Of a DNA stretch of 64,000 nt, positions 1 through 64,000 are shown in pieces. The position numbers and the translations under genes are program-made. Source of the DNA: Pirellulaceae bacterium (GTDB lineage: Bacteria > Planctomycetota > Planctomycetia > Pirellulales > Pirellulaceae); contig JAQWSU010000016.1 of assembly GCA_029243025.1 (NCBI GenBank), forward strand, positions 1 to 64,000. Reading direction: 5' to 3'. Positions within the stretch are counted from its first letter, which is position 1, and each line of letters begins with the position of its first letter. Below the pieces are notes generated by a model. That model was not told the DNA's origin, made no database searches, and was given only the letters and a program-made list of their open reading frames with translations.

Positions 1-1
1 C

Positions 2-802
2 ATCACCTATGCCGGGGAATACATTTCATGGTTCGATGCCTGGTTAGTATCGCAAGAGCTGGCCAATCGAGCCGTGGTTATCAACGCAGGTCTTCCCAGC
101 GAAACAGTATCCGGACTTAGCGAAGCTGGACACGCCGGTGGGCAATTCCCTCGCCCCGACCTTGCTGAACGCCTGAAGCGGGTGCTAACGGTCACAAAAC
201 CGGACCTCGTCTTCGCCTGCTATGGAATTAACTGTGGCATCTATCAACCGCTAAACGAGCAACGATTCGAACGTTACCAGCAGGGCATCACGAAACTGAA
301 AGATGAAGTCGAAGCCTTTGGCGCTCAATTAATTCTAATCACGCCACCATGCTTCGATGACCAACGAGCCCAAAAAAATTACTCGTATAACAAGGTCTTG
401 AACGAGTATTCGAAATGGCTGGTAAAGCAAGAGAACGATGATTGGATGATCATCGACTTGCATGGTCCGATGTCACACGAATTATCGGAACGTCGAAAAT
501 CAAACCCTAATTTCACCTTCCAACCTGATGCCGTTCACCCCAATGCCGAAGGGCATCGATTTATCGCCGAGCAATTGATTGATTGGTTCGGCGGGCCATT
601 GAATGACAAAGGCGACAAGCAAATCAGAAAGCTCGTCGATCAACGCTTGAAATTGCGACGAGATGCTTACCTTGCTGCGGCCGGACACAAACGACCCGGT
701 ATCAGATCTGGTTTACCCGTCAAACAGGCCGAACAAGAAGCCGAAAAACTCACCCAACGAATGAATCAGGATAGCGTGAACACGTCAAATCCGAGGGAAT
801 AA
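2..802 (+). CDS. SGNH/GDSL-type hydrolase, 5' end outside window
   Basis: The frame is open from the second base, so the N-terminus lies upstream of the window; the GTG at 74 is internal. The visible part has SGNH landmarks: GLPSET near the start (block II glycine region), YGINCG (block III Gly/Asn) and DAVHPNAEGH near the end, the block V Asp-x-x-His that supplies two residues of the Ser-His-Asp triad. The block I Ser is missing because of the window edge. Planctomycetes encode many secreted SGNH enzymes that act as esterases or deacetylases on polysaccharides; the substrate here cannot be read. The basic, charged C-terminal tail after the block V region is unremarkable. It lies 140 bp upstream of the PSCyt1/DUF1549 gene on the same strand, so co-transcription is possible. 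Confidence 0.8.
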   Translation: MTYAGEYISWFDAWLVSQELANRAVVINAGLPSETVSGLSEAGHAGGQFPRPDLAERLKRVLTVTKPDLVFACYGINCGIYQPLNEQRFERYQQGITKLKDEVEAFGAQLILITPPCFDDQRAQKNYSYNKVLNEYSKWLVKQENDDWMIIDLHGPMSHELSERRKSNPNFTFQPDAVHPNAEGHRFIAEQLIDWFGGPLNDKGDKQIRKLVDQRLKLRRDAYLAAAGHKRPGIRSGLPVKQAEQEAEKLTQRMNQDSVNTSNPRE

Positions 803-942
803 CTCTTCTGCCGCCCAACAATTGGTTTGACAGCTTACAACGGAGAGTTACGACATCTCCAAGAACAATCATTGGATTCACGGCGGCCGCGAAATTGACC
901 GCTGAATTCTACTAGCGACAAGCGTGGAGCAAAGGTTATGCT

Positions 943-3339
943 ATGGAGACACTGCAGGATCCCCACCCCAACAGCAACTTGCCAATGCACTGCGACTTGC
1001 CGATGCACTGCCCTCTCCTGTTTACTTCCATTAATCGATCCTTGTTATGCCTGCTGATGCTGTTCAGTAGCGCTACGGCTCAAGCAGCCGAGCATGAGTT
1101 CTTCGAAACAAAAATCCGGCCGCTCCTGGCCGAGCACTGCTATTCGTGCCATTCCGGAAAATCAGAAAAGTTACAAGCCGGCTTGTATCTCGATCGAGCC
1201 GATGGCTTGACTCAAGGCGGCGAGAGTGGTCCCGCCATTGTGGCCGGAAAACCGGATGAGAGCCTTTTAATTCGCGCCGTCCGCTATGAAGAAAATGAAA
1301 TGCCACCGGACGGCAAATTGGCCGACGCCGAGATTGCGGCGCTGACGAAATGGGTTGAACGAGGAGCCAAATGGCCCGCGGATCAAACGAATGCAAAGAT
1401 CGCGAATGAAACAGGCTACGACTGGAACTATTTTCGCAACGAACACTGGTCGCTCCAACCCATCACGTTACCTATTCCGCCAACGGTCAACGAGACGGAT
1501 TGGCCAAAGGATGATATCGATCAATTTGTATTGGCGGCTCTTGAATCCGCAAACTTGCCACCGGCGAAAGCTGCCTCACCACAGATTCTCGCACGTCGCA
1601 TTTACCTGGACCTGATCGGCATTCCACCCACGCCGAATGAAGTTGACGAATTCGTTTCGGCAGCGGCCGAAGGTCGACAACAGGCAATCGCCGACTTGGT
1701 GGACAACTTGCTTGCTTCCCCGCATTACGGTGAGCGTTGGGGACGCCATTGGCTCGACGTCGCACGCTACTCGGATGGCTACGGCGGCTTCCTTGACAAC
1801 CGGGCAAATCAACACGCGTGGCGATATCGCGACTGGGTTGTGAAAGCCTTCAACAACGATCAACCGTACGATCAATTCGTGAAAGCCCAAATCGCTGGAG
1901 ACCTACTCGGCACTCAAAGTGACGCAATTGGAACCGGTTTCTTCGCGCTTGGACCCAATTATCAGTCTGATGGGGGAGATCCAGACAGTGTCGCTCAGGC
2001 AAAGAGCGAGACCTTAGATGATCGCATGGATACCTTGTCGCGTGGCTTCCTGGCGTTAACCGTTTCCTGTGCTCGCTGTCACGACCACAAGTTCGATCCG
2101 ATCCCTCAGATCGATTATTATTCACTCGCAGGCATCTTCCACAACAGTGGTGTGCGTGAAACACCACTTGTCTCCGACGACATCGTCAAGGCTTACAATG
2201 ACCGCCAAAACGAGATTAAGCAGCGCGAGAAGCAGATCAACGAACTGCAAAAGAAAGCCAAACAGGAGAATCGAGAACTTTCTAAATCAGAACAAACTCA
2301 GCTCGAAAAATGGAAAGTAGAGCTCGATGAGCTGCGGAAGTCCGCTCCGTCCAAATATCCATCCGCCCACGCGCTGCACGACAAGGGAAGCAGCAATCTA
2401 CACGTTGCCTTGCGTGGCAATTCGCGCAAGCCAGGCGAGGAAGCCCCGCGCCGCTTCCTGGAAATACTCTCAGCGACCGAACGGTCCCCTTACTCAGAGG
2501 GCAGCGGAAGAATCGAATTGGCTAATTCGATCGCGAATGCCTCCAATCCACTCACCGCGCGGGTGATCGTTAATCGGATCTGGCTGCAACATTTCGGTAA
2601 AGCACTCGTGCGATCGCCGAGCAATTTCGGTTCACTCGGTGAGACACCGACACACCCCCTGCTACTGGACTGGCTGGCGGCAAATTTCATCGAATCCGGC
2701 TGGTCGATCAAGACACTGCATCGGCAGATCATGTCGTCATCGACCTATCAAATGAGCAGCCAAATGAACTCGGACAATTTCGCTCGCGACGGTGACAATC
2801 GTCTTATCTGGCGAATGAATCCACGCCGAATGGATGTCGAAGCCTGGCGAGATTCGTTACTGGCGGTGACCGGCGAATTGGACCTGACGATTGGTGGACC
2901 ACCGCTCGATAACTTATCTTCAACTCGACGCCGCACGCTCTATGCAAAAGTAAGTCGAAACGGAGATGTCTTCGAATCAGATCGATTTCTAAGGCTCTTC
3001 GATTTCCCTTTGATGCGTGCGACAGTGGCTCAGCGACCATCCAGCATCGTTCCCCAACAATTCCTCTTCCTGATGAATAGCCGATTCATGGTGGATCGTG
3101 CCGAGGCTCTGGCCACAAAACTTGAAACGGCTGCAACGAATGATGACCAACGTATCGAGCTAGCCTATCGCCTACTGTTCGGAAGATTACCCCGTGCAAA
3201 CGAATTAGAATTGGGGCGCAGATTTGTCTCGGACAACTCTAGTTTGAAAAACCCTGACGAAAATGGCGATAAATTGGCCAGATTTGTGCAATATGCACAG
3301 GTGCTTTTGAGTTCCAACGAGTTCATGTATGTGCGATAA
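943..3339 (+). CDS. PSCyt1/DUF1549/DUF1553 domain protein (planctomycete cytochrome family)
   Basis: Large secreted protein of a family expanded in planctomycetes. After a hydrophobic segment (about residues 27-48) comes the PSCyt1 domain with CYSCH, a single c-type haem motif, followed by DUF1549 (starting near DIDQFVLAAL) with a second motif CARCHDHKFDP, and DUF1553 at the C-terminus (NPLTARVIVNRIW, then the GWSIKTLHRQI region). A charged, coiled-coil-like insert rich in K, E and Q lies around residues 425-470. The function of the family is unknown; haem binding is implied by the motifs. The DUF1501 gene follows after 64 bp, the usual pairing. The annotated N-terminus is odd: it carries a short repeat (LPMHCDLPMHCP) before the hydrophobic stretch, so a later Met may be the real start. 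Confidence 0.93.
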   Translation: METLQDPHPNSNLPMHCDLPMHCPLLFTSINRSLLCLLMLFSSATAQAAEHEFFETKIRPLLAEHCYSCHSGKSEKLQAGLYLDRADGLTQGGESGPAIVAGKPDESLLIRAVRYEENEMPPDGKLADAEIAALTKWVERGAKWPADQTNAKIANETGYDWNYFRNEHWSLQPITLPIPPTVNETDWPKDDIDQFVLAALESANLPPAKAASPQILARRIYLDLIGIPPTPNEVDEFVSAAAEGRQQAIADLVDNLLASPHYGERWGRHWLDVARYSDGYGGFLDNRANQHAWRYRDWVVKAFNNDQPYDQFVKAQIAGDLLGTQSDAIGTGFFALGPNYQSDGGDPDSVAQAKSETLDDRMDTLSRGFLALTVSCARCHDHKFDPIPQIDYYSLAGIFHNSGVRETPLVSDDIVKAYNDRQNEIKQREKQINELQKKAKQENRELSKSEQTQLEKWKVELDELRKSAPSKYPSAHALHDKGSSNLHVALRGNSRKPGEEAPRRFLEILSATERSPYSEGSGRIELANSIANASNPLTARVIVNRIWLQHFGKALVRSPSNFGSLGETPTHPLLLDWLAANFIESGWSIKTLHRQIMSSSTYQMSSQMNSDNFARDGDNRLIWRMNPRRMDVEAWRDSLLAVTGELDLTIGGPPLDNLSSTRRRTLYAKVSRNGDVFESDRFLRLFDFPLMRATVAQRPSSIVPQQFLFLMNSRFMVDRAEALATKLETAATNDDQRIELAYRLLFGRLPRANELELGRRFVSDNSSLKNPDENGDKLARFVQYAQVLLSSNEFMYVR

Positions 3340-3403
3340 TTTCTAGTAAATTCGGAATCCAGATTTACCCCGCGGTCAAGCAATGACCTGAGGAGCCTCG
3401 ACG

Positions 3404-4840
3404 ATGAGCCATCGTGCCGCCCGCCCCCACCGAAATCCGCATCCCCCCGTCAATCGGCGCGAGATGTTGCAGCGAATTGGGGCTGGATTCGGTTCGCTCG
3501 GCCTGGCGGGTATGCTCGCTGCCGAACCGGCCCACGCGACTCAGGCAGGGTCTCCCTTGGCACCCAAAGCTCCCCACTTTGCACCGAAAGCCAAACACGT
3601 CATTCAATTGTTCATGCCGGGTGGTCCGTCGCAAGTCGATACCTTTGATTACAAACCGCAGATTGATAAACATGCGGGAGAACGTCCAAGCATTGTCAAT
3701 CGCAAGACACTGCGAAATACAAAAAACGGTTTGTTCCCCTCCCCGTTTGGATTTCAACAATACGGCCAATCGGGCAAATGGGTTAGTGACATTTTCCCAC
3801 ATGTCGCGCAACACGTAGACGACCTCTGTTTTGTTCATTCAATGCATACCGATATCCCGGAACATGCCGGCGCGATGCTGATGATGAATCTGGGCCATTT
3901 GCAACCCAGCCGCCCAAGTATGGGATCTTGGCTGACCTACGGCCTGGGAACCGAGAATCAAGATTTGCCTGGATTCATCGCAATGAGTCCGCGAGCTCAA
4001 CCGCGCGGCAAGCTGGCCAATTGGGGAAACTCATTTTTGCCAGGTGCCTATGCGGGAACCTACGTCAATATCGCCGAAATGAAGCAGGACCAAATCTTGC
4101 GGGACTTGAAGAACAATTGGCTACCTCGAGCCTCGCAACGCCAACAAGCCGATCTGCTAGCCAAGCTGAATCATTTGGATTTGGAGCAACAACAGACCGA
4201 CCAACAATTGGAAGCCAGCATTCAAGCCATGGAAATGGCGTTCCGCATGCAATTTGCAGTTCCCGATGTCTTCGATACAACCCAAGAAACCCAAACCACA
4301 CTCGATATGTACGGCGACAGCGAATATGCCAAGGGCTGTCTCTTGGCAAGACGTCTCGTTGAACGTGGCGTCCGTATGGTGCAGCTATCCCATTCAATCG
4401 ATGGCTATGACATCGCCTGGGATACCGGACATGGCGATATCGCGGGAGGTCACAAACGGCTCGCTCAAGCTTGCGATCAGGGCATTGCGGCACTGATCAA
4501 GGATCTAAAACAACGAGGACTGTTCGACAGTACGCTCGTCATCTGGGGTGGTGAATTTGGTCGAGCTCCAACTTCCGAAGGCCAAAAAGGACGCGATCAT
4601 GATCACTACGGATTCACGGTATGGATGGCAGGAGGCGGTGTAAAAAGCGGTTTGAGCTACGGATCCACCGACGAGTTCGGCTGCACGGCAGTCGAAAATC
4701 GCGTTCACGTGCATGACCTCCATGCCACCATTCTCCATCTGATGGGATTGGATCATGAGCGACTTACCTATCGCTACTCAGGTCGCGATTTCCGATTAAC
4801 GGACGTGCATGGCAAGGTCGTTCACGACATCATCGCCTAG
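3404..4840 (+). CDS. DUF1501 family protein with Tat-like signal
   Basis: DUF1501 proteins belong to the alkaline phosphatase/sulfatase-like fold and in planctomycetes usually sit next to PSCyt1/DUF1549/DUF1553 genes, as here. The N-terminus has an NRREMLQRIG twin-arginine-like motif followed by a hydrophobic stretch and AHA, a plausible Tat export signal. Landmarks include FMPGGPSQVDTFDYKP near residue 70, the GERPSI stretch, WGGEFGRAPTSEG and RDHDHYGFTVWMAGGG, typical of the family. The length of 478 residues is normal. The start ATG is preceded by a GAGGAGCCTC stretch that can serve as ribosome binding site. The biochemical role is unknown. A short convergent gap separates it from the reverse-strand FG-GAP lipoprotein gene. 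Confidence 0.93.
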   Translation: MSHRAARPHRNPHPPVNRREMLQRIGAGFGSLGLAGMLAAEPAHATQAGSPLAPKAPHFAPKAKHVIQLFMPGGPSQVDTFDYKPQIDKHAGERPSIVNRKTLRNTKNGLFPSPFGFQQYGQSGKWVSDIFPHVAQHVDDLCFVHSMHTDIPEHAGAMLMMNLGHLQPSRPSMGSWLTYGLGTENQDLPGFIAMSPRAQPRGKLANWGNSFLPGAYAGTYVNIAEMKQDQILRDLKNNWLPRASQRQQADLLAKLNHLDLEQQQTDQQLEASIQAMEMAFRMQFAVPDVFDTTQETQTTLDMYGDSEYAKGCLLARRLVERGVRMVQLSHSIDGYDIAWDTGHGDIAGGHKRLAQACDQGIAALIKDLKQRGLFDSTLVIWGGEFGRAPTSEGQKGRDHDHYGFTVWMAGGGVKSGLSYGSTDEFGCTAVENRVHVHDLHATILHLMGLDHERLTYRYSGRDFRLTDVHGKVVHDIIA

Positions 4841-4915
4841 GCTCAACCAACGACGAATGGAATTTTCCGATTGCCCTAAAAAGCTCGTCGTCAACTTTAC
4901 GAGCAAGTGCACTCG

Positions 4916-7324
4916 CTATTTTTCCGGAAGGGCCCGATGATAACGATCAACGGACCAATCCCTGTGGCGATCAACCGTTCCATCAGGCCAAAAAATTTCT
5001 ACCAAATCAACTTGGCTGGTTTCCCCGAGACCAAAATGCAATCGAGCCGGATGCTGTGCCAAGAATGAGTCCCCCGTAACCACTCGACCTATTTGTTCAC
5101 CATCAGGGGTGTGCACAACGACTTTGGCGCCGATTGGCGAACATCCCTCAGCATGATGATGCAAATCAACGCCAATCCAATGAGCGTCGGTCTGCAAAGT
5201 GTTTTGATAAGCATGCAACGTCGTCTCAAAGCCCTGCCCCACAAAATCGTACTGAGCAACAACTAAATCCGGTCGCCCATCGGAGTCGAGATCGGCCCCG
5301 ACGACGGAGCGGGCATCATATTCAAAACTGACTCCCAACAGGAATGCAATATCGGTGTACTTTTGCCCATCGATACTGAGTAATAAGCGGTTGTGTTCAA
5401 AGCCGTTCCAAGATATCTGCCCCTGATCCAAGTCGCGCAAAGAGTCGGCAAAAAATGATTGCAGAGGTTTACTTTCATCAGAAGATCCGGTGTAAATGTC
5501 ATGGCGCCAATAGGTCGTACAATAATCCTGACATGACTGACCGCTTCGAAAACCGTTTGCCACGTAAATATCTCGATCGCCATCCAAGTCGAAGTCAAAT
5601 GAGGTGGTGCCCCAAGACCATCCGGTACGTGCCACTTGGGCAGCAAACGAAGGCGAAGCAAAATCGTTTTGACGACGCAGATACATCCGATTTCCGTAAC
5701 CCATCGCACCACGCATTCGATGAATGTCCGGACGATCCTCACGCCCTAACCCCAGTCGATCAAGTCGTCGAGCAGTCGTACTGCTCATTCCAATTGCATA
5801 AATATCAGTTAGCCCATCTCGGTCAAAATCAGCCAAGGTGTGGGCCATCCCGAACAAGTGACGCTCAGGCAGGACTTTTTCGGTGATATCAACAAAATGA
5901 CCATTGCCCTGATTTTCGTGTAAGTCAACGCCTGCATAGTCACTGACAACCAACAAATCTTGATCACCATCATCATCCCAATCAAACAACGAAGTGCTGT
6001 AGGTACGGCGTCTACGCTTCGCGGCTAAACCAGCCGATTGTGTCGCATCAGTAAAATGTCCCCGACCATCATTCAGCAAGAGAAACGACGGTTCACCGTC
6101 GTTCGCATCATAATAGGGAGTCGGCATCTGGCCTTGTCGGTACCCCGGCTTGTACTGCGTGACCCAAAGATCTAAATCCCGATCTCCGTCGACATCTCCA
6201 GCAGTAATGGCAGCTGCTTCCGGGGCGTAAATCACCGAATCCACAACGGGCTCCTCGTTGAATTCACCCTTCGAATTACCAACATAAATCACGAGCCGGC
6301 CCTGCTTATCGACAGCAGCAAAATCGGCTCGCCCATCGGCAGTCAAATCGGCGACAACACCCGACTCAGCCAGCGGAACGAAATGTTTGAACAAGGATGC
6401 TTCTTTAAATCGCCCTGCCCCTTGATTCCAGTAAACACGGTTCCAACGACTAATCAAAATCTCTGGAAAACCATTGCCATCAAGATCGTAGACGATAATG
6501 GGATGAGCGCTTGCATGTTGGTCAGGGCGACGACGATAGGTCAACACCCGCCGAAATACAGGGCGTCCTGTACGCGCAAGGATCTCCAAATCCCGAACGG
6601 TTAAATCAGCCGGCTGTGGGTCCGGCTGACCTTCTTTCCATTTCACATCAAGGTTGCCACGCACAATAATGCGTTGCTGAGGAACGTCCTCTTCCAATGT
6701 ACCTGTCAGTGGACGAGCCAGATGCAAAACAAAACCAACCACCGAATGCGCACCTTCGGATGTGCGTTGAAAAGTTGCGTGATGCCACTCCGATTCAAGC
6801 AAGCGAAACTGCTGCTGTTTCAACTTGGCTCCAATTTCCTGCCAACCGTCCGGAGTCACGTTCTGCAACTGGTCACTGAATTGAAATCGGCGGATGCCCA
6901 ATTCCAAGTTTTCCGCGTGCGTAGGCATCGGAAACGACAAGCGATCGAACAACACATGAGCCAAAACATCAAGCGGTTGTTCAGCAACTCGCAATTTATC
7001 CCAGAGTGAAACAAAATACTGTTCATATGCCTGGGCAGCGACCTCCTCCGACCAGACATTCTGATCCAATTGCTGACGTTCAGCCTTGAGCCGGTTCAAC
7101 GAATCCGAGGGATTCAATGATGATTCACCGGGAGAATCTTCGAGGATTGGCTGCAGCGTCGCGGGGTGCGAAGCAAGCTCAGCAGGGGCTTTGGCCGAAA
7201 TTTCAACCGGCGATTGTTGCGTGTCATCATTCGGCTTCGGAAAATCACATCCGATGACGAAACACAAAACAAACAATTTCGCAGAAAAAAATCCAGCGTT
7301 ATGAATATTTAACACATTGATCAT
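4916..7324 (-). CDS. FG-GAP/VCBS repeat lipoprotein with ASPIC/UnbV (CRTAC1-like) domain
   Basis: Predicted lipoprotein: a hydrophobic segment ends in VIGCDF, where the Cys would be lipidated. After about 270 residues of helical, charged sequence there is a run of FG-GAP/VCBS-like calcium loops (DLDGNGFPEI, DVDGDRDLDLW, DWDDDGDQDLLV, DFDRDGLTDIYA, DFDLDGDRDIYV, DLDSDGRPDLVV) that would build a beta-propeller. The C-terminus carries the ASPIC/UnbV signature (GCSPIGAKVVVHTPDG, then LHFGLGETSQVDLVEIFWPDG). This arrangement is known from CRTAC1-like proteins common in planctomycetes and Bacteroidota; the family role is extracellular binding or adhesion and is not resolved. The first 270 residues match nothing I recognise. 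The gene is convergent with the DUF1501 gene and divergent from the PEP-CTERM gene. Confidence 0.88.
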   Translation of the reverse strand: MINVLNIHNAGFFSAKLFVLCFVIGCDFPKPNDDTQQSPVEISAKAPAELASHPATLQPILEDSPGESSLNPSDSLNRLKAERQQLDQNVWSEEVAAQAYEQYFVSLWDKLRVAEQPLDVLAHVLFDRLSFPMPTHAENLELGIRRFQFSDQLQNVTPDGWQEIGAKLKQQQFRLLESEWHHATFQRTSEGAHSVVGFVLHLARPLTGTLEEDVPQQRIIVRGNLDVKWKEGQPDPQPADLTVRDLEILARTGRPVFRRVLTYRRRPDQHASAHPIIVYDLDGNGFPEILISRWNRVYWNQGAGRFKEASLFKHFVPLAESGVVADLTADGRADFAAVDKQGRLVIYVGNSKGEFNEEPVVDSVIYAPEAAAITAGDVDGDRDLDLWVTQYKPGYRQGQMPTPYYDANDGEPSFLLLNDGRGHFTDATQSAGLAAKRRRRTYSTSLFDWDDDGDQDLLVVSDYAGVDLHENQGNGHFVDITEKVLPERHLFGMAHTLADFDRDGLTDIYAIGMSSTTARRLDRLGLGREDRPDIHRMRGAMGYGNRMYLRRQNDFASPSFAAQVARTGWSWGTTSFDFDLDGDRDIYVANGFRSGQSCQDYCTTYWRHDIYTGSSDESKPLQSFFADSLRDLDQGQISWNGFEHNRLLLSIDGQKYTDIAFLLGVSFEYDARSVVGADLDSDGRPDLVVAQYDFVGQGFETTLHAYQNTLQTDAHWIGVDLHHHAEGCSPIGAKVVVHTPDGEQIGRVVTGDSFLAQHPARLHFGLGETSQVDLVEIFWPDGTVDRHRDWSVDRYHRALPEK

Positions 7325-7442
7325 CGCTATTTAACGCAAGAGTGCTTAAACTCTGTTTTAGATTGTACACACCAAAATCGGGTGCCTTGTCAGTTCTATT
7401 TTACTGGACGAACATGAATACGAGCCACAGAGAAAAAATATC

Positions 7443-8615
7443 ATGACGCGATTCGGTTTTTTAATCACCCTTTCGATCGTATTTTCATGCGGCACGCTGC
7501 TGGCCGACACGCTCACTTACGACTTTGATGACGGGACATTTCAAGGTTGGGATTACATTACGCCGGAGGGAACGCCCTTCCCTGTAGACGACAGCGACAG
7601 CGGATGGATTGCTTCCGATGAACCGATCGACATCAACGACGGCTTCACGCTTTTGGCGGCGACCTCGGGAGATTTTCGTGTGGTGCCGGATCCTTGGGGC
7701 ACTCGTGATTGCCTGGGCGCTACGATTTGCTATACGCAAGTCTTGCGATCACCACCGTTCGAATTGGGCGCGTCAGGCGATTTGACGATCGATATGATGG
7801 GTGGCGGTGCACAATCGAACCGACCATACGATCCCGAAGTAGATCTCTTACCCGAAGAACCCGAAGACATGATGGAACTGAAGGACAGCCTCGGCTATCA
7901 GGGATTCGGTTTGCTGGACATCGATGCTAACGAATACGTCGCATTCGGCTTCTCCTCTCACGAAAATGATGGCAAAGCGCGACCCGATGACCCTGTCACA
8001 CGAAAAGACTGGGAAACCGTTGCGATTCCGGAAGCCGAGTTGGCGAGCTTCGCGAATAATGGCAAACAGTATTCCGTCGATGTCTTTGACTCCTACTCCG
8101 GAGGCTGGGCCTGGATTGGATTCGATACTGTGAAAATTCCGATCGCGGGTGCTGCTGGCGAACCGGGTGATTTTAATGCGAACGGCGTCCTCGATGGCGA
8201 TGATATCGAAGCGTTATCGGCAGCCGTTAGGGATGGAGCAACGGACAGCAAATGGGATGTTGACGGCAACTCTCTGGTCAACAACGACGACCGACTGTTC
8301 TGGGTAAATGATCTCAAAATGACCTACTTGGGCGATTCAAATCTCGACGGCGAATTCAACAGTAGTGACTTTGTCGCAGTCTTTGCCAAGGGCCAGTACG
8401 AGGACGCAATCTCGAACAACTCAACCTGGTCGGATGGAGACTGGAACGGAGACAGTGATTTTGATAGCAGCGACTTCGTCGCGGCATTTGCAGCGGGTGG
8501 GTATGAAAAAGGACCTCGTGTACCGGCGGCCGCCTTGGTACCCGAGCCAGCCTCAGCCACTGGATTACTGCTGGGAATCATCGGTCTGCTACTAAGCAGC
8601 CGTCGCCGCAAGTAA
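7443..8615 (+). CDS. PEP-CTERM protein with dockerin-like calcium loops
   Basis: Secreted protein with an N-terminal signal peptide (hydrophobic to about residue 21, ending LLADT) and a C-terminal PEP-CTERM sorting signal: VPEPAS, a hydrophobic helix GLLLGIIGLLLSS and a basic RRRK end. Such signals are processed by exosortase. The middle begins TYDFDDGTFQGWDYI, a jelly-roll-like opening seen in many planctomycete secreted proteins. Before the anchor come calcium loops resembling type I dockerin/EF-hand repeats: GDFNANGVLDGDD, DVDGNSLVNNDD, GDSNLDGEFNSSDF and GDWNGDSDFDSSDF. No catalytic motif was recognised. A 22-base palindrome follows the stop. The same loop-plus-anchor layout recurs in the gene at 31772. 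Confidence 0.9.
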   Translation: MTRFGFLITLSIVFSCGTLLADTLTYDFDDGTFQGWDYITPEGTPFPVDDSDSGWIASDEPIDINDGFTLLAATSGDFRVVPDPWGTRDCLGATICYTQVLRSPPFELGASGDLTIDMMGGGAQSNRPYDPEVDLLPEEPEDMMELKDSLGYQGFGLLDIDANEYVAFGFSSHENDGKARPDDPVTRKDWETVAIPEAELASFANNGKQYSVDVFDSYSGGWAWIGFDTVKIPIAGAAGEPGDFNANGVLDGDDIEALSAAVRDGATDSKWDVDGNSLVNNDDRLFWVNDLKMTYLGDSNLDGEFNSSDFVAVFAKGQYEDAISNNSTWSDGDWNGDSDFDSSDFVAAFAAGGYEKGPRVPAAALVPEPASATGLLLGIIGLLLSSRRRK

Positions 8616-8645
8616 GTGGCTTGGCCCCACGAACGATCAATCTCT

Positions 8646-8667
8646 GCCCCCCAAAGCTTTGGGGGGC
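8646..8667 (+). terminator. Perfect 22-base palindrome after the PEP-CTERM gene, probable terminator stem
   Basis: GCCCCCCAAAGCTTTGGGGGGC is a perfect inverted repeat 30 bases after the stop codon of the PEP-CTERM gene. The RNA could form a strong GC-rich hairpin with a short AAGCTT loop region. There is no clean T-run behind it (ATTGCGTTT), so intrinsic termination is plausible rather than certain; it might also act as a 3' stabiliser. Confidence 0.55.
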
Positions 8668-8936
8668 ATTGCGTTTCAGCATCGTTGATAGGCGACCGTT
8701 CTTTCGGGATTCTCCTGAAGGTTGATTTGCCAAGGAAACCATGAAGCTTGGCAAATCGCTTTCGTACTCAGCTTTCCCTGCAACCGGTCCCCCTACCGTC
8801 TCAGAATCCAGTCTCTTTCCATGCGTGGGCTTCGTAATCGATAAGCCCCACCATCATCTGCCCTCTGCAGATCAAGCGACAAGTAGAAGCACCGATCGGT
8901 GGTAACCGCACGGCAAAGCACAAGATTCGATGAAAT
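8668..8936. other. Intergenic, nothing recognised
   Basis: Together with the preceding palindrome this fills the 321 bases between the PEP-CTERM gene and the reverse-strand CxxCH gene. No convincing coding frame, RNA gene or repeat was seen. It lies between convergent genes, so it would hold 3' ends of both transcripts. Confidence 0.4.
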
Positions 8937-10277
8937 CTACCGAGTCCAATAAGCTGGTAAATCATCTTGCGTGTCACACAGGATTGCCAGAATGGCCTGA
9001 CGGTCCGGCCCTGACAAGTGATGAAAACGATCACGTTCATCTTCCCCGGTGAGGATCGCATATAGTCTTTGGTAAACATGGCTTTTGACAACAGTCGGCA
9101 AGCCTTCGAAAGATTTAGAATAGATCAGAAAGCTGCAAGGATATTTCATCATTCGAGTCGTCAGATCGAATTCTCTTAGGGAACGGCCGTGGCGATCACG
9201 AGGCCCACGTGAAGCAAATTCTGTCGTAAAACTCGAACTTCCTCGAATCGGCGCGGTGAGTTGAAACTCGTCAGCAAACAACATGTATTCGACCAACCGC
9301 TCAGCCGCCAAACGTATTCGCCGCTTTGCTGATTCACTTTGAAAATCCGTTGGTCGATTCATCGCCTTGTTCATGACTTGATCGTAGTGAAACGCGGAAC
9401 GAGTCTCGTAATTGGCACGAGTGATTAAATTGTGCATTCGCGTTTGATGCACCAAAACCATCAAAGCAACGATGTCACTGTGCGAAGACAAATAGGGCTT
9501 TGTGTTAAGCCACGGCTGCAGATTCGTAACGTTCGCGCCTTCCTCCAGGTCCAAGACTTCTGGATGATCACGATCGGTCACGGTCACGTTTCCCATGTGT
9601 TGCATTGCCCCGTGGGTCCCTGACACATACCAGCCTCCCCAACGCTCTTTAAACGGGCTACGCTGATCTGTCGTGAAAGTGCCTGAGCCGTAAAACGGTT
9701 GCCCCGATTGATCTGCGTAGACAGAACGTACAAGGTGGCCTGGTACGCCAGAAGTTCGAGATGAAGCATGGCAAACGATACACTGTCCTCGATCACGGAC
9801 CAAATCAGGACGTTCCATTTGCTTCTGGCGAAGCGTGTAAAAGACGCCACCTAGTTGTGGATCGGCGGCGGATATCTCCAACACATCACCGCCCTGCACC
9901 CAACCAACATACACGTCGTCGTTGAAATAGATCGCACGTGGTCGCCGTGAAGAAATCTGACGCAATTGAAAACTGGTCTTTGAGAACACCAACATCTGCG
10001 ACGAAATGGGAATGTCGAGATCCTCAAGTAACGACCGTAAATAGCCGTGTTCGGTATCGTACTCAAGTTTGGATACACCACTCGTAATCTTCATTTTCAA
10101 CTTGGAGATTGGGTCTGAGGCAACCGTCGATTGGTAACTAATCGGTTTCGATTCAAATTCGATTTGTCCGTGCAACAAAGTTCCCGAAAATAAAGTGGCG
10201 CAGAGGCTACTCAAAAACTGACTCAACCTTAGAAATCCCAAACCTCGAAGAGAACTAACACTAGGTTGGACAGTCAT
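8937..10277 (-). CDS. Secreted single-CxxCH (cytochrome c-like) conserved hypothetical protein
   Basis: The open frame extends further upstream to 10535, but I chose the ATG at 10277 because the residues after it (MTVQPSVSS, then the hydrophobic RLSQFLSSLCATLFSGTLL and an HGQ end) look like a signal peptide, whereas the upstream extension is basic and disordered. About 446 residues remain. One c-type haem motif, CIVCH, sits in the middle, preceded by DLVRDRGQ and followed by ASSRTSGVPGHLVRSVYAD; downstream are FYGSGTFTTDQRSPFKERWGG and GTHGAMQHMGN, with several His that could be distal ligands. The rest is helical. I recognise this as a conserved planctomycete-type secreted protein but know no function; electron transfer or haem sensing are guesses. 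The 730 bases upstream hold its promoter and that of the divergent DUF4397 gene. Confidence 0.75.
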   Translation of the reverse strand: MTVQPSVSSLRGLGFLRLSQFLSSLCATLFSGTLLHGQIEFESKPISYQSTVASDPISKLKMKITSGVSKLEYDTEHGYLRSLLEDLDIPISSQMLVFSKTSFQLRQISSRRPRAIYFNDDVYVGWVQGGDVLEISAADPQLGGVFYTLRQKQMERPDLVRDRGQCIVCHASSRTSGVPGHLVRSVYADQSGQPFYGSGTFTTDQRSPFKERWGGWYVSGTHGAMQHMGNVTVTDRDHPEVLDLEEGANVTNLQPWLNTKPYLSSHSDIVALMVLVHQTRMHNLITRANYETRSAFHYDQVMNKAMNRPTDFQSESAKRRIRLAAERLVEYMLFADEFQLTAPIRGSSSFTTEFASRGPRDRHGRSLREFDLTTRMMKYPCSFLIYSKSFEGLPTVVKSHVYQRLYAILTGEDERDRFHHLSGPDRQAILAILCDTQDDLPAYWTR

Positions 10278-10933
10278 CGGTTCAAAATTCCTTTGCTTTC
10301 TCGCATTCCAATCGACTACACCTCGGCGCTGAACACCCCCCGACAGATTCAATACTTGTGAAAACACCGCAGACAGAAAAATGATGACCAGAAACATTCG
10401 GCACAGCAACCTCGTTCCCGATCGCCTGCGGGAATTCCCCAAAACCTGAAACAAGGGACTACTACAACTTGTAACTTCTTCGCAGGCAAAAGACGAGCCG
10501 AAAACAGCTCGCGGAAAAAAGTTTTTCCTTGCCAATTGCCGCCAGCAACGATCGCTGCAAGTCCCTCAACTTAAAAAATTCAATTTGGCAATTGCGAGAA
10601 AATAATCATAACGCCGAGATCCACCACTCCATTTATCGGCGACGTAAGCAAACGGGCGACGTAGATAATATCGCCTCGAGCCGAGGCGAAGTGACGGAAA
10701 TATGAAGGGATTAATGGTCACTCTTTTTACTGAGCGAAACGGCTACCAGCAGGAAATAGCATCGCATCGCAATACACACTCCTGAAATGACCAACAGACG
10801 AGTGGGAACAATTCACGACAAACATTGCTCTCTGTGCAACTTCAAGAACCTTTGCATCACCGTCTTTTGATGGGTCAATCAATGCGAATCACCTCCCACA
10901 CTATCAAGAATTAACCTCTTAAAAGCTCATAAC
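10278..10933. other. Long divergent intergenic region
   Basis: This stretch separates the reverse CxxCH gene from the forward DUF4397 gene. It has no supported gene; the upstream extension of the CxxCH frame (10278-10535) reads as a basic, disordered peptide and is probably untranslated leader. It contains the inverted repeat at 10671-10689 and two copies of GGCGACGTA around 10638-10663. Regulatory sequence for both genes is the simplest reading. Confidence 0.4.
10671..10689. promoter_or_regulatory. Short inverted repeat in divergent intergenic region
   Basis: TCGCCTCG-AGC-CGAGGCGA is a perfect 8-base inverted repeat with a 3-base centre. It lies roughly midway between two divergently oriented genes. 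It could be an operator half-site pair or an RNA hairpin; there is no T-run to favour a terminator. Confidence 0.3.
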
Positions 10934-10961
10934 TTGTCAGAGTTAGGAGCAGACCTATAAA
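10934..10961 (+). promoter_or_regulatory. Sigma-70-like promoter for the DUF4397 gene
   Basis: TTGTCA at 10934-10939 and TATAAA at 10956-10961 each match the -35 and -10 consensus at five of six bases, with a 16-base spacer. They lie about 50 bases upstream of the ATG at 11010, which has a strong GGAGGAAGAGG ribosome binding site. This is the clearest housekeeping-type promoter noticed in the window. Confidence 0.55.
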
Positions 10962-11009
10962 AGCGAGCGCCAGCTCAAAGTACCTGCTTGTGAATTGGAG
11001 GAAGAGGCT

Positions 11010-12704
11010 ATGAAATTGCGAAAGTCGAAGCGATTTAAATCCCGACCACAGTCATGTAGACGATCTGGCTTGCAGCACGAGCGACTCGAAGACAGAAGCA
11101 TGCTGACGGCGATGCTTCAGGTCATTCATAACTCACCGTATGCAGAAGCTGCCGTCGTCGATGTCTACGCAAACGACGCTTTGTTGCTGGACGACTTTGC
11201 TTTTCGCGAAGCGTCTCCCTTTGTTGAGGTCCCCTCCGGAGTGGATATCACGCTTGATATCACCGCAGCCGACGCAGCGGACAATAGCCATCCAGTCTCC
11301 AGTGCCACCGTCAATCTGGCAAGCGAGACTTACGTGGCGATGGCTGCGGGCGATCCACTCGGACGTGAGGGACAGCCAGCATTCGGATTGGCCGTCACCG
11401 ATATGGGACGTGAGGCTGCCGCGACAGAAGGGAACGCTGAATTCTTGGTCGTTCACGGATCGCCCGATGCACCCACGGTTGACGTGGTGGCGCGTGGAGT
11501 CGGAACCCTGGTCGAGAATATTTCCTACCCGGAATTCGCGTCGGATTACCTATCAGTCGCTCCCGCCAACTACACAATCGACATCACCCCTGGCGACGAT
11601 GACGCAGTCGTGGCTTCCTTCGAAGCCGACCTAAGTGGCGCCGCTGGAGCAGCCTTGGTCGTCGCCGCGTCTGGATTCCTGGCTCCCGCAGACGAGTCAG
11701 ATCCTTCCTTCGGACTGCTTGCGGTATTTGCCGATGGAACCTCCGCTCTCTTGCCAACAGCAGCACCAGAGCCGGCCTCGCTTCAGGTCATTCACAACTC
11801 ACCCTACGCAGAAGCTGCCGTTGTCGATGTTTATGCCAACGACGCCTTGCTGCTTGATGACTTCGCGTTCCGCGACGCATCTCCCTTTGTTGAAGTTCCC
11901 TCCGGAGTGGATATCACGCTTGATATCACCGCGGCGGATGCAGCGGACAACAGCAACCCGGTCTACAGCGCCACCGTCAATCTGGCAAGCGAGACTTACG
12001 TGGCGATGGCTGCGGGCGATCCACTCGGACGTGAGGGACAGCCAGCATTCGGATTGGCCGTCACCGACATGGGACGTGAGGCTGCCGCGACAGAAGGGAA
12101 CGCTGAATTCTTGGTCGTTCACGGATCGCCCGATGCACCCACGGTTGACGTGGTGGCGCGTGGAGTTGGAATTCTGGTCGATGACATTTCCTACCCGGAA
12201 TTCGCGCCGGATTACCTATCAGTCGCTCCCGCCAGTTACACGATCGACATCACCCCTGGCGATGATGACGCAGTCGTGGCTTCCTTCGAAGCCGACCTAA
12301 GTGGCGCTGCTGGAGCAGCCTTGGTCGTCGCCGCGTCTGGATTCCTGGCTCCCGCAGACGAGTCAGATCCCTCCTTCGGATTGCTTGCAGTATTCGCCGA
12401 TGGAACCTCCGCTCTCTTGCCAACAGCATCGCTCCCACCCATCCCTGGCGATTCGAACGGTGACGGTGTATTTGATCAGGCCGATCTTGTACTCGCTTTC
12501 CAGGGTGGTAAATACGATACGGGAGATCACGCTACGTTTGAACAAGGCGACTGGAATGGAGACGGAGTATTTGACTCGTCAGATCTGATTTCGGCCTTCC
12601 AAGCCGGCAACTTCCAGTCTCCCGGTCATCCAGCACCAGCCACCATGGCAGTCGACAGCCTGTTTGCTGACGACGAAGACACTAACAGTTTGCTGATCGG
12701 CTAA
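11010..12704 (+). CDS. Secreted protein with two near-identical DUF4397 domains and dockerin-like loops
   Basis: I start at the ATG at 11010, behind GGAGGAAGAGG, not at the TTG 15 bases upstream. The N-terminus is basic and contains LEDRSMLTA, the LExRxML motif that marks many large secreted planctomycete proteins. Two DUF4397 domains follow, each beginning LQVIHNSPYAEAAVVDVY and containing VVHGSPDAPTVDVVARGVG; they are almost identical and come from a 666-base tandem duplication. After them are GDSNGDGVFDQADL and GDWNGDGVFDSSDL, type I dockerin-like calcium loops. There is no PEP-CTERM anchor; the protein ends in an acidic tail. The function of DUF4397 is unknown, with a likely cell-surface or matrix role. 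A textbook terminator follows the stop. Confidence 0.88.
   Translation: MKLRKSKRFKSRPQSCRRSGLQHERLEDRSMLTAMLQVIHNSPYAEAAVVDVYANDALLLDDFAFREASPFVEVPSGVDITLDITAADAADNSHPVSSATVNLASETYVAMAAGDPLGREGQPAFGLAVTDMGREAAATEGNAEFLVVHGSPDAPTVDVVARGVGTLVENISYPEFASDYLSVAPANYTIDITPGDDDAVVASFEADLSGAAGAALVVAASGFLAPADESDPSFGLLAVFADGTSALLPTAAPEPASLQVIHNSPYAEAAVVDVYANDALLLDDFAFRDASPFVEVPSGVDITLDITAADAADNSNPVYSATVNLASETYVAMAAGDPLGREGQPAFGLAVTDMGREAAATEGNAEFLVVHGSPDAPTVDVVARGVGILVDDISYPEFAPDYLSVAPASYTIDITPGDDDAVVASFEADLSGAAGAALVVAASGFLAPADESDPSFGLLAVFADGTSALLPTASLPPIPGDSNGDGVFDQADLVLAFQGGKYDTGDHATFEQGDWNGDGVFDSSDLISAFQAGNFQSPGHPAPATMAVDSLFADDEDTNSLLIG
11115..12429 (+). repeat. 666-base tandem duplication inside the DUF4397 gene
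   Basis: Copy one covers about 11115-11763 and copy two about 11781-12429, an exact offset of 666 bases (222 codons). Long blocks are identical, for example from AATCTGGCAAGCGAGACT onwards. The few differences are scattered single-base changes, so the duplication looks recent or is kept uniform by recombination. Reading frame is preserved. Confidence 0.9.
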
Positions 12705-12730
12705 GCCGCAACGAATGCTCGCAACGCGTA

Positions 12731-12763
12731 AACTCTCACGTGCCTAGCACGTGAGAGTTTTTT
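12731..12763 (+). terminator. Rho-independent terminator of the DUF4397 gene
   Basis: A 13-base stem (AACTCTCACGTGC paired with GCACGTGAGAGTT) with a CTA loop ends in six T. It starts 26 bases after the stop codon and is the best intrinsic terminator in the window. Confidence 0.9.
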
Positions 12764-12886
12764 AATAGGGTTGCGAGAACTTGCGGGGAAGCAACGAACA
12801 ACGTTTCACCTTCTCTCCCTTCGCGCAACAAGCAAATAGGCGGTACCGTTCAACGAATTGGTTGAATTTCTCCCACAACAAGTTGC

Positions 12887-13269
12887 ATGGCAAACGGAGC
12901 TTCCACTCTCGAAATTCTCGACGCCAGCGGACCCCATCCGTTCGTCACTCGCCGTGTCTACCGGCAACCCGATCCGTCAGTATTGATTTGGAGTTCCCGC
13001 CATTTCCGCAAGCACTTGGTTTTGCCAGAGCATAAACGGCTAGTCGCACTGACAGAAATCCTCACGACATGCCTCTGGTTGCCGCGACAACTCAACTGTT
13101 GGATCGGCATCATCTTCGCGATTGGCCCAGCGTGCTTTTCGACGCCAGTGGATTCAGCCTGAGTACCGAATTGGCAAAAGCGTGGTTTCTGCAACCTGAA
13201 ACGATCAATCGCATTTATTTTGCAGGGGGCGATTTGCTTTTTCATCGGTTCTATGCTGATGCTCCCTGA
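12887..13269 (+). pseudogene. Frameshifted YrhK-like membrane protein remnant
   Basis: Two overlapping frames together resemble a small YrhK-type membrane protein. The first (from ATG 12887) runs LWLPRQLNCWIGIIFAIGPACF and then ends; the second, one frame over, continues DASGFSLSTELAKAW, QPETINRIYFAGGDLLFH and stops at 13269. In intact relatives, as I remember them, a WIG..F.IGS segment is followed by a second segment like N.IFFAGS..FT, so the join lies near 13130-13150. The C-terminus also looks cut short. This reading rests on recalled family patterns; two chance frames cannot be excluded. Confidence 0.42.
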
Positions 13270-13473
13270 AACGGCAGTTCAACTGGAAGAATAATCGGCG
13301 TTAGCGACCTCGCTTCATTTCGCAAGCCTCATCGGCTCAGGGTGAGTCTCGCAATCTCATTCACTTGGGACTCCCCGCATTCCCAGTTCGAATTCGAGTA
13401 CAATGGCGAATCCGACTGAATTAGGTTACGGTGGCGAGCCTCTCAAAATAAACGGAAACGGTGGAATCGCGAG

Positions 13474-13863
13474 ATGGCAATTTACGGAACGTCGCTCTTG
13501 TCAATCTGCCTGCTCGCAGGGCTAATCGTCGGCAAGCTATTCGGGCTAATCCTGGGGGTAGATGCGAACGTAGGTGGGGTTGGCATCGCCATGCTGCTGT
13601 TGATTTTCATTTGCGACCGCCTGCACCATAGCGGTCATTTGCAGCCCCCTACCGAGCGCGGAATCCTATTTTGGAGTTCCATCTACATACCAATTGTTGT
13701 CGCAATGGCTGCCAGCCAAGACGTTGTTGCAGCGATGAAAGGTGGTCCGATCGCTATTCTGGCGGGTATCATAGTAGTCATCGCGAGTTTTGCCATGGTG
13801 CCAATCATCAGCCGCTGGGGGAAACCGCACTCTGAGTTACCTGGGGAGGAAAACTCTTCATGA
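13474..13863 (+). CDS. madL: Malonate transporter subunit MadL
   Basis: Small integral membrane protein of 129 residues with four hydrophobic segments. The opening MAIYGTSLLSICLLAGLIVG and the stretch GVDANVGGVGIAMLLLIF are characteristic of MadL, the smaller subunit of the two-component malonate/sodium symporter MadLM. MadL and MadM act together in the inner membrane. The stop codon overlaps the start of madM in an ATGA arrangement, so the two are translationally coupled, as in other malonate loci. The gene starts about 200 bases after the YrhK-like remnant, with no other gene between. Confidence 0.9.
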   Translation: MAIYGTSLLSICLLAGLIVGKLFGLILGVDANVGGVGIAMLLLIFICDRLHHSGHLQPPTERGILFWSSIYIPIVVAMAASQDVVAAMKGGPIAILAGIIVVIASFAMVPIISRWGKPHSELPGEENSS

Positions 13864-14645
13864 GCTCGCTCGATGCAATGCACAGTCTGCTGACGAAATA
13901 TTATTTGGTAACGGCGTTCGCGATCGTTGGTTCTACCGTTTGGATATCGTATTTTCTTTCAAATCGCATCCTACGCGGTCGTCTACACGGTTCGGCAATC
14001 GCAATTCTTATCGGCTTGATTTTCGCCTATCTCGGCGGTGTTGCAACAGGTGGAAAAAAAGGGGTTGCTGACATCGAGGTCCTTTCAGGCATTGGCATCA
14101 TGGGCGGCGCCATGTTGAGAGATCTGTCAATTGTGGCAACTGCCTTTGGTGTCAGGCTCGATGAATTTCGAAAAACGGGCCTGAGCGGCATTGTGTCGCT
14201 CTTGATCGGTGTCTTTCTATCTTTCTTCGTAGGTGCCTCGGTTGCCTACGCTTTTGGTTACCGTGATGCGGTCAGCATGACTACGATCGGAGGGGGCACA
14301 GCAACTTACATTGTCGGCCCCGTGACGGGCAGCGCGCTCGGTGCGTCGTCGGACGTTATGGCGTTGAGCGTGGCAGCTGGATTAATCAAATCAATACTTG
14401 TCATGACGGCAACCCCATTGGTTGCCAAATCGATTGGACTCGACAATCCACGGTCGGCCCTCATTTTTGGCGGTTTGATGGGTACGACGAGCGGCGTTGC
14501 TGGAGGCCTAGCTGCAACCGATCCTAAACTTGTACCCTACGGCGCCATGACGGCGACGTTTTACACCGGCCTGGGCTGTTTGCTCGGACCTTCATTGGTG
14601 TTTATCGTGATTCGCACTCTTGTTCCACTCTTGGTCGCCAGCTAA
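13860..14645 (+). CDS. madM: Malonate transporter subunit MadM
   Basis: Integral membrane protein of 261 residues with about seven to eight hydrophobic segments, the larger subunit of the MadLM malonate carrier. Family landmarks include HGSAIAILIGLIFAYLGG, KKGVADIEVLSGIGIMGG, GGGTATYIVGPVTG and LMGTTSGVAGGLAATD. The length fits the family. The start overlaps the madL stop by four bases, and matB starts 16 bases downstream, giving a three-gene operon for uptake and activation of malonate. Confidence 0.92.
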   Translation: MSSLDAMHSLLTKYYLVTAFAIVGSTVWISYFLSNRILRGRLHGSAIAILIGLIFAYLGGVATGGKKGVADIEVLSGIGIMGGAMLRDLSIVATAFGVRLDEFRKTGLSGIVSLLIGVFLSFFVGASVAYAFGYRDAVSMTTIGGGTATYIVGPVTGSALGASSDVMALSVAAGLIKSILVMTATPLVAKSIGLDNPRSALIFGGLMGTTSGVAGGLAATDPKLVPYGAMTATFYTGLGCLLGPSLVFIVIRTLVPLLVAS

Positions 14646-14661
14646 TTGCTCAAGGAAAAAG

Positions 14662-16149
14662 ATGAAATCCATTCAACTTTTAGCAAGAGCGCGTGTCCAT
14701 GGTGACCGCATTGCGTTTCAATCTGACCATGACAAACACTCCTATGCCGAGTTAATTGACCGTGCGGAGCAATTGGCTCACCAACTTCTGGACGGACGTG
14801 ACGATTTACAGGAAGCAAGAATAGGCTTTCTTATTCCAGCGGGCGTCGACTACGTCGTAGCGCAGTGGGGCGTCTGGCTTGCCGGTGGAATCGCTGTTCC
14901 ATTGAGCCTGTCGGCGACGGTACCGGAACTCAGCTATACTCTCAAGGACTCTCAAACTTGCTGCTTGATCGCTAACCAAGATCAGCTGAAACAACTTACC
15001 TCCGTCATTGAAGCATTCGATTTACGCACGCTGACGCCCGACGTCCCATCAGAAAACAATACCGACACATTACCGCCAATCACGCCCGACCGCCGGGCGA
15101 TGATTCTCTATACAAGCGGCACAACAAGCACTCCCAAGGGCGTGGTCACGACTCATGCCAACATCGAGTCTCAGATCACCACATTGGTCGAAGCTTGGCA
15201 GTGGGAGTCGACTGATCGCATTCCACTATTCCTACCACTCCATCACATTCATGGAATAATCAATGTGATGTCCTGTGCTCTCTGGTCGGGCGCTACCATC
15301 GAACCCTTTGCAAAGTTCAAAACCGACCTGATTCTCAATCGTGTTGCCGCGGGCGCTTACACGGTATTCATGGCAGTACCGACAATTTATGTCAAATTGA
15401 TTCAAGCGATCGAGTCTGAGACCAGCGACTCTCAGTCAGCCATTATCGCAGGATTTGCGGCAATGCGTCTCATGGTCTCCGGATCGGCCGCCCTGCCGGC
15501 TAGCGTCCACGAGCATTGGACGAGACTTACCAATCAGCAACTACTGGAACGTTATGGCATGACTGAAATTGGCATGGCACTTTCCAATCCCTATCACGGT
15601 GAACGTCGACCCGGTGCAGTCGGCCAGCCATTACCGCTTGTTGAATTGCGGCTAAAATCCGAAACGGGTGAAATTATCGCAGGCGAGAATCAACCCGGCG
15701 AAATTCAAGTTTGCGGACCATGTGTTTTCCTTGAATACTGGGATCGGGAGAGTGTGACGATTGATTCATTTGATGAAGGCTGGTTTCAGACGGGCGACGT
15801 AGCCGTACTCGAAGACGGCTATTACCGCATCATGGGGCGCCAGTCAGTCGACATCATCAAAAGTGGTGGATATAAGCTATCAGCACTTGAAATCGAAGCC
15901 GCTTTGCTGCAACACGAAGCAATCCGTGAGTGCGCTGTGGTGGGGGTCGAAGATGCCACCTGGGGTGAAGCCGTTGCCGTTGCCATCGTGGTTCAAGACG
16001 ACACAATGCTTCAACTCGAATCACTGCGAAACTGGTGCCAAGGTCGGCTGTCTCAATACAAAATTCCCAAACACCTGTTAGTCGTGGATCAGCTTCCACG
16101 AAACGCGATGGGAAAAATCACAAAGCCCGCTGTCCGTAAATTCTTTTAG
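14662..16149 (+). CDS. matB: Malonyl-CoA synthetase MatB-type acyl-CoA ligase
   Basis: ANL-superfamily enzyme that activates malonate with ATP and CoA to malonyl-CoA. I use the ATG at 14662, preceded by AAGGAAAAAG, rather than the TTG at 14620. The phosphate-binding motif is YTSGTTSTPKG (around residue 150), the A5 region is ERYGMTEIGMALSNPYHGERRPG, a stretch I associate with MatB, and the A7/A8 core is WFQTGDVAVLEDGYYRIMGR. The C-terminal catalytic Lys lies in NAMGKITK. About 495 residues, normal for MatB. It follows madM after 16 bases. Specificity for malonate is inferred from motif and context; no malonyl-CoA decarboxylase gene is visible nearby, so the malonyl-CoA may feed fatty acid synthesis. 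Confidence 0.88.
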   Translation: MKSIQLLARARVHGDRIAFQSDHDKHSYAELIDRAEQLAHQLLDGRDDLQEARIGFLIPAGVDYVVAQWGVWLAGGIAVPLSLSATVPELSYTLKDSQTCCLIANQDQLKQLTSVIEAFDLRTLTPDVPSENNTDTLPPITPDRRAMILYTSGTTSTPKGVVTTHANIESQITTLVEAWQWESTDRIPLFLPLHHIHGIINVMSCALWSGATIEPFAKFKTDLILNRVAAGAYTVFMAVPTIYVKLIQAIESETSDSQSAIIAGFAAMRLMVSGSAALPASVHEHWTRLTNQQLLERYGMTEIGMALSNPYHGERRPGAVGQPLPLVELRLKSETGEIIAGENQPGEIQVCGPCVFLEYWDRESVTIDSFDEGWFQTGDVAVLEDGYYRIMGRQSVDIIKSGGYKLSALEIEAALLQHEAIRECAVVGVEDATWGEAVAVAIVVQDDTMLQLESLRNWCQGRLSQYKIPKHLLVVDQLPRNAMGKITKPAVRKFF

Positions 16150-16214
16150 GATCTACCCAAGACCCTATCCTTCGACTTCATGAAATGATTCATTGAGCAA
16201 GGCATCCAAGTAAT

Positions 16215-17057
16215 ATGGCTATTCGCACTCATCTTACATTTCTGTTGTGTCTAGTTACCTGCTGTTCAACGGCGTGGTCCCAGGATTCCCCATCTGCATC
16301 GCCTGCTTACAAGTTAGCATCTAACATCTTGTACCGAAGCGACAACAATTTGACCGACTACATGCGAGCGCAATGTCGACTCGATCTCTATTACCCCACC
16401 CAAATCAAGGATTTTGCCACCGTTGTCTGGTTTCATGGAGGCGGTCTAAAAGCTGGAAAACGGGCAATCCCCAAACGTTTGCAGGAACAAGAAATCGCCG
16501 TCGTCGCAGTCAGCTATCGTTTACATCCTAAAGTCAAGTCGCCTGCTTATGTCGAGGATGCGGCTGCAGCCGTTGCCTGGACTTTTCAAAACATTGCCAA
16601 CTTTGGCGGCTCACCTCAACGCATCTTCGTCAGCGGGCACTCAGCCGGTGGATATCTGACCAGTATGATCGGTCTCGACAAGCGTTGGCTGCAAGTCCAT
16701 CAAATCGACGCAAACCGAATCGCCGGACTCATCCCCTTCAGCGGCCACACCATTACTCATTTCACCGTTCGCAGCGAACGGGGAATCGACGGCAAACAAC
16801 CTATCATCGATCAGATGGCACCGCTCTATCACGTGCGAGACGATGCGCCACCCCTGCTGTTGATCACCGGCGATCGCGAGTTGGAAATGTTGGGCAGATA
16901 TGAGGAAAACGCTTATCTTTGGCGCATGATGCAAGTCGTTGGACACCCGGATACAAAGCTGCTCGAACTTGATGGATTCAATCACGGTCAAATGGCGGAA
17001 CCGGCTCACGCGTTACTACTTCGATTCCTCAAACGCGCCCCCCCCCAACCACAATGA
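16215..17057 (+). CDS. Secreted alpha/beta hydrolase (esterase/lipase-like)
   Basis: Protein of 280 residues with a signal peptide (hydrophobic LTFLLCLVTCC to about AWSQ). Alpha/beta-hydrolase landmarks: the oxyanion HGGG in WFHGGGLKAGK, the nucleophile elbow SGHSAGGY with catalytic Ser, the Asp region ITGDRE and the His in GFNHGQM. The pattern fits the carboxylesterase/BD-FAE-like branch used by planctomycetes on esterified sugars or small esters. It starts 65 bases after matB on the same strand and could be read through, but there is no functional link to malonate that I can see. The substrate is unknown. Confidence 0.85.
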   Translation: MAIRTHLTFLLCLVTCCSTAWSQDSPSASPAYKLASNILYRSDNNLTDYMRAQCRLDLYYPTQIKDFATVVWFHGGGLKAGKRAIPKRLQEQEIAVVAVSYRLHPKVKSPAYVEDAAAAVAWTFQNIANFGGSPQRIFVSGHSAGGYLTSMIGLDKRWLQVHQIDANRIAGLIPFSGHTITHFTVRSERGIDGKQPIIDQMAPLYHVRDDAPPLLLITGDRELEMLGRYEENAYLWRMMQVVGHPDTKLLELDGFNHGQMAEPAHALLLRFLKRAPPQPQ

Positions 17058-17162
17058 GCCCGCTGGTTCATCTGAGCGGACTGGTGTATCCAAATGACTG
17101 GCAATCTCACTAGCACGGTCCTAGAGTGAGTCATCCATCCCCACGCGGCGAGGAAATCAAGC

Positions 17163-17894
17163 GTGATTGATCGCATCTCCCCAACCGTTCGTCCTGCACA
17201 AAAACCGGCTGGCTGGCAAAAATGGCGAGATCTCTTGTTTTTGCATTGGCCCGTGCCAACCGCAGTTCTTCGCCCCCTCGTACCAAAAAGCTTAGAACTG
17301 GACCTCCACGAGGGGGTAGCCTACGTTGGTGTGGTTCCTTTCAAGATGGAGGGAGTCCGAACGCGATGGTTACCCTCCCCACTCGCATTCACGTTCCTGG
17401 AACTGAACGTTCGCACCTACGTCTATCGCGAAAATCAGCCAGGGGTCTATTTTTTTTCACTCGATGCAGCTTCATCCCTCGCCGTGTGGGCTGCAAGACA
17501 GTTCTGGGGTCTGCCCTATTTTCGCGCTAACATGCAATTGAAACCAACAGGAGATTCGTTCCTTTACGAATCAAATCGGTACGGTTCGAACGCACACCAT
17601 CGAGTAAAATATCGGTTGGGGCCACCCCTGGGCCCCTCAGAACCTGGGACGCTGGAATTCTTCTTTCTCGAACGATATCTCTTGTTTGTCGAACGGCAAC
17701 GACAGTTGTATCTCGGCCAAGTCCATCACCAACCTTATCCAGCACAAACTGCTGAAGTGCTGGAGCTGGACAGTGGCCTGTTCGAGTCAGTTGGTCTCCC
17801 AACTGAATCCAGTCGCCCCCCAATCGCACACTTCGCATCGGGTGTCGACGTGGAAATTTTTGATCTGCGTCGCGTGTGCCCTTCTCCAAAATGA
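17163..17894 (+). CDS. DUF2071 (YqjF-like) protein
   Basis: Protein of 243 residues of the DUF2071/YqjF family, defined by landmarks such as LFLHWPVPTAVLRPLVPKSL, VAYVGVVPFKMEGV and ELNVRTYV, all present in order. The family relates structurally to acetoacetate decarboxylase, but its activity is not established. No signal peptide, so probably cytosolic. The GTG start is preceded by GAGGAAATCAAGC, which offers a ribosome binding site. It sits alone between the alpha/beta hydrolase and the di-haem peroxidase-like gene; 200 bases without features follow. Confidence 0.85.
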   Translation: MIDRISPTVRPAQKPAGWQKWRDLLFLHWPVPTAVLRPLVPKSLELDLHEGVAYVGVVPFKMEGVRTRWLPSPLAFTFLELNVRTYVYRENQPGVYFFSLDAASSLAVWAARQFWGLPYFRANMQLKPTGDSFLYESNRYGSNAHHRVKYRLGPPLGPSEPGTLEFFFLERYLLFVERQRQLYLGQVHHQPYPAQTAEVLELDSGLFESVGLPTESSRPPIAHFASGVDVEIFDLRRVCPSPK

Positions 17895-18094
17895 TCCGGG
17901 AACGCCCGCTCTCGAGAGAAATGTCGTTCACAGTTAGTTGTCGAAACGTCGGCCAGCCGCTGGACAGAACCTGAAAATTCGCATGTCCGAGGTCGGTTTA
18001 GCCCTTCGATGGCTCAACTAAGCTGTCAGAACAACGCCACCAAAACACCCAAGACCCCAAGCTTCGCAAACAAACGGGGGGAAGGGCACGAGAG

Positions 18095-19990
18095 ATGCGA
18101 TTCAAACAATCCTCTTCTTCGATCAATGGTCATCATGTTTTACCGGCAGAACGATGTCGTTTGTTCATCAAGAGGCGCTTGCGTAAACTGATATCCAATC
18201 GTCAAAACCAATTTTTTTTCTTCCTTGTAACCGTCGTGCTTGTCTCAACCGCCAGTGCTCACGAACAAGACGTAGCATTTCGTCAGCAACTCGCAACTCA
18301 AGGTGTTACTCTTCTGGATCCGGTAAGTCCGACCGACTCAAACCTACACGAGCTCGGCAAGTCGCTGTTCTTCGATCGTGAACTGAGTGGAAATCGAGAT
18401 ACCTCATGTGCATCCTGCCACCATCCATCTCTGGGATCGGGGGACTCACGCCCATTACCTTCCGGCGTAGGCGGTGAGGGACTAGGACCGAATCGCACAC
18501 GCGATAAAAACCGTCAAGTGGTGCCACGCAACGCGCCCGAACTGTTCCAACGAAGTGATTCGAGGTGGACAAGCATGTTTTGGGACAGTCGAATCTCGAA
18601 ACTTGACGGACATCTCACATCACCGGCGGGTGCAAACTTACCGGCAGGGATGGACGATATCCTTTCAGTCCAAGCGATGTTCCCTGTAACTTCCCGTGCT
18701 GAAATGCGTGGAAAGGCCGGAGACTTGGACGTTCACGGCAACGTCAATGAAGTGGGCCTACTTGCCGACAACGATCTGCCCGGCATTTGGGAAAGCCTGA
18801 TCAATCGACTTCTAGAGATCCCAGAGTACAAGCAAGCATTTAAGACCGCATTTCCCACAATTCCGACAGACCAACTTGGATTCGAACACGCAGCAATCGC
18901 GATTGCGACCTACGAAGAACAGTCATTCACCGCGAACGATACAGCTTGGGACCGATACCTGAGTGGCGAAGATAACGCCATCACCGATTCGGCGAAACGC
19001 GGAGCAAGATTCTTTCATGGTGGAAATTGCTCCTCCTGTCATTCAGGAAGTCTGATGACGGATCAGAAGCACCACAACATGGGCGTACCACAACTCGGCC
19101 CCGGTAAAGATCCAATCTCGGAGCTTGATCCTGGCCGTTTTCTCGAGACGGGTGAATCAGAAGACACGTTTGCTTTCCGAACCCCACCTCTACGCAACGT
19201 CGTACTCACCGGCCCGTGGATGCACAACGGCGGATTCAGTAGCCTGGAAGATGTCATTCGTCAAAAATTTGATCCCGACGAATATCTAGCAAACTACGAC
19301 ACAAGTCAGTTGCCAGAAGGGCTACGCGGCACAGTTCAGCTCGACGATGATGTCATCGCCAGCATCTCCAAGCACTTGTCGCCACTCTTGCCAAGTGATC
19401 AGGTCTTGACGGACGATAATCTCCAAGACTTATTGGCATATCTTTTTTCGCTGACGAGTCCATCGATCGATGAACTCGTTCACTCGACTCCCAAATCGGT
19501 CCCCAGTGGATTGGAAGTCGACCGAATTGCATCAGGTGACCTGCAAATAACTTACGATCCTAAAGACGGTCAACTCATCCTGCAGGGCCCAGAAGATTTA
19601 ACAGTCGATGCATTATTTCTCCGTATTAGCGAGAACGAAGAAGGCTTGGTGGCTGGATTCGAGTTCAACCGAGACGGTGCGGAATGGTCCGAGGACCTGG
19701 ATATCGTCTTGAGCAATAAAACTGACTCGCAGTCTTTCATCGATTATCGAACCGAGCCACTATTCCTGTTGGGTGCTGGAGACAGCCTGGATTCGTTATT
19801 ACCGGCAGGGCTATCCAAGTCTGCAATCGACCATCATTTCACAGCCGCCTATCGAATCCATGGTCTACCCATACTCTGGCCGGCCGAAGTCACATTGGTA
19901 CCCGAACCATCCTCAATCACCATGCTCGTCATTGCGTTTGGCATCGTAACCATGCGGCGCCGTGTGGCCCCCTTGAAAACTCGCAAATGA
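18095..19990 (+). CDS. MauG/cytochrome c peroxidase-like di-haem protein with PEP-CTERM anchor
   Basis: Protein of 631 residues with a hydrophobic signal segment around residues 39-55. Two c-type haem motifs mark the di-haem peroxidase (CCP/MauG) family: CASCH at about residues 105-109, after LFFDRELSGNRDTS, and CSSCH near residue 312. Further family stretches include AFRTPPLRNVVLTGPWMHNGG and DVIRQKFDP. Instead of ending after the catalytic domain, the protein continues with a beta-rich domain and a PEP-CTERM sorting signal: VPEPSS, hydrophobic ITMLVIAFGIVTM and basic RRR. This suggests exosortase-dependent processing of a periplasmic or surface oxidase. The start ATG has a GGGGGAAGGG ribosome binding site. 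Peroxidase or MauG-like oxidase activity is inferred. Confidence 0.87.
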   Translation: MRFKQSSSSINGHHVLPAERCRLFIKRRLRKLISNRQNQFFFFLVTVVLVSTASAHEQDVAFRQQLATQGVTLLDPVSPTDSNLHELGKSLFFDRELSGNRDTSCASCHHPSLGSGDSRPLPSGVGGEGLGPNRTRDKNRQVVPRNAPELFQRSDSRWTSMFWDSRISKLDGHLTSPAGANLPAGMDDILSVQAMFPVTSRAEMRGKAGDLDVHGNVNEVGLLADNDLPGIWESLINRLLEIPEYKQAFKTAFPTIPTDQLGFEHAAIAIATYEEQSFTANDTAWDRYLSGEDNAITDSAKRGARFFHGGNCSSCHSGSLMTDQKHHNMGVPQLGPGKDPISELDPGRFLETGESEDTFAFRTPPLRNVVLTGPWMHNGGFSSLEDVIRQKFDPDEYLANYDTSQLPEGLRGTVQLDDDVIASISKHLSPLLPSDQVLTDDNLQDLLAYLFSLTSPSIDELVHSTPKSVPSGLEVDRIASGDLQITYDPKDGQLILQGPEDLTVDALFLRISENEEGLVAGFEFNRDGAEWSEDLDIVLSNKTDSQSFIDYRTEPLFLLGAGDSLDSLLPAGLSKSAIDHHFTAAYRIHGLPILWPAEVTLVPEPSSITMLVIAFGIVTMRRRVAPLKTRK

Positions 19991-20372
19991 GACGATTGGG
20001 TCGAGCACCCTCCCTCATCTCGGTCGAACTCAAGTTGGTGGGGATCAGGCCAAATCTGGCGCGACGTTTCACGCCACGAATGATGGGGCTGCTGAAAAGT
20101 GCAGAGGTCAGAGCGGGTGGCCAAAACAGCGATTCAAATGAACCATTTCCCCTGCTGTTTTTACTTGAGAAGTCGGCATCTGCCCAGGCGGAGTCGAAGG
20201 CAACACTTGTATTTCCGCCCGCCTGCGCCTTGTTGCCTCCCAGCACACCATCTTCGCGCCTCCTTTGGAGTCGGCTGGTAAAATATTTGGCAACTCTTCG
20301 AATCCCCAAAGCGTTCGACGGTTTAGAATGCAACCATGATTCCAACCCGTTCGACAATAGGACAACGAGGGC
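19991..20372. other. Intergenic region, a doubtful coupled ORF
   Basis: A 130-codon forward frame starts with an ATG overlapping the stop of the di-haem gene (ATGA), but its sequence is arginine- and proline-rich at first and resembles no protein I know; reverse frames in the same stretch are equally long. I leave it as probably non-coding. A GACAACGAGG element at the end serves the M48 gene. Confidence 0.35.
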
Positions 20373-21308
20373 ATGGTGAGCAAACTTAGTTATTTCCAGC
20401 CTGCGATCAGGGCAGCCCTTGCAGCAATCGTAGTGATCCAAGCGCCGCAAATCGGTTGGGGGCAAGGTGCTCAAGCGCAAAAGCCACCGCAAATCGCCGA
20501 CCCGCTCCAATTACTCGACCGTTTTTTTGGCGAAGAAGATGATGCGAATCGCCAAGCCATTGCAAACATCAAGATTTCAAGACAAGAAGAAAATCAAGTG
20601 GGCAGAGAGGTGTTGCAAGCCTTCTTAAGACAGATCAAGCAACGGGGCATTTCCATCCGAAATGATGGCCGAGAAGTCGCTTATCTTCAACACCTTGTCA
20701 AGCAACTAAAGCCCTTCATGAAGAATTCGCGTCGCTATCGCAAGATAACTATCTACGTGATTGACACGGACGATACCGATGCGAAAAGCTTTCCTGGCGG
20801 CTCAATTGCAGTCGGCCGCGGACTCATCGATTTCTGCGAAAGTGAAGCTGCCCTGGTCGGAGTACTCGGACATGAACTCTCTCATATCGACAGAGCCCAT
20901 CAATTGCAGATGTTAAAACGATGGAAGTTCGCACAACGATCGTTCACTCAACCATCACTGGAACGGATGATGTCTGCCAGCAACATGATGGCGAGATCGT
21001 TCATGCGCCCCTTTCGACCCCACGAAGAAAGTGAAGCTGACGCAGATGGTGCGAAATGGGCGTGGCAACTCGGTTACGAACCGATGCAACTCGCGCGACT
21101 CTTTCAGCGACTTCAGCAGCGGGATGCGGGCCAAGCGAATTTGAAACCAAGCTTCTTACGCAGCCATCCAATCCACGCTGATCGGTTCCAAGCGATTACC
21201 CAACAGGCAAATCAATTAAAAACCCAGACTCCCGAGGCGAAATACTACGTCGGCATCGAAAACTTGCGTGAACGGATACCGCGTACGAAACGTGAATTTG
21301 ACGAATAG
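20373..21308 (+). CDS. Secreted M48 family metallopeptidase
   Basis: Zinc protease of 311 residues. A signal-like hydrophobic segment covers about residues 10-30. The zinc site is HELSH at residues 167-171, and the third ligand is in EESEADADGAKWAWQLGY near residue 220, the M48 pattern EADxxG. The length and layout match M48 proteins of the BepA/YfgC-like branch, which act on periplasmic or outer-membrane proteins; TPR repeats of BepA are absent. The sequence after the metal site (LARLFQRLQQRD, then SHPIHADRF) is also typical. It stands alone with its own ribosome binding site; the glycine-zipper protein gene follows after 247 bases. Confidence 0.88.
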   Translation: MVSKLSYFQPAIRAALAAIVVIQAPQIGWGQGAQAQKPPQIADPLQLLDRFFGEEDDANRQAIANIKISRQEENQVGREVLQAFLRQIKQRGISIRNDGREVAYLQHLVKQLKPFMKNSRRYRKITIYVIDTDDTDAKSFPGGSIAVGRGLIDFCESEAALVGVLGHELSHIDRAHQLQMLKRWKFAQRSFTQPSLERMMSASNMMARSFMRPFRPHEESEADADGAKWAWQLGYEPMQLARLFQRLQQRDAGQANLKPSFLRSHPIHADRFQAITQQANQLKTQTPEAKYYVGIENLRERIPRTKREFDE

Positions 21309-21555
21309 CCCTCCCAGCCGATTGGCCAAGCGTGGAAACGCGAGTAAAACCGACAGCAAAAAACGGATGAGGCTGGCTCACCACCTCGCTACCAGCCAGA
21401 GATCGGACGAAATCCCAGCAATAACTCGCGTACAGATTCACCGTTTGTCGATAACGGACGATGGGGTCGTCGCGTCGAAAAACGCAAGGGTTTCCCTGAC
21501 GCCACCCCCCAACCGGATGCTGACTCGAAAATGAGCCTGGGAAAGGAGAGCAAGC

Positions 21556-22275
21556 ATGTTGTTTTTTGGTTCTGCTAGCGTGGATTCGAGAGCTGTCATT
21601 TCCGGCTTGGCGATCATCATCCTCTGCAATACAGTCGGCTTGTCCAACGCTCAATATCGCTATGTCCCAGCGCCCGATTACTATCGCAACGATACGCTCG
21701 AAGGAACCGTCGTGGGCGGCGCGTTTGGTGCCATCACGGGGGCGATCATTGGCGGGAAAAAGGATCGAGGTGAAGGTGCGTTGATCGGCGCTGGCGTCGG
21801 CGCTCTGACGGGCAATTTAATCGGCCAAAGTAAAGATCGAGCCGACAGCTATCGGGCGATGAGAGATTCCACTGCCGTCGCCAACGCCAACCAACGTGCA
21901 AACGCAAGGGCGATCACTAACTTTGATTTGATTCGCCTGACACAGGCTGGATTGAGCGACGAGGTGATCATCAGCGCAATCCAGACGCGCGGTACACGAG
22001 TCGACTTAAGCCCCAAGGGGCTGATCGAATTGAAGAAAAACGGAGTAAGCGACCATGTGCTTGTCGCAGCACAAAATCAGTCTCCGGCCGAAAGGATCGT
22101 CACTCCCGCCCCCAACACGATCATTGCAGAACCAGTCCCCAGTGCCGTAATTATCACACCGGGGCGTTATCACCGCCACGGATACTATCGGCACGGATAT
22201 TATCGGCACGGATACTACCACGATGTGCATCGACATCGCCACCACGCGCGAACTCATTTTCACATCGGGTTTTAG
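21556..22275 (+). CDS. Glycine-zipper protein with His/Tyr-rich tail
   Basis: Secreted protein of 239 residues: an N-terminal hydrophobic signal, then a glycine-zipper segment (GGAFGAITGAIIGGKKDRGEG and GALTGNLIGQ) typical of outer-membrane-associated zippers. A middle region around FDLIRLTQAGLSDEVIISAI, repeated in weaker form at LIELKKNGVSDHVLVAA, looks like two short helical repeats. The C-terminus is extreme in composition, with HGYYR repeated three times and then many His (HRHRHHARTH). The His-rich tail could bind metal ions, but no function is known. A strong GGAAAGGAGAG ribosome binding site precedes the ATG. A convergent hairpin separates it from the transglutaminase-like gene. Confidence 0.75.
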   Translation: MLFFGSASVDSRAVISGLAIIILCNTVGLSNAQYRYVPAPDYYRNDTLEGTVVGGAFGAITGAIIGGKKDRGEGALIGAGVGALTGNLIGQSKDRADSYRAMRDSTAVANANQRANARAITNFDLIRLTQAGLSDEVIISAIQTRGTRVDLSPKGLIELKKNGVSDHVLVAAQNQSPAERIVTPAPNTIIAEPVPSAVIITPGRYHRHGYYRHGYYRHGYYHDVHRHRHHARTHFHIGF

Positions 22276-22382
22276 CGTCGATAACCGCCGCGTGCACAAG
22301 CCTCCACTGTAGAGCTGACACACAATTCAAAAAACGGTCCATTCGACTCCATAGGCTCAATTGCGACAGACAAATGTTGCAT

Positions 22383-22410
22383 CAATCGAGGCTGCCAGAA
22401 GCCTCGATTG
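22383..22410. terminator. Hairpin between convergent genes, possible bidirectional terminator
   Basis: CAATCGAGGC and GCCTCGATTG form a perfect 10-base stem with an 8-base loop, exactly against the stop codon of the reverse-strand gene and 108 bases past the forward gene. No T-run follows on either side, so termination may need Rho or be weak. Confidence 0.4.
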
Positions 22411-23277
22411 TCACCAGGAGCGAGCGAGAGGTGATTCGGCCGCTTGCCGAATGAAAATTCGCGTGTTGATCCGCGGCGACCTGCAGTGACCTCGATACTT
22501 GCCGCTCATCAACGCCCAACCCAACGCAGTCTTGGAACACGCGGTTGCGATGTAGGTCTCGTCAACAGGTTGGCCGATTTCCGGATCGAAACCAAGCCAC
22601 CCGCTATCCGGTAAATACAATTCTACCCAGGCCGCCAGGCTTGCTTCCATCTCATCCGCAAAACCGGCTCGATACCCCTGTACCACACGAGCAGGCAAAT
22701 TCATGGCACGTGTCGTTTCAGCAAATGCGACTGCTCCGTCAATGACACTGCCACCTACTCGATCAATCCATTTTTCGGGAATCACTTGTTGATGAGTATT
22801 CTCCTGACTCCAGCAAAAACCGGTTGAAAAACAACTCAACAAATCGCTAATCAGGCCCCCCATGGTTCCGTCGCTTTTGCCTCGAACGTTATCGGCAAGA
22901 TCTTTGATCACTTCCGACGGATAGACTGGCGACGCATAATGAGCCACGCGCTCTGCCTCGGAATCGCGATATTGAAGTGAAAATGGCACGGCTGTGGGTT
23001 GCAGAGACGCCGCTTGATTTTCTCGCCATACTTCGACGCAAGACGTCGAAGTCACCGAAACGACTGAGCTAATCTCAGAAAAGACGATCTTCCAGCACGC
23101 ATTACCATCCACATCCTGCTGCAGAAACAGCTCGCCGATTTCCGGTTGCAAATGAAGCCTCACTTCATGGATCCGAACGCCCAAACGACTTTGCGGATGT
23201 AACCGCAGAATCGACGGTTCACAGAATACGGGACTGTCAAATTTAAGACGATGGTGATGCTTGATGTAAAAAAACAC
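22411..23277 (-). CDS. Transglutaminase-fold protein lacking the catalytic Cys and His
   Basis: The protein follows the bacterial transglutaminase-like layout: an N-terminal beta domain starting YIKHHHRLKFDSPV and a core with MNLPARVVQGY and SGWLGFDPEIGQPVDETYI, where intact enzymes have IPARYVSGY and GWVxFDPTxG. The catalytic Cys of GVCRDFA is replaced: here the stretch is GSVIDGA, with Val at about residue 178. The catalytic His of HAWVEV is replaced by Ala (LAAWVEL, about residue 215). The Asp of FDP remains. The protein is therefore probably inactive as protease or transglutaminase and may bind ligands instead. I start at GTG 23277; a TTG at 23295 is also possible. No signal peptide. The frame is otherwise intact. 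Confidence 0.72.
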   Translation of the reverse strand: MFFYIKHHHRLKFDSPVFCEPSILRLHPQSRLGVRIHEVRLHLQPEIGELFLQQDVDGNACWKIVFSEISSVVSVTSTSCVEVWRENQAASLQPTAVPFSLQYRDSEAERVAHYASPVYPSEVIKDLADNVRGKSDGTMGGLISDLLSCFSTGFCWSQENTHQQVIPEKWIDRVGGSVIDGAVAFAETTRAMNLPARVVQGYRAGFADEMEASLAAWVELYLPDSGWLGFDPEIGQPVDETYIATACSKTALGWALMSGKYRGHCRSPRINTRIFIRQAAESPLARSW

Positions 23278-23507
23278 AATTGATCCCGTAGCCAAAAGTA
23301 AAAACAGGACGCAATGCGAGCGGCCAAACCTACAACGCGAACCTACCTATCCGTTCTCATAAACACCCCACCGAGCCAGGCTGGCGGAGAACGTTCACAG
23401 ACCCAACCAAGGCCGAGCAAAAAGTTTTTTCTTGAAAACATCTCTGATTCATTGCCGAACTAAAGAACCTGCTCCAACGAGTGAGGAATTCCGCAGACCG
23501 ACCGTAG

Positions 23508-23813
23508 CAAAGACTGTGCCGGATCGAATCATATAAACTGGAACATCGTTTTGCCCCTGCAGATGCAGCAATAAAAAGAGAACTGGAGACCTATGAGCCG
23601 CTAACCGACTTGCCAACTTTCCAGCAGTTACTGCTGGCTCATCGAGCAGCCCATTTGGCAGCTGGCCAAGTAACTTGTTGACCCCATAGAATAAACAGCT
23701 TCGCTGCTCAAATCGCGACAGACGATGATGGCAAGGTTGAGGCCATCCGTGACGAAATCCAACCTTTCATGAGCGCGAACTGCTACCCAAACTGCCAAGA
23801 ACTCAAAGTTTGA
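23508..23813 (+). pseudogene. Unrecognised protein remnant with an in-frame TGA
   Basis: In one frame the sequence reads like a soluble helical protein: YKLEHRFAPADAAIKRELE, then LPTFQQLLLAHRAAHLAAGQ, a TGA at 23679-23681, then NSFAAQIATDDDGKVEAIRD and QPFMSANCYPNCQELKV with a stop at 23811. The frame begins right after a TAG and has no start codon in front. The two parts are in the same frame, so a single nonsense change would explain the break. I cannot name the family. Confidence 0.33.
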
Positions 23814-24131
23814 TCCACTGATTCGATCACTCCAGACACAGTCGATCGAGGTGATCGGGTCCCGCAATCTTTGGCGTGTTGATCAACTGTTCTGAAAACT
23901 CAACGCGTGGAGCAAACGAGACGTTTTTCGTACCCTTTGACTTGACAAAGCCTTGCGTGGAAAAACGTAAACTTACCATTTCAAGGGACGGGGAGTTTCT
24001 GACACACGCCGATCTGGCACAGGAACAGAACCGCAACTGATTGCCGCATCAAACTCAGCTCAATCCAAACAGCTGGGTACAGAATAAGCTATGTTTTGAC
24101 AGCGGGTGTCTTTCATGAGTGAGGAAACGTT
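23814..24131. other. Intergenic, nothing firm
   Basis: Between the remnant and the small zinc-ribbon gene. A short reverse frame ends in sequence that looks protein-like (SEQLINTPKIAGPDHLD) but has no recognisable domain. TTGACA occurs at 23942 and 24096 without a convincing -10 partner. Confidence 0.3.
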
Positions 24132-24308
24132 ATGGCTTATTGTGCTCGATGTCGTCGCTGGGTAGAGGTCGAGTTTGCTGACTTCTTGCGGCGAACATTT
24201 TGGTGCAACCACTGTCAACAGGTTACAAAAGTATCTCTTTGCAAAGTCCCATGCTGGGTACTGGGTGCAATCATTGTGATGGCCATTCGGACGATTTACT
24301 ACACCTGA
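24132..24308 (+). CDS. 58-residue zinc-ribbon membrane protein
   Basis: Small gene found by direct reading. The ATG is preceded by GAGTGAGGAAACG, a good ribosome binding site. The protein begins MAYCARCRRWVEVEF and continues to FWCNHCQQVTKV: two CxxC pairs 17 residues apart that fit a zinc ribbon. From about residue 37 comes a hydrophobic segment (VPCWVLGAIIVMAIR) that would span the membrane once, and the protein ends TIYYT. There is no family name I can give. The layout of N-terminal zinc ribbon plus one membrane helix is common in small bacterial membrane proteins of unknown function. It faces the 3' end of the phosphonate gene cluster, 45 bases away. Confidence 0.6.
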   Translation: MAYCARCRRWVEVEFADFLRRTFWCNHCQQVTKVSLCKVPCWVLGAIIVMAIRTIYYT

Positions 24309-24353
24309 TCCAGGCCACCGAAGCCGATCAAGAAGCGGCACCCCAATGCTTGT

Positions 24354-25616
24354 TCAGCGATCCGATTGTTCAGCTAAATTCGTGTAGGTACGACCTTTTG
24401 AGAGACTGTAGTAATTCGCGCAGGCTTTTCGGGCCTGGTCGGTAATCCATTTGGAATCTCGACCGTAATCGCCAAACCGATCGGGCCGAAGTGCAGTCAG
24501 ATCTTGCCCGGGATCACCTTCGATAATCCAGCGACTCAACCAACGCCCCACCGCAGCAGATCCGGCGACTCCCATGGCACCACAGCCGGAGCCCACCCAG
24601 ATTCCCTTCACACTTAAGACGGGTCCCACGACGTACTGACTGTCGGGAGTACAGGTCACCATACCTTGGCGATATTCCTCGATCACTAGATCGGCCAAGC
24701 GTGGAAATAGATCCTCAAGTCGCTGCCGTGCTTCCTCCATTAACTCGAGAGGGGGCTCAATATTTTTCGTGCGGAATCCAGCAGGCTGGGACGAAAGCTG
24801 GATCGCGAGAGGATCGGGATCAAAAAAACCGTAGAGGTAGCCGCCCTTTTCCGGCCGCAAGTAACAGCTTCGATCCGGTATTCGCACGACCGGATGTTCC
24901 GCGGGCATTTCTGGGTCGACAACCGTTCGCGCTTGCTGAAGCCGAATTGGCTGGATGGGCACCGAAAAGGCGGCAAGTTCCGCCACCGCGCGAGTCCAAG
25001 GTCCGGCAGTAATCACTGCAGCAGACGTTTCGATTTCACCTTGATTTGTAAGAACAGCGATTAATTGCTGGTCGCGGATTTCAAATCCTGTGACTTCGGT
25101 ACCAAGTCGTATCTCGGCACCACAATCTTTTGCGGCAGCCGCAAACGCCTTTGCACATTGGACTGATTCCACATATCCGTCGTTTGGCAGATAAATCGCA
25201 CCTTCGATTTGAGATTGATCGATCGACGGCGCGATTTGTGAGATCAAACGGTCGGACGCAAGTCGCACATCGATTCCGAGTTTCGCCGCCTGAGGCATTT
25301 GTGAAACAAAAGCAGCCAACCGTTGCTGATTCAGCGCTAGATGGAGACTACCGGATCGAAAAAAACCGGGGTCATGCCCCGTCTGCTGCTGAAAGTTCGA
25401 AAGCAATTCGAGCGTATAGCCAACTCCCTCAGCCATGAGTCGTGTGCCGCGCAGCTGGCCAACTTGGCCTGCTGCTTGCCGTGTCGTCTCATCGGCCAAC
25501 TCGTGATTGCGTTCCAGCAACAGCACGGATCCCACCTGTCGCGAGCTTGCCAAATGGTAGGCCGTGCTGAGCCCCCAAATCCCACCTCCAATCACCACGA
25601 CATTTTTCGTACCCAT
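24354..25616 (-). CDS. FAD-dependent oxidoreductase (DAO family) of the phosphonate cluster
   Basis: Flavoprotein of 420 residues in the glycine/D-amino-acid oxidase (DAO) fold. The N-terminal dinucleotide-binding motif is VVIGGGIWGLSTAYHLA, followed by an acidic end at LLLERN; the C-terminal FAD-contact region is GIWVGSGCGAMGVAGSAAVG. The family oxidises amines or N-methyl amines. The gene is third in a reverse-strand series after phnA and phnY, 107 bases behind phnY. Related DAO flavoproteins (reported as PbfC/PbfD) occur in phosphonate clusters and oxidise 2-aminoethylphosphonate or its N-methyl form to phosphonoacetaldehyde. No PhnW transaminase is visible here, so the same role is inferred; sarcosine or glycine oxidase-like activity is the main alternative. 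Confidence 0.78.
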   Translation of the reverse strand: MGTKNVVVIGGGIWGLSTAYHLASSRQVGSVLLLERNHELADETTRQAAGQVGQLRGTRLMAEGVGYTLELLSNFQQQTGHDPGFFRSGSLHLALNQQRLAAFVSQMPQAAKLGIDVRLASDRLISQIAPSIDQSQIEGAIYLPNDGYVESVQCAKAFAAAAKDCGAEIRLGTEVTGFEIRDQQLIAVLTNQGEIETSAAVITAGPWTRAVAELAAFSVPIQPIRLQQARTVVDPEMPAEHPVVRIPDRSCYLRPEKGGYLYGFFDPDPLAIQLSSQPAGFRTKNIEPPLELMEEARQRLEDLFPRLADLVIEEYRQGMVTCTPDSQYVVGPVLSVKGIWVGSGCGAMGVAGSAAVGRWLSRWIIEGDPGQDLTALRPDRFGDYGRDSKWITDQARKACANYYSLSKGRTYTNLAEQSDR

Positions 25617-25723
25617 CCAGGGTCCTCCTCATCTTGCCCAAGGTCGCGGTGCGAAGCGAACAGCGACTTACGGTGTACGGCCTTACAGCGACATGACTCG
25701 ATGACAGCTCGGTCCCGAGCATT

Positions 25724-27166
25724 CTACCAGGGCAGCGAAAATGTTTTCACATTGGTCATGAATTTCATGGCTTCGATGACCCCTTCTTTGATGCCCAATC
25801 CCGAATCCTTCAGCCCACCGAACGGCGAGCATTCGATGCGGTAGCCGGGCACCTGATTCACGTTCACGGTGCCGGTGCGAATCCCTTTAATGGCCTTGAT
25901 CGCTTTGCCCATATCCTGCGTGACAACACCGCTTGAAAGCCCAAAGGCGGTCGCATTCGCCAATTCAATCGCATCGTCTAAATTCTTGACCGCCATAATC
26001 GGCGCAAGTGGCCCAAAGGACTCCTGCACGACCATGTCAGCATCACGTGGCACGTCGGCAATCACCGTCGGTTGCAATTGAGCGCCCTGGCGCCCACCAC
26101 CGAGCAGCACTTGAGCTCCGGCTGCAACCGCATCGTCAACCCGTTGTTCGAGCACGATCGCCGCTTGCTCATCAATCACGGTTCCGACTCGCGTCTCACC
26201 ATCCGCCGGATCACCGCACAGGTATTCTTTTGCTCTCTCGACAAAACGGCCTGTAAACTCTTCCAGGATCGCTTCATCAACAAGTAATCGCTTAACAGCT
26301 GTACAACGTTGCCCCGAATTCCGGAAGCAACCTTCGGCGGCCAGAGTCACTGCCAATTCAAGATCCGCATCATCCAGAATCAGCAAGGGTGAATTACCCC
26401 CCAATTCCAAACATAATTTTTTGTAACCAGCCGTCGCTGCAATCTGCTTACCAATCGCAGCACTGCCGGTAAAGCTAACGAGTTCAACACGTTCGTCACG
26501 AATCATCGGTGTAACAAAATCGTCAATTGGCCCTAACATGACGCTCAGCATCGGCCCTGGCAAACCGGCCTCGTAGAGCAATTCAGCAAACTTCACCGCG
26601 GTGAGGGGCGTCTTTTCGGAAGGCTTTAAAATAACGGGAACTCCAGCGGCAATTGCAGGAGCCAGCTTGTGAGCAACTTGATTTAAGGGATGATTAAAGG
26701 GAGTGATCGCAGCCATCAATTGCAACGGCTCGCGGGTGGTGAATATTTTACGAGGCTTGCCCTGCGGTGAAACATCACAAGAAAAAACCTGCCCGTCATC
26801 TTTCAACGCTTCCATCGCGGCAAACTGTAAGACATCTTGCGCACGCCCCACTTCGTAATGCGTCTCTCGCATACACAAACCCGATTCAAGTCGAATAAGG
26901 TCAGCAAATTCACCAGCCCGTTCTTTCAACAGACGTCGGGCCTGATCGAGAATCTCCGATCGCTGGTAACGCGTCAGCTCCGATGAAAAGGAGAGCATCG
27001 CACAAATGGCTTCCTCCAAATGCTGCTGAGCAAGCATGGGGATGTCACCCACCAGACTGCCGTCGTAGGGGTTGTGCACCTCAAGCTTTGAATCACTCTG
27101 AACGGCTTTGCCTGCCACATACGCGGGAACCGACAAGAAAGAACTGGGGGATCTGACATTGCTCAT
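25724..27166 (-). CDS. phnY: Phosphonoacetaldehyde dehydrogenase
   Basis: Aldehyde dehydrogenase of 480 residues that would oxidise phosphonoacetaldehyde to phosphonoacetate with NAD(+). It closely follows the PhnY pattern: LEVHNPYDGSLVGDIP near the N-terminus, GQVFSCDVSPQGKPRKIFTT around residues 125-144, AITPFNHPLNQVAHK, the general base Glu in LELGG (about 254), the catalytic Cys in NSGQRCTAVKR (288) and NVKTFSLPW at the end. These stretches match characterised PhnY more than ordinary aldehyde dehydrogenases. Its start overlaps the phnA stop by four bases (ATGA), so translation is coupled. Substrate assignment comes from sequence pattern plus the phnA neighbour. Confidence 0.9.
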   Translation of the reverse strand: MSNVRSPSSFLSVPAYVAGKAVQSDSKLEVHNPYDGSLVGDIPMLAQQHLEEAICAMLSFSSELTRYQRSEILDQARRLLKERAGEFADLIRLESGLCMRETHYEVGRAQDVLQFAAMEALKDDGQVFSCDVSPQGKPRKIFTTREPLQLMAAITPFNHPLNQVAHKLAPAIAAGVPVILKPSEKTPLTAVKFAELLYEAGLPGPMLSVMLGPIDDFVTPMIRDERVELVSFTGSAAIGKQIAATAGYKKLCLELGGNSPLLILDDADLELAVTLAAEGCFRNSGQRCTAVKRLLVDEAILEEFTGRFVERAKEYLCGDPADGETRVGTVIDEQAAIVLEQRVDDAVAAGAQVLLGGGRQGAQLQPTVIADVPRDADMVVQESFGPLAPIMAVKNLDDAIELANATAFGLSSGVVTQDMGKAIKAIKGIRTGTVNVNQVPGYRIECSPFGGLKDSGLGIKEGVIEAMKFMTNVKTFSLPW

Positions 27167-28428
27167 GCCATGACTCCGTTACACGTAAATTCAAACAGAT
27201 CAAAATTCCGAGGATCACCGGCAAGTTTCGTCGCGTACTCATCGACAATCGGTTCGGAGATCAAAAACGGCACCATTTCCTCATACCGACCGCCGTGAGA
27301 TCGCAACCCTCCTTCGAGATGCGACAGATCATGATCGGCCACTGTCCGACCAATAACGACGTCGCGTGCCGACATGACGACAAGGTCGCCGATTCGATCG
27401 GCTGGCAACTCGAGTTGTTCCGCCGCCACTTCTCGGCTGTAGACTTCCGTGATTCCCGGTAACGCGAGAATCCAAGCAGCCACTTGATCCGTTTTCACTG
27501 CATCCGAAAGGTGCACCGTGACAAATGAACCCAAGGCACCATGATGGACCACATAGGGATCCGTAATTGGACAAATAACTTGCTGCCCAGCACCAAACTG
27601 TTTCGTGAGCAAACTCTCGAGGTAGATCACGTTGGGTCGACCGTCGGCGTCATTTTTGGCATTCATCCCATGATCCGCCGTGATCCCGATGACTGCACCG
27701 AGTTCCATGAGACGACCAATCTGCTGATCCATCGCTTCGTAAAATGCCAGCGACGGCTCCGACTCCGGTGTAAATTTGTGCTGCATGAAATCGGTCAACG
27801 AAAGATAAAGGAAATCAGCCAGCTTGTGCTCGAGCAAAGCGACGCCCGCCTGCAACACATAGACGCTCGCGTCCGCACTGTAAATTTCGGGCTTGGACAG
27901 CCCAACGAGCTGCTCTACGTTGTCGATCCCGTGCGTCTCGCCAACCGCTTCATCAGCTCGTTCAGATGAAAAAGCAATCCCTTCAAGACTCGATGACAGG
28001 ATATCACGTAGCTTTTCTTTTGCAGTCACCACGCCAACCTTACGGCCAACCTTCGCAGCCTCAGCGAAAATGGTTCCACAACGCAAGTAGGATGCGGAAT
28101 TCATCATCACCTCTTCCCCCGTATCCGGATCCAGGAAAAAATTGCCGCTGATTCCCGTTTTGGATGGAGCAATCCCTGTGGCGATCGCTGCGTTATTGAC
28201 ATTGGTGAAAGAGGGTAGGGCGCCGCGAACAAAGCCTCGATATCCATCTCGGGCAATTCGAGAAACATGGGGCATTCTCCCACGAACCATCGACGCACTC
28301 AGATACTCATCAGCACATCCATCAATGCAAATACCGACAACGGGACGCGCAGGAGGTCGATAGGTGCGACCGTTGATGGAGAATTCACGCGTCGAATAGG
28401 TCGATTGAGACAACGATGTTGAAGACAT
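27163..28428 (-). CDS. phnA: Phosphonoacetate hydrolase
   Basis: Alkaline phosphatase superfamily enzyme of 421 residues that cleaves the C-P bond of phosphonoacetate to acetate and phosphate. Metal-binding and catalytic landmarks are visible: GICIDGCADEY with the first Asp (36), SFTNVNNA with the nucleophilic Thr (75), ITADHGMN with the Asp-His pair, and RSHGG near the C-terminus. The stretch TGISGNFFLDPDTGEEVMMN is typical of PhnA of this type. It is the first gene of the phosphonate series and overlaps phnY by four bases. A XylR-type regulator is divergent, about 230 bases away. This PhnA is unrelated to the E. coli protein of the same name. Confidence 0.92.
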   Translation of the reverse strand: MSSTSLSQSTYSTREFSINGRTYRPPARPVVGICIDGCADEYLSASMVRGRMPHVSRIARDGYRGFVRGALPSFTNVNNAAIATGIAPSKTGISGNFFLDPDTGEEVMMNSASYLRCGTIFAEAAKVGRKVGVVTAKEKLRDILSSSLEGIAFSSERADEAVGETHGIDNVEQLVGLSKPEIYSADASVYVLQAGVALLEHKLADFLYLSLTDFMQHKFTPESEPSLAFYEAMDQQIGRLMELGAVIGITADHGMNAKNDADGRPNVIYLESLLTKQFGAGQQVICPITDPYVVHHGALGSFVTVHLSDAVKTDQVAAWILALPGITEVYSREVAAEQLELPADRIGDLVVMSARDVVIGRTVADHDLSHLEGGLRSHGGRYEEMVPFLISEPIVDEYATKLAGDPRNFDLFEFTCNGVMA

Positions 28429-28660
28429 GGATCCTACGCAATTTGAAGAGTGGGCGAACAGAAAAAAATCACGTTATGAATATTGATCAAGCCGTCGACA
28501 ACTCAAAATCACCCGCCAGCGGTGGCGAGCACGCATATCAAATTGCCTGCCGCTTTGTACAATGGGTAAGTTGGCAATATAGTTGATCATTTGCACATCG
28601 CAGCTGCAAGCCGTCTGTGAACTGCGATTCCAGATATCCTTCACTCGCACGATTCCAACC

Positions 28661-29812
28661 GTGGACGACGAACATTACAAAGTGGCTCTGCTTGTGCAAA
28701 CGGCTAGTGACTGGAGCCGACAAGTCTTGCGTGGTGTTGCCGATTACGTTCACGAGCAAGGCAACTGGGAGTTTTTCATCGAACCTCGTGGTTTTTATGA
28801 ACAATTACAATTGCCAACGGACTGGCATGGCGACGGAGTCATCTTGCGATTGACCTACGCCGCACTGGCAAAATCCATTCGGCGACGAAAATTGCCAGCA
28901 GTCAACGTTTCCTGGCTAGGAAAACATTCTCCGTCTATTCCTAAGGTGATCTCCGACGAAGTGGCCTGTGGAAATCTGGCGGCTGAACATTTCCTGGAAC
29001 GTGGATTTCGTTGTTTCGGCTATGTGGGCCCTATCCGAGAACTTGGATATGCTGATCAGCTTGGCAAAGTATTTGTGAGTGTGGTCCGTGAGACAGGCTA
29101 CTCTTGCTCAATAACTAATCCCTTGGCAGCGCGTACAGAAAGCCAACGCCATCGACGGCGAGAGCGATTACTGCGATGGATCAGGTCACTGCAAACCCCG
29201 ATCGCCGTCTTGGTTTGGAACACTGCGATTGGACGAGAAATCACCGACATCTGCGGCGAAGTAGGCTTAAAAGTGCCCGATGATGTGGCGATCATCTGTG
29301 CGGAATATGATCCACTCATCGCCTCCTTAGCCTCCATTCCACTTTCGAATCTCGATCAGGCGCCAACTCGGGTGGGCTATGAGGCAGCCGCCCTGCTGGA
29401 TCGACTGATGCAGGGCGAATCGGCTCCGAAACAACCTATCTTGATTCCACCGATTGGCGTCGTTCAGCGTCAGTCTTCCGATACAGCGGCGGTTGACGAT
29501 GCGCTCGTCGCCGAAGCGATGTCCTTCATACGCGACAACTTTCAACAACCCATTCAAGTCGTTGATCTGGAAAAACAATTTGATGTTTCCCGCCGAATGT
29601 TAGAACATCGTTTTTCGAAATCATTGGGCTATACACCCGCCGCCGAAATCCGCCGAAATCGATTGGAGTACTGCAAGCGGATGCTGGTGGAGACTGACTG
29701 GACAATTGCCGCAATCGCGAGTCAATCAGGCTTCAATCACCCTGAAGTAATGATTCGGGCATTTCAGCGAGAATTAGGGATGTCTCCGAGCCAATATCGT
29801 CACTCACGCTAG
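28661..29812 (+). CDS. XylR-type AraC regulator with periplasmic-binding-like sensor domain
   Basis: The protein has a LacI/periplasmic-binding-like domain (KVALLVQTASDWSRQVLRGV, AEHFLERGFRCFGYVG, DDVAIICAEYDPLI) followed by an AraC-type double helix-turn-helix at the C-terminus (FDVSRRMLEHRFSKSLGYTPAAEI and IAAIASQSGFNHPEVMIRAF). This combination is annotated as XylR in many planctomycetes. I start at GTG 28661, which places the sensor domain about seven residues in and gives a normal length of 383; the frame is open back to a TTG at 28583. It is divergent from phnA, which suggests it regulates the phosphonate genes, although the family name refers to xylose. The ligand is unknown. Confidence 0.85.
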   Translation: MDDEHYKVALLVQTASDWSRQVLRGVADYVHEQGNWEFFIEPRGFYEQLQLPTDWHGDGVILRLTYAALAKSIRRRKLPAVNVSWLGKHSPSIPKVISDEVACGNLAAEHFLERGFRCFGYVGPIRELGYADQLGKVFVSVVRETGYSCSITNPLAARTESQRHRRRERLLRWIRSLQTPIAVLVWNTAIGREITDICGEVGLKVPDDVAIICAEYDPLIASLASIPLSNLDQAPTRVGYEAAALLDRLMQGESAPKQPILIPPIGVVQRQSSDTAAVDDALVAEAMSFIRDNFQQPIQVVDLEKQFDVSRRMLEHRFSKSLGYTPAAEIRRNRLEYCKRMLVETDWTIAAIASQSGFNHPEVMIRAFQRELGMSPSQYRHSR

Positions 29813-30091
29813 GGTTCGCTGACTCGCCTTTCGTGCAAACCACCCCCTTCACGTGCATATCATCAATTCCTTTGCGTATTTCCTCATTGCCGAAAGTGTC
29901 GTTCTGGTACATGATAGTGACCTGGAGCAGAATACGCGTATCCGGGCCTTCGGAAGCTCGGAGCGTCGAAATATCGAGGCACAGAGATGTGCTTCTCGGT
30001 GGCTTAGCGCCTAGCTCATCTCGCCTTAATAAAAGATGTGTAAGCTACCCCCGAGAAGTTTGACTTCACTATATTTCTGTTTGTCGATTGG

Positions 30092-31171
30092 ATGACACTA
30101 ATGCGTAAGATGGAGATGACCGGTCATCAGCACCTCGATTTTCGACGCTGTCAAAAGCGAGCTTTCACACTCATCGAACTCCTGGTCGTAATCGCGATCA
30201 TCGGAATCCTGGTCACCTTACTGCTACCGGCGGTAAACGCTGCGCGCGAAGCCGCGCGAAGAACGCAATGCATCAATAATCTGAAGCAAATTGGTCTCGC
30301 TTGCCTGACCTACGAGAGCACAAGAAGCACACTGCCTCCAGGAGTGATTCTCGCTGAGGGCAGCATGTGGTCAGGCTACATTTTACCGTTCATGGAAGAT
30401 GAGAATCTCAAGAACTTGATGACAATCGGGGAGGACGCGGGCGGAAATTTCCAATGGGCCCATCCCGGGCCCTATCGACGTCCCCTGAAGAATAAGACCT
30501 ATCGCAACATCATTGCGGTGGAAACCGTAATCCCCAGCTACCGCTGTCCATCGGTGCCGATGCCGGAACATCAATATGATATTTCATCGGACAATTGGCA
30601 TGTGATGGAGCGAGCGCCCGGTTCCTATTTAGGTTGTGCATCGGGAATCGTCGTCGACCAGAACCGACCGCGTGGTATGGAAGAGCTCGACGGTGTAATG
30701 TTTGGTCATAATAAAGACAAAAGACTGAAGCCGGTTCGCCTTAAAAAAATCCTCGACGGCCAGTCCAAAACGATCCTCGTCGGCGAAGCTTTTCATGACG
30801 CTGAAGCACAGCGAAAAATCGGGCGTACCCGTGAGGCCGCCCGAGGTGACCACAAAGATCATTGGTATATCGGCGGCGATGATCCGGACGTCTACAACGA
30901 CTCTTCTGAGTGTCTCGGCTCGACAGGAGTCCGTCCAAATCTGCACATCATCAATCGGTGCGGTGACGGCGCCTCGAACGCAGAGTGCCAAGCTCTACAG
31001 ATCAGTTTTTCAAGTGCACATCGGGGCATCGTCAACGTCGTTCTCTGCGATGGCTCCGTACAACGAGTCGAAGAAGAAATTGATTCCGAGGTCTGGAGCG
31101 AGATGGGAACCATTTCCAAGGCAGCCGCCAACCAAACTCGCAAAAAAATCGGCGGTCGCAGAAGAGGCTAA
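30092..31171 (+). CDS. DUF1559 protein with type IV pilin-like N-terminus
   Basis: Protein of 359 residues of the DUF1559 family, hugely expanded in planctomycetes. The N-terminus has the prepilin cleavage and methylation motif RAFTLIELLVVIAIIGILVT, then LLPAVNAAREAARRTQCINN, the standard opening. The C-terminal H-x9-DG signature is in SSAHRGIVNVVLCDGSVQRV. In between, the GDHKDHWYIGGDD stretch is typical. Members are processed by prepilin peptidase and are thought to be type II secretion-like pseudopilins or surface fibres; function is unknown. Start choice is uncertain because three in-frame ATG lie within the first 22 bases. A TPR lipoprotein gene follows after 12 bases, a common planctomycete pairing. 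Confidence 0.93.
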   Translation: MTLMRKMEMTGHQHLDFRRCQKRAFTLIELLVVIAIIGILVTLLLPAVNAAREAARRTQCINNLKQIGLACLTYESTRSTLPPGVILAEGSMWSGYILPFMEDENLKNLMTIGEDAGGNFQWAHPGPYRRPLKNKTYRNIIAVETVIPSYRCPSVPMPEHQYDISSDNWHVMERAPGSYLGCASGIVVDQNRPRGMEELDGVMFGHNKDKRLKPVRLKKILDGQSKTILVGEAFHDAEAQRKIGRTREAARGDHKDHWYIGGDDPDVYNDSSECLGSTGVRPNLHIINRCGDGASNAECQALQISFSSAHRGIVNVVLCDGSVQRVEEEIDSEVWSEMGTISKAAANQTRKKIGGRRRG

Positions 31172-31183
31172 CATTCAAAATCC

Positions 31184-31576
31184 ATGCAGAACAAATTGAG
31201 ACAAACATCCGCCGCGTTCGTGGCTGCTCTTCTGATCGCCACGCTAACAGGCTGCGGTCAAAAAGACGATCCCGTCGGCGCCGATGTTGAACATTTCCTC
31301 GCTGCTCAAGAAGCATTGGAACGAGGAGACAAAGACACCGCCATGACAGAGCTAAATGCTTCGATTGAACTACGACCGGATGGCTGGGCCTATTACCATC
31401 GAGCCAAGCTCCACGCCGTAGCGGGTCAAGACGAGCTGGCAACTGCCGACTGTAAAGCTGGCATGCAACTGGACCCAGATCATCCGGAGCTCAAATGGCT
31501 GTTATCAGAAATCAAGAAAAAGCCCGACCGCAGATTTCAAGGTCGCAATGCGGAAGCTCCGGCTGCGAACAAATAA
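31184..31576 (+). CDS. Small TPR-like lipoprotein
   Basis: Protein of 130 residues. The N-terminus has a lipoprotein signal with the lipobox LTGC (Cys at about residue 24) after AAFVAALLIAT. The mature part consists of helical pairs such as AQEALERGDKDTAMTELNAS and AYYHRAKLHAVAGQDELATA, with the W-x-YY-RA spacing of tetratricopeptide repeats; about two repeats fit. It follows the DUF1559 gene after 12 bases, so the two are probably one transcript. A role in assembling or anchoring the pseudopilin is an inference. The C-terminus is charged. Confidence 0.75.
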   Translation: MQNKLRQTSAAFVAALLIATLTGCGQKDDPVGADVEHFLAAQEALERGDKDTAMTELNASIELRPDGWAYYHRAKLHAVAGQDELATADCKAGMQLDPDHPELKWLLSEIKKKPDRRFQGRNAEAPAANK

Positions 31577-31771
31577 AAGCGAACGGTCAGCAAAAGCTGA
31601 CGCTGATGAGACGAAACGTGAAGAAAAGGAGCGGTGAAAAAGCAGGAAGGCCAAGAGAGTGATCAACAAAAGTTGAGCAGCAAGGAGAGAGCCACAGTAT
31701 TTTCCAGCCAAATAACAGCTGGACTTTGAGACGAGCAACTGGCAGACCGTTTTCAAGAAGGAATGACTTCG

Positions 31772-33628
31772 ATGACTTGCAGATTTCAACAGCACCTATT
31801 TCGATTAGCGATCACGTTATCGCTGGGCTGTGCCTTCGTTTCCTCAACGATGGCACAAACAATCCTCTACACCGAGGACTTTGAGTCGATTGACCTGGGG
31901 CCGAATGTCGACGAAGGCCTCATTGACGATGATGCACGCGAGGAGGTTTGGTCACAAACGGGTCCCGACGGTTGGGTTGTAGATCGCAGCGGTGTACCAG
32001 GCTTCGGCACCGACGCTGACGGTGTGGTTGAATTCGCCGGCTGGACATTCATGGATCCCATCTGGTGGGCAGAGACAGCGGGCGACCAGGAACGCAGCAA
32101 CTTTGCTCTCGAGGCAGGCTTTGTAACGGCCGTCGCCGACGGTGATGAATGGGACGACGCTTTCCGCGCACCGGGTGAAATGAACACATTTCTCTCAACC
32201 CCATCGATTCCCGTAGGCGGCCCCAACGAGGCTTTTGAGTTCCTCACGAGTTGGCGTCCTGACGGGACGCAAACTGCCACCGTCACAGCGTCTTACGATG
32301 GCGGCGATCCCGTGGAATTATTGCGTTGGGAATCCGAAGGTGCCAGCGAGTTTTTCCAGGAAGATCTCAATCCTGAACCAATCTCGATCGTCCCGGACGT
32401 ACCGGCTGGCGCCGAAAACGTCGTCTTTAGCTTCGGTTACACTCGAGCTCAAAACCATTGGTGGTGGGCCGTCGATGACATCTCTTACGGCAATTTTTCC
32501 GAAGATTTTGAAGATCTGATTCTCGGTCCCAACATCGAAGAAGGCCGAGCTGTTCCGGCTGAAAACGTCTGGTCGAAAGACGGTCCCGAAGGATGGAACA
32601 TCGAGGACGAAGTCCCCGGACAAGACGAAGACAATGACTTCAACGGCGTCACGGAATGGATCGGCTGGAGTTTTGCCGACAAAAACTGGTGGATTGGTGC
32701 TGCAGGGGATCAACGTCGATCAGAATTCACCAACGCCGAGGGAACCGTTGCAGTGGCCGACCCGGACGAGTGGGACGACGCAGAACATCCCGATTCGGCA
32801 ACCGAAGGTTGGTACAACACGTTCATGGAAACGGGTGAAATCTCGCTGGAAGGTGTCGAAGCAGGTACCGTTAAACTGAAATTCGATTCTAGCTGGCGTC
32901 CCGAATTCGACGACGACTATCAACAAACCGGAAGCCTTTCCGTCAAGTTCGACGACGGCCCCTCGCAGGAACTGTTCCTTTGGGAATCCGATCCCGCAAG
33001 CGATGACTTTAAAGATGACAACTCCACCAATGAAACAATCGAAGTCGATATCGACAATCCCGAGGGCGCATCGAAAATGACGCTGACCTTCGGTTTATTC
33101 GATGCCGGAAACGATTGGTGGTGGGCCATCGACAACATCGAAGTCAGCGCTGCAGGCGGCGGTGGAATCACCGGCGACTACAACGGCAACGGCCTGCTTG
33201 ATGCCGGCGACTTAGACCTACAGGCATCCGAAGGTATTGCCAACAACGACCTCAGTTACGATCTCAACAATGACGGTGTAGTCAACACGGCAGATCGTTC
33301 GGTCTGGGTCAATGACGTGAAGAACACCTGGATGGGTGACGCTAACCTCAACGGTCAGTTTGACAGCGCTGACTTGGTCACCGTATTCTCAGCAGCAAAA
33401 TATGAAACTCTCGAAGCGGCAACTTGGAACCAAGGCGATTGGAATGGCGATGGCCAATTCGATTCGGGTGACTTGGTCGAAGCCTTCAGCAATGCAGGCT
33501 ACAACGCCGGCGAACAGCCTGGCGGTCCAAATCCGGCAACGGCTGCCGTGCCCGAACCCGCATCGATCATGACACTGCTGATCGGTATGCTCGGTATCGG
33601 ACTGGCGCGTCGCCGTCGGGGAACGTAA
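31772..33628 (+). CDS. PEP-CTERM protein with duplicated jelly-roll-like domain and dockerin-like loops
   Basis: Large secreted protein of about 618 residues. I use the ATG at 31772, which sits eight to nine bases after AAGAAGGA; an in-frame ATG at 31763 is too close to that site but possible. After a signal peptide, two related domains follow: the first starts LYTEDFESIDLGPNVDEG, the second SEDFEDLILGPNIEEG, both with a W-x-Q/K-x-GP-x-GW core and WWxxAGDQxRS. Then come calcium loops (GDYNGNGLLDAGDL, DLNNDGVVNTADR, GDANLNGQFDSADL, GDWNGDGQFDSGDL) and a PEP-CTERM anchor (VPEPAS, hydrophobic MTLLIGMLGIGLA, RRRR). No catalytic residues were recognised. A terminator follows. Confidence 0.9.
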   Translation: MTCRFQQHLFRLAITLSLGCAFVSSTMAQTILYTEDFESIDLGPNVDEGLIDDDAREEVWSQTGPDGWVVDRSGVPGFGTDADGVVEFAGWTFMDPIWWAETAGDQERSNFALEAGFVTAVADGDEWDDAFRAPGEMNTFLSTPSIPVGGPNEAFEFLTSWRPDGTQTATVTASYDGGDPVELLRWESEGASEFFQEDLNPEPISIVPDVPAGAENVVFSFGYTRAQNHWWWAVDDISYGNFSEDFEDLILGPNIEEGRAVPAENVWSKDGPEGWNIEDEVPGQDEDNDFNGVTEWIGWSFADKNWWIGAAGDQRRSEFTNAEGTVAVADPDEWDDAEHPDSATEGWYNTFMETGEISLEGVEAGTVKLKFDSSWRPEFDDDYQQTGSLSVKFDDGPSQELFLWESDPASDDFKDDNSTNETIEVDIDNPEGASKMTLTFGLFDAGNDWWWAIDNIEVSAAGGGGITGDYNGNGLLDAGDLDLQASEGIANNDLSYDLNNDGVVNTADRSVWVNDVKNTWMGDANLNGQFDSADLVTVFSAAKYETLEAATWNQGDWNGDGQFDSGDLVEAFSNAGYNAGEQPGGPNPATAAVPEPASIMTLLIGMLGIGLARRRRGT

Positions 33629-33678
33629 GCTGCAGTTCGCTTAGCTCGATCCCATACGAGCCCCAGAAACGTCAACTC

Positions 33679-33719
33679 AAAAGCCTGGTCGCTTGCACGG
33701 CAACCAGGCTTTTCTTTTC
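33679..33719 (+). terminator. Rho-independent terminator after the PEP-CTERM gene
   Basis: AAAAGCCTGGT and ACCAGGCTTTT form an 11-base stem with a 13-base loop, followed by TTTTCTTTTC-like T-rich sequence. It lies 50 bases after the stop codon. Confidence 0.75.
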
Positions 33720-33883
33720 GACCCATGCTGTCTGAAAGGCGGCCCCCCCTCACCAGCCAGCGATCACGATCGTTGGTACTCCCCACTCTACCGACGCATC
33801 GGCCGTGCTGATCAACTCAGCAACGTCACTCGGGGCGCTCGCCACGCGTGGAGAAGAAGAACAACCGGCAACAGCGTGCAATC

Positions 33884-33943
33884 TCTCACTTGGTCACCGC
33901 TCACTTGGTCACCGCTCACTTAGTCACCGCTCACTTAGTCACA
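33884..33943. repeat. Four tandem copies of a 15-base unit at the sulfatase stop
   Basis: The unit GCTCACTTGGTCACC occurs four times without gaps (33884-33898, 33899-33913, 33914-33928, 33929-33943); the first copy differs at its first base, copies three and four have TTAGT for TTGGT and the last ends in A. Read on the reverse strand, the last copy supplies the Val-Thr-Lys-stop end of the sulfatase, so extra copies lie just past its stop. Confidence 0.9.
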
Positions 33944-35493
33944 GGGGCCATTGGCGCGTAGAAATGCGGTGGAAAAATAGCTTCGCTCGACCGCTCAGGA
34001 TTCCGATGATAGAACTGTCGTCCACGGTCCGGAAGTAACGGCATGTTCTCGCCCGAAGACTTGGCCAGCAACTCAAACAACTGCGACTTTAGCTTCGTGG
34101 CAAGTTCTTGATGATTTTGATCACGGATCAAATTACGGCGTTCGTCAGGATCATTTTTCAAATCATAAAGTTCATCCGTATCCCAAACGCCATGGTATCG
34201 TATGTACTTGTAACGTTGTCCGATCACGGCGTGAACGGTAGGTGTTTGCGGATAATTCCACTCCCAGAAATATTCATAAAGCAGAGCGTCTCGCCAAGGC
34301 ATTGGTTTTCCTTCCAGCAGCGGATAGAAACTTTTTCCGTCCATCGCATTCGGCGTCACTCGCCCAGCAACCTCAAGCAGTGTAGGTGCGATATCAATAT
34401 TCGCAACGACTTGCTCAATCACCAATCCTGGCTCGATTAGATCAGGACAATGCACCAGCAACGGCACGCGGATGGAAGATTCGTAGGCAGTACGCTTGTC
34501 AATTAAGCCATGCTCGCCGAATGCGAATCCATTGTCCCCCATGTAAATGACGATCGTCGAATCCAATTGCCCCTTGGCCTGAAGATGGTCGAGGATGCGG
34601 CCCACGTTGTCATCAACAGCCAACAGTGACTCACAGTAACGCTTGTAATACGCCTCCACATCGAATTCAGGCAGGTTATAGCCGTATTCGGTTCCGTGTC
34701 GACTATTACGTTGATTAATCGCCCAACGGGGTTTTCCACGTCGATTCTCAGGAGTATCTGCAAAGGTAACCGGTGGTTTCCATGGTTGATCTTGATAGCG
34801 ACCACGATGACGATCATGGGGCACAAAATCCGAATGGACCGCCTTGTGCGACACATACAGAAAAAACGGCTGATCGCTATTTCTTTTCTTGAGCCAGTCG
34901 AGCGCATAATCGGTTAATTCGTCAGTGATATAACCTTTCTGAGGGACACGTTTTCCATTGACATTAAATCCATCGTACCGAGTCTGCGGGACAACCCGAG
35001 TGGTACCATGACCATCCGGCCAGTAGGTCCCTTGCCCCTTGAAAGCCACCCAGTGATCAAATCCAGGACGCGGCGAGTCATCATCTCCCCCCATGTGCCA
35101 TTTACCAATGAAAGCCGTTTCATACCCAGCTCGTTGAAGGTACTGAGGAAAAAACATATTGTCGGGAGAGACAGGATGATAGTTATCAGTAACTCGATGG
35201 TTGTGGGTATATTGGCCCGTCAAAATCGAGGCACGACTAGGTGAGCACAAAGAAGTTGTAACAAAAGCATTCTTCAGGAATGCACCACCGCTCGCCATTC
35301 GATCCAAATGCGGAGTTTCCAAGAAGGGATGTCCGATAAAACCCAACGCTTCGCGACGATGATCATCACACAAAATAAAAATAACATTACGTTGAGAATG
35401 CTGATGGTCAGTCAACAAATCAAGCGCTGCGTTCTCATCAGCAAAAACATTCACTGCCACTAACAGCAAGATCACCGCCACTCCTGATCGCAT
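33931..35493 (-). CDS. Secreted type I sulfatase
   Basis: Arylsulfatase-fold enzyme with the formylglycine motif CSPSRASILTGQ (Cys at about residue 83 from the chosen start). Metal ligands include CDDHRR near the N-terminus (family form DDxR) and GDNGFAFGEHG. The N-terminus from the ATG at 35493 is a signal peptide (RSGVAVILLLVAVNVFA); the six-residue extension to a TTG was rejected because GGAGG sits just in front of the ATG. About 520 residues, normal for the S1 family. The C-terminal region (LYEYFWEWNYP, LYDLKNDPDERRNL) fits enzymes that remove sulfate from polysaccharide or glycosaminoglycan. The target is not readable. It is convergent with the PEP-CTERM gene. Confidence 0.92.
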   Translation of the reverse strand: MRSGVAVILLLVAVNVFADENAALDLLTDHQHSQRNVIFILCDDHRREALGFIGHPFLETPHLDRMASGGAFLKNAFVTTSLCSPSRASILTGQYTHNHRVTDNYHPVSPDNMFFPQYLQRAGYETAFIGKWHMGGDDDSPRPGFDHWVAFKGQGTYWPDGHGTTRVVPQTRYDGFNVNGKRVPQKGYITDELTDYALDWLKKRNSDQPFFLYVSHKAVHSDFVPHDRHRGRYQDQPWKPPVTFADTPENRRGKPRWAINQRNSRHGTEYGYNLPEFDVEAYYKRYCESLLAVDDNVGRILDHLQAKGQLDSTIVIYMGDNGFAFGEHGLIDKRTAYESSIRVPLLVHCPDLIEPGLVIEQVVANIDIAPTLLEVAGRVTPNAMDGKSFYPLLEGKPMPWRDALLYEYFWEWNYPQTPTVHAVIGQRYKYIRYHGVWDTDELYDLKNDPDERRNLIRDQNHQELATKLKSQLFELLAKSSGENMPLLPDRGRQFYHRNPERSSEAIFPPHFYAPMAPVTK

Positions 35494-35893
35494 CACCTCG
35501 GCCTCCAACAAGCGTCCTAAATTGGTTCCAGAAGACTTATCGGAATATATCAGGATGCCTCGAAGGCGTTGTGATCAAATTGGTTGAATTCAGCAAATCA
35601 GAAAAATCAATTTCCACGTTCAAGCCGGACGACTCCCGACCGCGAGACACAGGAAGTTGCATTGACAAGTCGTTATCTCACAGCGATTTCCGGCAAACAA
35701 TCGTCCAATTGATCGGTCATGCTCGTATAAAACGACAACCCTTCCGGACAAAGATTTCCCTCAAAAAATCAGGCTTCCTTGTGAACCGCGATCCGAACGA
35801 TTCCAATAGACCAGCTCGTTGCGATAATTTCGCTTGAGCCGCCCGGCGACATGACTGACGTAATACAAGGATTGGGTAGCTGGCAGCAAAAGC
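35494..35893. other. Divergent intergenic region, nothing recognised
   Basis: Four hundred bases between the reverse-strand sulfatase and the forward amidase. A frame of 88 codons (35571-35837) has no domain and unlikely composition. It would hold both promoters, but no clear -35/-10 pair was found. Confidence 0.35.
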
Positions 35894-37201
35894 ATGAACA
35901 CAAAAGACCAATTAGAGGAAATCCGGACAGGCAAACAGGATCTTTCCAGTTACATTCGCATCTGTTGCGACTTGCTCGAAGCGGAAAATCCACACGTCCA
36001 TGCGATTGTCGAGACAACCTATGACCGCGATCGCATTGAAGCCGATGTAGCTCGTTTAATTGAACGGTTTCCCGACCCAACATCACGCCCCGCACTATTT
36101 GGGTTACCAATCGGCGTCAAGGATATAATTCGTGTCGACGGACTCCCAACAAAGTGCGGAAGTCGTTTACCAGACAATCTTTTCAGCGGACCAGAAGCCG
36201 ATTGTGTGACTCGCATGAAACGTGCCGGCGCTATCGTGATTGCCAAGACAGTCACCACAGAGTTTGCCGCCTTTCAACCTGGGCCAACCTGCAACCCTCA
36301 TCGATTCACACACACACCGGGAGGGTCTAGCAGTGGATCAGCTGCGGCCGTTTCCAAGGGTTTTTTCCCCTTCGGGTTTGGCACGCAGACAATCGGTTCA
36401 ATTGCTCGCCCCGCGGCTTTCTGTGGGGTCGTGGGATTCAAGCCGAGCTGGAGTCGAATTGCAACGGGCGGCGTCGTGGAATACTCTCGCACAATGGATC
36501 ATGTAGGCTGGCTGTGCAACGACACTTCGGCTTTGTCGCAACTGGCTGGTGTCTTGATTGCGAACTGGAATCCGGCCCCACGAATACAGAATCCAAACGA
36601 CGTCGTGATTGGAATCCCTGAAGGACCTTACCTAGAGCAAGCCTCAAATCCGGAATTGCAAAGGTTTTCCGATCTCGTCGCCCGTCTCCAAGGCCATCAT
36701 CTAACGATTCGGAGTTGCCCTGCGCTACAAAACATCGAACAAATGCGGCAAGAACATCTCCAATTGGTCAACGGTGAACTAGCCCGCGTGCACCATGACT
36801 GGTACGCCCGCTATTCACATGATTACGCAGCAAAAACGGCCGAGTTGATTGAAACAGGTCAACACATTAGCGACAAAGAACTACGCAATCTCATCCGCAA
36901 TCGCTCCGTGCACCAGCAGCAAGTCGAGCAGACCATGGATCATTATCAGCTCGACTACTGGATTGCTCCGGGTGCCGTCGATCTCGCTCCGGAAGGCCTC
37001 GACAGCACGGGGGATCCGATCATGAGCCTTCCTTGGACCCACACCGGCCTTCCCACGGTATCCATCCCCGCTCGATCGACCTTTTCAGATCTTCCGCACG
37101 GAATCCAATTGGTTGGACGTTTCGGCAAAGATGAACAGCTCGTAGAGATGGCAAGCGAAATTGCCAAGCGACTGCATCATTCGATTCCCGAGACGACCTG
37201 A
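35894..37201 (+). CDS. Amidase signature family enzyme
   Basis: Protein of 435 residues with the amidase signature. The Ser-cisSer-Lys triad can be placed: Lys76 in PIGVKDIIRVDG, the cis-Ser in GGSSSGSA (about 145-149) and the nucleophilic Ser169 in TQTIGSIARP, where most amidases have DTGGSIRxP; the loss of one Gly in that motif is slightly unusual. No signal peptide, so probably cytosolic. Members hydrolyse amides from simple compounds to Glu-tRNA(Gln); GatA is unlikely here because there is no gatB or gatC and the sequence is divergent. Substrate unknown. Just downstream lies the recombinase remnant. Confidence 0.87.
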   Translation: MNTKDQLEEIRTGKQDLSSYIRICCDLLEAENPHVHAIVETTYDRDRIEADVARLIERFPDPTSRPALFGLPIGVKDIIRVDGLPTKCGSRLPDNLFSGPEADCVTRMKRAGAIVIAKTVTTEFAAFQPGPTCNPHRFTHTPGGSSSGSAAAVSKGFFPFGFGTQTIGSIARPAAFCGVVGFKPSWSRIATGGVVEYSRTMDHVGWLCNDTSALSQLAGVLIANWNPAPRIQNPNDVVIGIPEGPYLEQASNPELQRFSDLVARLQGHHLTIRSCPALQNIEQMRQEHLQLVNGELARVHHDWYARYSHDYAAKTAELIETGQHISDKELRNLIRNRSVHQQQVEQTMDHYQLDYWIAPGAVDLAPEGLDSTGDPIMSLPWTHTGLPTVSIPARSTFSDLPHGIQLVGRFGKDEQLVEMASEIAKRLHHSIPETT

Positions 37202-37278
37202 TTTTTTCTGCTTCAAGGCCCCAAACTGGGAAGCTGTCATCAGGTGCCATCGGTGCCTTGCCAGTTCTAGCTAACCAC

Positions 37279-37889
37279 CTAATCCCTCCAGAAGTCCTGG
37301 AAACGGTTCGAGGCCAGTTCGGTGTAGCGAACCGTGTGCTGGATGTTCTTATGGCCAACATCCTGCTGAATGGCACATGTATCGTGACCATCATTCGCAA
37401 GCTTGTAGCCGGTGGCGTGACGAAGCATGTGCGGATGAACTGGGAAGTCGAAGTCTGCATTCCTTCCCGCCCTGGTAATCATCTTTCGCACAGCTGAATC
37501 GGTGAGTGGTCCTTTGCGTTCCGTGACGAAAACGCAGGGCGATTCTGGATAGTCCCGCTTCAATCGACGCAGTGCTCTGATTTCGGGACCGCGAATCGGG
37601 TGGACTGATGGTGAGCCGTCTTTAGAACGACTCACCTGCATTCGACCACCATCGAGTTCCACCTGATTCCAGTCGAGAGCAACCAGTTCCGACACTCGGG
37701 ACCCGTGGCGGTGGGTTACGAGAATCAGTGTCGAGTCGCGATGATCGTGGCGACCAACATTCGATGCGCCTTCATCAACCGAGTGACTTCTTTGTCTGTG
37801 AGGTATTCACGCGGACGAACATCGGCGTTCTTTGGATTCGTGGGGGGGGAACTTTCCCGAAAACGGTTAAATTCGGGAATATTTAGCAC
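37279..37889 (-). pseudogene. Frameshifted short tyrosine recombinase
   Basis: The reverse strand encodes a compact tyrosine recombinase in two frames. From a GTG at 37889 the reading is LNIPEFNRFRESSPP, then VRPREYLTDKEVTRLMKA; near 37750 the frame changes by one base, after which GRHDHRDSTLILVTHRHGSRVSELVALDW continues. The catalytic part includes the Arg in HRHGSRVSEL, HMLRHATGY (His-x-x-Arg), DVGHKNIQHTVRYTEL with the His and the final Tyr. Without the shift the protein would be about 200 residues, with no N-terminal SAM-like domain, a form known from planctomycete and other integrase families. One indel makes it non-functional unless read by frameshifting. Confidence 0.8.
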
Positions 37890-38264
37890 CCTAATCCAAT
37901 CGCTGATTCATCATGCTCGCAACTAAAGGAAGTGTCAATCCTCGTGCACTTACGCCCCACCACCAAGTTCAGCGGTCGCCGTCACCGAAGCGACTTAACC
38001 TGCGTCCGAGTTTCAGGCCGACGCGTCTTCGCCGGTTGCCGTTTCGGCCCCAGAGTGCGGCATCCGCAGCCACACGGGCGCACTGGCTCGCCACCATCAT
38101 GAGCGCTAGGCAGGACCGGCCTATCACGCAGAAAATATCGACCCCCGACGAAAAACCATTTGCTAAAATGGGACGCGCGCGATTAGCTGCCTGCGCATTA
38201 GACGGCACATTTGCGGACTACAGGTGAGAGGCAGTAACTTTCTTTAACCGAGTTAGGTGAAAGT
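37890..38264. other. Intergenic, GC-rich, nothing firm
   Basis: Holds two overlapping frames on opposite strands (37913-38227 forward, 37969-38208 reverse), both arginine-rich and without a domain. They may be parts of the mobile scar. No inverted repeat or attachment site was identified. AGGTGA ahead of 38265 serves the next gene. Confidence 0.3.
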
Positions 38265-39872
38265 ATGGTGATGAAGAGGTTTTTGAATTTTTGGAATCAA
38301 TTTATTCTGATCGCAATTTTGCTCACGCAGTATTCTTACGCAAAAGACTACGAAATTGTTGTATACGGCGGCACTCCTGGCGGCATTGCCGCCTCGATAG
38401 CGGCTTCAAGAGAAGGAGCTTCCGTCGTGCTTTTGGAACAGACCAAGCATGTTGGCGGCCTTAGCACCAGTGGGCTGAACCGGGATGAAGGCGAGCACAT
38501 GATCCGGTGGACATTGGGGGGATTCTCCGAGCGATTCACCCGTGAAGCTGCCGCACGAAGCGGAACGGACCCGAATACGGAGGGAGCCCGAATATGGGCA
38601 TCCAAGATAGCGGAAGAGCTGTTTCTGGAAATGCTTCATGAAGAAGGCATTCCAATCATATACGAGCAAAGGATCGAAGGCGTAGAGATGGACGGATCAA
38701 AGATCAAGGCTTTGAATGCGCGTGGCGGCAACAGCTATCGGGCCATGATCTTTATTGATGCCACTTACGAAGGCGACCTCATGGCAGCTGCGGGAGTCTC
38801 ATATACCGTGGGACGTGAATCTCGCGACACCTACAACGAGTCCATGGCAGGAGTCCGTTACATGGACGAGAAGATCAAGGTTTCGCCTTACGACGAAAAT
38901 GGAAAACTCCTGCCCGGTATCATGCCGGGCAAGCCACCGGAAGAGTTTTCGGCTAGTCAGGTTCCGCTTTGCTATAACGTTCGGCTCAACCTTTCCCTCG
39001 ATCCCGCCAACCAGGTACCTATCGAGAAACCGGAAGGATACGATCCCGGGCAATACGAATTGCTGGTAGGGAGTTTTCACTCGGGTGAAATCAACAGGAT
39101 AAATCAAATCCTCGGTTTGTATCGGATGCCCGACAACAAGCGTGAGCTCAACAACCGGCAATACTCTATCGTTTCGCTGAGCATGCCGGGCGAGCAAACA
39201 CCTTGGGCGGAAGCATCTTTCGAGGAGCGAGAAGCCATCCACAAGAAATACCGCAATTACACGCATGGCCTGCTTTGGTTTTTGAAATCCGACCCCCGGG
39301 TGCCAGCAGCGATGCGCGAAGACATGGCTCAATACGGCTTTTGCAATGACGAGTGGAACGATAACAACCATTGGCCGTGGTATCTCTACATTCGCGCAGC
39401 GCGTCGCATGCAAGGCGAGTTCATCCTGACCCAGGCGGATGTCACAACAACCACGGACAAGGAAGATGTGATTCATATTGGATCCCATTACATTGATGCC
39501 CACCATGTCACCCGGTACGCGGTAGACCAGGATCACTACATCAACGAAGGTCGTATCTGGCAGGAAGGCGTGCCCTTTGACATCCCCTATGGGGTTATCA
39601 CACCGAAATCCTCGGAATGCGAGAACTTGCTCGTGCCTGTTTGCGCTTCAGCAAGCGCGGTAGCCTTTTGTACAATCCGCCTCGAACCTACCTGGATGCA
39701 TCTTGGTGAGGTTTCGGGTATGGCCGCTGCACTTTCCTTAGATGCGGGTGTCAACGTCCAAAATATTGAAATATCAGAAATTCAGGCGATGATTGCTAAA
39801 ACCGGGATACCGCTTGAGTGGTCCGACACCCAACAAGACGCTGCAGCCAACGCGGACAAACCGCGTGACTAA
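38265..39872 (+). CDS. FAD-dependent oxidoreductase, secreted, between mobile-element remnants
   Basis: Protein of 535 residues with a signal-like N-terminus (FWNQFILIAILLTQYSYA) and a Rossmann FAD motif YEIVVYGGTPGGIAASIAA, followed by VVLLEQTKHVGGLSTSGL, the pattern of the FAD_oxidored (PF12831) family. Other landmarks: MIFIDATYEGDLMAAAGVSY, CYNVRLNLS and LLVPVCASASAVAFCTIRLEP at the C-terminal FAD region. These proteins occur in polysaccharide-degrading planctomycetes, Lentisphaerae and Bacteroidota, with unknown substrates. The gene is intact and has a good ribosome binding site (TTAGGTGAAAGT). It lies between a recombinase remnant and a Tn3 transposase remnant, which suggests it came in as cargo. 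Confidence 0.85.
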   Translation: MVMKRFLNFWNQFILIAILLTQYSYAKDYEIVVYGGTPGGIAASIAASREGASVVLLEQTKHVGGLSTSGLNRDEGEHMIRWTLGGFSERFTREAAARSGTDPNTEGARIWASKIAEELFLEMLHEEGIPIIYEQRIEGVEMDGSKIKALNARGGNSYRAMIFIDATYEGDLMAAAGVSYTVGRESRDTYNESMAGVRYMDEKIKVSPYDENGKLLPGIMPGKPPEEFSASQVPLCYNVRLNLSLDPANQVPIEKPEGYDPGQYELLVGSFHSGEINRINQILGLYRMPDNKRELNNRQYSIVSLSMPGEQTPWAEASFEEREAIHKKYRNYTHGLLWFLKSDPRVPAAMREDMAQYGFCNDEWNDNNHWPWYLYIRAARRMQGEFILTQADVTTTTDKEDVIHIGSHYIDAHHVTRYAVDQDHYINEGRIWQEGVPFDIPYGVITPKSSECENLLVPVCASASAVAFCTIRLEPTWMHLGEVSGMAAALSLDAGVNVQNIEISEIQAMIAKTGIPLEWSDTQQDAAANADKPRD

Positions 39873-40284
39873 GCTTCGACGTTAAGACGCGTCGGCTTCA
39901 TCGTCCAGGGCCGACGCGTACTTTGGAGATGACTCGGGGAATTGCGTCTTGACGAAGTCGCCCTATCCTCAATTGCCTTCGATTAACAAATCTTGTTTGG
40001 AAATCCGCTCACTCGGCGGCCGCATCGCTGTAGTCGGGGCACGATACAAGACAGCCCGGCGAGTTTAGGCAGCTGCCTAATTTGTCCGGAGTTTGCGTCG
40101 GCCCTGCTTCATCGGCCGAAACACCTTAACGAGTCACCGGACTCCGGTGCTGTCCCTCCGATTCTAAGCTCAAAGGTGTACGATGAAAGACGTCACCTCC
40201 TGCAATTTCGGGGAATCCTTCGTCATGCACTCCTTCTGGAAATCTCTAACAGAAGGATATCTCGGCCAACCACACGTTCGGTCA
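39873..40284. other. Intergenic, nothing recognised
   Basis: About 410 bases between the FAD oxidoreductase and the C-terminal end of the transposase remnant. A forward frame (39993-40358) overlaps the transposase antisense and has unlikely composition. No Tn3-type 38-base inverted repeat was found by eye. Confidence 0.35.
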
Positions 40285-41160
40285 TCATACCGCCAATTCC
40301 ACGAAATCGATGGGCAACCGCTTCTCCATATCCAGTTCGAATGAGCCGTAAGGATTAATGTGAGCGTAGATGAGTGGCGTCAACGCTCGGAAATCTTCGG
40401 CCGACATCTTTGCCATCCACGATGGTTCGGAGAGCACGTTCTGAATCATCAGCGTGTTCACGTAGACCATGCACGATTGCAACAAGTGGAGTGAGAGCAC
40501 CGAAATTTCTTGGTCTTCAAGGCGATTGGTGGCCACCTCGCCACCCTTGCCGAAGAAGATGAAACCGTTGGTTCCGTTCCATCGCTCGACGACCTGAAGT
40601 CACTCGTGAACCTCTTGCCTGAGAGCTTCAGATTCGAGCTATCGGCAAAGAAACATCGTCCGTTTTACTTTGCCAAGTTCCAACAGTGCCTGATACGTCG
40701 GGTGCTTGAGATTGTCTTTCGTGAAGCGATTGAGGTCTTCCATCAACGCCTTAACCACTTTGCGTTCGGAACGAACGCCAATGCGATGAACAACTTGAAT
40801 GAGCAGGTCTACCAGACCGTCGATGATTTCCTTCCGACGTTGCCAGCAGAAGGCTGCCACGAGCGTATAACGAATCTTTTCAGAATGGCGACGCAACTCA
40901 CGTGGCGGTTCGGTTGCAGCACGAAGGCGATACTTTTGCATCACGGCGGTTGGAGTTTGCTGTAACAACCCATGCGGCAATTCGATGGTGACGATGCGTT
41001 CAAGCTTGGCGATTTCAGTCAGGACGCTTTCTAAGCTAGGACGACCTGGGTCGAGACGAAGCTTAGCGAACGGGGTGGCCTCTTTCTCTGATTCGGCATC
41101 GTCAGACGCTGTTAATAGCTCGTCCATTGCGGCTTGGCAGGCTACCCAACTAAAATTCAA
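40285..41160 (-). pseudogene. Tn3-family transposase remnant with internal deletion and two nonsense codons
   Basis: One reverse-strand frame holds two separated parts of a Tn3 transposase. The first part has LRLDPGRPSLESVLTEIAKL, EPPRELRRHSEKIRYTLVAA and DGLVDLLIQVVHRIGVRSE, from the N-terminal half. It then jumps to LKHPTYQALLELGKVKRTMFLC, which belongs near the C-terminus; the catalytic DDE core between is gone. The frame continues after a TAG at 40639-40641 (Tyr in relatives, as I recall) with LESEALRQEVHE, a TGA at 40600-40602 (Gly expected), then [39 protein letters not shown] and [16 protein letters not shown]. The upstream N-terminus is also missing. Confidence 0.87.
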
Positions 41161-41273
41161 ACATTACATTTCGAGAATACAAAACGGGCAATCCCCCAAT
41201 TCACAATTGCCTGAAAGTCTTCGACCACTGATAATGTGGAGATCGCCCACCCCAACCATTTGGAATAGCAAAT

Positions 41274-42176
41274 ATGAAAAGCTCACATTTCATTCTCAAT
41301 ACGGTTCATCAGCAACGGTTTGCCGCATTGTATTTTTTGATGTGTGTCACACCGATCACGGCCAATGCTGCTTCACCCTATCAGCAACAAGAAGACGTCG
41401 TTTTCGCGCAAAGCCATGGGGTCGCAATCACCATGGATATTTTCACCCCGCAGCAGAATCCCAACGGCCTGGCGATTATCGATGTGGCGAGTGGAGCCTG
41501 GAGTTCGGATCGAGGTAAGATTCGTGATCACAAGCGAGCTCTTATTTTCGACATTTTCTGTAAGCGGGGTTACACCGTATTCGCGGTTCGTCCAGGATCA
41601 CTCAGCCGTTTTTCCTGTGCTGACATGGTTGATCACGTAGAACAAGCGATCAAGTGGGTCAAATCAAAGTCGGAGCAATATCAGATCGATCCCGACCGAA
41701 TAGGAATTGTGGGCGCATCAGCTGGTGGTCACTTGGCATCACTCGTCGCTCTCCGCCAAAAAACACCCGTCGCGGCTGCGGGAGTCTTCTTCCCACCCAC
41801 TGATTTTTTGAAGTTCGAGGGCAAACCGATTGATCCGCAGGAGCAAGACGGTTTGGGAGCACTTGCTCGAGCACTCGCATTCCCGGACGGTATCGACTCA
41901 CTAACAGAGGCAGAGATTCAAAGTGGGCTAAAGTCAATTTCGCCCGCCCATCAAGTGACGGCGCAGGCACCACCTTTTTTACTGATCCATGGAGATGCAG
42001 ACCGCGTCGTTCCACTCGAACAATCCGAGCGACTCGTTGCAGCGCTGAAAAAAAATGATGTGCCCGTTGAATTGATTGTCAAACCCGGTGGGGGACACCC
42101 TTGGTTCACGATTCCCGTAGAAGTGAGCAAGCTGGCAGATTGGTTTGACACCCAGTTGAGCAACGAAAAGAAATGA
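41274..42176 (+). CDS. Secreted alpha/beta hydrolase (BD-FAE-like)
   Basis: Protein of 300 residues with a signal peptide ending near ITANAASP. It has the nucleophile elbow GIVGASAGGHLAS with catalytic Ser, the acid in LIHGDADRVVPLEQS and the catalytic His in PGGGHPWF. The pattern fits esterases acting on xylan or small acyl esters (BD-FAE/acetylxylan esterase-like). The usual HGGG oxyanion motif near the N-terminus is replaced by VASGAWSSD, which is unusual and may alter activity. It starts about 110 bases beyond the transposase remnant and is followed by the phytoene-dehydrogenase-like gene after 12 bases, so the two probably share a transcript. Confidence 0.82.
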   Translation: MKSSHFILNTVHQQRFAALYFLMCVTPITANAASPYQQQEDVVFAQSHGVAITMDIFTPQQNPNGLAIIDVASGAWSSDRGKIRDHKRALIFDIFCKRGYTVFAVRPGSLSRFSCADMVDHVEQAIKWVKSKSEQYQIDPDRIGIVGASAGGHLASLVALRQKTPVAAAGVFFPPTDFLKFEGKPIDPQEQDGLGALARALAFPDGIDSLTEAEIQSGLKSISPAHQVTAQAPPFLLIHGDADRVVPLEQSERLVAALKKNDVPVELIVKPGGGHPWFTIPVEVSKLADWFDTQLSNEKK

Positions 42177-42188
42177 CGGTCACAAAGC

Positions 42189-43616
42189 ATGAGTAAGGAA
42201 CTCGATGCGGTCGTGGTCGGAGCGGGTCCGAATGGACTCTCGGCCGCCATCGAATTAGCAAGATCTGGCTTTGAAGTTCAAGTGATTGAAGCCATGCCCC
42301 GCCCAGGCGGTGGAACTCATACCTACGAGTTGACACTGCCCGGGTTCTTACATGACCAATGCTCCGGAGTGCATCCCACCGGAATCCTTTCACCCTATTT
42401 CCGCCAATTGCCATTGCATGACTTTGGCCTGCGCTGGCTGCAAACCGAGGCCTCCGTCGCTCATCCTCTCGATGATGAACCTGCCGCCCTGCTCTACAAA
42501 AGCATCGACCAAACGGTTGACCAGTTTGGCCCGGACGCTCACCGCTGGCGTTCGCTATTCGAACCACTTCTCAGACACCCGAACGAATTATTGAGCGATC
42601 TACTCGGCCCCCTACGCCTCCGTCCGAGGCGTCCGCTGCAAATGGCAAAATTCGGAGCGATGGCAGCTTGGCCGGCTCGTCGTTTCGCCAGAACATTTTT
42701 TCGCGAGGAAAAAACTCGCGCTCTGTTTGCCGGGTGTGCTGGCCATGCGATTTTACCATTGGATTATGGGTTCACTTCTGCATTGGGTCTCATTTTCGCG
42801 ATTTGTGGCCATATCGAACCCTGGCCGGTAGCCGCTGGCGGTTCGCAGGCGATTGGTGACGCGCTCGCCAATTATCTGACCAGCTTGGGTGGTCAAATTG
42901 TGTGCAATCAAAAAGTAAACTCCCTCGAACAACTCCCTGCGTCACGCGTTGTGCTCTTTGATTTGTCACCTAAGTCGATCATTTCAATTGCTGCGAACAA
43001 CCTACCCAAAGGTTATCAACGACGCCTGCGGCGGTTTAATTATGGACCGGCAGCTTTCAAGATTGATTGGGCACTGGACGGTCCCATCCCATGGCAAGAC
43101 GCAAGAGTTGCCACCGCGACAACGGTCCACGTCGGCGGAACACTCGATGAGATCGCAGCTTCGGAGCACGATGCCTGGTACGGAAAACACAACGATTCCC
43201 CCTACTTAATTCTCTGCCAACAAAGTCACGCAGATCCAAGTCGAGCCCCTGCGGGGAAACACACGGGTTACGCGTACTGCCACGTCCCAAATGGATCTCA
43301 GCTGGATATGACAGATCGCATCGAACGGCAAGTAGAACGTTTTGCACCTGGATTTCGAGACATCATCCTAGCTCGACACGTAACGCGTCCGAAAGATTTT
43401 GAAACATTCAATCCCAACTATGTTGGGGGCGCAATTACGGGAGGTGCTGCAAATCTAACGCAACTGTTTACGCGACCGGTGGCACGCTGGGATCCCTATT
43501 CGACACCCAACAAACGACTCTTCATTTGCTCAGCATCCACACCGCCCGGGGGTGGGGTGCACGGAATGTGTGGTTACTTCGCAGCTAGGTCAGCGATCGC
43601 CAGATTGTCCCGCTGA
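42189..43616 (+). CDS. Phytoene dehydrogenase-like FAD/NAD(P) oxidoreductase
   Basis: Protein of 475 residues with the dinucleotide-binding motif DAVVVGAGPNGLSAAIELA and the acidic region VIEAMPRPGGGTHT, as in CrtI-like and retinol-saturase-like enzymes. Further landmarks: LPGFLHDQCSGVHPTG, the middle stretch LFAGCAGHAILPLDYG and the C-terminal FAD region FICSASTPPGGGVHGMCGYFAA. This branch is widespread in bacteria and mostly uncharacterised; isoprenoid or polyene substrates are only a guess. It is separate from the carotenoid operon 5 kb away and on the opposite strand. No signal peptide. Confidence 0.82.
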   Translation: MSKELDAVVVGAGPNGLSAAIELARSGFEVQVIEAMPRPGGGTHTYELTLPGFLHDQCSGVHPTGILSPYFRQLPLHDFGLRWLQTEASVAHPLDDEPAALLYKSIDQTVDQFGPDAHRWRSLFEPLLRHPNELLSDLLGPLRLRPRRPLQMAKFGAMAAWPARRFARTFFREEKTRALFAGCAGHAILPLDYGFTSALGLIFAICGHIEPWPVAAGGSQAIGDALANYLTSLGGQIVCNQKVNSLEQLPASRVVLFDLSPKSIISIAANNLPKGYQRRLRRFNYGPAAFKIDWALDGPIPWQDARVATATTVHVGGTLDEIAASEHDAWYGKHNDSPYLILCQQSHADPSRAPAGKHTGYAYCHVPNGSQLDMTDRIERQVERFAPGFRDIILARHVTRPKDFETFNPNYVGGAITGGAANLTQLFTRPVARWDPYSTPNKRLFICSASTPPGGGVHGMCGYFAARSAIARLSR

Positions 43617-43755
43617 GATCTTCGCAATCGAATGACTTGGCCTCTTGAATCACCGCGATTGTTCTGTAAGCATCTGGAGCGAATCATAAGTACTCTCAAG
43701 AGTTGTCCGTAGAAATCGTCCCGTTTTCCTGTAAAGACCAAACTAAAGAATTCCG

Positions 43756-44010
43756 ATGACCGCACTCGACGTTTTTGCGGTGATCATCTTGATCGTCATC
43801 TTGTTGGCTTTCATTTCAGCCTTGATCATCCTGGGAATGCCGCCCGGAAAAATCGCGCGGGACCGCAATCACCCGCAAGCCGATGCGATCACAGTTTGCG
43901 GTTGGTGGGGAGTGATCACGGTGGGCATCCTGTTACCACTCGCATTCATCTGGGCATCTACGAAATGCGAGACAACGGAAAAGCTCGAGGAATCGAGAAA
44001 AGAGGCCTGA
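43756..44010 (+). CDS. DUF3302 (YiaW-like) small membrane protein
   Basis: Protein of 84 residues with two hydrophobic segments (VFAVIILIVILLAFISALII and WWGVITVGILLPLAFIW) joined by PPGKIARDRNHPQADAI, the DUF3302 signature seen in E. coli YiaW. In E. coli yiaW precedes yiaV, a HlyD-type membrane fusion gene, and the same pairing appears here seven bases downstream. Function is unknown; an accessory role to the HlyD-like partner is the usual assumption. Confidence 0.85.
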   Translation: MTALDVFAVIILIVILLAFISALIILGMPPGKIARDRNHPQADAITVCGWWGVITVGILLPLAFIWASTKCETTEKLEESRKEA

Positions 44011-44017
44011 TCCTACA

Positions 44018-44578
44018 ATGATCGTGTTCTTGACGCTTTGTTACGTGGGTTTACTCGCGTTACTGATTAAAATTGGGGTGATCAAATTCACCCTGTGGTG
44101 GAAATTGTCGCCGCTAATTTGGATGCTTCTTTTACTGGTGGTGCTGTTCATTCCGATGCAATGGGGAGCACCTTCTGGCTCGGTCAATGTATACGCCTAT
44201 GTCGTTGAGATCATTCCAAATGTCTCAGGTGAGGTCATCGAAGTACCCGCACGAGGTCTCGAACGGCTTAAGAAAGGCGACACATTATTTCGTATCGATC
44301 CTGCACCACTCGAAACCGAAGTTGAACGACTTGAGGCAGTTGTTGCTGCGGCCGAACAGTCCGTACCGCAACTCAAGGCCGCAGTGGATGAAGCCAATGC
44401 AAGTGTCGATGAGGCAAAAGCGAAATTTGTAAAGGCAAAGCTGGAATTCGATCGGCAGCAAGCGTTGATCAAAAACGATGCCACCGCACAACGGACACTT
44501 GACAGAGCGTCCAGTCAACTGACCGTGGCTGAATCGACGCTGCGAGAAATGCAAGCAAAACTCGAGCAAAAGGGTTGA
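44018..44578 (+). CDS. HlyD-family protein (YiaV-like), first half up to a frame break
   Basis: The N-terminal half of a membrane fusion protein: two membrane segments (LTLCYVGLLALLIKIGVIKF and WMLLLLVVLFIPMQW), the lipoyl-like half PNVSGEVIEVPARGLERLKKGD with LFRIDPAP, and an alpha-helical hairpin rich in A, E, K and Q. It stops with TGA at 44576, and the next reading frame carries the rest of the protein. Joined, the two halves would give about 373 residues, close to E. coli YiaV. Immediately before the stop is A_AAG_GGT (44569-44575), which fits the X_XXY_YYZ slippery pattern for a -1 shift into the second frame. Either programmed shifting, a mutation or a sequence error explains this. Confidence 0.8.
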   Translation: MIVFLTLCYVGLLALLIKIGVIKFTLWWKLSPLIWMLLLLVVLFIPMQWGAPSGSVNVYAYVVEIIPNVSGEVIEVPARGLERLKKGDTLFRIDPAPLETEVERLEAVVAAAEQSVPQLKAAVDEANASVDEAKAKFVKAKLEFDRQQALIKNDATAQRTLDRASSQLTVAESTLREMQAKLEQKG

Positions 44579-45138
44579 TTGATCAATCGAACATCAACGG
44601 TATTAACACGTCGGTCGCCCAGGCTCGCGCTGCATTAAAGGCCGCGAAGATCAATCTTGCCTGGACCGATGTCAACGCACTCAGTGACGGGTTCGCCGTT
44701 GCAAACGCCTTGCGCCCGGGACAACGTGTCACAAGCATGGCGGTGCGGGGCTGGATGTCTTACGTCGTCACCGATGACATGCGATTTGCCGTTGCCATTG
44801 ACCAATTCGCTTTGCGGCACGTCAAGTCAGGCCAACCCGCCGAAGTCACCCTAAAACTGTATCCGGGCGAAACTTTCCAGGCGACGGTGGAGGAAATTGT
44901 TTCCATCAATCATGAAGCTCAAATTCGACCCTCCGGGGAAATTCCCAAGAGCCCATCATTTGGAACTTCTCCCTACATGGTTCTGCTAACGCTCGAGAAT
45001 CACGATCTCACCACCCGTGATTTACCCGGTGGATCTATCGGCACGGCAGCAATCTACACCGACGTCGCCAAACCAACTCAGCTGATTCGAAAAATCATGA
45101 TTCGCATGCAGGCCTGGATGAATTATGTGTTTCCCTAA
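44575..45138 (+). CDS. HlyD-family protein (YiaV-like), second half in -1 frame
   Basis: This frame continues the HlyD-like protein: SVAQARAALKAAKINLAW finishes the helical hairpin, then TDVNALSDGFAVANALRPGQRV is the second lipoyl-like half and FALRHVKSGQPAEVTLKLYPG the beta-barrel domain. The nominal TTG start at 44575 has no ribosome binding site, so independent initiation is unlikely; translation would have to come from the upstream half, by frameshift or reinitiation at the overlap with its TGA. The gene ends at 45138 with the usual C-terminal segment (IRKIMIRMQAWMNYVFP). A perfect 18-base tandem duplication lies 20 bases downstream. Confidence 0.75.
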   Translation: MIDQSNINGINTSVAQARAALKAAKINLAWTDVNALSDGFAVANALRPGQRVTSMAVRGWMSYVVTDDMRFAVAIDQFALRHVKSGQPAEVTLKLYPGETFQATVEEIVSINHEAQIRPSGEIPKSPSFGTSPYMVLLTLENHDLTTRDLPGGSIGTAAIYTDVAKPTQLIRKIMIRMQAWMNYVFP

Positions 45139-45157
45139 ATAAAACGCTGATCGAATC

Positions 45158-45193
45158 TCGCCAGAATCAGGGAGATCGCCAGAATCAGGGAGA
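45158..45193. repeat. Perfect 18-base tandem duplication
   Basis: TCGCCAGAATCAGGGAGA occurs twice in a row (45158-45175 and 45176-45193) just after the HlyD second half. It is non-coding on the forward strand and looks like a recent slippage event. Confidence 0.9.
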
Positions 45194-45429
45194 TGCAGTG
45201 TGGCCAGATCCGCCCAGCGGGCCACGAAAAGAGCCTTGCCGGAAAGTCCAGAGAATGACAATCCAGGAAATCCTGCTTCGATTACAGGCGCTTACTTCCA
45301 ACTTTGTTGCCTGAGTTTACCGAGAGGGCATCGAACAAATCGGGCTACCTAGCTACAATGCGCTGGCGTCGGTCTACTGGACGCCGTTTTAGTCGATTTC
45401 ACCTATTAACTCTGGGGTTTAGGATTGTC

Positions 45430-45894
45430 ATGGCGAAAGTCACAGTCAGCTTTGCTGCATTACTTATCGTTCTTGGTTGCGTGGGTTATTTCGGAACGAC
45501 GCCCCAGCCAGCGGAATCAGGAGCAGCCGCTCCCACCGAGGAGACCTCGGGTGATACAGCCGAGCAATCTGATCCTGCCAAACGGTCTGTCACCGCGCTG
45601 ATTCCCGCATTCGTCGGCGGGATTCTATTGATCTTTGGCCTTTTGGCTTTCAATGAAGGGATGCGGAAGCACGCGATGCATGGTGCCGCAATGATCGGAT
45701 TACTAGGATTCCTCGCGGGAGCAGGACGCGGCTCGATGGGAATCGGAAAATTCCTTTCGGGTGATCCAAGCTTGAACCAGCGAAGTTTCGCCTTCGTATG
45801 GCTCATGGCGTTACTCTGCCTCGTATTTTTGATCATGTGCATCAACTCCTTCATCCAAACTCGCAAACGTCGAGAGCAAGCTGCAGCTAACTAG
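45430..45894 (+). CDS. Four-segment membrane protein, unknown
   Basis: I start at the ATG at 45430; the frame is open back to a TTG at 45304, but that extension is basic and unlike protein. The resulting 154 residues have four hydrophobic segments: SFAALLIVLGCVGYFG, LIPAFVGGILLIFGLLAF, GAAMIGLLGFLAGAG and FVWLMALLCLVFLIMCI, with a polar loop rich in A, E, S and T between the first two. The first segment contains a Cys in a lipobox-like setting (IVLGC), but a lipoprotein is not certain. I know similar small membrane proteins from planctomycetes, without function. The gene stands alone between the HlyD gene and the EamA transporter. Confidence 0.65.
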   Translation: MAKVTVSFAALLIVLGCVGYFGTTPQPAESGAAAPTEETSGDTAEQSDPAKRSVTALIPAFVGGILLIFGLLAFNEGMRKHAMHGAAMIGLLGFLAGAGRGSMGIGKFLSGDPSLNQRSFAFVWLMALLCLVFLIMCINSFIQTRKRREQAAAN

Positions 45895-45990
45895 AAAGAT
45901 GGGTTAGCTGCTGTAAAAAGGATGAATCATCGCTGGTGAGTGTCGGACGAGGGTCTAGCAGGCAGACAAGCCTGTGACTACGATCGACTT

Positions 45991-46884
45991 ATGGCGAAAC
46001 CGAGCCCCCTCGATTATGCCCTGTTAACAGGCATTGGCCTGAGCTGGGGCTCTCAGTTTATTCTCAATCAGTTGGCGATTGCCTCCATCCCGCCGCTGAT
46101 GGTCGCTACGGGACGCGTCTTGATTGGCTGCGCTGTCTTGACCTCACTGATTTGGGCATTCCCCCAATTCGGTCGCTTCCAAGCGAACGAAACGGTCAAA
46201 CAGCCTTGGGGAAAATTCGCGCTGATTGGTATCACGGAAGCAATCGTTCCTTACTTCCTCGTGCCATGGGGACAACAACACGTATCTGCGAGTGCTGCCG
46301 CGATTTTGCTGGCGACCATCCCCATCTTCACATTACTCCTGGCTCCAATCTTCATTAAAAATGAGTCCTACAACGTTGTCACCACAGTTGGCGTAATGCT
46401 TGGATTTGCAGGAGTCGTGATTTTAGTCGCGCCTCATCAACAAGCCTTTCTGTTGAGCGAATTATCTGGCGAGCTTGCCATTCTCGGCGGAGCCTTGAGC
46501 TTTTCCATTAGTCTGATTCTGATCAAACGCTTACCCAGCATCCCACCTTTACTGGTGATCCGGAATATTTTTCTGATGGCATCGCTGCCGCTCGTAGTCG
46601 CAACCCTGATCTGGCATCCACCTTGGACCCTCTCGATCTCAACGAAGAGCAGCTTGGCTCTGATTGCACTGGGAATCATCTGCGGTGCGATGGCGTACGC
46701 CATGTATATTTCATTGCTCAATCGTATGGGTGCCACGTTTACGTCTCTCTCCAGCTACCTGGTAACTCTATTCGGCGTGCTGATTGGCGTTGGCTTGCTT
46801 GGAAACCGACTCCACTCGAACGACTTGCTGGCAATGTTATTCATCATGGCCGCCCTTGGCGTTCATCAGTTTCGCCACCGCTAG
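45991..46884 (+). CDS. EamA/DMT-family transporter
   Basis: Inner-membrane protein of about 297 residues with ten hydrophobic segments in two homologous halves, the layout of EamA (drug/metabolite transporter) proteins. The first half starts LDYALLTGIGLSWGSQFILN and includes VPWGQQHVSASAAAILLATIPIFT, the typical P-x-(F/W)-T stretch; the second begins ELSGELAILGGALSFSISLI and ends VTLFGVLIGVGLLGNRL. I use the ATG at 45991 rather than a GTG 51 bases upstream because the membrane domain starts just after it. Substrates of this family range over amino acids, sugars and metabolites, so none is proposed. No operon partner. Confidence 0.87.
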   Translation: MAKPSPLDYALLTGIGLSWGSQFILNQLAIASIPPLMVATGRVLIGCAVLTSLIWAFPQFGRFQANETVKQPWGKFALIGITEAIVPYFLVPWGQQHVSASAAAILLATIPIFTLLLAPIFIKNESYNVVTTVGVMLGFAGVVILVAPHQQAFLLSELSGELAILGGALSFSISLILIKRLPSIPPLLVIRNIFLMASLPLVVATLIWHPPWTLSISTKSSLALIALGIICGAMAYAMYISLLNRMGATFTSLSSYLVTLFGVLIGVGLLGNRLHSNDLLAMLFIMAALGVHQFRHR

Positions 46885-47057
46885 TCGCCAATATTCCAGC
46901 GTTTGCTGAACCCTCACTATTTCGTTCAGATGGCGTCTGAATCGAAAAAGGTTCCCGATTTTTGATAAATTCCCACTTCTTGAAGCAGCACAAATTGCTA
47001 TCGCTTCGCAAGAATTTATAATGGCCGGCTGATCCATCCATCCCTAGGAATTAAGTC

Positions 47058-48335
47058 ATGTTACGAACCATTTTAGTGGCATCCGTCTTGATGGTGCTTC
47101 ACGGTTTCTCCGCCCAAGCAGAAAACTGGCCCGGATGGCGAGGGCCACGAGGCGATGGGTCAAGTCAAGAGTTACAAGCTCCCATCGCTTGGGATGGCAC
47201 GACCGGTGATGGAATCGCCTGGAAAACCGCCATCCCGGGAGAAGGTCATTCATCCCCTGTTATTTGGAACGATTGCATCTTCCTGACGAGTTGTCTGCCT
47301 GACAGCCAAGATCGCGTTCTGCTTTGCCTCGACCGAGCAACCGGAAAAAGACGTTGGCAACAAACCGTCTTTACGGGATCACTCGAGTCGATTCACGCGC
47401 TCAATAGCCGAGCTTCTGCAACTCCTGCCACCGATGGCCAGTCGATTTTCGTAACGTTTCAACAAGTAACAGGTCAAAAAATCCCGGCACCTAACGTTGG
47501 TAGCGATCGCTTGATTACTGCGGGAAGACTCATCGTCGCGTCTTACGATTTTGACGGCAACCGCCAATGGCTCGTCACACCGGGCGATTTCATCAGCGCT
47601 CATGGGTTTAGCAATTGCCCGATACTCTACGAAGACCTCGTCATCGTGAATGCAGATCACGATGGAGATTCGTACGTTGTAGCGCTCGACAAAAAAAGTG
47701 GCAAGGAAGTCTGGCGAAAAGATCGACAACACAAGATCCGTAGTTATGTCACACCGTTAATTCGCAACATTGACGGTCGAACTCAGATGGTGTTTTCAGG
47801 TAGCAAACACATCATCAGTCTTGACCCACGCAACGGCAACACTCACTGGTCAATTCAGGGGCCAACGGAACAATTTGTTGCGTCGCTCGTTTATCACGAT
47901 CATCTGTTCTTTATGACCTGTGGCTATCCCGATCATTTCGTGATGGGCATCCGAGCGGATGGTCAAGGAGACGTCACGGATTCACATGTTGCCTGGGAGA
48001 CCCGCGCGGCTCGTTGCTATGTTCCGTCACCGGTCGTCATGAACAATTTCCTGCTGATCGCCGACGATCGCGGTACGGCCAACTGCTTTGATACAAAAAC
48101 TGGAAAACGCCACTGGCAAGAACGACTTGGTTCTGGATTCAGCGCTTCGATGATTCACGCCAAGGGCTTATCCTACTTCATTGCTAACGACGGTCGTACA
48201 AAGATTGTCCGTCCCGGCGCTCAACTAGAAATCGTGAAGGACAACGAACTTGGGGAAGCTGTTTCCGCTTCACCGGCGATCAGCGATGGCCAGTTATTCA
48301 TTCGCAGTCACAATTCACTTTTCTGTATCGAATAA
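47058..48335 (+). CDS. PQQ-like beta-propeller protein
   Basis: Secreted protein of 425 residues. A short signal peptide (ILVASVLMVLHGFSAQA) leads to ENWPGWRGPRGDGSSQE, the standard opening of planctomycete PQQ-like/BamB-like propeller proteins. Blades contain the repeat W-x-G-type stretches such as LCLDRATGKRRWQQTV, VALDKKSGKEVWRKD, ISLDPRNGNTHWSI and NCFDTKTGKRHWQERL, each with the G-[KN]-x-x-W ending. No enzyme active site was seen, so it is likely a scaffold or binding protein rather than a quinoprotein dehydrogenase. It is convergent with the DUF2141 gene that closes the carotenoid operon. Confidence 0.88.
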   Translation: MLRTILVASVLMVLHGFSAQAENWPGWRGPRGDGSSQELQAPIAWDGTTGDGIAWKTAIPGEGHSSPVIWNDCIFLTSCLPDSQDRVLLCLDRATGKRRWQQTVFTGSLESIHALNSRASATPATDGQSIFVTFQQVTGQKIPAPNVGSDRLITAGRLIVASYDFDGNRQWLVTPGDFISAHGFSNCPILYEDLVIVNADHDGDSYVVALDKKSGKEVWRKDRQHKIRSYVTPLIRNIDGRTQMVFSGSKHIISLDPRNGNTHWSIQGPTEQFVASLVYHDHLFFMTCGYPDHFVMGIRADGQGDVTDSHVAWETRAARCYVPSPVVMNNFLLIADDRGTANCFDTKTGKRHWQERLGSGFSASMIHAKGLSYFIANDGRTKIVRPGAQLEIVKDNELGEAVSASPAISDGQLFIRSHNSLFCIE

Positions 48336-48371
48336 GCGCGGCAACTGCAACTCGCCAACAATCCCCAAATC

Positions 48372-48968
48372 TTATCGCAGGATGATCGGTAATCGGGTTC
48401 GATCCGCAGTGGCATCGAGAACCACAAGGCGATAGTCCGGGGGCCCAAACCGACCGCGAGCATCATTGGAAAACCCATAAACCTCAGTCGGTATTCCCAA
48501 CGCGTTCCTATTCAACACACCGTCGTTGTTTGCATCTTGAAAAGCGGCAATGGCATATTCCCCCGGAGGAAGTTCGGAAAGATTGACATCCACCGTTTCC
48601 CCATCGGCGGCACACCAAGCCAGCCTCAACGCTTTCGCTTGATCGGGAAATACGTGGGGATTGTCAAAAATGGCGATTTGAATCTTCCCCTTTCCCGGCT
48701 GAACGCCGGCAATCTCAATTAGCAGTTCCACCGAACGATTCACCGTCTCCCGCTCTGGATTGGGCGCCTCATCTCGAAGACGAAATCGCTTTTTATTGCC
48801 TACCGCCTCAGCCACGGTCACGTCCAATGGCTGATTGTCGACTAACTTGCCGATCGTTTTTGGCGGGACTTGGAGCTTGTTCAATTGCCATCGAATACGC
48901 GTGACTTGAATCGTCGAAAAGCCCAATACACACAGTAATACCACCAAAACAATTCGATAAGGTTTCAC
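48372..48968 (-). CDS. DUF2141 protein, last gene of the carotenoid/ABC series
   Basis: Protein of 198 residues with an N-terminal membrane anchor or signal (RIVLVVLLCVLGFSTIQV). The DUF2141 domain is clear: GKGKIQIAIFDNPHVFPDQA, then SELPPGEYAIAAFQDANNDG and RNALGIPTEVYGFSNDARG. DUF2141 proteins are periplasmic or outer-membrane-associated, with unknown function. It lies 20 bases behind the ABC permease on the same strand, so it belongs to the operon; a role in carrying or placing the exported compound in the envelope is an inference from this position. Confidence 0.85.
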   Translation of the reverse strand: MKPYRIVLVVLLCVLGFSTIQVTRIRWQLNKLQVPPKTIGKLVDNQPLDVTVAEAVGNKKRFRLRDEAPNPERETVNRSVELLIEIAGVQPGKGKIQIAIFDNPHVFPDQAKALRLAWCAADGETVDVNLSELPPGEYAIAAFQDANNDGVLNRNALGIPTEVYGFSNDARGRFGPPDYRLVVLDATADRTRLPIILR

Positions 48969-48988
48969 GACATCAACCTCAATTGGAG

Positions 48989-50233
48989 CTAAGCAACTGT
49001 CCAGCGGTCAGCAAAAACTCGTGCAACAATCGCCAGATAAAGTGCCATCACAATCAGTACCGTGACTTCCTGTGTCAAATCGGTAACAGGCAGGTCGTAC
49101 CAAAATACTTTCTTAAATCCATCCAAGGCCCAACCGTTGAAAGTCAGCTTCCCCATTTTCTGCATGCCATCGCTCATGATAAAACGAGGCACCATACTTC
49201 CACCGAGGGCCGACATCGTGAGGATGAGCACGACGGAAATCCCATTCAATTGATTGCGAGTTCGACAGAACACGGCCAGACAAATCGCGAGGCTGGCCGT
49301 CGCTGCGGCAGTGCAGCCCGCCATCACAATAAAACCGGAAAGGTGCCCAAAAAGATCGACGCCAAATACCATCTGAGCCCAGACAAACATGACCGATAGT
49401 TGCGTGAATCCAAGCACCGTAATAAACAGCCACTTCCCGATCAACAATTTCGTCAGTGTTAATTGACTGGTCAACAAACGATCAAGAGTTCCGGCTTCAT
49501 GTTCCTCAAGCAAACTTCCACCCGCGCCACTGGCTGAAAACAACAGAAACATCACCGCAATTCCGGCCGCGTACATGGCAATTTTCGGATCGTGTTTATT
49601 GACATCAAAGACGTCTGTCGACTCAAACTCGATCATGCCACCCGTCAAGCTGGGCGTGGTCACTTTAAGTGACGTACTGGGTAAACGATACATCGGCTGT
49701 TGTACTGACGGTCGGTCCGTTCTGTCGCGAACCGGCTCGACAGTGCGAAGATCAAAGCCCTCCGACGACTGCTTGGCAAGCGACATGGCGAAAGCTCGCG
49801 AAAGTAGTGCATTCACCATTTCGCTGGCGACCGGGCTGGTACCTTCTCGTAACAGGTGAACTTTCAGCCCCGTCCCTTTTCGCAAACTCTCTTCCAGTCC
49901 AGGCGGAAAATGAACAACGACAGCCGTCTTTCTTTGTTGCAGAATTTCACGGGCCAGTTTTCCGATAGGCCACTGCAGATTGGTTTGTCGGATACGATCC
50001 GGAAGCTCCAAAGCGGACTGTTGATCGAGATTCAGGCGTACTTCTTGCGTCAAGGCCGACTGATCATCATCAACAATTGCGACTTTCACACGGGTAAGAT
50101 GGCTCCCAATCCCTCGACTAAAAATCAACGCAAAGATACTGAAGAACAGAATTGGTACAATAAACGTCAACGCCAATTCCTGCTTATTATTCCAAAGACG
50201 CAGCCAACCGATTTGGAAGACAGTCCGAATCAT
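48989..50233 (-). CDS. ABC-2 type transporter permease
   Basis: Protein of 414 residues: an N-terminal membrane segment (LALTFIVPILFFSIFALIFS), a large extracytoplasmic domain, then five hydrophobic segments starting IAMYAAGIAVMFLLFSASG. The motif LLEEHEAGTLDRLLTSQLT on the cytoplasmic side is typical of ABC-2 exporters (DrrB/YhfI type). It overlaps the ATPase gene by four bases (ATGA). It would form a half-transporter pair with that ATPase, exporting an amphipathic or lipid-like compound; the carotenoid made by the upstream genes is a candidate but unproven. Confidence 0.88.
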   Translation of the reverse strand: MIRTVFQIGWLRLWNNKQELALTFIVPILFFSIFALIFSRGIGSHLTRVKVAIVDDDQSALTQEVRLNLDQQSALELPDRIRQTNLQWPIGKLAREILQQRKTAVVVHFPPGLEESLRKGTGLKVHLLREGTSPVASEMVNALLSRAFAMSLAKQSSEGFDLRTVEPVRDRTDRPSVQQPMYRLPSTSLKVTTPSLTGGMIEFESTDVFDVNKHDPKIAMYAAGIAVMFLLFSASGAGGSLLEEHEAGTLDRLLTSQLTLTKLLIGKWLFITVLGFTQLSVMFVWAQMVFGVDLFGHLSGFIVMAGCTAAATASLAICLAVFCRTRNQLNGISVVLILTMSALGGSMVPRFIMSDGMQKMGKLTFNGWALDGFKKVFWYDLPVTDLTQEVTVLIVMALYLAIVARVFADRWTVA

Positions 50234-51147
50234 TCTCGCAACTCCTTCCCCGTCAAATGCAAAAACACGTTTTGCAACGTTGGCCCTTGCAACATGACCT
50301 GATCGATGGGGCCTTGCGAATGCTGCAAGCTTTCCATCAGGGCAGGCAACTCGTCGGCAACATTGGTCAACGTACAGGTTCCCAGCGTACGATCTTTGTC
50401 CAAGCTAAAACCAGATGGCAGGATTGTGGGCGGCGAGTGAAACCGCACGCTTAAGCGCTGATCGGAGCCGATGGTATCTGCGATCAACTGCTGAAGTGTC
50501 CCCGAAAGAATGACTTGGCCTTGGTCAACGATCGCAATCCGATCGCATCGATGCTGTGCCTCATCCAGATGATGGGTCGTTAACATCACGGCTGTTCCTT
50601 GGTCGCGCATTCCGCTAAGCATCTCGTAAATTCGTTCGCGACTTTGAGGATCCACACCGACAGTAGGTTCATCCAATAGCAGGATACAAGGACGATGTAG
50701 AACGCTGCAGGCAATATTCAGCCGGCGCTTCATTCCACCTGAAAAGGTGTTCACCAACTTTCGACGTCGCGTTTCCAAGTTCGACCAATGTAATGCCGCA
50801 TCCACTCGTTCCCTCAATTCGCGTCGTGGAACCGCGTGTAATTTCGCAAAGGCGAACAGATTTTGCTCCGCGGTCAAATCTTCGTACAACGCCAATCTTT
50901 GCGGCACAACGCCCAATTGCTGGCGTTGCTGTTTCCCCTGTTGAGGAAATCGAATTTGGCCACTGTCCAGTCTTGCTCGACCGGCAAGACACTGAATCAA
51001 TGTCGTTTTACCCGCACCATTCGGCCCTAAAAACCCAAGTAACTCACCGGCATGAAGATCCAGGTTGATGCCTTTCAGCGCAGGCGTCTGGCCATACGAT
51101 TTCCAAGCATCGCGAATAGCCAAGACAGGTTCAAGCGTGGTGAACAT
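50230..51147 (-). CDS. ABC transporter ATP-binding protein
   Basis: ATPase of 305 residues: Walker A GPNGAGKTTLIQ, Q-loop near VVPQRLALYEDLT, ABC signature FSGGMKRRLNIA, Walker B CILLLDEPTVGVD and switch His in MLTTHHLDEA. The length and C-terminal domain (beyond the switch) fit exporters of the DrrA/CcmA-like class. It lies 18 bases after the glycosyltransferase gene and overlaps the permease gene, so it is part of the same transcript as the carotenoid enzymes. Confidence 0.92.
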   Translation of the reverse strand: MFTTLEPVLAIRDAWKSYGQTPALKGINLDLHAGELLGFLGPNGAGKTTLIQCLAGRARLDSGQIRFPQQGKQQRQQLGVVPQRLALYEDLTAEQNLFAFAKLHAVPRRELRERVDAALHWSNLETRRRKLVNTFSGGMKRRLNIACSVLHRPCILLLDEPTVGVDPQSRERIYEMLSGMRDQGTAVMLTTHHLDEAQHRCDRIAIVDQGQVILSGTLQQLIADTIGSDQRLSVRFHSPPTILPSGFSLDKDRTLGTCTLTNVADELPALMESLQHSQGPIDQVMLQGPTLQNVFLHLTGKELRE

Positions 51148-51165
51148 CGATTCTTCTTTTCTAGC

Positions 51166-52302
51166 TCAAGCCGAAGCCGCCGGATAAGCACGTCCACGCC
51201 AAGTCGCTTGCGTACCCCAATAGTGATTCAAGAGTGCCCACCATTGCAGAACCAGAAACAACACAATGGCCAATGGGAACAGGCAAGTCGAGAACCAGGC
51301 ACGGTCAAAACGGAAAGCCGCCAAGACACGAGGCAAATAGGAAGCAGCCATTCCGATCATCGCCATCGGGGGAATGGCCTCCGAACTGAACAACCCCATC
51401 AAGCCCACCACGGTAGGCGCGACATACCCCAGCACCATTAGCACCGTAAAGGGCACGATCAGACGTTCGTTTGCAATCCCCTCGTACGCATTCTTCTCCA
51501 AACCATTCCAGGTCTGCTGCCATCCATGATACATCCGACAGCTGGCAATATCGCTTGCGTCAAAAACATCCGTTTTCAGACGAGCCTGTCGGAATTGGCG
51601 AGGCAACTGCACGCCGTCATGAAGAGAGGCCTTGACGGTTGCATGGCCACCAACTCGCTCGTAGGCCGATTTTGTCGTGAGAAAAAATTGCCCACAACCG
51701 GCCGATGCGCCTTTCATCAAAGTCCGTCTCATCAGCACGAAAGGCAAATAAGTCAGCAAAACGATGTGCATTAAGGGAATCAGCAACGCCTCCCCCAGCG
51801 ATTCCACTTGCTGCTTTGGAAATCCACTTAACAAGGCTACCCCGACACGTTGATATTGGGCCACAGCACGGCAAATCGCATCCGGCGTGAGATGCACATC
51901 AGCATCGAGAAATAGTAAATGCTCATGACTGGCTTGAGTTGCCAGTTGTTGACATGCATACTGCTTGCCACACCATCCCGCTGGCAACGGCTTTCCCTGA
52001 ACCAATCTTACGCGTTCATCGTGAGCTGCGATCTGGATTACTGCCCGATCGGTCCCATCGTCACTGTGGTCATCCAAAACGATCACCTCTAGCTCGACGT
52101 CAAGGTTTGCCAGCACCGCGTCGAGCGTTCTCGAAATGCGATCTACTTCGTTCCTCGCAGGAATCAACACAGATACTGTCGGACGCGAATCAAGAGCGAC
52201 GACTTTCCCCCCAGCTTTCCGAAACAGAACTAGATTCACTACGAATAAGATTGCCGATCCCATCGCGCAAACACAGGCCCCAATCGTCAGCGGTTCCATC
52301 AT
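51166..52302 (-). CDS. Family 2 glycosyltransferase (CrtQ-like)
   Basis: Protein of 378 residues with a GT-A domain: VSVLIPARNEVDRISRTLDA, EVIVLDDHSDDGTD, then FLDADVHLTPDA (the DxD-like motif) and QLPRQFRQARLKTD in the acceptor region, followed by several membrane segments at the C-terminus (VLMVLGYVAPTVVGLMGLF and others). This layout is that of CrtQ, which glycosylates 4,4'-diaponeurosporenoate in staphyloxanthin synthesis; the position after the acyltransferase gene, overlapping it by four bases, supports that role. Other lipid glycosyltransferases share the layout. Confidence 0.8.
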   Translation of the reverse strand: MMEPLTIGACVCAMGSAILFVVNLVLFRKAGGKVVALDSRPTVSVLIPARNEVDRISRTLDAVLANLDVELEVIVLDDHSDDGTDRAVIQIAAHDERVRLVQGKPLPAGWCGKQYACQQLATQASHEHLLFLDADVHLTPDAICRAVAQYQRVGVALLSGFPKQQVESLGEALLIPLMHIVLLTYLPFVLMRRTLMKGASAGCGQFFLTTKSAYERVGGHATVKASLHDGVQLPRQFRQARLKTDVFDASDIASCRMYHGWQQTWNGLEKNAYEGIANERLIVPFTVLMVLGYVAPTVVGLMGLFSSEAIPPMAMIGMAASYLPRVLAAFRFDRAWFSTCLFPLAIVLFLVLQWWALLNHYWGTQATWRGRAYPAASA

Positions 52303-53147
52303 GATGGTACTCCTTCACCACGGCAGTGGCGTGGGTCGAACGATTGCCTGCGCAAAATCGCCTTGGTCCGACGCACCAGATCGTAGCCGCCCCCCACTCC
52401 AGCCGAACCGGAAAGCAGGAGATCAAACGTTTTGTAATCACGTGCAACGGCTTTCTCCGCCAAGCTTGCTTGGGTCTGAGCAAGCCGTTCCTCAAGAAAG
52501 TTTTGCCACTGTGACTTCGATTGTCGTTGTCTTTGAATTTCGATCGGTTCGCCGAATTCGATAAGAGCTTCCGGCGTCCGTTCTTCCCAAAACACGTATT
52601 CGAAGGCCACAGGCAAGAGTGTTGCCTTCTGCTTAGATGCGGCGATATGGGCCAAGCCTGGCTGGAACTTCGTTCGTCGCCTGACATCAGAAAAGGCACC
52701 TCCCGGCGTCACCCAAATGGCGGTAGTAGGATTCAGCAACAACTGTCGCGTGACCCCTAAGAATTGCCGCGCACCTTCGATCGAATCCATTTCGATCCCG
52801 TAGAACCCCAACTGCCGAAAGACCGGATACTGCGCCAGCGACTGCTGATCGATCGGCGTAAAAACAACCCGCCCCGGAAAGCAGAGCTGGTTGGTCAAAA
52901 ATGCGAGCAGAGGATCCCACCAACCGGGATGATTCACGAAACAGACAAGGGATTGGTCGGAAGCAATTGCCGGCTGCGAACCGCGAGCCACGCGTACCGC
53001 ATTGAAGTTCTTTCGCAGTAATCGCCGGCTATACCAATGGAAGCCGCCCAGCAAGAAGCGGGATACCTTTGGCAAACTCCTATCGCTGAATGTGATTTTT
53101 TCGACATCCAGGCTGGCATTCGTAATCGTTTCATTCACGTCGCTCAT
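52299..53147 (-). CDS. PlsC-type acyltransferase in the carotenoid operon
   Basis: I start at the ATG at 53147, behind GAGGGAGAAC and 32 bases after the previous gene's stop; the longer frame to 53258 overlaps that gene. About 282 residues. The acyltransferase motif I is NHPGWWDPLLAF (NHx4D), motif III FPGRV... appears as CFPGRVVFTPID, and motif region VTPGGAFSDVRRRTKFQPG follows. This is the 1-acylglycerol-phosphate acyltransferase fold. In the staphyloxanthin pathway an acyltransferase (CrtO) adds a fatty acid to the sugar, so an analogous role is likely here although CrtO itself belongs to another family. Confidence 0.82.
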   Translation of the reverse strand: MSDVNETITNASLDVEKITFSDRSLPKVSRFLLGGFHWYSRRLLRKNFNAVRVARGSQPAIASDQSLVCFVNHPGWWDPLLAFLTNQLCFPGRVVFTPIDQQSLAQYPVFRQLGFYGIEMDSIEGARQFLGVTRQLLLNPTTAIWVTPGGAFSDVRRRTKFQPGLAHIAASKQKATLLPVAFEYVFWEERTPEALIEFGEPIEIQRQRQSKSQWQNFLEERLAQTQASLAEKAVARDYKTFDLLLSGSAGVGGGYDLVRRTKAILRRQSFDPRHCRGEGVPS

Positions 53148-53179
53148 GTTCTCCCTCGAATCGAACGATCGATCCAGCG

Positions 53180-54733
53180 CTAAGCGGCGGCGGAAGTTTG
53201 AGTTTTGACTGAGCTTGAGCTGGCAATATCTTGATGCAGCGAATCGGCAGCGATCCATCCCGACATCAGCACCATCGGCATTCCTGGCCCTGGATGTGCT
53301 GCACCACCTGCTAGGTACAGTCCCTGCAAGTCTCGACTGCGATTTGCAGGCTTGAATCCGCCCATAAACCGCCCGTGGCTTGCCAAACCATAGATAGCAC
53401 CATTCAAGACATGGTAACGACGATCGATATCCTCTGGAGTGAGTTGAGACTCAAATACGATGTTCTCTTCGATGTCCTCCATTCCGGCTGTTGATCGCAG
53501 CTTTTCTAAAATCGTCTTACGATAAGCAGGTAACATTTTGCTCCAATCATGATGGGAGCGAAGGTAGGGTGTGTGAACAAGCACGTATAACGCTTCTCCC
53601 CCGTTGGGCGCGACCTGGGCCTCGGTCATCGCTGGAGCGCAAACGTAGCAAGTTGGATCAGGTGCCAGCTCACCCTGACGATAAATGGAGTTAAATTCTT
53701 CATGCGGATCGCGAGAAAAGACAAAATTGTGATGCAACAACTGATCGTACCGTCGTTTCAAACCGAGATAGAGCACCACGCCCGAACAGGCAGGTTCGTA
53801 TTTACGACGTTTCATAAAGTTTTGCTCCGCTGCCCCTCCGATTAACTCTCGATGCGTTCTGACCGAATCCGAATTCGAGACCACGAGCGTGGAGGCGATC
53901 TTTTCGCCGCTCTGTAGCCGAATTCCGGTGACGCGCTGCTTTTCAATTTCAATGCGTTCCACAGCTGCATTGGTTCGATACTGCACGCCTAATTCAGTCC
54001 CGAGCTTGATCAACGCTTCCGGAACGGCTCGCGTGCCACCCATTGGATACCAAATGCCTTCATCCGTCTGCATGTGCGCGATACCACATAAGACTGCGGG
54101 AGAGGCTTCGGGGGATGATCCGACGTACTGCGTAAAGTGATCGATCATTTGAGCTACACGCTCTTCGGGAACGCACTTCCGAACCAAGCCGGCAACCGTG
54201 CGTCCCATTCTCAGGCTAAGCACATCAGACAACACGCTTGGCGAAAAGGTCGTCCCTGCGTCAAACGTGTCGCGAATCGACTCGACACTCTTCCAAAAGA
54301 AAAACCGATTCGAGACATCATGCAAACGTTCGGAAATGGCCATAAAGTTTCCGTAACCGTCGCTCACAGCCTTGTTCCCACCTGAGAACCGATCGATATT
54401 TCCCTGCATCACCTTGGTATTCGCAACGAGATCCAGCCGGGAACCATCGTCGAACATACAGCGCCATTGGGGATCAAGCTCAACAAGATCCAGATACTCA
54501 TGCATCGGTTTATTGGCTTCCGCAAAGATGCGGCGCAGAACGGACGGCAAAGTCAGAATAGTAGGCCCCATGTCAAAACGAAATCCCTCTTCGCTCAACA
54601 CGGCTGCTTTTCCACCAAGCCAATCGTTGCGTTCGAGCACAGTAACGGCGTGGCCCCGCGCGGCCAACGTACATGCCGCTGCCAATCCCCCCAAACCCCC
54701 ACCAATCACTGTGACTGATTCACTATGAGACAT
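53180..54733 (-). CDS. CrtI/CrtN-type carotenoid desaturase or oxidase
   Basis: FAD-dependent oxidoreductase of 517 residues: VTVIGGGLGGLAAACTLAARG, VTVLERNDWLGGKAAVLSEEG, GFRFDMGPTILTLPSVLRRI, and the C-terminal GLYLAGGAAHPGPGMPMVLMSG that is typical of CrtI/CrtN/CrtP. It is one of two such enzymes in this operon; one probably introduces double bases into squalene or dehydrosqualene (CrtN-like) and the other may oxidise the end methyl group (CrtP-like). I cannot assign which is which by eye. It lies 15 bases behind the aldehyde dehydrogenase gene. Confidence 0.88.
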   Translation of the reverse strand: MSHSESVTVIGGGLGGLAAACTLAARGHAVTVLERNDWLGGKAAVLSEEGFRFDMGPTILTLPSVLRRIFAEANKPMHEYLDLVELDPQWRCMFDDGSRLDLVANTKVMQGNIDRFSGGNKAVSDGYGNFMAISERLHDVSNRFFFWKSVESIRDTFDAGTTFSPSVLSDVLSLRMGRTVAGLVRKCVPEERVAQMIDHFTQYVGSSPEASPAVLCGIAHMQTDEGIWYPMGGTRAVPEALIKLGTELGVQYRTNAAVERIEIEKQRVTGIRLQSGEKIASTLVVSNSDSVRTHRELIGGAAEQNFMKRRKYEPACSGVVLYLGLKRRYDQLLHHNFVFSRDPHEEFNSIYRQGELAPDPTCYVCAPAMTEAQVAPNGGEALYVLVHTPYLRSHHDWSKMLPAYRKTILEKLRSTAGMEDIEENIVFESQLTPEDIDRRYHVLNGAIYGLASHGRFMGGFKPANRSRDLQGLYLAGGAAHPGPGMPMVLMSGWIAADSLHQDIASSSSVKTQTSAAA

Positions 54734-54748
54734 TCTTCGATCCTCCGA

Positions 54749-56272
54749 TCAAATATTTTTTCGCTTCCAGCTTTGTTGATCAACAATCGCTTTCATTACC
54801 GATCTCAAGCCAAACACTTTTTCCCGCAGCGATGGTCCATGTGCCATTCTCAAAAACCCCGCCAACAAATCGGCATCAAATGGCGTGGGGTGATCCAAGT
54901 GCGGTAACCAGCCACTATTTTGAGAAACCACTGATTTTACTTGTGTCAATTCTTCTAATCCGACCGCCCCACGCGTGACGCCGAATCCACTTTGCCGGCG
55001 ACCGCCAAACGGAACGCGTGGATCGGCCGTTGGGGCGATCATGTCGTTAACCACGACACATCCGGCGTCAACTTGACTCGCGAATTGATTCGCGGCACGT
55101 CGTTCTCCAAATACTGTCGCCCCCAAAGCATAAGGACATGTTTCGTTGATTGCCTTCGCCTCCTCCATGTTGGCGACGGGAACCAAGCAAGTCACGGGCG
55201 CGAACACGTCTGCCGAGAAGATCGGCATGGAGGCATCGACGTCGGACAGAACAGTCGGAAGCAAATGCTCCTCGCCCCCTTTCTGGACGTCAATTCCACC
55301 AATCACCGTGCGAGCCTTGCGTTTGAGAGAATCTTTTACCAACGTCAGTGCTCGCTGGTCATTGGGAACATCATTCTGAACGATCCCCTTCCCATGCTGG
55401 TGCAGTAATTGCTCCAACTCAGCCAGGCGTTCGGTCCCAACAAACACCCTTCGTGGCGCGATACAAGTGGCACTGTTATTGAACCGCAATCCAAACAACA
55501 ACGCTCTCACCACACGATTAAGCGGAGCACTGGAAAGCACAAACACAGCGTCACAGCCAGACAACTCCATGGCGGACGGCGTGAGTGTCTCGGCAAGCAG
55601 AGCTTGGACCTTCTTGCCAGTGTCAGCAGATCCCGTCAGGAGCACCTTATCCACACCTGCAGTTAAAGCTTGCTGCACCGACACGTTGGCATCCGGCAGG
55701 ACTTGCATTAAGTCAGAATCGAGGCCAGCTTCGACCATGAGTTCCCGTAAGGCATTCACCGGTGCGGAGGCATGCAGAGCGGGCTTGACCGCGACTCCGT
55801 TACCGGCCACCAACGCCTGCAGCGTTTGGATTCCCGGCAAGAACAAGGGATAATTCGCCGCTCCCACGATTAACACTAGGCCAAACGGATCACGACGAAG
55901 TTGAACCGACACACCGCGCAACCAAACCGGCCGACTCCGACGACTCAATCGTCGAGGTGCCAGGATACGATTTGCATTCTGTTCGAGAAACCGACAGGCG
56001 TCGGCTAAAGGAATAATCTCAGCCGCTAATGTCTCCGCAGTCCCATTGCGGGACGGATAGGTCACCTTCGTGGCAAGCTGCTCTGCATGCTTAACTAACA
56101 AAACACGCATTCGACGAACCCAACCAAGCCGCACTCGCAAATCCGTTTGTGACCACTTCATTTGGGCGGCGCGAGCGCGAACCAATTTCGACTCAACCTC
56201 GCCTAACGGCAATCGGCTTACATTTGGTGAAGCCCGCGAAATCTGCTGCTGTTCAATTGCGTGTGAAGTCAT
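54749..56272 (-). CDS. Aldehyde dehydrogenase of the carotenoid operon
   Basis: Protein of 507 residues of the aldehyde dehydrogenase superfamily. Landmarks: LVIVGAANYPLFLPGIQTLQ (the N-terminal cofactor region), VLLTGSADTGKKVQALLAE (family form FTGSxxxG), ELSGCDAVFVLSSA with the general base Glu and the catalytic Cys in FNNSATCIAPRRVFVG. The loop ADPRVPFGGRRQSGFG near the C-terminus is standard. Placed between the two CrtN-type genes (10 and 15 bases apart), it would oxidise a carotenoid aldehyde to the acid, as AldH does in staphyloxanthin synthesis. Its divergence from PhnY in this window shows a different substrate. Confidence 0.85.
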   Translation of the reverse strand: MTSHAIEQQQISRASPNVSRLPLGEVESKLVRARAAQMKWSQTDLRVRLGWVRRMRVLLVKHAEQLATKVTYPSRNGTAETLAAEIIPLADACRFLEQNANRILAPRRLSRRSRPVWLRGVSVQLRRDPFGLVLIVGAANYPLFLPGIQTLQALVAGNGVAVKPALHASAPVNALRELMVEAGLDSDLMQVLPDANVSVQQALTAGVDKVLLTGSADTGKKVQALLAETLTPSAMELSGCDAVFVLSSAPLNRVVRALLFGLRFNNSATCIAPRRVFVGTERLAELEQLLHQHGKGIVQNDVPNDQRALTLVKDSLKRKARTVIGGIDVQKGGEEHLLPTVLSDVDASMPIFSADVFAPVTCLVPVANMEEAKAINETCPYALGATVFGERRAANQFASQVDAGCVVVNDMIAPTADPRVPFGGRRQSGFGVTRGAVGLEELTQVKSVVSQNSGWLPHLDHPTPFDADLLAGFLRMAHGPSLREKVFGLRSVMKAIVDQQSWKRKNI

Positions 56273-56282
56273 GTCCAGCGCC

Positions 56283-57806
56283 CTACGCTGCTCGTTTCCG
56301 AGTCGGTTGCCGAACCGTTTCCGACAGACTCAAATCACTACGAATTAAATTGCTGGTAATCCGTGATGATTCATAAATCACCGGCAATCCGCTGCCCGGG
56401 TGCGTACCGCCGCCGACAAGATAAACCGACCCCAAGTCCTCAAATCGATTGTGCGGACGACGATGAAGCATCTGACCAAGGTTGTGAGCCAGATTAAAGG
56501 TGGCCCCGAGGTGAATTTCATGTCCCGAATCCCAATCCGCTGGAGTCACGACTTGTTCAAATCGAATCCGACGCTCCAAATCTGTGACACCAACTTTTTC
56601 CAACTGACGAACAATCCGATTCCGAAATTGTTCGCGCTCTTGGTTCCAATCCACGTTGGCATGCATGTGCGTAACCGGAGCTAGAACGTAGAGTGTACTC
56701 ATCCCCTGGGGAGCAAGTGACGAGTCCGTGACGCAGGCGTTCTGCACATAGAAAGAAGGATCCTCCGAAAGCACGTGCCGTTGCTCGATATCCTGGAGAT
56801 TTCCCTCGTAGTCTTCGGCGATGTGAATTGTGTGATGAGGAAGGTTGTCGAATCGTCCCTCGACACCGAGATACATCATGAAAGTCGAACAAGAGAATTT
56901 TTTCCCCGTCAACTTTTGGTCCGTCCAGCGAGGGCGTAAATGGTCGGGCACAAGGCGATGCATGGCGCGTGAAAAATCAGCATTGACGACCAAGGCATCG
57001 GTGGCATATTCGGCTTGATCCGTTCGAATGCCTACGGCTTTTCGCCCTGAAAAGAGTATTTCTTCCACCGGTTCGTTCAAATGAATCTCAACACCCATTT
57101 CTTGAGCAATTTCAGCCATCCGCTCGCTTACCCGACAACAACCTCCTGTGGGATGATAAATACCATATTCATATTCCAAAAAGGCCAAGATGGAAAACAG
57201 ACTCGGACATTGAAACGGGGACATGCCGAGATATTTTGACTGAAACGAAAAGGCGACAACCAAACGCGGATCGCTGAAATATTTTTGCAATTCGCCTCCG
57301 ACAGAGCGCCACGGTTTCAACATCGGCAAGGCCTTCAACATCGATGGCCGCATCAAATCCACGGCGCTATTGAAAGGCGACTCTAGGATTGGGCGAAAAC
57401 GGGCAAGCTTCTCTCGATTGTCCGTCATGAACCGGACGAACGAGGTCGCATCCTGGGGACAGATTCCGGCAATTTCTTTTTCCATCCGAGCGATGTCCGG
57501 TGTGGCATCAATCTTTCCTCCAGCACCAAAAGCAACTCGGTACTGAGGATCGAGTCGTGTCATGGGCACTTCCGACCAAAGATCACGCCCCACAGACGAG
57601 AAGATCTCAGCCAGCACACGGGGGTAGAGAAAGAAAGTTGGTCCAACATCAAATCGGAATCCATCCGATTCAATGGCCGAACATCGCCCTCCGACTCGAG
57701 GCATACGTTCGAGAATCTTGACGCGTGCGCCCGCGTGGGCAAGCTGCATCGCCGCGGCAAGGCCGCCTGGACCAGCGCCGATGATCGTGACCATCGGCTT
57801 ACTCAT
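56283..57806 (-). CDS. CrtI/CrtN-type carotenoid desaturase or oxidase
   Basis: FAD-dependent enzyme of about 507 residues. I start at the ATG at 57806 because the FAD motif (VTIIGAGPGGLAAAMQLAHAG) follows within a few residues; the longer frame to 57923 adds a sequence unlike the family. Further landmarks: VKILERMPRVGGRCSAIESDG, FRFDVGPTFFLYPRVLAEIF, and SVYLVGGGTHPGSGLPVIYESSR at the C-terminus. Together with the second CrtN-type enzyme it would desaturate or oxidise a C30 polyene. It starts 156 bases after the synthase gene and is followed by the aldehyde dehydrogenase after 10 bases. Confidence 0.88.
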   Translation of the reverse strand: MSKPMVTIIGAGPGGLAAAMQLAHAGARVKILERMPRVGGRCSAIESDGFRFDVGPTFFLYPRVLAEIFSSVGRDLWSEVPMTRLDPQYRVAFGAGGKIDATPDIARMEKEIAGICPQDATSFVRFMTDNREKLARFRPILESPFNSAVDLMRPSMLKALPMLKPWRSVGGELQKYFSDPRLVVAFSFQSKYLGMSPFQCPSLFSILAFLEYEYGIYHPTGGCCRVSERMAEIAQEMGVEIHLNEPVEEILFSGRKAVGIRTDQAEYATDALVVNADFSRAMHRLVPDHLRPRWTDQKLTGKKFSCSTFMMYLGVEGRFDNLPHHTIHIAEDYEGNLQDIEQRHVLSEDPSFYVQNACVTDSSLAPQGMSTLYVLAPVTHMHANVDWNQEREQFRNRIVRQLEKVGVTDLERRIRFEQVVTPADWDSGHEIHLGATFNLAHNLGQMLHRRPHNRFEDLGSVYLVGGGTHPGSGLPVIYESSRITSNLIRSDLSLSETVRQPTRKRAA

Positions 57807-57962
57807 TCGAATACTTGGGCCGTAATTGTCTTTCACTTGAGACACGTTGCTCCATCCATGGATGCCAACTGACTCGGAACTGAGACTGCGAGCAACCTGC
57901 TCACCCTCGCTCCACCACTTCACCGATTCCTTGTGTGACGCCCTGCAGTCACTTCCCTCGAA

Positions 57963-58922
57963 CTATCTCGCCGCAGCCTCCCTGAGCCGAACCCCTTGGA
58001 GTGGGCTCTGCGTACCGTCGCTCGCAACATGATCCAATGGACAGATTATCTCATTCACAACACGAATCACCTCCGACCGTGGCACCTTACTGCCGGGTCC
58101 CAACTGCTCCACACACTCCAGTGCAAGCCAGGCCAGTTGCAGAGGTAGATCGGTGAACGCCACGAATCCGGCGGGTGCCTTCGCTTTTCGAAGCGATGAG
58201 ACGTAGACCGTTGCTTTTTCCAAATCTTCACGCGCAAGTTCAAACAAACGGCCACGTTGCATATTCTCGGGGATAAAGTGGCGGCCCTCCGACCGATCCA
58301 CCTCCGAATCCTTGAGGATATTGACCAACTGCAAACCTTCACCGAACCAACGAGCGTTAGCTTCGATCTCTGTTCGAATGATCTGTAATTCGGGTGAAGC
58401 CAACAAAAACAACTCGGTCAACATTTCACCGACTAAACCTGCCACGTGGTAACAATAATCTCGTAAGTCCTCGAGTGACTGCAAACGTACTGCGCTCGTT
58501 TCATCGCTCGCTTCCAACACCCGCTGCATTCCCACAATGGATACACCGAGATGCTTCAGAATAATGGTACGTGCCTCTGGCTGGAGTGATTCCGTGACTG
58601 CCAGCACCAAAGGCAAGTCATCAAGCAAATCCAAACAATTCTGGTCATCACAGGGCGCCTTGGGAAGCCATTCAGCGCGGTCGACAACCGAAAACTCGTC
58701 CCCTGTCACGAAACCATGCAAGCGATCCAAAGCTTCGAGTTTCTCCGCTTGGGTCAAAAACTGCCCGTCTTCGATTGTATCGGCAACTCGAAACAACAAG
58801 TAGGCAACCGACACCTCGAGTTGAACGGGAGGTGGCAATAGCGGGATTGCCAGCGCAAAGGTGCGACTCGTGCGCGTGAGTAAATCTTGTATTCGTGATT
58901 CGTGATTCGATGAAGAGTTCAT
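57963..58922 (-). CDS. Squalene/dehydrosqualene synthase-type enzyme
   Basis: Prenyl synthase of 319 residues in the trans-isoprenyl diphosphate head-to-head family. The first Asp motif is YLLFRVADTIED, preceded by TSRTFALAIPLLPPPV; DYCYHVAGLVGEMLTELF is the DYCHYVAGLVG region of squalene synthases; the second Asp motif is NILKDSEVDRSEGRHFIPEN. These stretches resemble squalene synthase more than typical phytoene synthase, pointing to a C30 product from two farnesyl diphosphates. As the first gene of the nine-gene reverse-strand series, it sets the pathway: squalene or dehydrosqualene, then desaturation and oxidation. Whether the product is squalene or dehydrosqualene cannot be read. Confidence 0.87.
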   Translation of the reverse strand: MNSSSNHESRIQDLLTRTSRTFALAIPLLPPPVQLEVSVAYLLFRVADTIEDGQFLTQAEKLEALDRLHGFVTGDEFSVVDRAEWLPKAPCDDQNCLDLLDDLPLVLAVTESLQPEARTIILKHLGVSIVGMQRVLEASDETSAVRLQSLEDLRDYCYHVAGLVGEMLTELFLLASPELQIIRTEIEANARWFGEGLQLVNILKDSEVDRSEGRHFIPENMQRGRLFELAREDLEKATVYVSSLRKAKAPAGFVAFTDLPLQLAWLALECVEQLGPGSKVPRSEVIRVVNEIICPLDHVASDGTQSPLQGVRLREAAAR

Positions 58923-59066
58923 CCACGATTCCCACCGGTGATCTGAAAAGGACGCGATTTGTGTAGGTTACCGCCGCCCCCAACAATCGACAACTGCATT
59001 TACGGAACGTCTGGAGACGCCGGCAGTCGCTGTCAAAGAAATCTGCTAGCAAAACAGCATGCTCGA

Positions 59067-60059
59067 TCAATCTGGCGGCCCCACGTTAACCAACCAGCGC
59101 CCGGTTGAATCGGCCGCAGCGCGTGCCATCGCTTCGGTGTTGAATTCAAGTGAGATCTGCCCCGTTGCAGAAACACCGATCAGTCCCCCACGGACGGGTC
59201 TCTCGGGGTTTTCCAAGATGGCTCGAATCGCATCCTGCATCCGATCGCCCCGGTACTTCATGCGTGCGGAAACATCGTAACAGACTGCGTTGCGTATAAA
59301 ATCCTCGCCAATTCCCGTGGCAGAAACAGCACATGATTCGTTGTCGGCGAACGTGCCCGCACCAATCAAGGGGGAGTCACCAACTCTACCAAACTTTTTA
59401 TTTACAAGGCCCCCCGTCGACGTTCCCGCAGCCAAGTTTCCATGGCAATCGAGAGCCGCACAACCGACGGTACCCATCGCATCCGCATCGGACATTCGTC
59501 GCGCCCCGCGCAATCGCAGCAATCGCTGCCGTTGATGCGGGGTGGAAAAGAATTCATTGGGTACCCTTTCAATTTTCGGATCTTTGCTCAATTCAGCTGC
59601 AAATTTCTCAGCTCCGTCAGTCACTAACAGAATGTGCTTGGTATCCGACATTACCCGTCGTGCTAAAGAGATTGGATGCCGAATCGTGCGAACGCCTCCC
59701 ACGGCGCCACATTGTCGGCTCTTGCCGTCCATGATGGATGCGTCCAATTCGTGACGTTCCTCGGCATTGAAGACGGCACCTTTTCCAGCGTTAAAAAATG
59801 GTGAGTCTTCCAGAATTTGGATCACGACCTCGACCGCATCTAAACTCGACCCGTTTTGCTTAAGGATATCGGTACCTGAGCGCAGCGCTTGATCTAGCAC
59901 CTGTTCACGATTGCGTTTCCATTCTTTGCGTTGAGGAGCGGACCCAGCGCCGCCGTGTATGGCGATCGCATATTTCATTGTTTGGTTTGGATCGATTTCT
60001 TCTGACCTACCTGACCTGACAACAACCAGCAAAAGGCAAGAGACGATCAGTAGCTTCAT
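59067..60059 (-). CDS. Isoaspartyl peptidase/L-asparaginase (Ntn hydrolase)
   Basis: Protein of 330 residues with a signal-like N-terminus ([12 protein letters not shown]). It has the plant-type asparaginase pattern: [24 protein letters not shown] and the autoproteolytic site [14 protein letters not shown], where Thr197 would become the new N-terminus and nucleophile of the beta chain. Further residues [15 protein letters not shown] and [13 protein letters not shown] complete the active site. Such enzymes hydrolyse isoaspartyl peptides or asparagine. Export to the periplasm is inferred. The upstream region contains a 16-base tandem repeat. It lies about 140 bases beyond the start of the synthase gene. 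Confidence 0.9.
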
Positions 60060-60075
60060 GACGAATACTCACTGC

Positions 60076-60107
60076 CAAAGAGTAGAACAAACAAAGAGTA
60101 GAACAAA
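60076..60107. repeat. Two tandem copies of a 16-base unit
   Basis: CAAAGAGTAGAACAAA occurs at 60076-60091 and again at 60092-60107, just upstream of the isoaspartyl peptidase gene. It lies in its probable leader and looks like a slippage duplication. Confidence 0.9.
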
Positions 60108-60146
60108 CAGCTTGGATTCAAGAGGTCTTGAAAACAAATACCACGG

Positions 60147-61397
60147 CTAAATCAGGCGATCTGATTTATCAAAAGGCATTTCATAGAGATCACCGTCAAC
60201 CGTAAGATCGCTACGCCGTTGTGCCTCATCCAGATAGGCTTGAGAGCATTGCAGCGATTCCAACTGCAACGTATTTCGGATGCGCACTAATCGAACTTGA
60301 GCGGGTGAAACTAAACCGATCGTTTGAAAAGCGGCTTCCATCGCCTGTCGATCAGACGCAAAACACATGGGGATGTAGCCACCTCCCATTCTTCCTGAAG
60401 TCACGCAATTGACACGGGTGGCGGCATAGTCCATTTCGTCCACGACATTTTGTGTTGTGAAGTCTGCCACACCAATTCCGCAAGCGTTCCCGTGCGTGGC
60501 CTCAGTCAATCCACGAACAATAATCCGTTTGATTTTTGGAAATTCATCAGGTGCAGCTACGTTTTCGTTAATTTTCCGCCCGACAACATTTGTGTCCATT
60601 CCTGTTCCGCTGATGTTCTTACCAATTTCGTCAATGATCAGCACATCGACATGTTCGAACGGTAAGCGGGCCATCCATTGCGAGGAAAGCCGCAAGAGTT
60701 CCGGTTCGCGTTTCACAATCGCCTCCGGTGATACGGCTTCGATCAACGCAGTCTGTTCAAAACCATTCTCCACAATGGCTAAACCTGCCACGATCTGACA
60801 GTTCTTGATTACGATGTCGGAAACACTTCGTATGATTTGATCAAAGCTAAATTCTTGAAAGGCGCGATGATAGGTTGAGGCACCATTTTGTTTTCCCAAT
60901 CCAATCAGCATCATTTTCATTAATCCACTTTGTATCTCACCCAAGAAGTCTGTGTGCAGCTTGACGCGTCCACAGACGAGCACATGATCCGCCTGATAGG
61001 CTTGGCGGTCGAAATGCACATCGAATCCTTCTTCGGACTGGCAGACCACCACGGTTTCCATACTGGCTCGGATCGGGCAGCCACAGGATTCTTCTGTAAT
61101 ACCGAGAGATTCAAGCACCCGTACTTGACCTTCCACCGTGGCACCGCCGTGGCTGCCCATCGCGGGAACGATAAATGGCTTTGCCTCAATATTTTTGAGG
61201 AAATTCGAAATCGCGCGCACAATGATTTCAATGTTTGCGATACCACGACTGCCCACCGTGATTGCGACACTCTCGCCCGCAGAGATTTTTTCGGGAAGCG
61301 AAATTGCGTTCAATTGCCGATGAACTTCGCCAGCAACATCGGACAATTGGGGGCCTTCGAACGACTGTTGCAGACGAAATAACTTGGGAAATTCCAC
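60147..61397 (-). CDS. LarA-like protein (lactate racemase-type, DUF2088 superfamily)
   Basis: Protein of 416 residues. The N-terminal half reads like the LarA nucleotide/cofactor domain: ESVAITVGSRGIANIEI, KPFIVPAMGSHGGATVEGQ, then VCGRVKLHTDFLGEIQSGLM. Residues that match the cofactor and catalytic positions of LarA can be placed with similar spacing: His83, His148, Lys161 and His177, against His108, His174, Lys184 and His200 in the characterised Lactobacillus enzyme. LarA homologues form a superfamily of nickel-pincer hydroxyacid racemases and epimerases. No larB, larC or larE gene is in this window, so the cofactor would have to be made elsewhere. The substrate is unknown; assignment to the family is moderately sure. 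Confidence 0.62.
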   Translation of the reverse strand: MEFPKLFRLQQSFEGPQLSDVAGEVHRQLNAISLPEKISAGESVAITVGSRGIANIEIIVRAISNFLKNIEAKPFIVPAMGSHGGATVEGQVRVLESLGITEESCGCPIRASMETVVVCQSEEGFDVHFDRQAYQADHVLVCGRVKLHTDFLGEIQSGLMKMMLIGLGKQNGASTYHRAFQEFSFDQIIRSVSDIVIKNCQIVAGLAIVENGFEQTALIEAVSPEAIVKREPELLRLSSQWMARLPFEHVDVLIIDEIGKNISGTGMDTNVVGRKINENVAAPDEFPKIKRIIVRGLTEATHGNACGIGVADFTTQNVVDEMDYAATRVNCVTSGRMGGGYIPMCFASDRQAMEAAFQTIGLVSPAQVRLVRIRNTLQLESLQCSQAYLDEAQRRSDLTVDGDLYEMPFDKSDRLI

Positions 61398-61510
61398 GGT
61401 CTTATTATCCCTTTGTAGGCGAGTGGGGATTCATGCGTTTTAAACAGGCAAGCTGACAAATCACATCATGGATTGAATCCGCATGATTGGAATCGAATTA
61501 GATTCGGCTT

Positions 61511-62278
61511 TCAAGCGTTGAACCATTCTGCCACCTCGCGAAGCCCCGTGACCGCATCATACAACGGCCAGTATTCCAGCCCAACGAATCCCCGACAATC
61601 GGTCCTCTGAATCGCTTCAAACACTTTGCAATAATTGATCTCACCCACGGTCAGCTCATGACGCCCTGGGTTCCCCGCCGCATGAAAATGACCAATGTGT
61701 TCGATCTGGCAGGTAATATTGTGAATCAAGTGACCTTCACTGATCTGTTGATGGTAAATATCGAACAAGACTTTCACCTTGGGGCTACCGACGGCTGCAA
61801 CAATCTCAAACGCTTCGCTGCTTCGAATCAAGTACTAGCCCGGATGGTCAACATGTTCATTTAAGGGTTCGATCACGAGCGTTACATCTGCTGCCTCAAG
61901 CATCGGGACAACCATTTTCAAACCATCGATCAACGACTGGCGTTGGTCGTTTCGAGACACGCCCTCGCGACAGTCACCTACTTGCGAGATAATGGTCGGA
62001 CAATTCAACTGCTTTGCCGTTGCAATCGACCCTTCCAGCCCCTCGAGGTACGCTCGTCTTTGCGCTGGGTCAACCAAGCTAATGAAATGAGTGCAACAGG
62101 CAGCGACTGTCAGAGAATTTTGTTCGCAACTCTGCTGCAATTCCACCAGGTTTCTGTCCCACCAACCCCAAAACTCGATCGCTCGGATTCCAGCAGCGGC
62201 CACCTGCCGCATCGCATCCTGGCAAGCAACGTTTTCAAAGATTGCATCAACACAAACCGATGGCTTGAAATGACTCAC
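61511..62278 (-). pseudogene. Hydroxypyruvate isomerase-type TIM barrel with in-frame TAG
   Basis: A single frame of 255 codons reads as a sugar isomerase of the Hyi/AP-endonuclease family 2 fold: FKPSVCVDAIFENV, AIEFWGWWDRNLVELQ, CPTIISQVGDCREGVSR, LVIEPLNEHVDHPG, then a TAG at 61835-61837, then YLIRSSEAFEIVAAVGS, VKVLFDIYHQQISEGHLI, GHFHAAGNPGRHEL and FVGLEYWPLYD. Relatives have HPGYYL at the break, so the TAG replaces a Tyr by a one-base change. Catalytic Glu in IEPLNEH and in GLEYWP flank the break on both sides. Unless suppressed, the protein is cut to 147 residues and lacks half the barrel, so I class it as a pseudogene. Confidence 0.8.
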
Positions 62279-62736
62279 TAATCACATCTCCCAACGACAT
62301 CCCAACCTTCACTGACGGACTGAACCATTCACAACCCGACTTTTGCTCGGTTAATTCGACCGATCGTTGCCAGGATGAGTCTTCATCATTTCGGAATTTG
62401 TCATGAATAACCAGATCACCCCGTCACGATTCTCTGGAAAGGTCATCAGAAAGTCCAATATTGGCAACAAGATCGCCGAACAGCAGTCCATGAAGCCCAA
62501 ATTGCTCGCCAGTGATGCGAATATGAACAGGTCCCAAGCCCACCCGCCCTTCCATGCGCTGCAGGCTGTAATCCACAAACACCAATCAAATGGTCGATTC
62601 GAGCGACGAATTGATGGTAACGGACGCTTGCGGATCAGCCAAAAGTCGTTGATATTGGCGTTGGTGGGGCCTCACACCCACAATCACCTCGAAACGCCAC
62701 ACGTGCGTTTTATCGAATCACGACGGATGCGTCTGA
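62279..62736. other. Intergenic, opposing frames of unclear status
   Basis: A forward frame of 113 codons (62403-62744) overlaps the next gene's start by eight bases but resembles no family. On the reverse strand one frame reads QRMEGRVGLGPVHIRITGEQ and LHGLLFGDLVANIGLSDDLS between two TGA stops, with protein-like sequence beyond each stop as well. Neither can be confirmed; a decayed reverse gene is possible. Confidence 0.3.
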
Positions 62737-64000
62737 ATGATTGATTGGATCAAAAACCTACTTGAACAGGCCGAATCGAAAAGTCCCGAAACAGTCAGCC
62801 CTCAGATTACGCTATTGCTCCGAGAATCACTCGAAAATTGCGAGAAACTGTTTCGCACAAGCGCATTCATTGTCAAGCAGGAATGCCCTCACCTGATTAA
62901 GGGCGACCCCAATAAGTTTCTCGACTTAATGGTTGACCTGCATCGAGGTCTACTTGTAAAGATTTTAGTCGAAATTGCAGAGAGCGATCGGAATTGGAAT
63001 CCGGCAGAATGCGAAGTGGCAATGCTCATTCTCCACCACGTGTGGAGTGTCAGAATCGACCAAGCAGATCTAGCCCTCGCGCTTCGTCGAGTTTCCGATC
63101 GAGCTGAAAAACTTAAGTGGCGATCGTTGCTTAAGCCTTACATTGAGATGCCACCGATTCACGACAAGCTAACTGATCTCAGCACCATCATCATGCGAGT
63201 TGCAAATTTGGTGGCAAAAGCAGACGGCACGGTAGAATCTTGTGAGCACGCCGTACTGCGACGGATTCAGGCCGAAGTCGACAAGGCAATGAATGAACAA
63301 CACCAACGTCAACAACGGCAGTCAAATTCCGCCAAGACGAACTCGTCCATCGGTAAGCAAGCGATCGCAACAGCGGATTCCGAATCTCAACAAAGCGCTC
63401 TCGTAGCTGTCGCAGAATTGACAGAACAAGAGCGCAAAACGAGATTTGATCGGGCCATGCAGGAGCTTAATCAACTAATTGGCTTATCACCCGTCAAGAA
63501 AGACATTTGTGAACTTGTCGATTTCTTAAAGATTCAATCAGCCCGCCAGACACATGGACTCGCCACGCCACAAGTGAGTTTGCACACCGTATTTGAAGGA
63601 AATCCGGGAACCGGAAAAACAACGGTTGCTCGCATTATGGCAGATATTTTCTGCGGTCTTGGCATCATTAATACGGGGCAGACGGTCGAAACAGATCGCT
63701 CCGGATTAGTCGCGCAATACGCGGGGCAGACTGGCCCCAAGACCAACGAGCGGGTCGACGAGGCACTCGATGGCGTGCTTTTCATCGACGAAGCTTACAC
63801 TTTGGTGACAGAGCAAGGTGAAGACGCATATGGAGTCGAAGCTATTCAAACTCTCTTGAAACGCATGGAAGACGATCGTGACCGTTTAGTTGTGATTCTT
63901 GCTGGCTATCCTCAACCAATGGAACGAATGCTGCGGTCCAATCCGGGACTTTCCTCCAGGTTTCAACGCACCTTTAAGTTCCCCGATTATTCGGCCAATG
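62737..64000 (+). CDS. TerB-like/CbbX-type AAA+ ATPase, 3' end outside window
   Basis: The frame runs from the ATG at 62737 to the end of the window without a stop. About the first 190 residues are helical and include [24 protein letters not shown], a TerB-like pattern (A-x-x-DG-x-(V/I)-x-x-x-E). A linker rich in Q, S and T follows (about 190-225). Then comes an AAA+ module like CbbX/Spo[17 protein letters not shown], Walker A in [17 protein letters not shown], the [14 protein letters not shown] pore-loop region, Walker [13 protein letters not shown], and sensor-1 region [15 protein letters not shown]. CbbX-like proteins remodel protein complexes. The fusion to a TerB-like domain is unusual in my experience. 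Confidence 0.85.

Follow-up and report, generated by a model that had tools for sequence, protein, structure and literature searches.

A planctomycete phosphonate degradation locus with an unlinked phnW and a flavoprotein of a clade nearest PbfC

N-methylated aminoethylphosphonates are natural phosphorus sources. The N-methyl form of 2-aminoethylphosphonate (AEP) cannot be used by PhnW. The flavoproteins PbfC and PbfD turn it into phosphonoacetaldehyde (PAA) and methylamine (PMC10590968). PbfC, described from Azospirillum sp. B510, acts on N-methyl-AEP at 45000 M-1 s-1 and on AEP at 110, a preference of approximately 400-fold; it is a stand-alone PF01266 protein of approximately 413 amino acids, encoded beside phnWX and pbfA. 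PbfD2 shows only a 4-fold preference for N-methyl-AEP over AEP and is able to replace PhnW. The PbfD2 that was assayed comes from the planctomycete Mariniblastus fucicola, and a PbfD2-PhnYA cluster without phnW has been published for Luteolibacter luteus (PMC10590968).

The window, by which we mean the whole 64,000-nucleotide stretch of a Pirellulaceae genome analysed here, contains phnA and phnY genes overlapping by four bases (27163-27166), a DAO-family flavoprotein gene 107 bp past phnY on the same strand, and a XylR/AraC-type gene divergent from phnA (Table 1). All four elements, and their interpretation as a phosphonate module, had been proposed in a sequence-only reading of this DNA and are borne out: PhnA and PhnY were called by the cut-offs of curated NCBIfam models, which both exceed, and both identifications are far above chance. 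The nearest solved structures are phosphonoacetate hydrolase 1ei6 for PhnA (E=1.4e-116) and 4i3t for PhnY (E=9e-151); the motifs D..QH, DHG and HGG were all found in PhnA, and ELGG and GQRC in PhnY. No terminator-like site was found in the gap between phnY and the flavoprotein gene, and promoter-like sites in the region occur at chance level only. The divergent gene encodes an N-terminal PBP1_XylR domain, a Peripla_BP_3 (periplasmic-binding-protein-like) domain and an AraC helix-turn-helix. It is probably the regulator of the operon, judging from its position and from the recurrence of XylR-like genes, which were present in 18 of 80 phnA loci surveyed from genome contigs. Elsewhere in the window, a group of genes on the reverse strand looks like a carotenoid biosynthesis cluster.

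Table 1. Locations of the genes and gene clusters discussed, in the window and in other genomes
Feature	Location	Strand	Evidence or content
phnA, phosphonoacetate hydrolase	window 27163-28428	-	TIGR02335, 502.6 bits (cut-off 407.55)
phnY, phosphonoacetaldehyde dehydrogenase	window 25724-27166	-	TIGR03250, 640.8 bits (cut-off 635.65)
PF01266 (DAO) flavoprotein, planctomycete clade nearest PbfC	window 24354-25616	-	PF01266, E=1.9e-61
XylR/AraC-type regulator, divergent from phnA	window 28583-29812	+	PF22177, PF13377, PF12833
phnW of the window genome	G000:C22:237071-238159		584.5 bits (cut-off 400.8)
Carotenoid-like cluster	window 51166-58922	-	squalene/phytoene synthase, two desaturase-like flavoproteins, aldehyde dehydrogenase, glycosyltransferase
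phn-linked DMGDH-type genes	L137 14327; L159 14197; L149 14999; L145 6188; L213 2665-5169; L228 6438-8975
GbcA-like Rieske oxygenase beside flavoprotein and phnAY	L093 1764-4303; L094 4575-7111; L174 8594-11877
DUF5690 (PF18943) MFS-like genes, examples	L094 3061-4461; L125 11170; L137 13030; L145 3212
Site with flavoprotein-clade member	L214 3467-4711
Apparently same site, second genome	L218 7919-14286		different flavoprotein, ETF-like, DMGDH-like and Rieske genes

The sequence-only reading saw no PhnW, which holds for the window cluster itself and fails for the genome. A whole-genome profile search (genome completeness 96%) recovered a phnW on another contig, whose product exceeds two further PhnW models as well; the gene is solitary and lies outside any phn cluster. 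A tree of 46 PhnW proteins places it next to the PhnW of a congener, inside a 21-member set (SH-aLRT 95), the other 19 members of which are all phn-cluster genes, 18 from phnA loci and one from the operon at locus L213. The window genome has no PEP mutase above cut-off; a biosynthetic role for the unlinked PhnW is therefore unsupported, and phosphonate biosynthesis was rejected as its function. A phnW is present in 16 of the 18 phnA-bearing planctomycete genomes checked, the window genome counted. Hence, absence of phnW from the cluster need not mean absence from the pathway; a PhnW-less route for AEP in this genome is unsupported and, since phnW lies elsewhere in the genome, the flavoprotein most likely supplements PhnW and does not stand in for it. 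Operons of phnA, phnY and phnW in Planctomycetota and Verrucomicrobiota (L140, L120, L126) share with the window the phnA-phnY pair, a homologous PhnW and, in several cases, a XylR-like regulator, whereas in the window genome phnW is unlinked and the flavoprotein gene holds the downstream place that is often phnW's.

The congener, Planctomycetaceae bacterium SP176 (G392), has phnA and phnY 75% and 79% identical to those of the window (locus L091, with L115 on the same contig), a divergent XylR gene at the same place (69% identical) and matching flanking genes. Its phnW is 68% identical and likewise unlinked, in a gene order that matches the phnW region of the window genome, and the split phnW is therefore a pattern in both genomes of the genus. 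The congener locus has no flavoprotein gene, and a tblastn search for a remnant there returned chance matches only. With the flavoprotein lacking and phnW in the same unlinked position, the flavoprotein evidently varies independently of phnW.

These observations bear on the proposal, made in the sequence-only reading, that the flavoprotein replaces PhnW and produces PAA from plain AEP, as M. fucicola PbfD2 can. The window resembles the PbfD2-PhnY-PhnA pathway in having a flavoprotein beside phnYA and no linked phnW, within the PVC group; the low selectivity of PbfD2 is consistent with such a role, as are six phnA loci from Verrucomicrobiota (L167, L172, L176, L182, L186 and L193; XylR-like regulators in two) in which PbfD-type genes stand beside phnA and phnY without phnW. 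The proposed arrangement therefore exists, but the enzyme and the bacteria that carry it are different ones; given the published PbfD2-PhnYA cluster and the planctomycete origin of the assayed PbfD2, the suggested distinct arrangement is not new in principle. For the window, replacement of PhnW is nevertheless quite improbable: the genomic phnW belongs to the phn-cluster lineage, the congener retains phnAY and an unlinked phnW while lacking the flavoprotein, two further members of the flavoprotein clade share clusters with phnW, and the flavoprotein scores 52.7 bits with the PbfD model TIGR03364, far below its cut-off of 285.1, which no gene in the whole window genome exceeds.

At 420 amino acids, the flavoprotein resembles PbfC in being a stand-alone PF01266 protein encoded in a phn cluster. 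It forms a strong clade (100/99) with five planctomycete relatives of 43-51% identity, four of which came from an order-wide search (G607, G448, G684, G660; 44-51%), the fifth being at L125. The group nearest this clade is PbfC, with a moderately supported join of 94/93, which falls below the strict threshold, and an SH-aLRT of 96 in another tree; the PbfC clade itself (100/100) excludes the flavoprotein. In the tree that gave the 94/93 join, with PbfC and PbfD as the Pbf references, the PbfC group is thinly sampled and comprises Azospirillum B510 and the planctomycete locus L187. The B510 cluster (L034), ordered phnW-phnX-flavoprotein-pbfA, agrees with the published description of PbfC, and a search for PbfC relatives on plasmids gave the B510 gene as the only full-length match. 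The window flavoprotein is only about 30% identical to Azospirillum PbfC, and it differs from PbfC in standing beside phnAY. PbfD membership is rejected by the model score, although an AU test involving long branches leaves grouping with PbfD unrejected (p 0.081), as it does a union with Rieske-linked flavoproteins (p 0.052). Because neither union is rejected, kinship with PbfC is likely, short of proven.

An AlphaFold2 model of the flavoprotein (pLDDT 90.8) aligned best with rat DMGDH (VIA-align, Z 51.9, rmsd 2.3 over 410 residues), no Pbf structures being among those listed. The FAD domain fold is shared with DMGDH structures 5l46 and 4pab at Z of about 52 and 28-29% identity, and this predicted match is evidence of fold only. 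The GCV_T folate domain of DMGDH is absent from the flavoprotein, and Q occupies the position of the TWHAAG His, the covalent-FAD residue in DMGDH; the corresponding motif is TTRQAAG in the flavoprotein and TARAAA or similar in PbfC, and this His is absent from both clades. One could suppose that the flavoprotein N-demethylates di- or monomethyl-AEP to AEP in the manner of DMGDH, leaving PhnW to continue, as the nearest solved structures and the pairing of a clade member with a folate-domain DMGDH and phnW in the L213 operon might suggest. This is improbable in view of the missing domain and His, of an AU test that rejects union of the flavoprotein clade with phn-linked DMGDH enzymes (p 2.5e-6), and of the release of PAA and methylamine, instead of AEP, by PbfC and PbfD (PMC10590968).

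Three of six clade members, from different genomes, lie in phn clusters: that of the window, L125 (phnA-phnY-pbfA-phnW-DUF5690-flavoprotein) and L213 (phnW-folate-domain DMGDH-flavoprotein), the latter two both containing phnW. The genome of the member at L214 (G448) carries phnA-phnY-pbfA-phnW on another contig, and at L215 a folate DMGDH is followed by the contig edge. No PhnA was found in clade carriers G607, G684 and G660, and the most divergent member, L216, adjoins a choline-kinase-like gene; the phn link is therefore real yet not universal. These exceptions, and the absence of the flavoprotein at the congener locus, speak for a reading in which the flavoprotein acts on a secondary amine that is no phosphonate (sarcosine, dimethylglycine or an amine derived from choline) and lies next to phnAY only incidentally. 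We consider this unlikely, as half of the clade members are in phn clusters though PhnA occurs in just 16 of 392 sampled planctomycetes, and as scores for sarcosine oxidase (TIGR01373, 85.4 bits against a cut-off of 529.45; TIGR01377, 83.6 against 479.65) and glycine oxidase (TIGR02352, 112.3 against 250.8) are far under the cut-offs. Identity as a sarcosine or glycine oxidase, which the sequence-only reading had named as counting against its view, was rejected on these scores.

Our preferred interpretation, to which we assign a probability of about one half, is that the locus serves hydrolytic degradation of aminophosphonates, with the flavoprotein as an accessory N-methyl-AEP oxidoreductase feeding PAA to PhnY and PhnA. 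The flavoprotein would convert N-methyl-AEP to PAA and methylamine by oxidative deamination, probably acting like PbfC as a dehydrogenase that binds FAD non-covalently, and plain AEP would be converted to PAA by PhnW, the gene for which is on another contig. From their family membership, PhnY is predicted to convert PAA to phosphonoacetate, and PhnA to convert phosphonoacetate to acetate and phosphate. N-methyl-AEP is the likeliest substrate because phnW is in the genome, kinship is nearest to PbfC, and relatives co-occur with phnW. Oxidation of the Pbf type, perhaps of an N-methylated substrate, had already been suggested, and the position of PbfC as nearest clade lends support to the idea.

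Full-length DMGDH-type enzymes are encoded in or beside phnA/phnY/phnW clusters in nine of the 80 phnA loci, from Verrucomicrobiota and Planctomycetota. The two that were scanned both have PF01266, FAO_M, GCV_T and GCV_T_C domains, and the clade of the phn-linked enzymes is sister (100/99) to a MabO-type enzyme and a Shinella relative, the MabO-type reference being a gene at L264 in a nicotine/purU-folD context. The enzymes of this clade are candidate folate-linked demethylases of N-methyl-AEP. At three loci a GbcA-like Rieske oxygenase gene, with 394 bits to NF058607 and so under its cut-off of 670, stands beside a flavoprotein and phnAY, which suggests a possible route for trimethyl-AEP. Taken together, these DMGDH and Rieske genes suggest a possible pathway in which AEP bearing two or three methyl groups is processed step by step; searches of the window genome gave no convincing match to a folate-domain DMGDH or to a Rieske enzyme close to GbcA. 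We found no previous description of the flavoprotein clade, of folate-domain DMGDH-type enzymes as recurring members of phnAY(W) loci, or of GbcA-like Rieske oxygenases adjoining phnAY. It is a tentative possibility that, alongside PbfB, PbfC and PbfD, the flavoprotein clade makes up a fourth group of N-methyl-AEP oxidoreductases, found in planctomycetes, which in relatives would work beside the DMGDH-type demethylases (and, where other phn clusters encode them, GbcA-like Rieske oxygenases) in removing methyl groups stepwise from poly-N-methylated AEP before PhnW, PhnY and PhnA act. If so, another enzyme group would open these phosphorus sources to bacteria.

Two further features of the surveyed loci were recorded. 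DUF5690 MFS-like proteins are encoded in about 19 of the 80 phnA loci and are a candidate phosphonate transporter family. The sites at L214 and L218, apparently the same in two genomes of one genus, are occupied by a flavoprotein-clade member and by a different set of genes respectively, with alkaline phosphatase-like genes near both.
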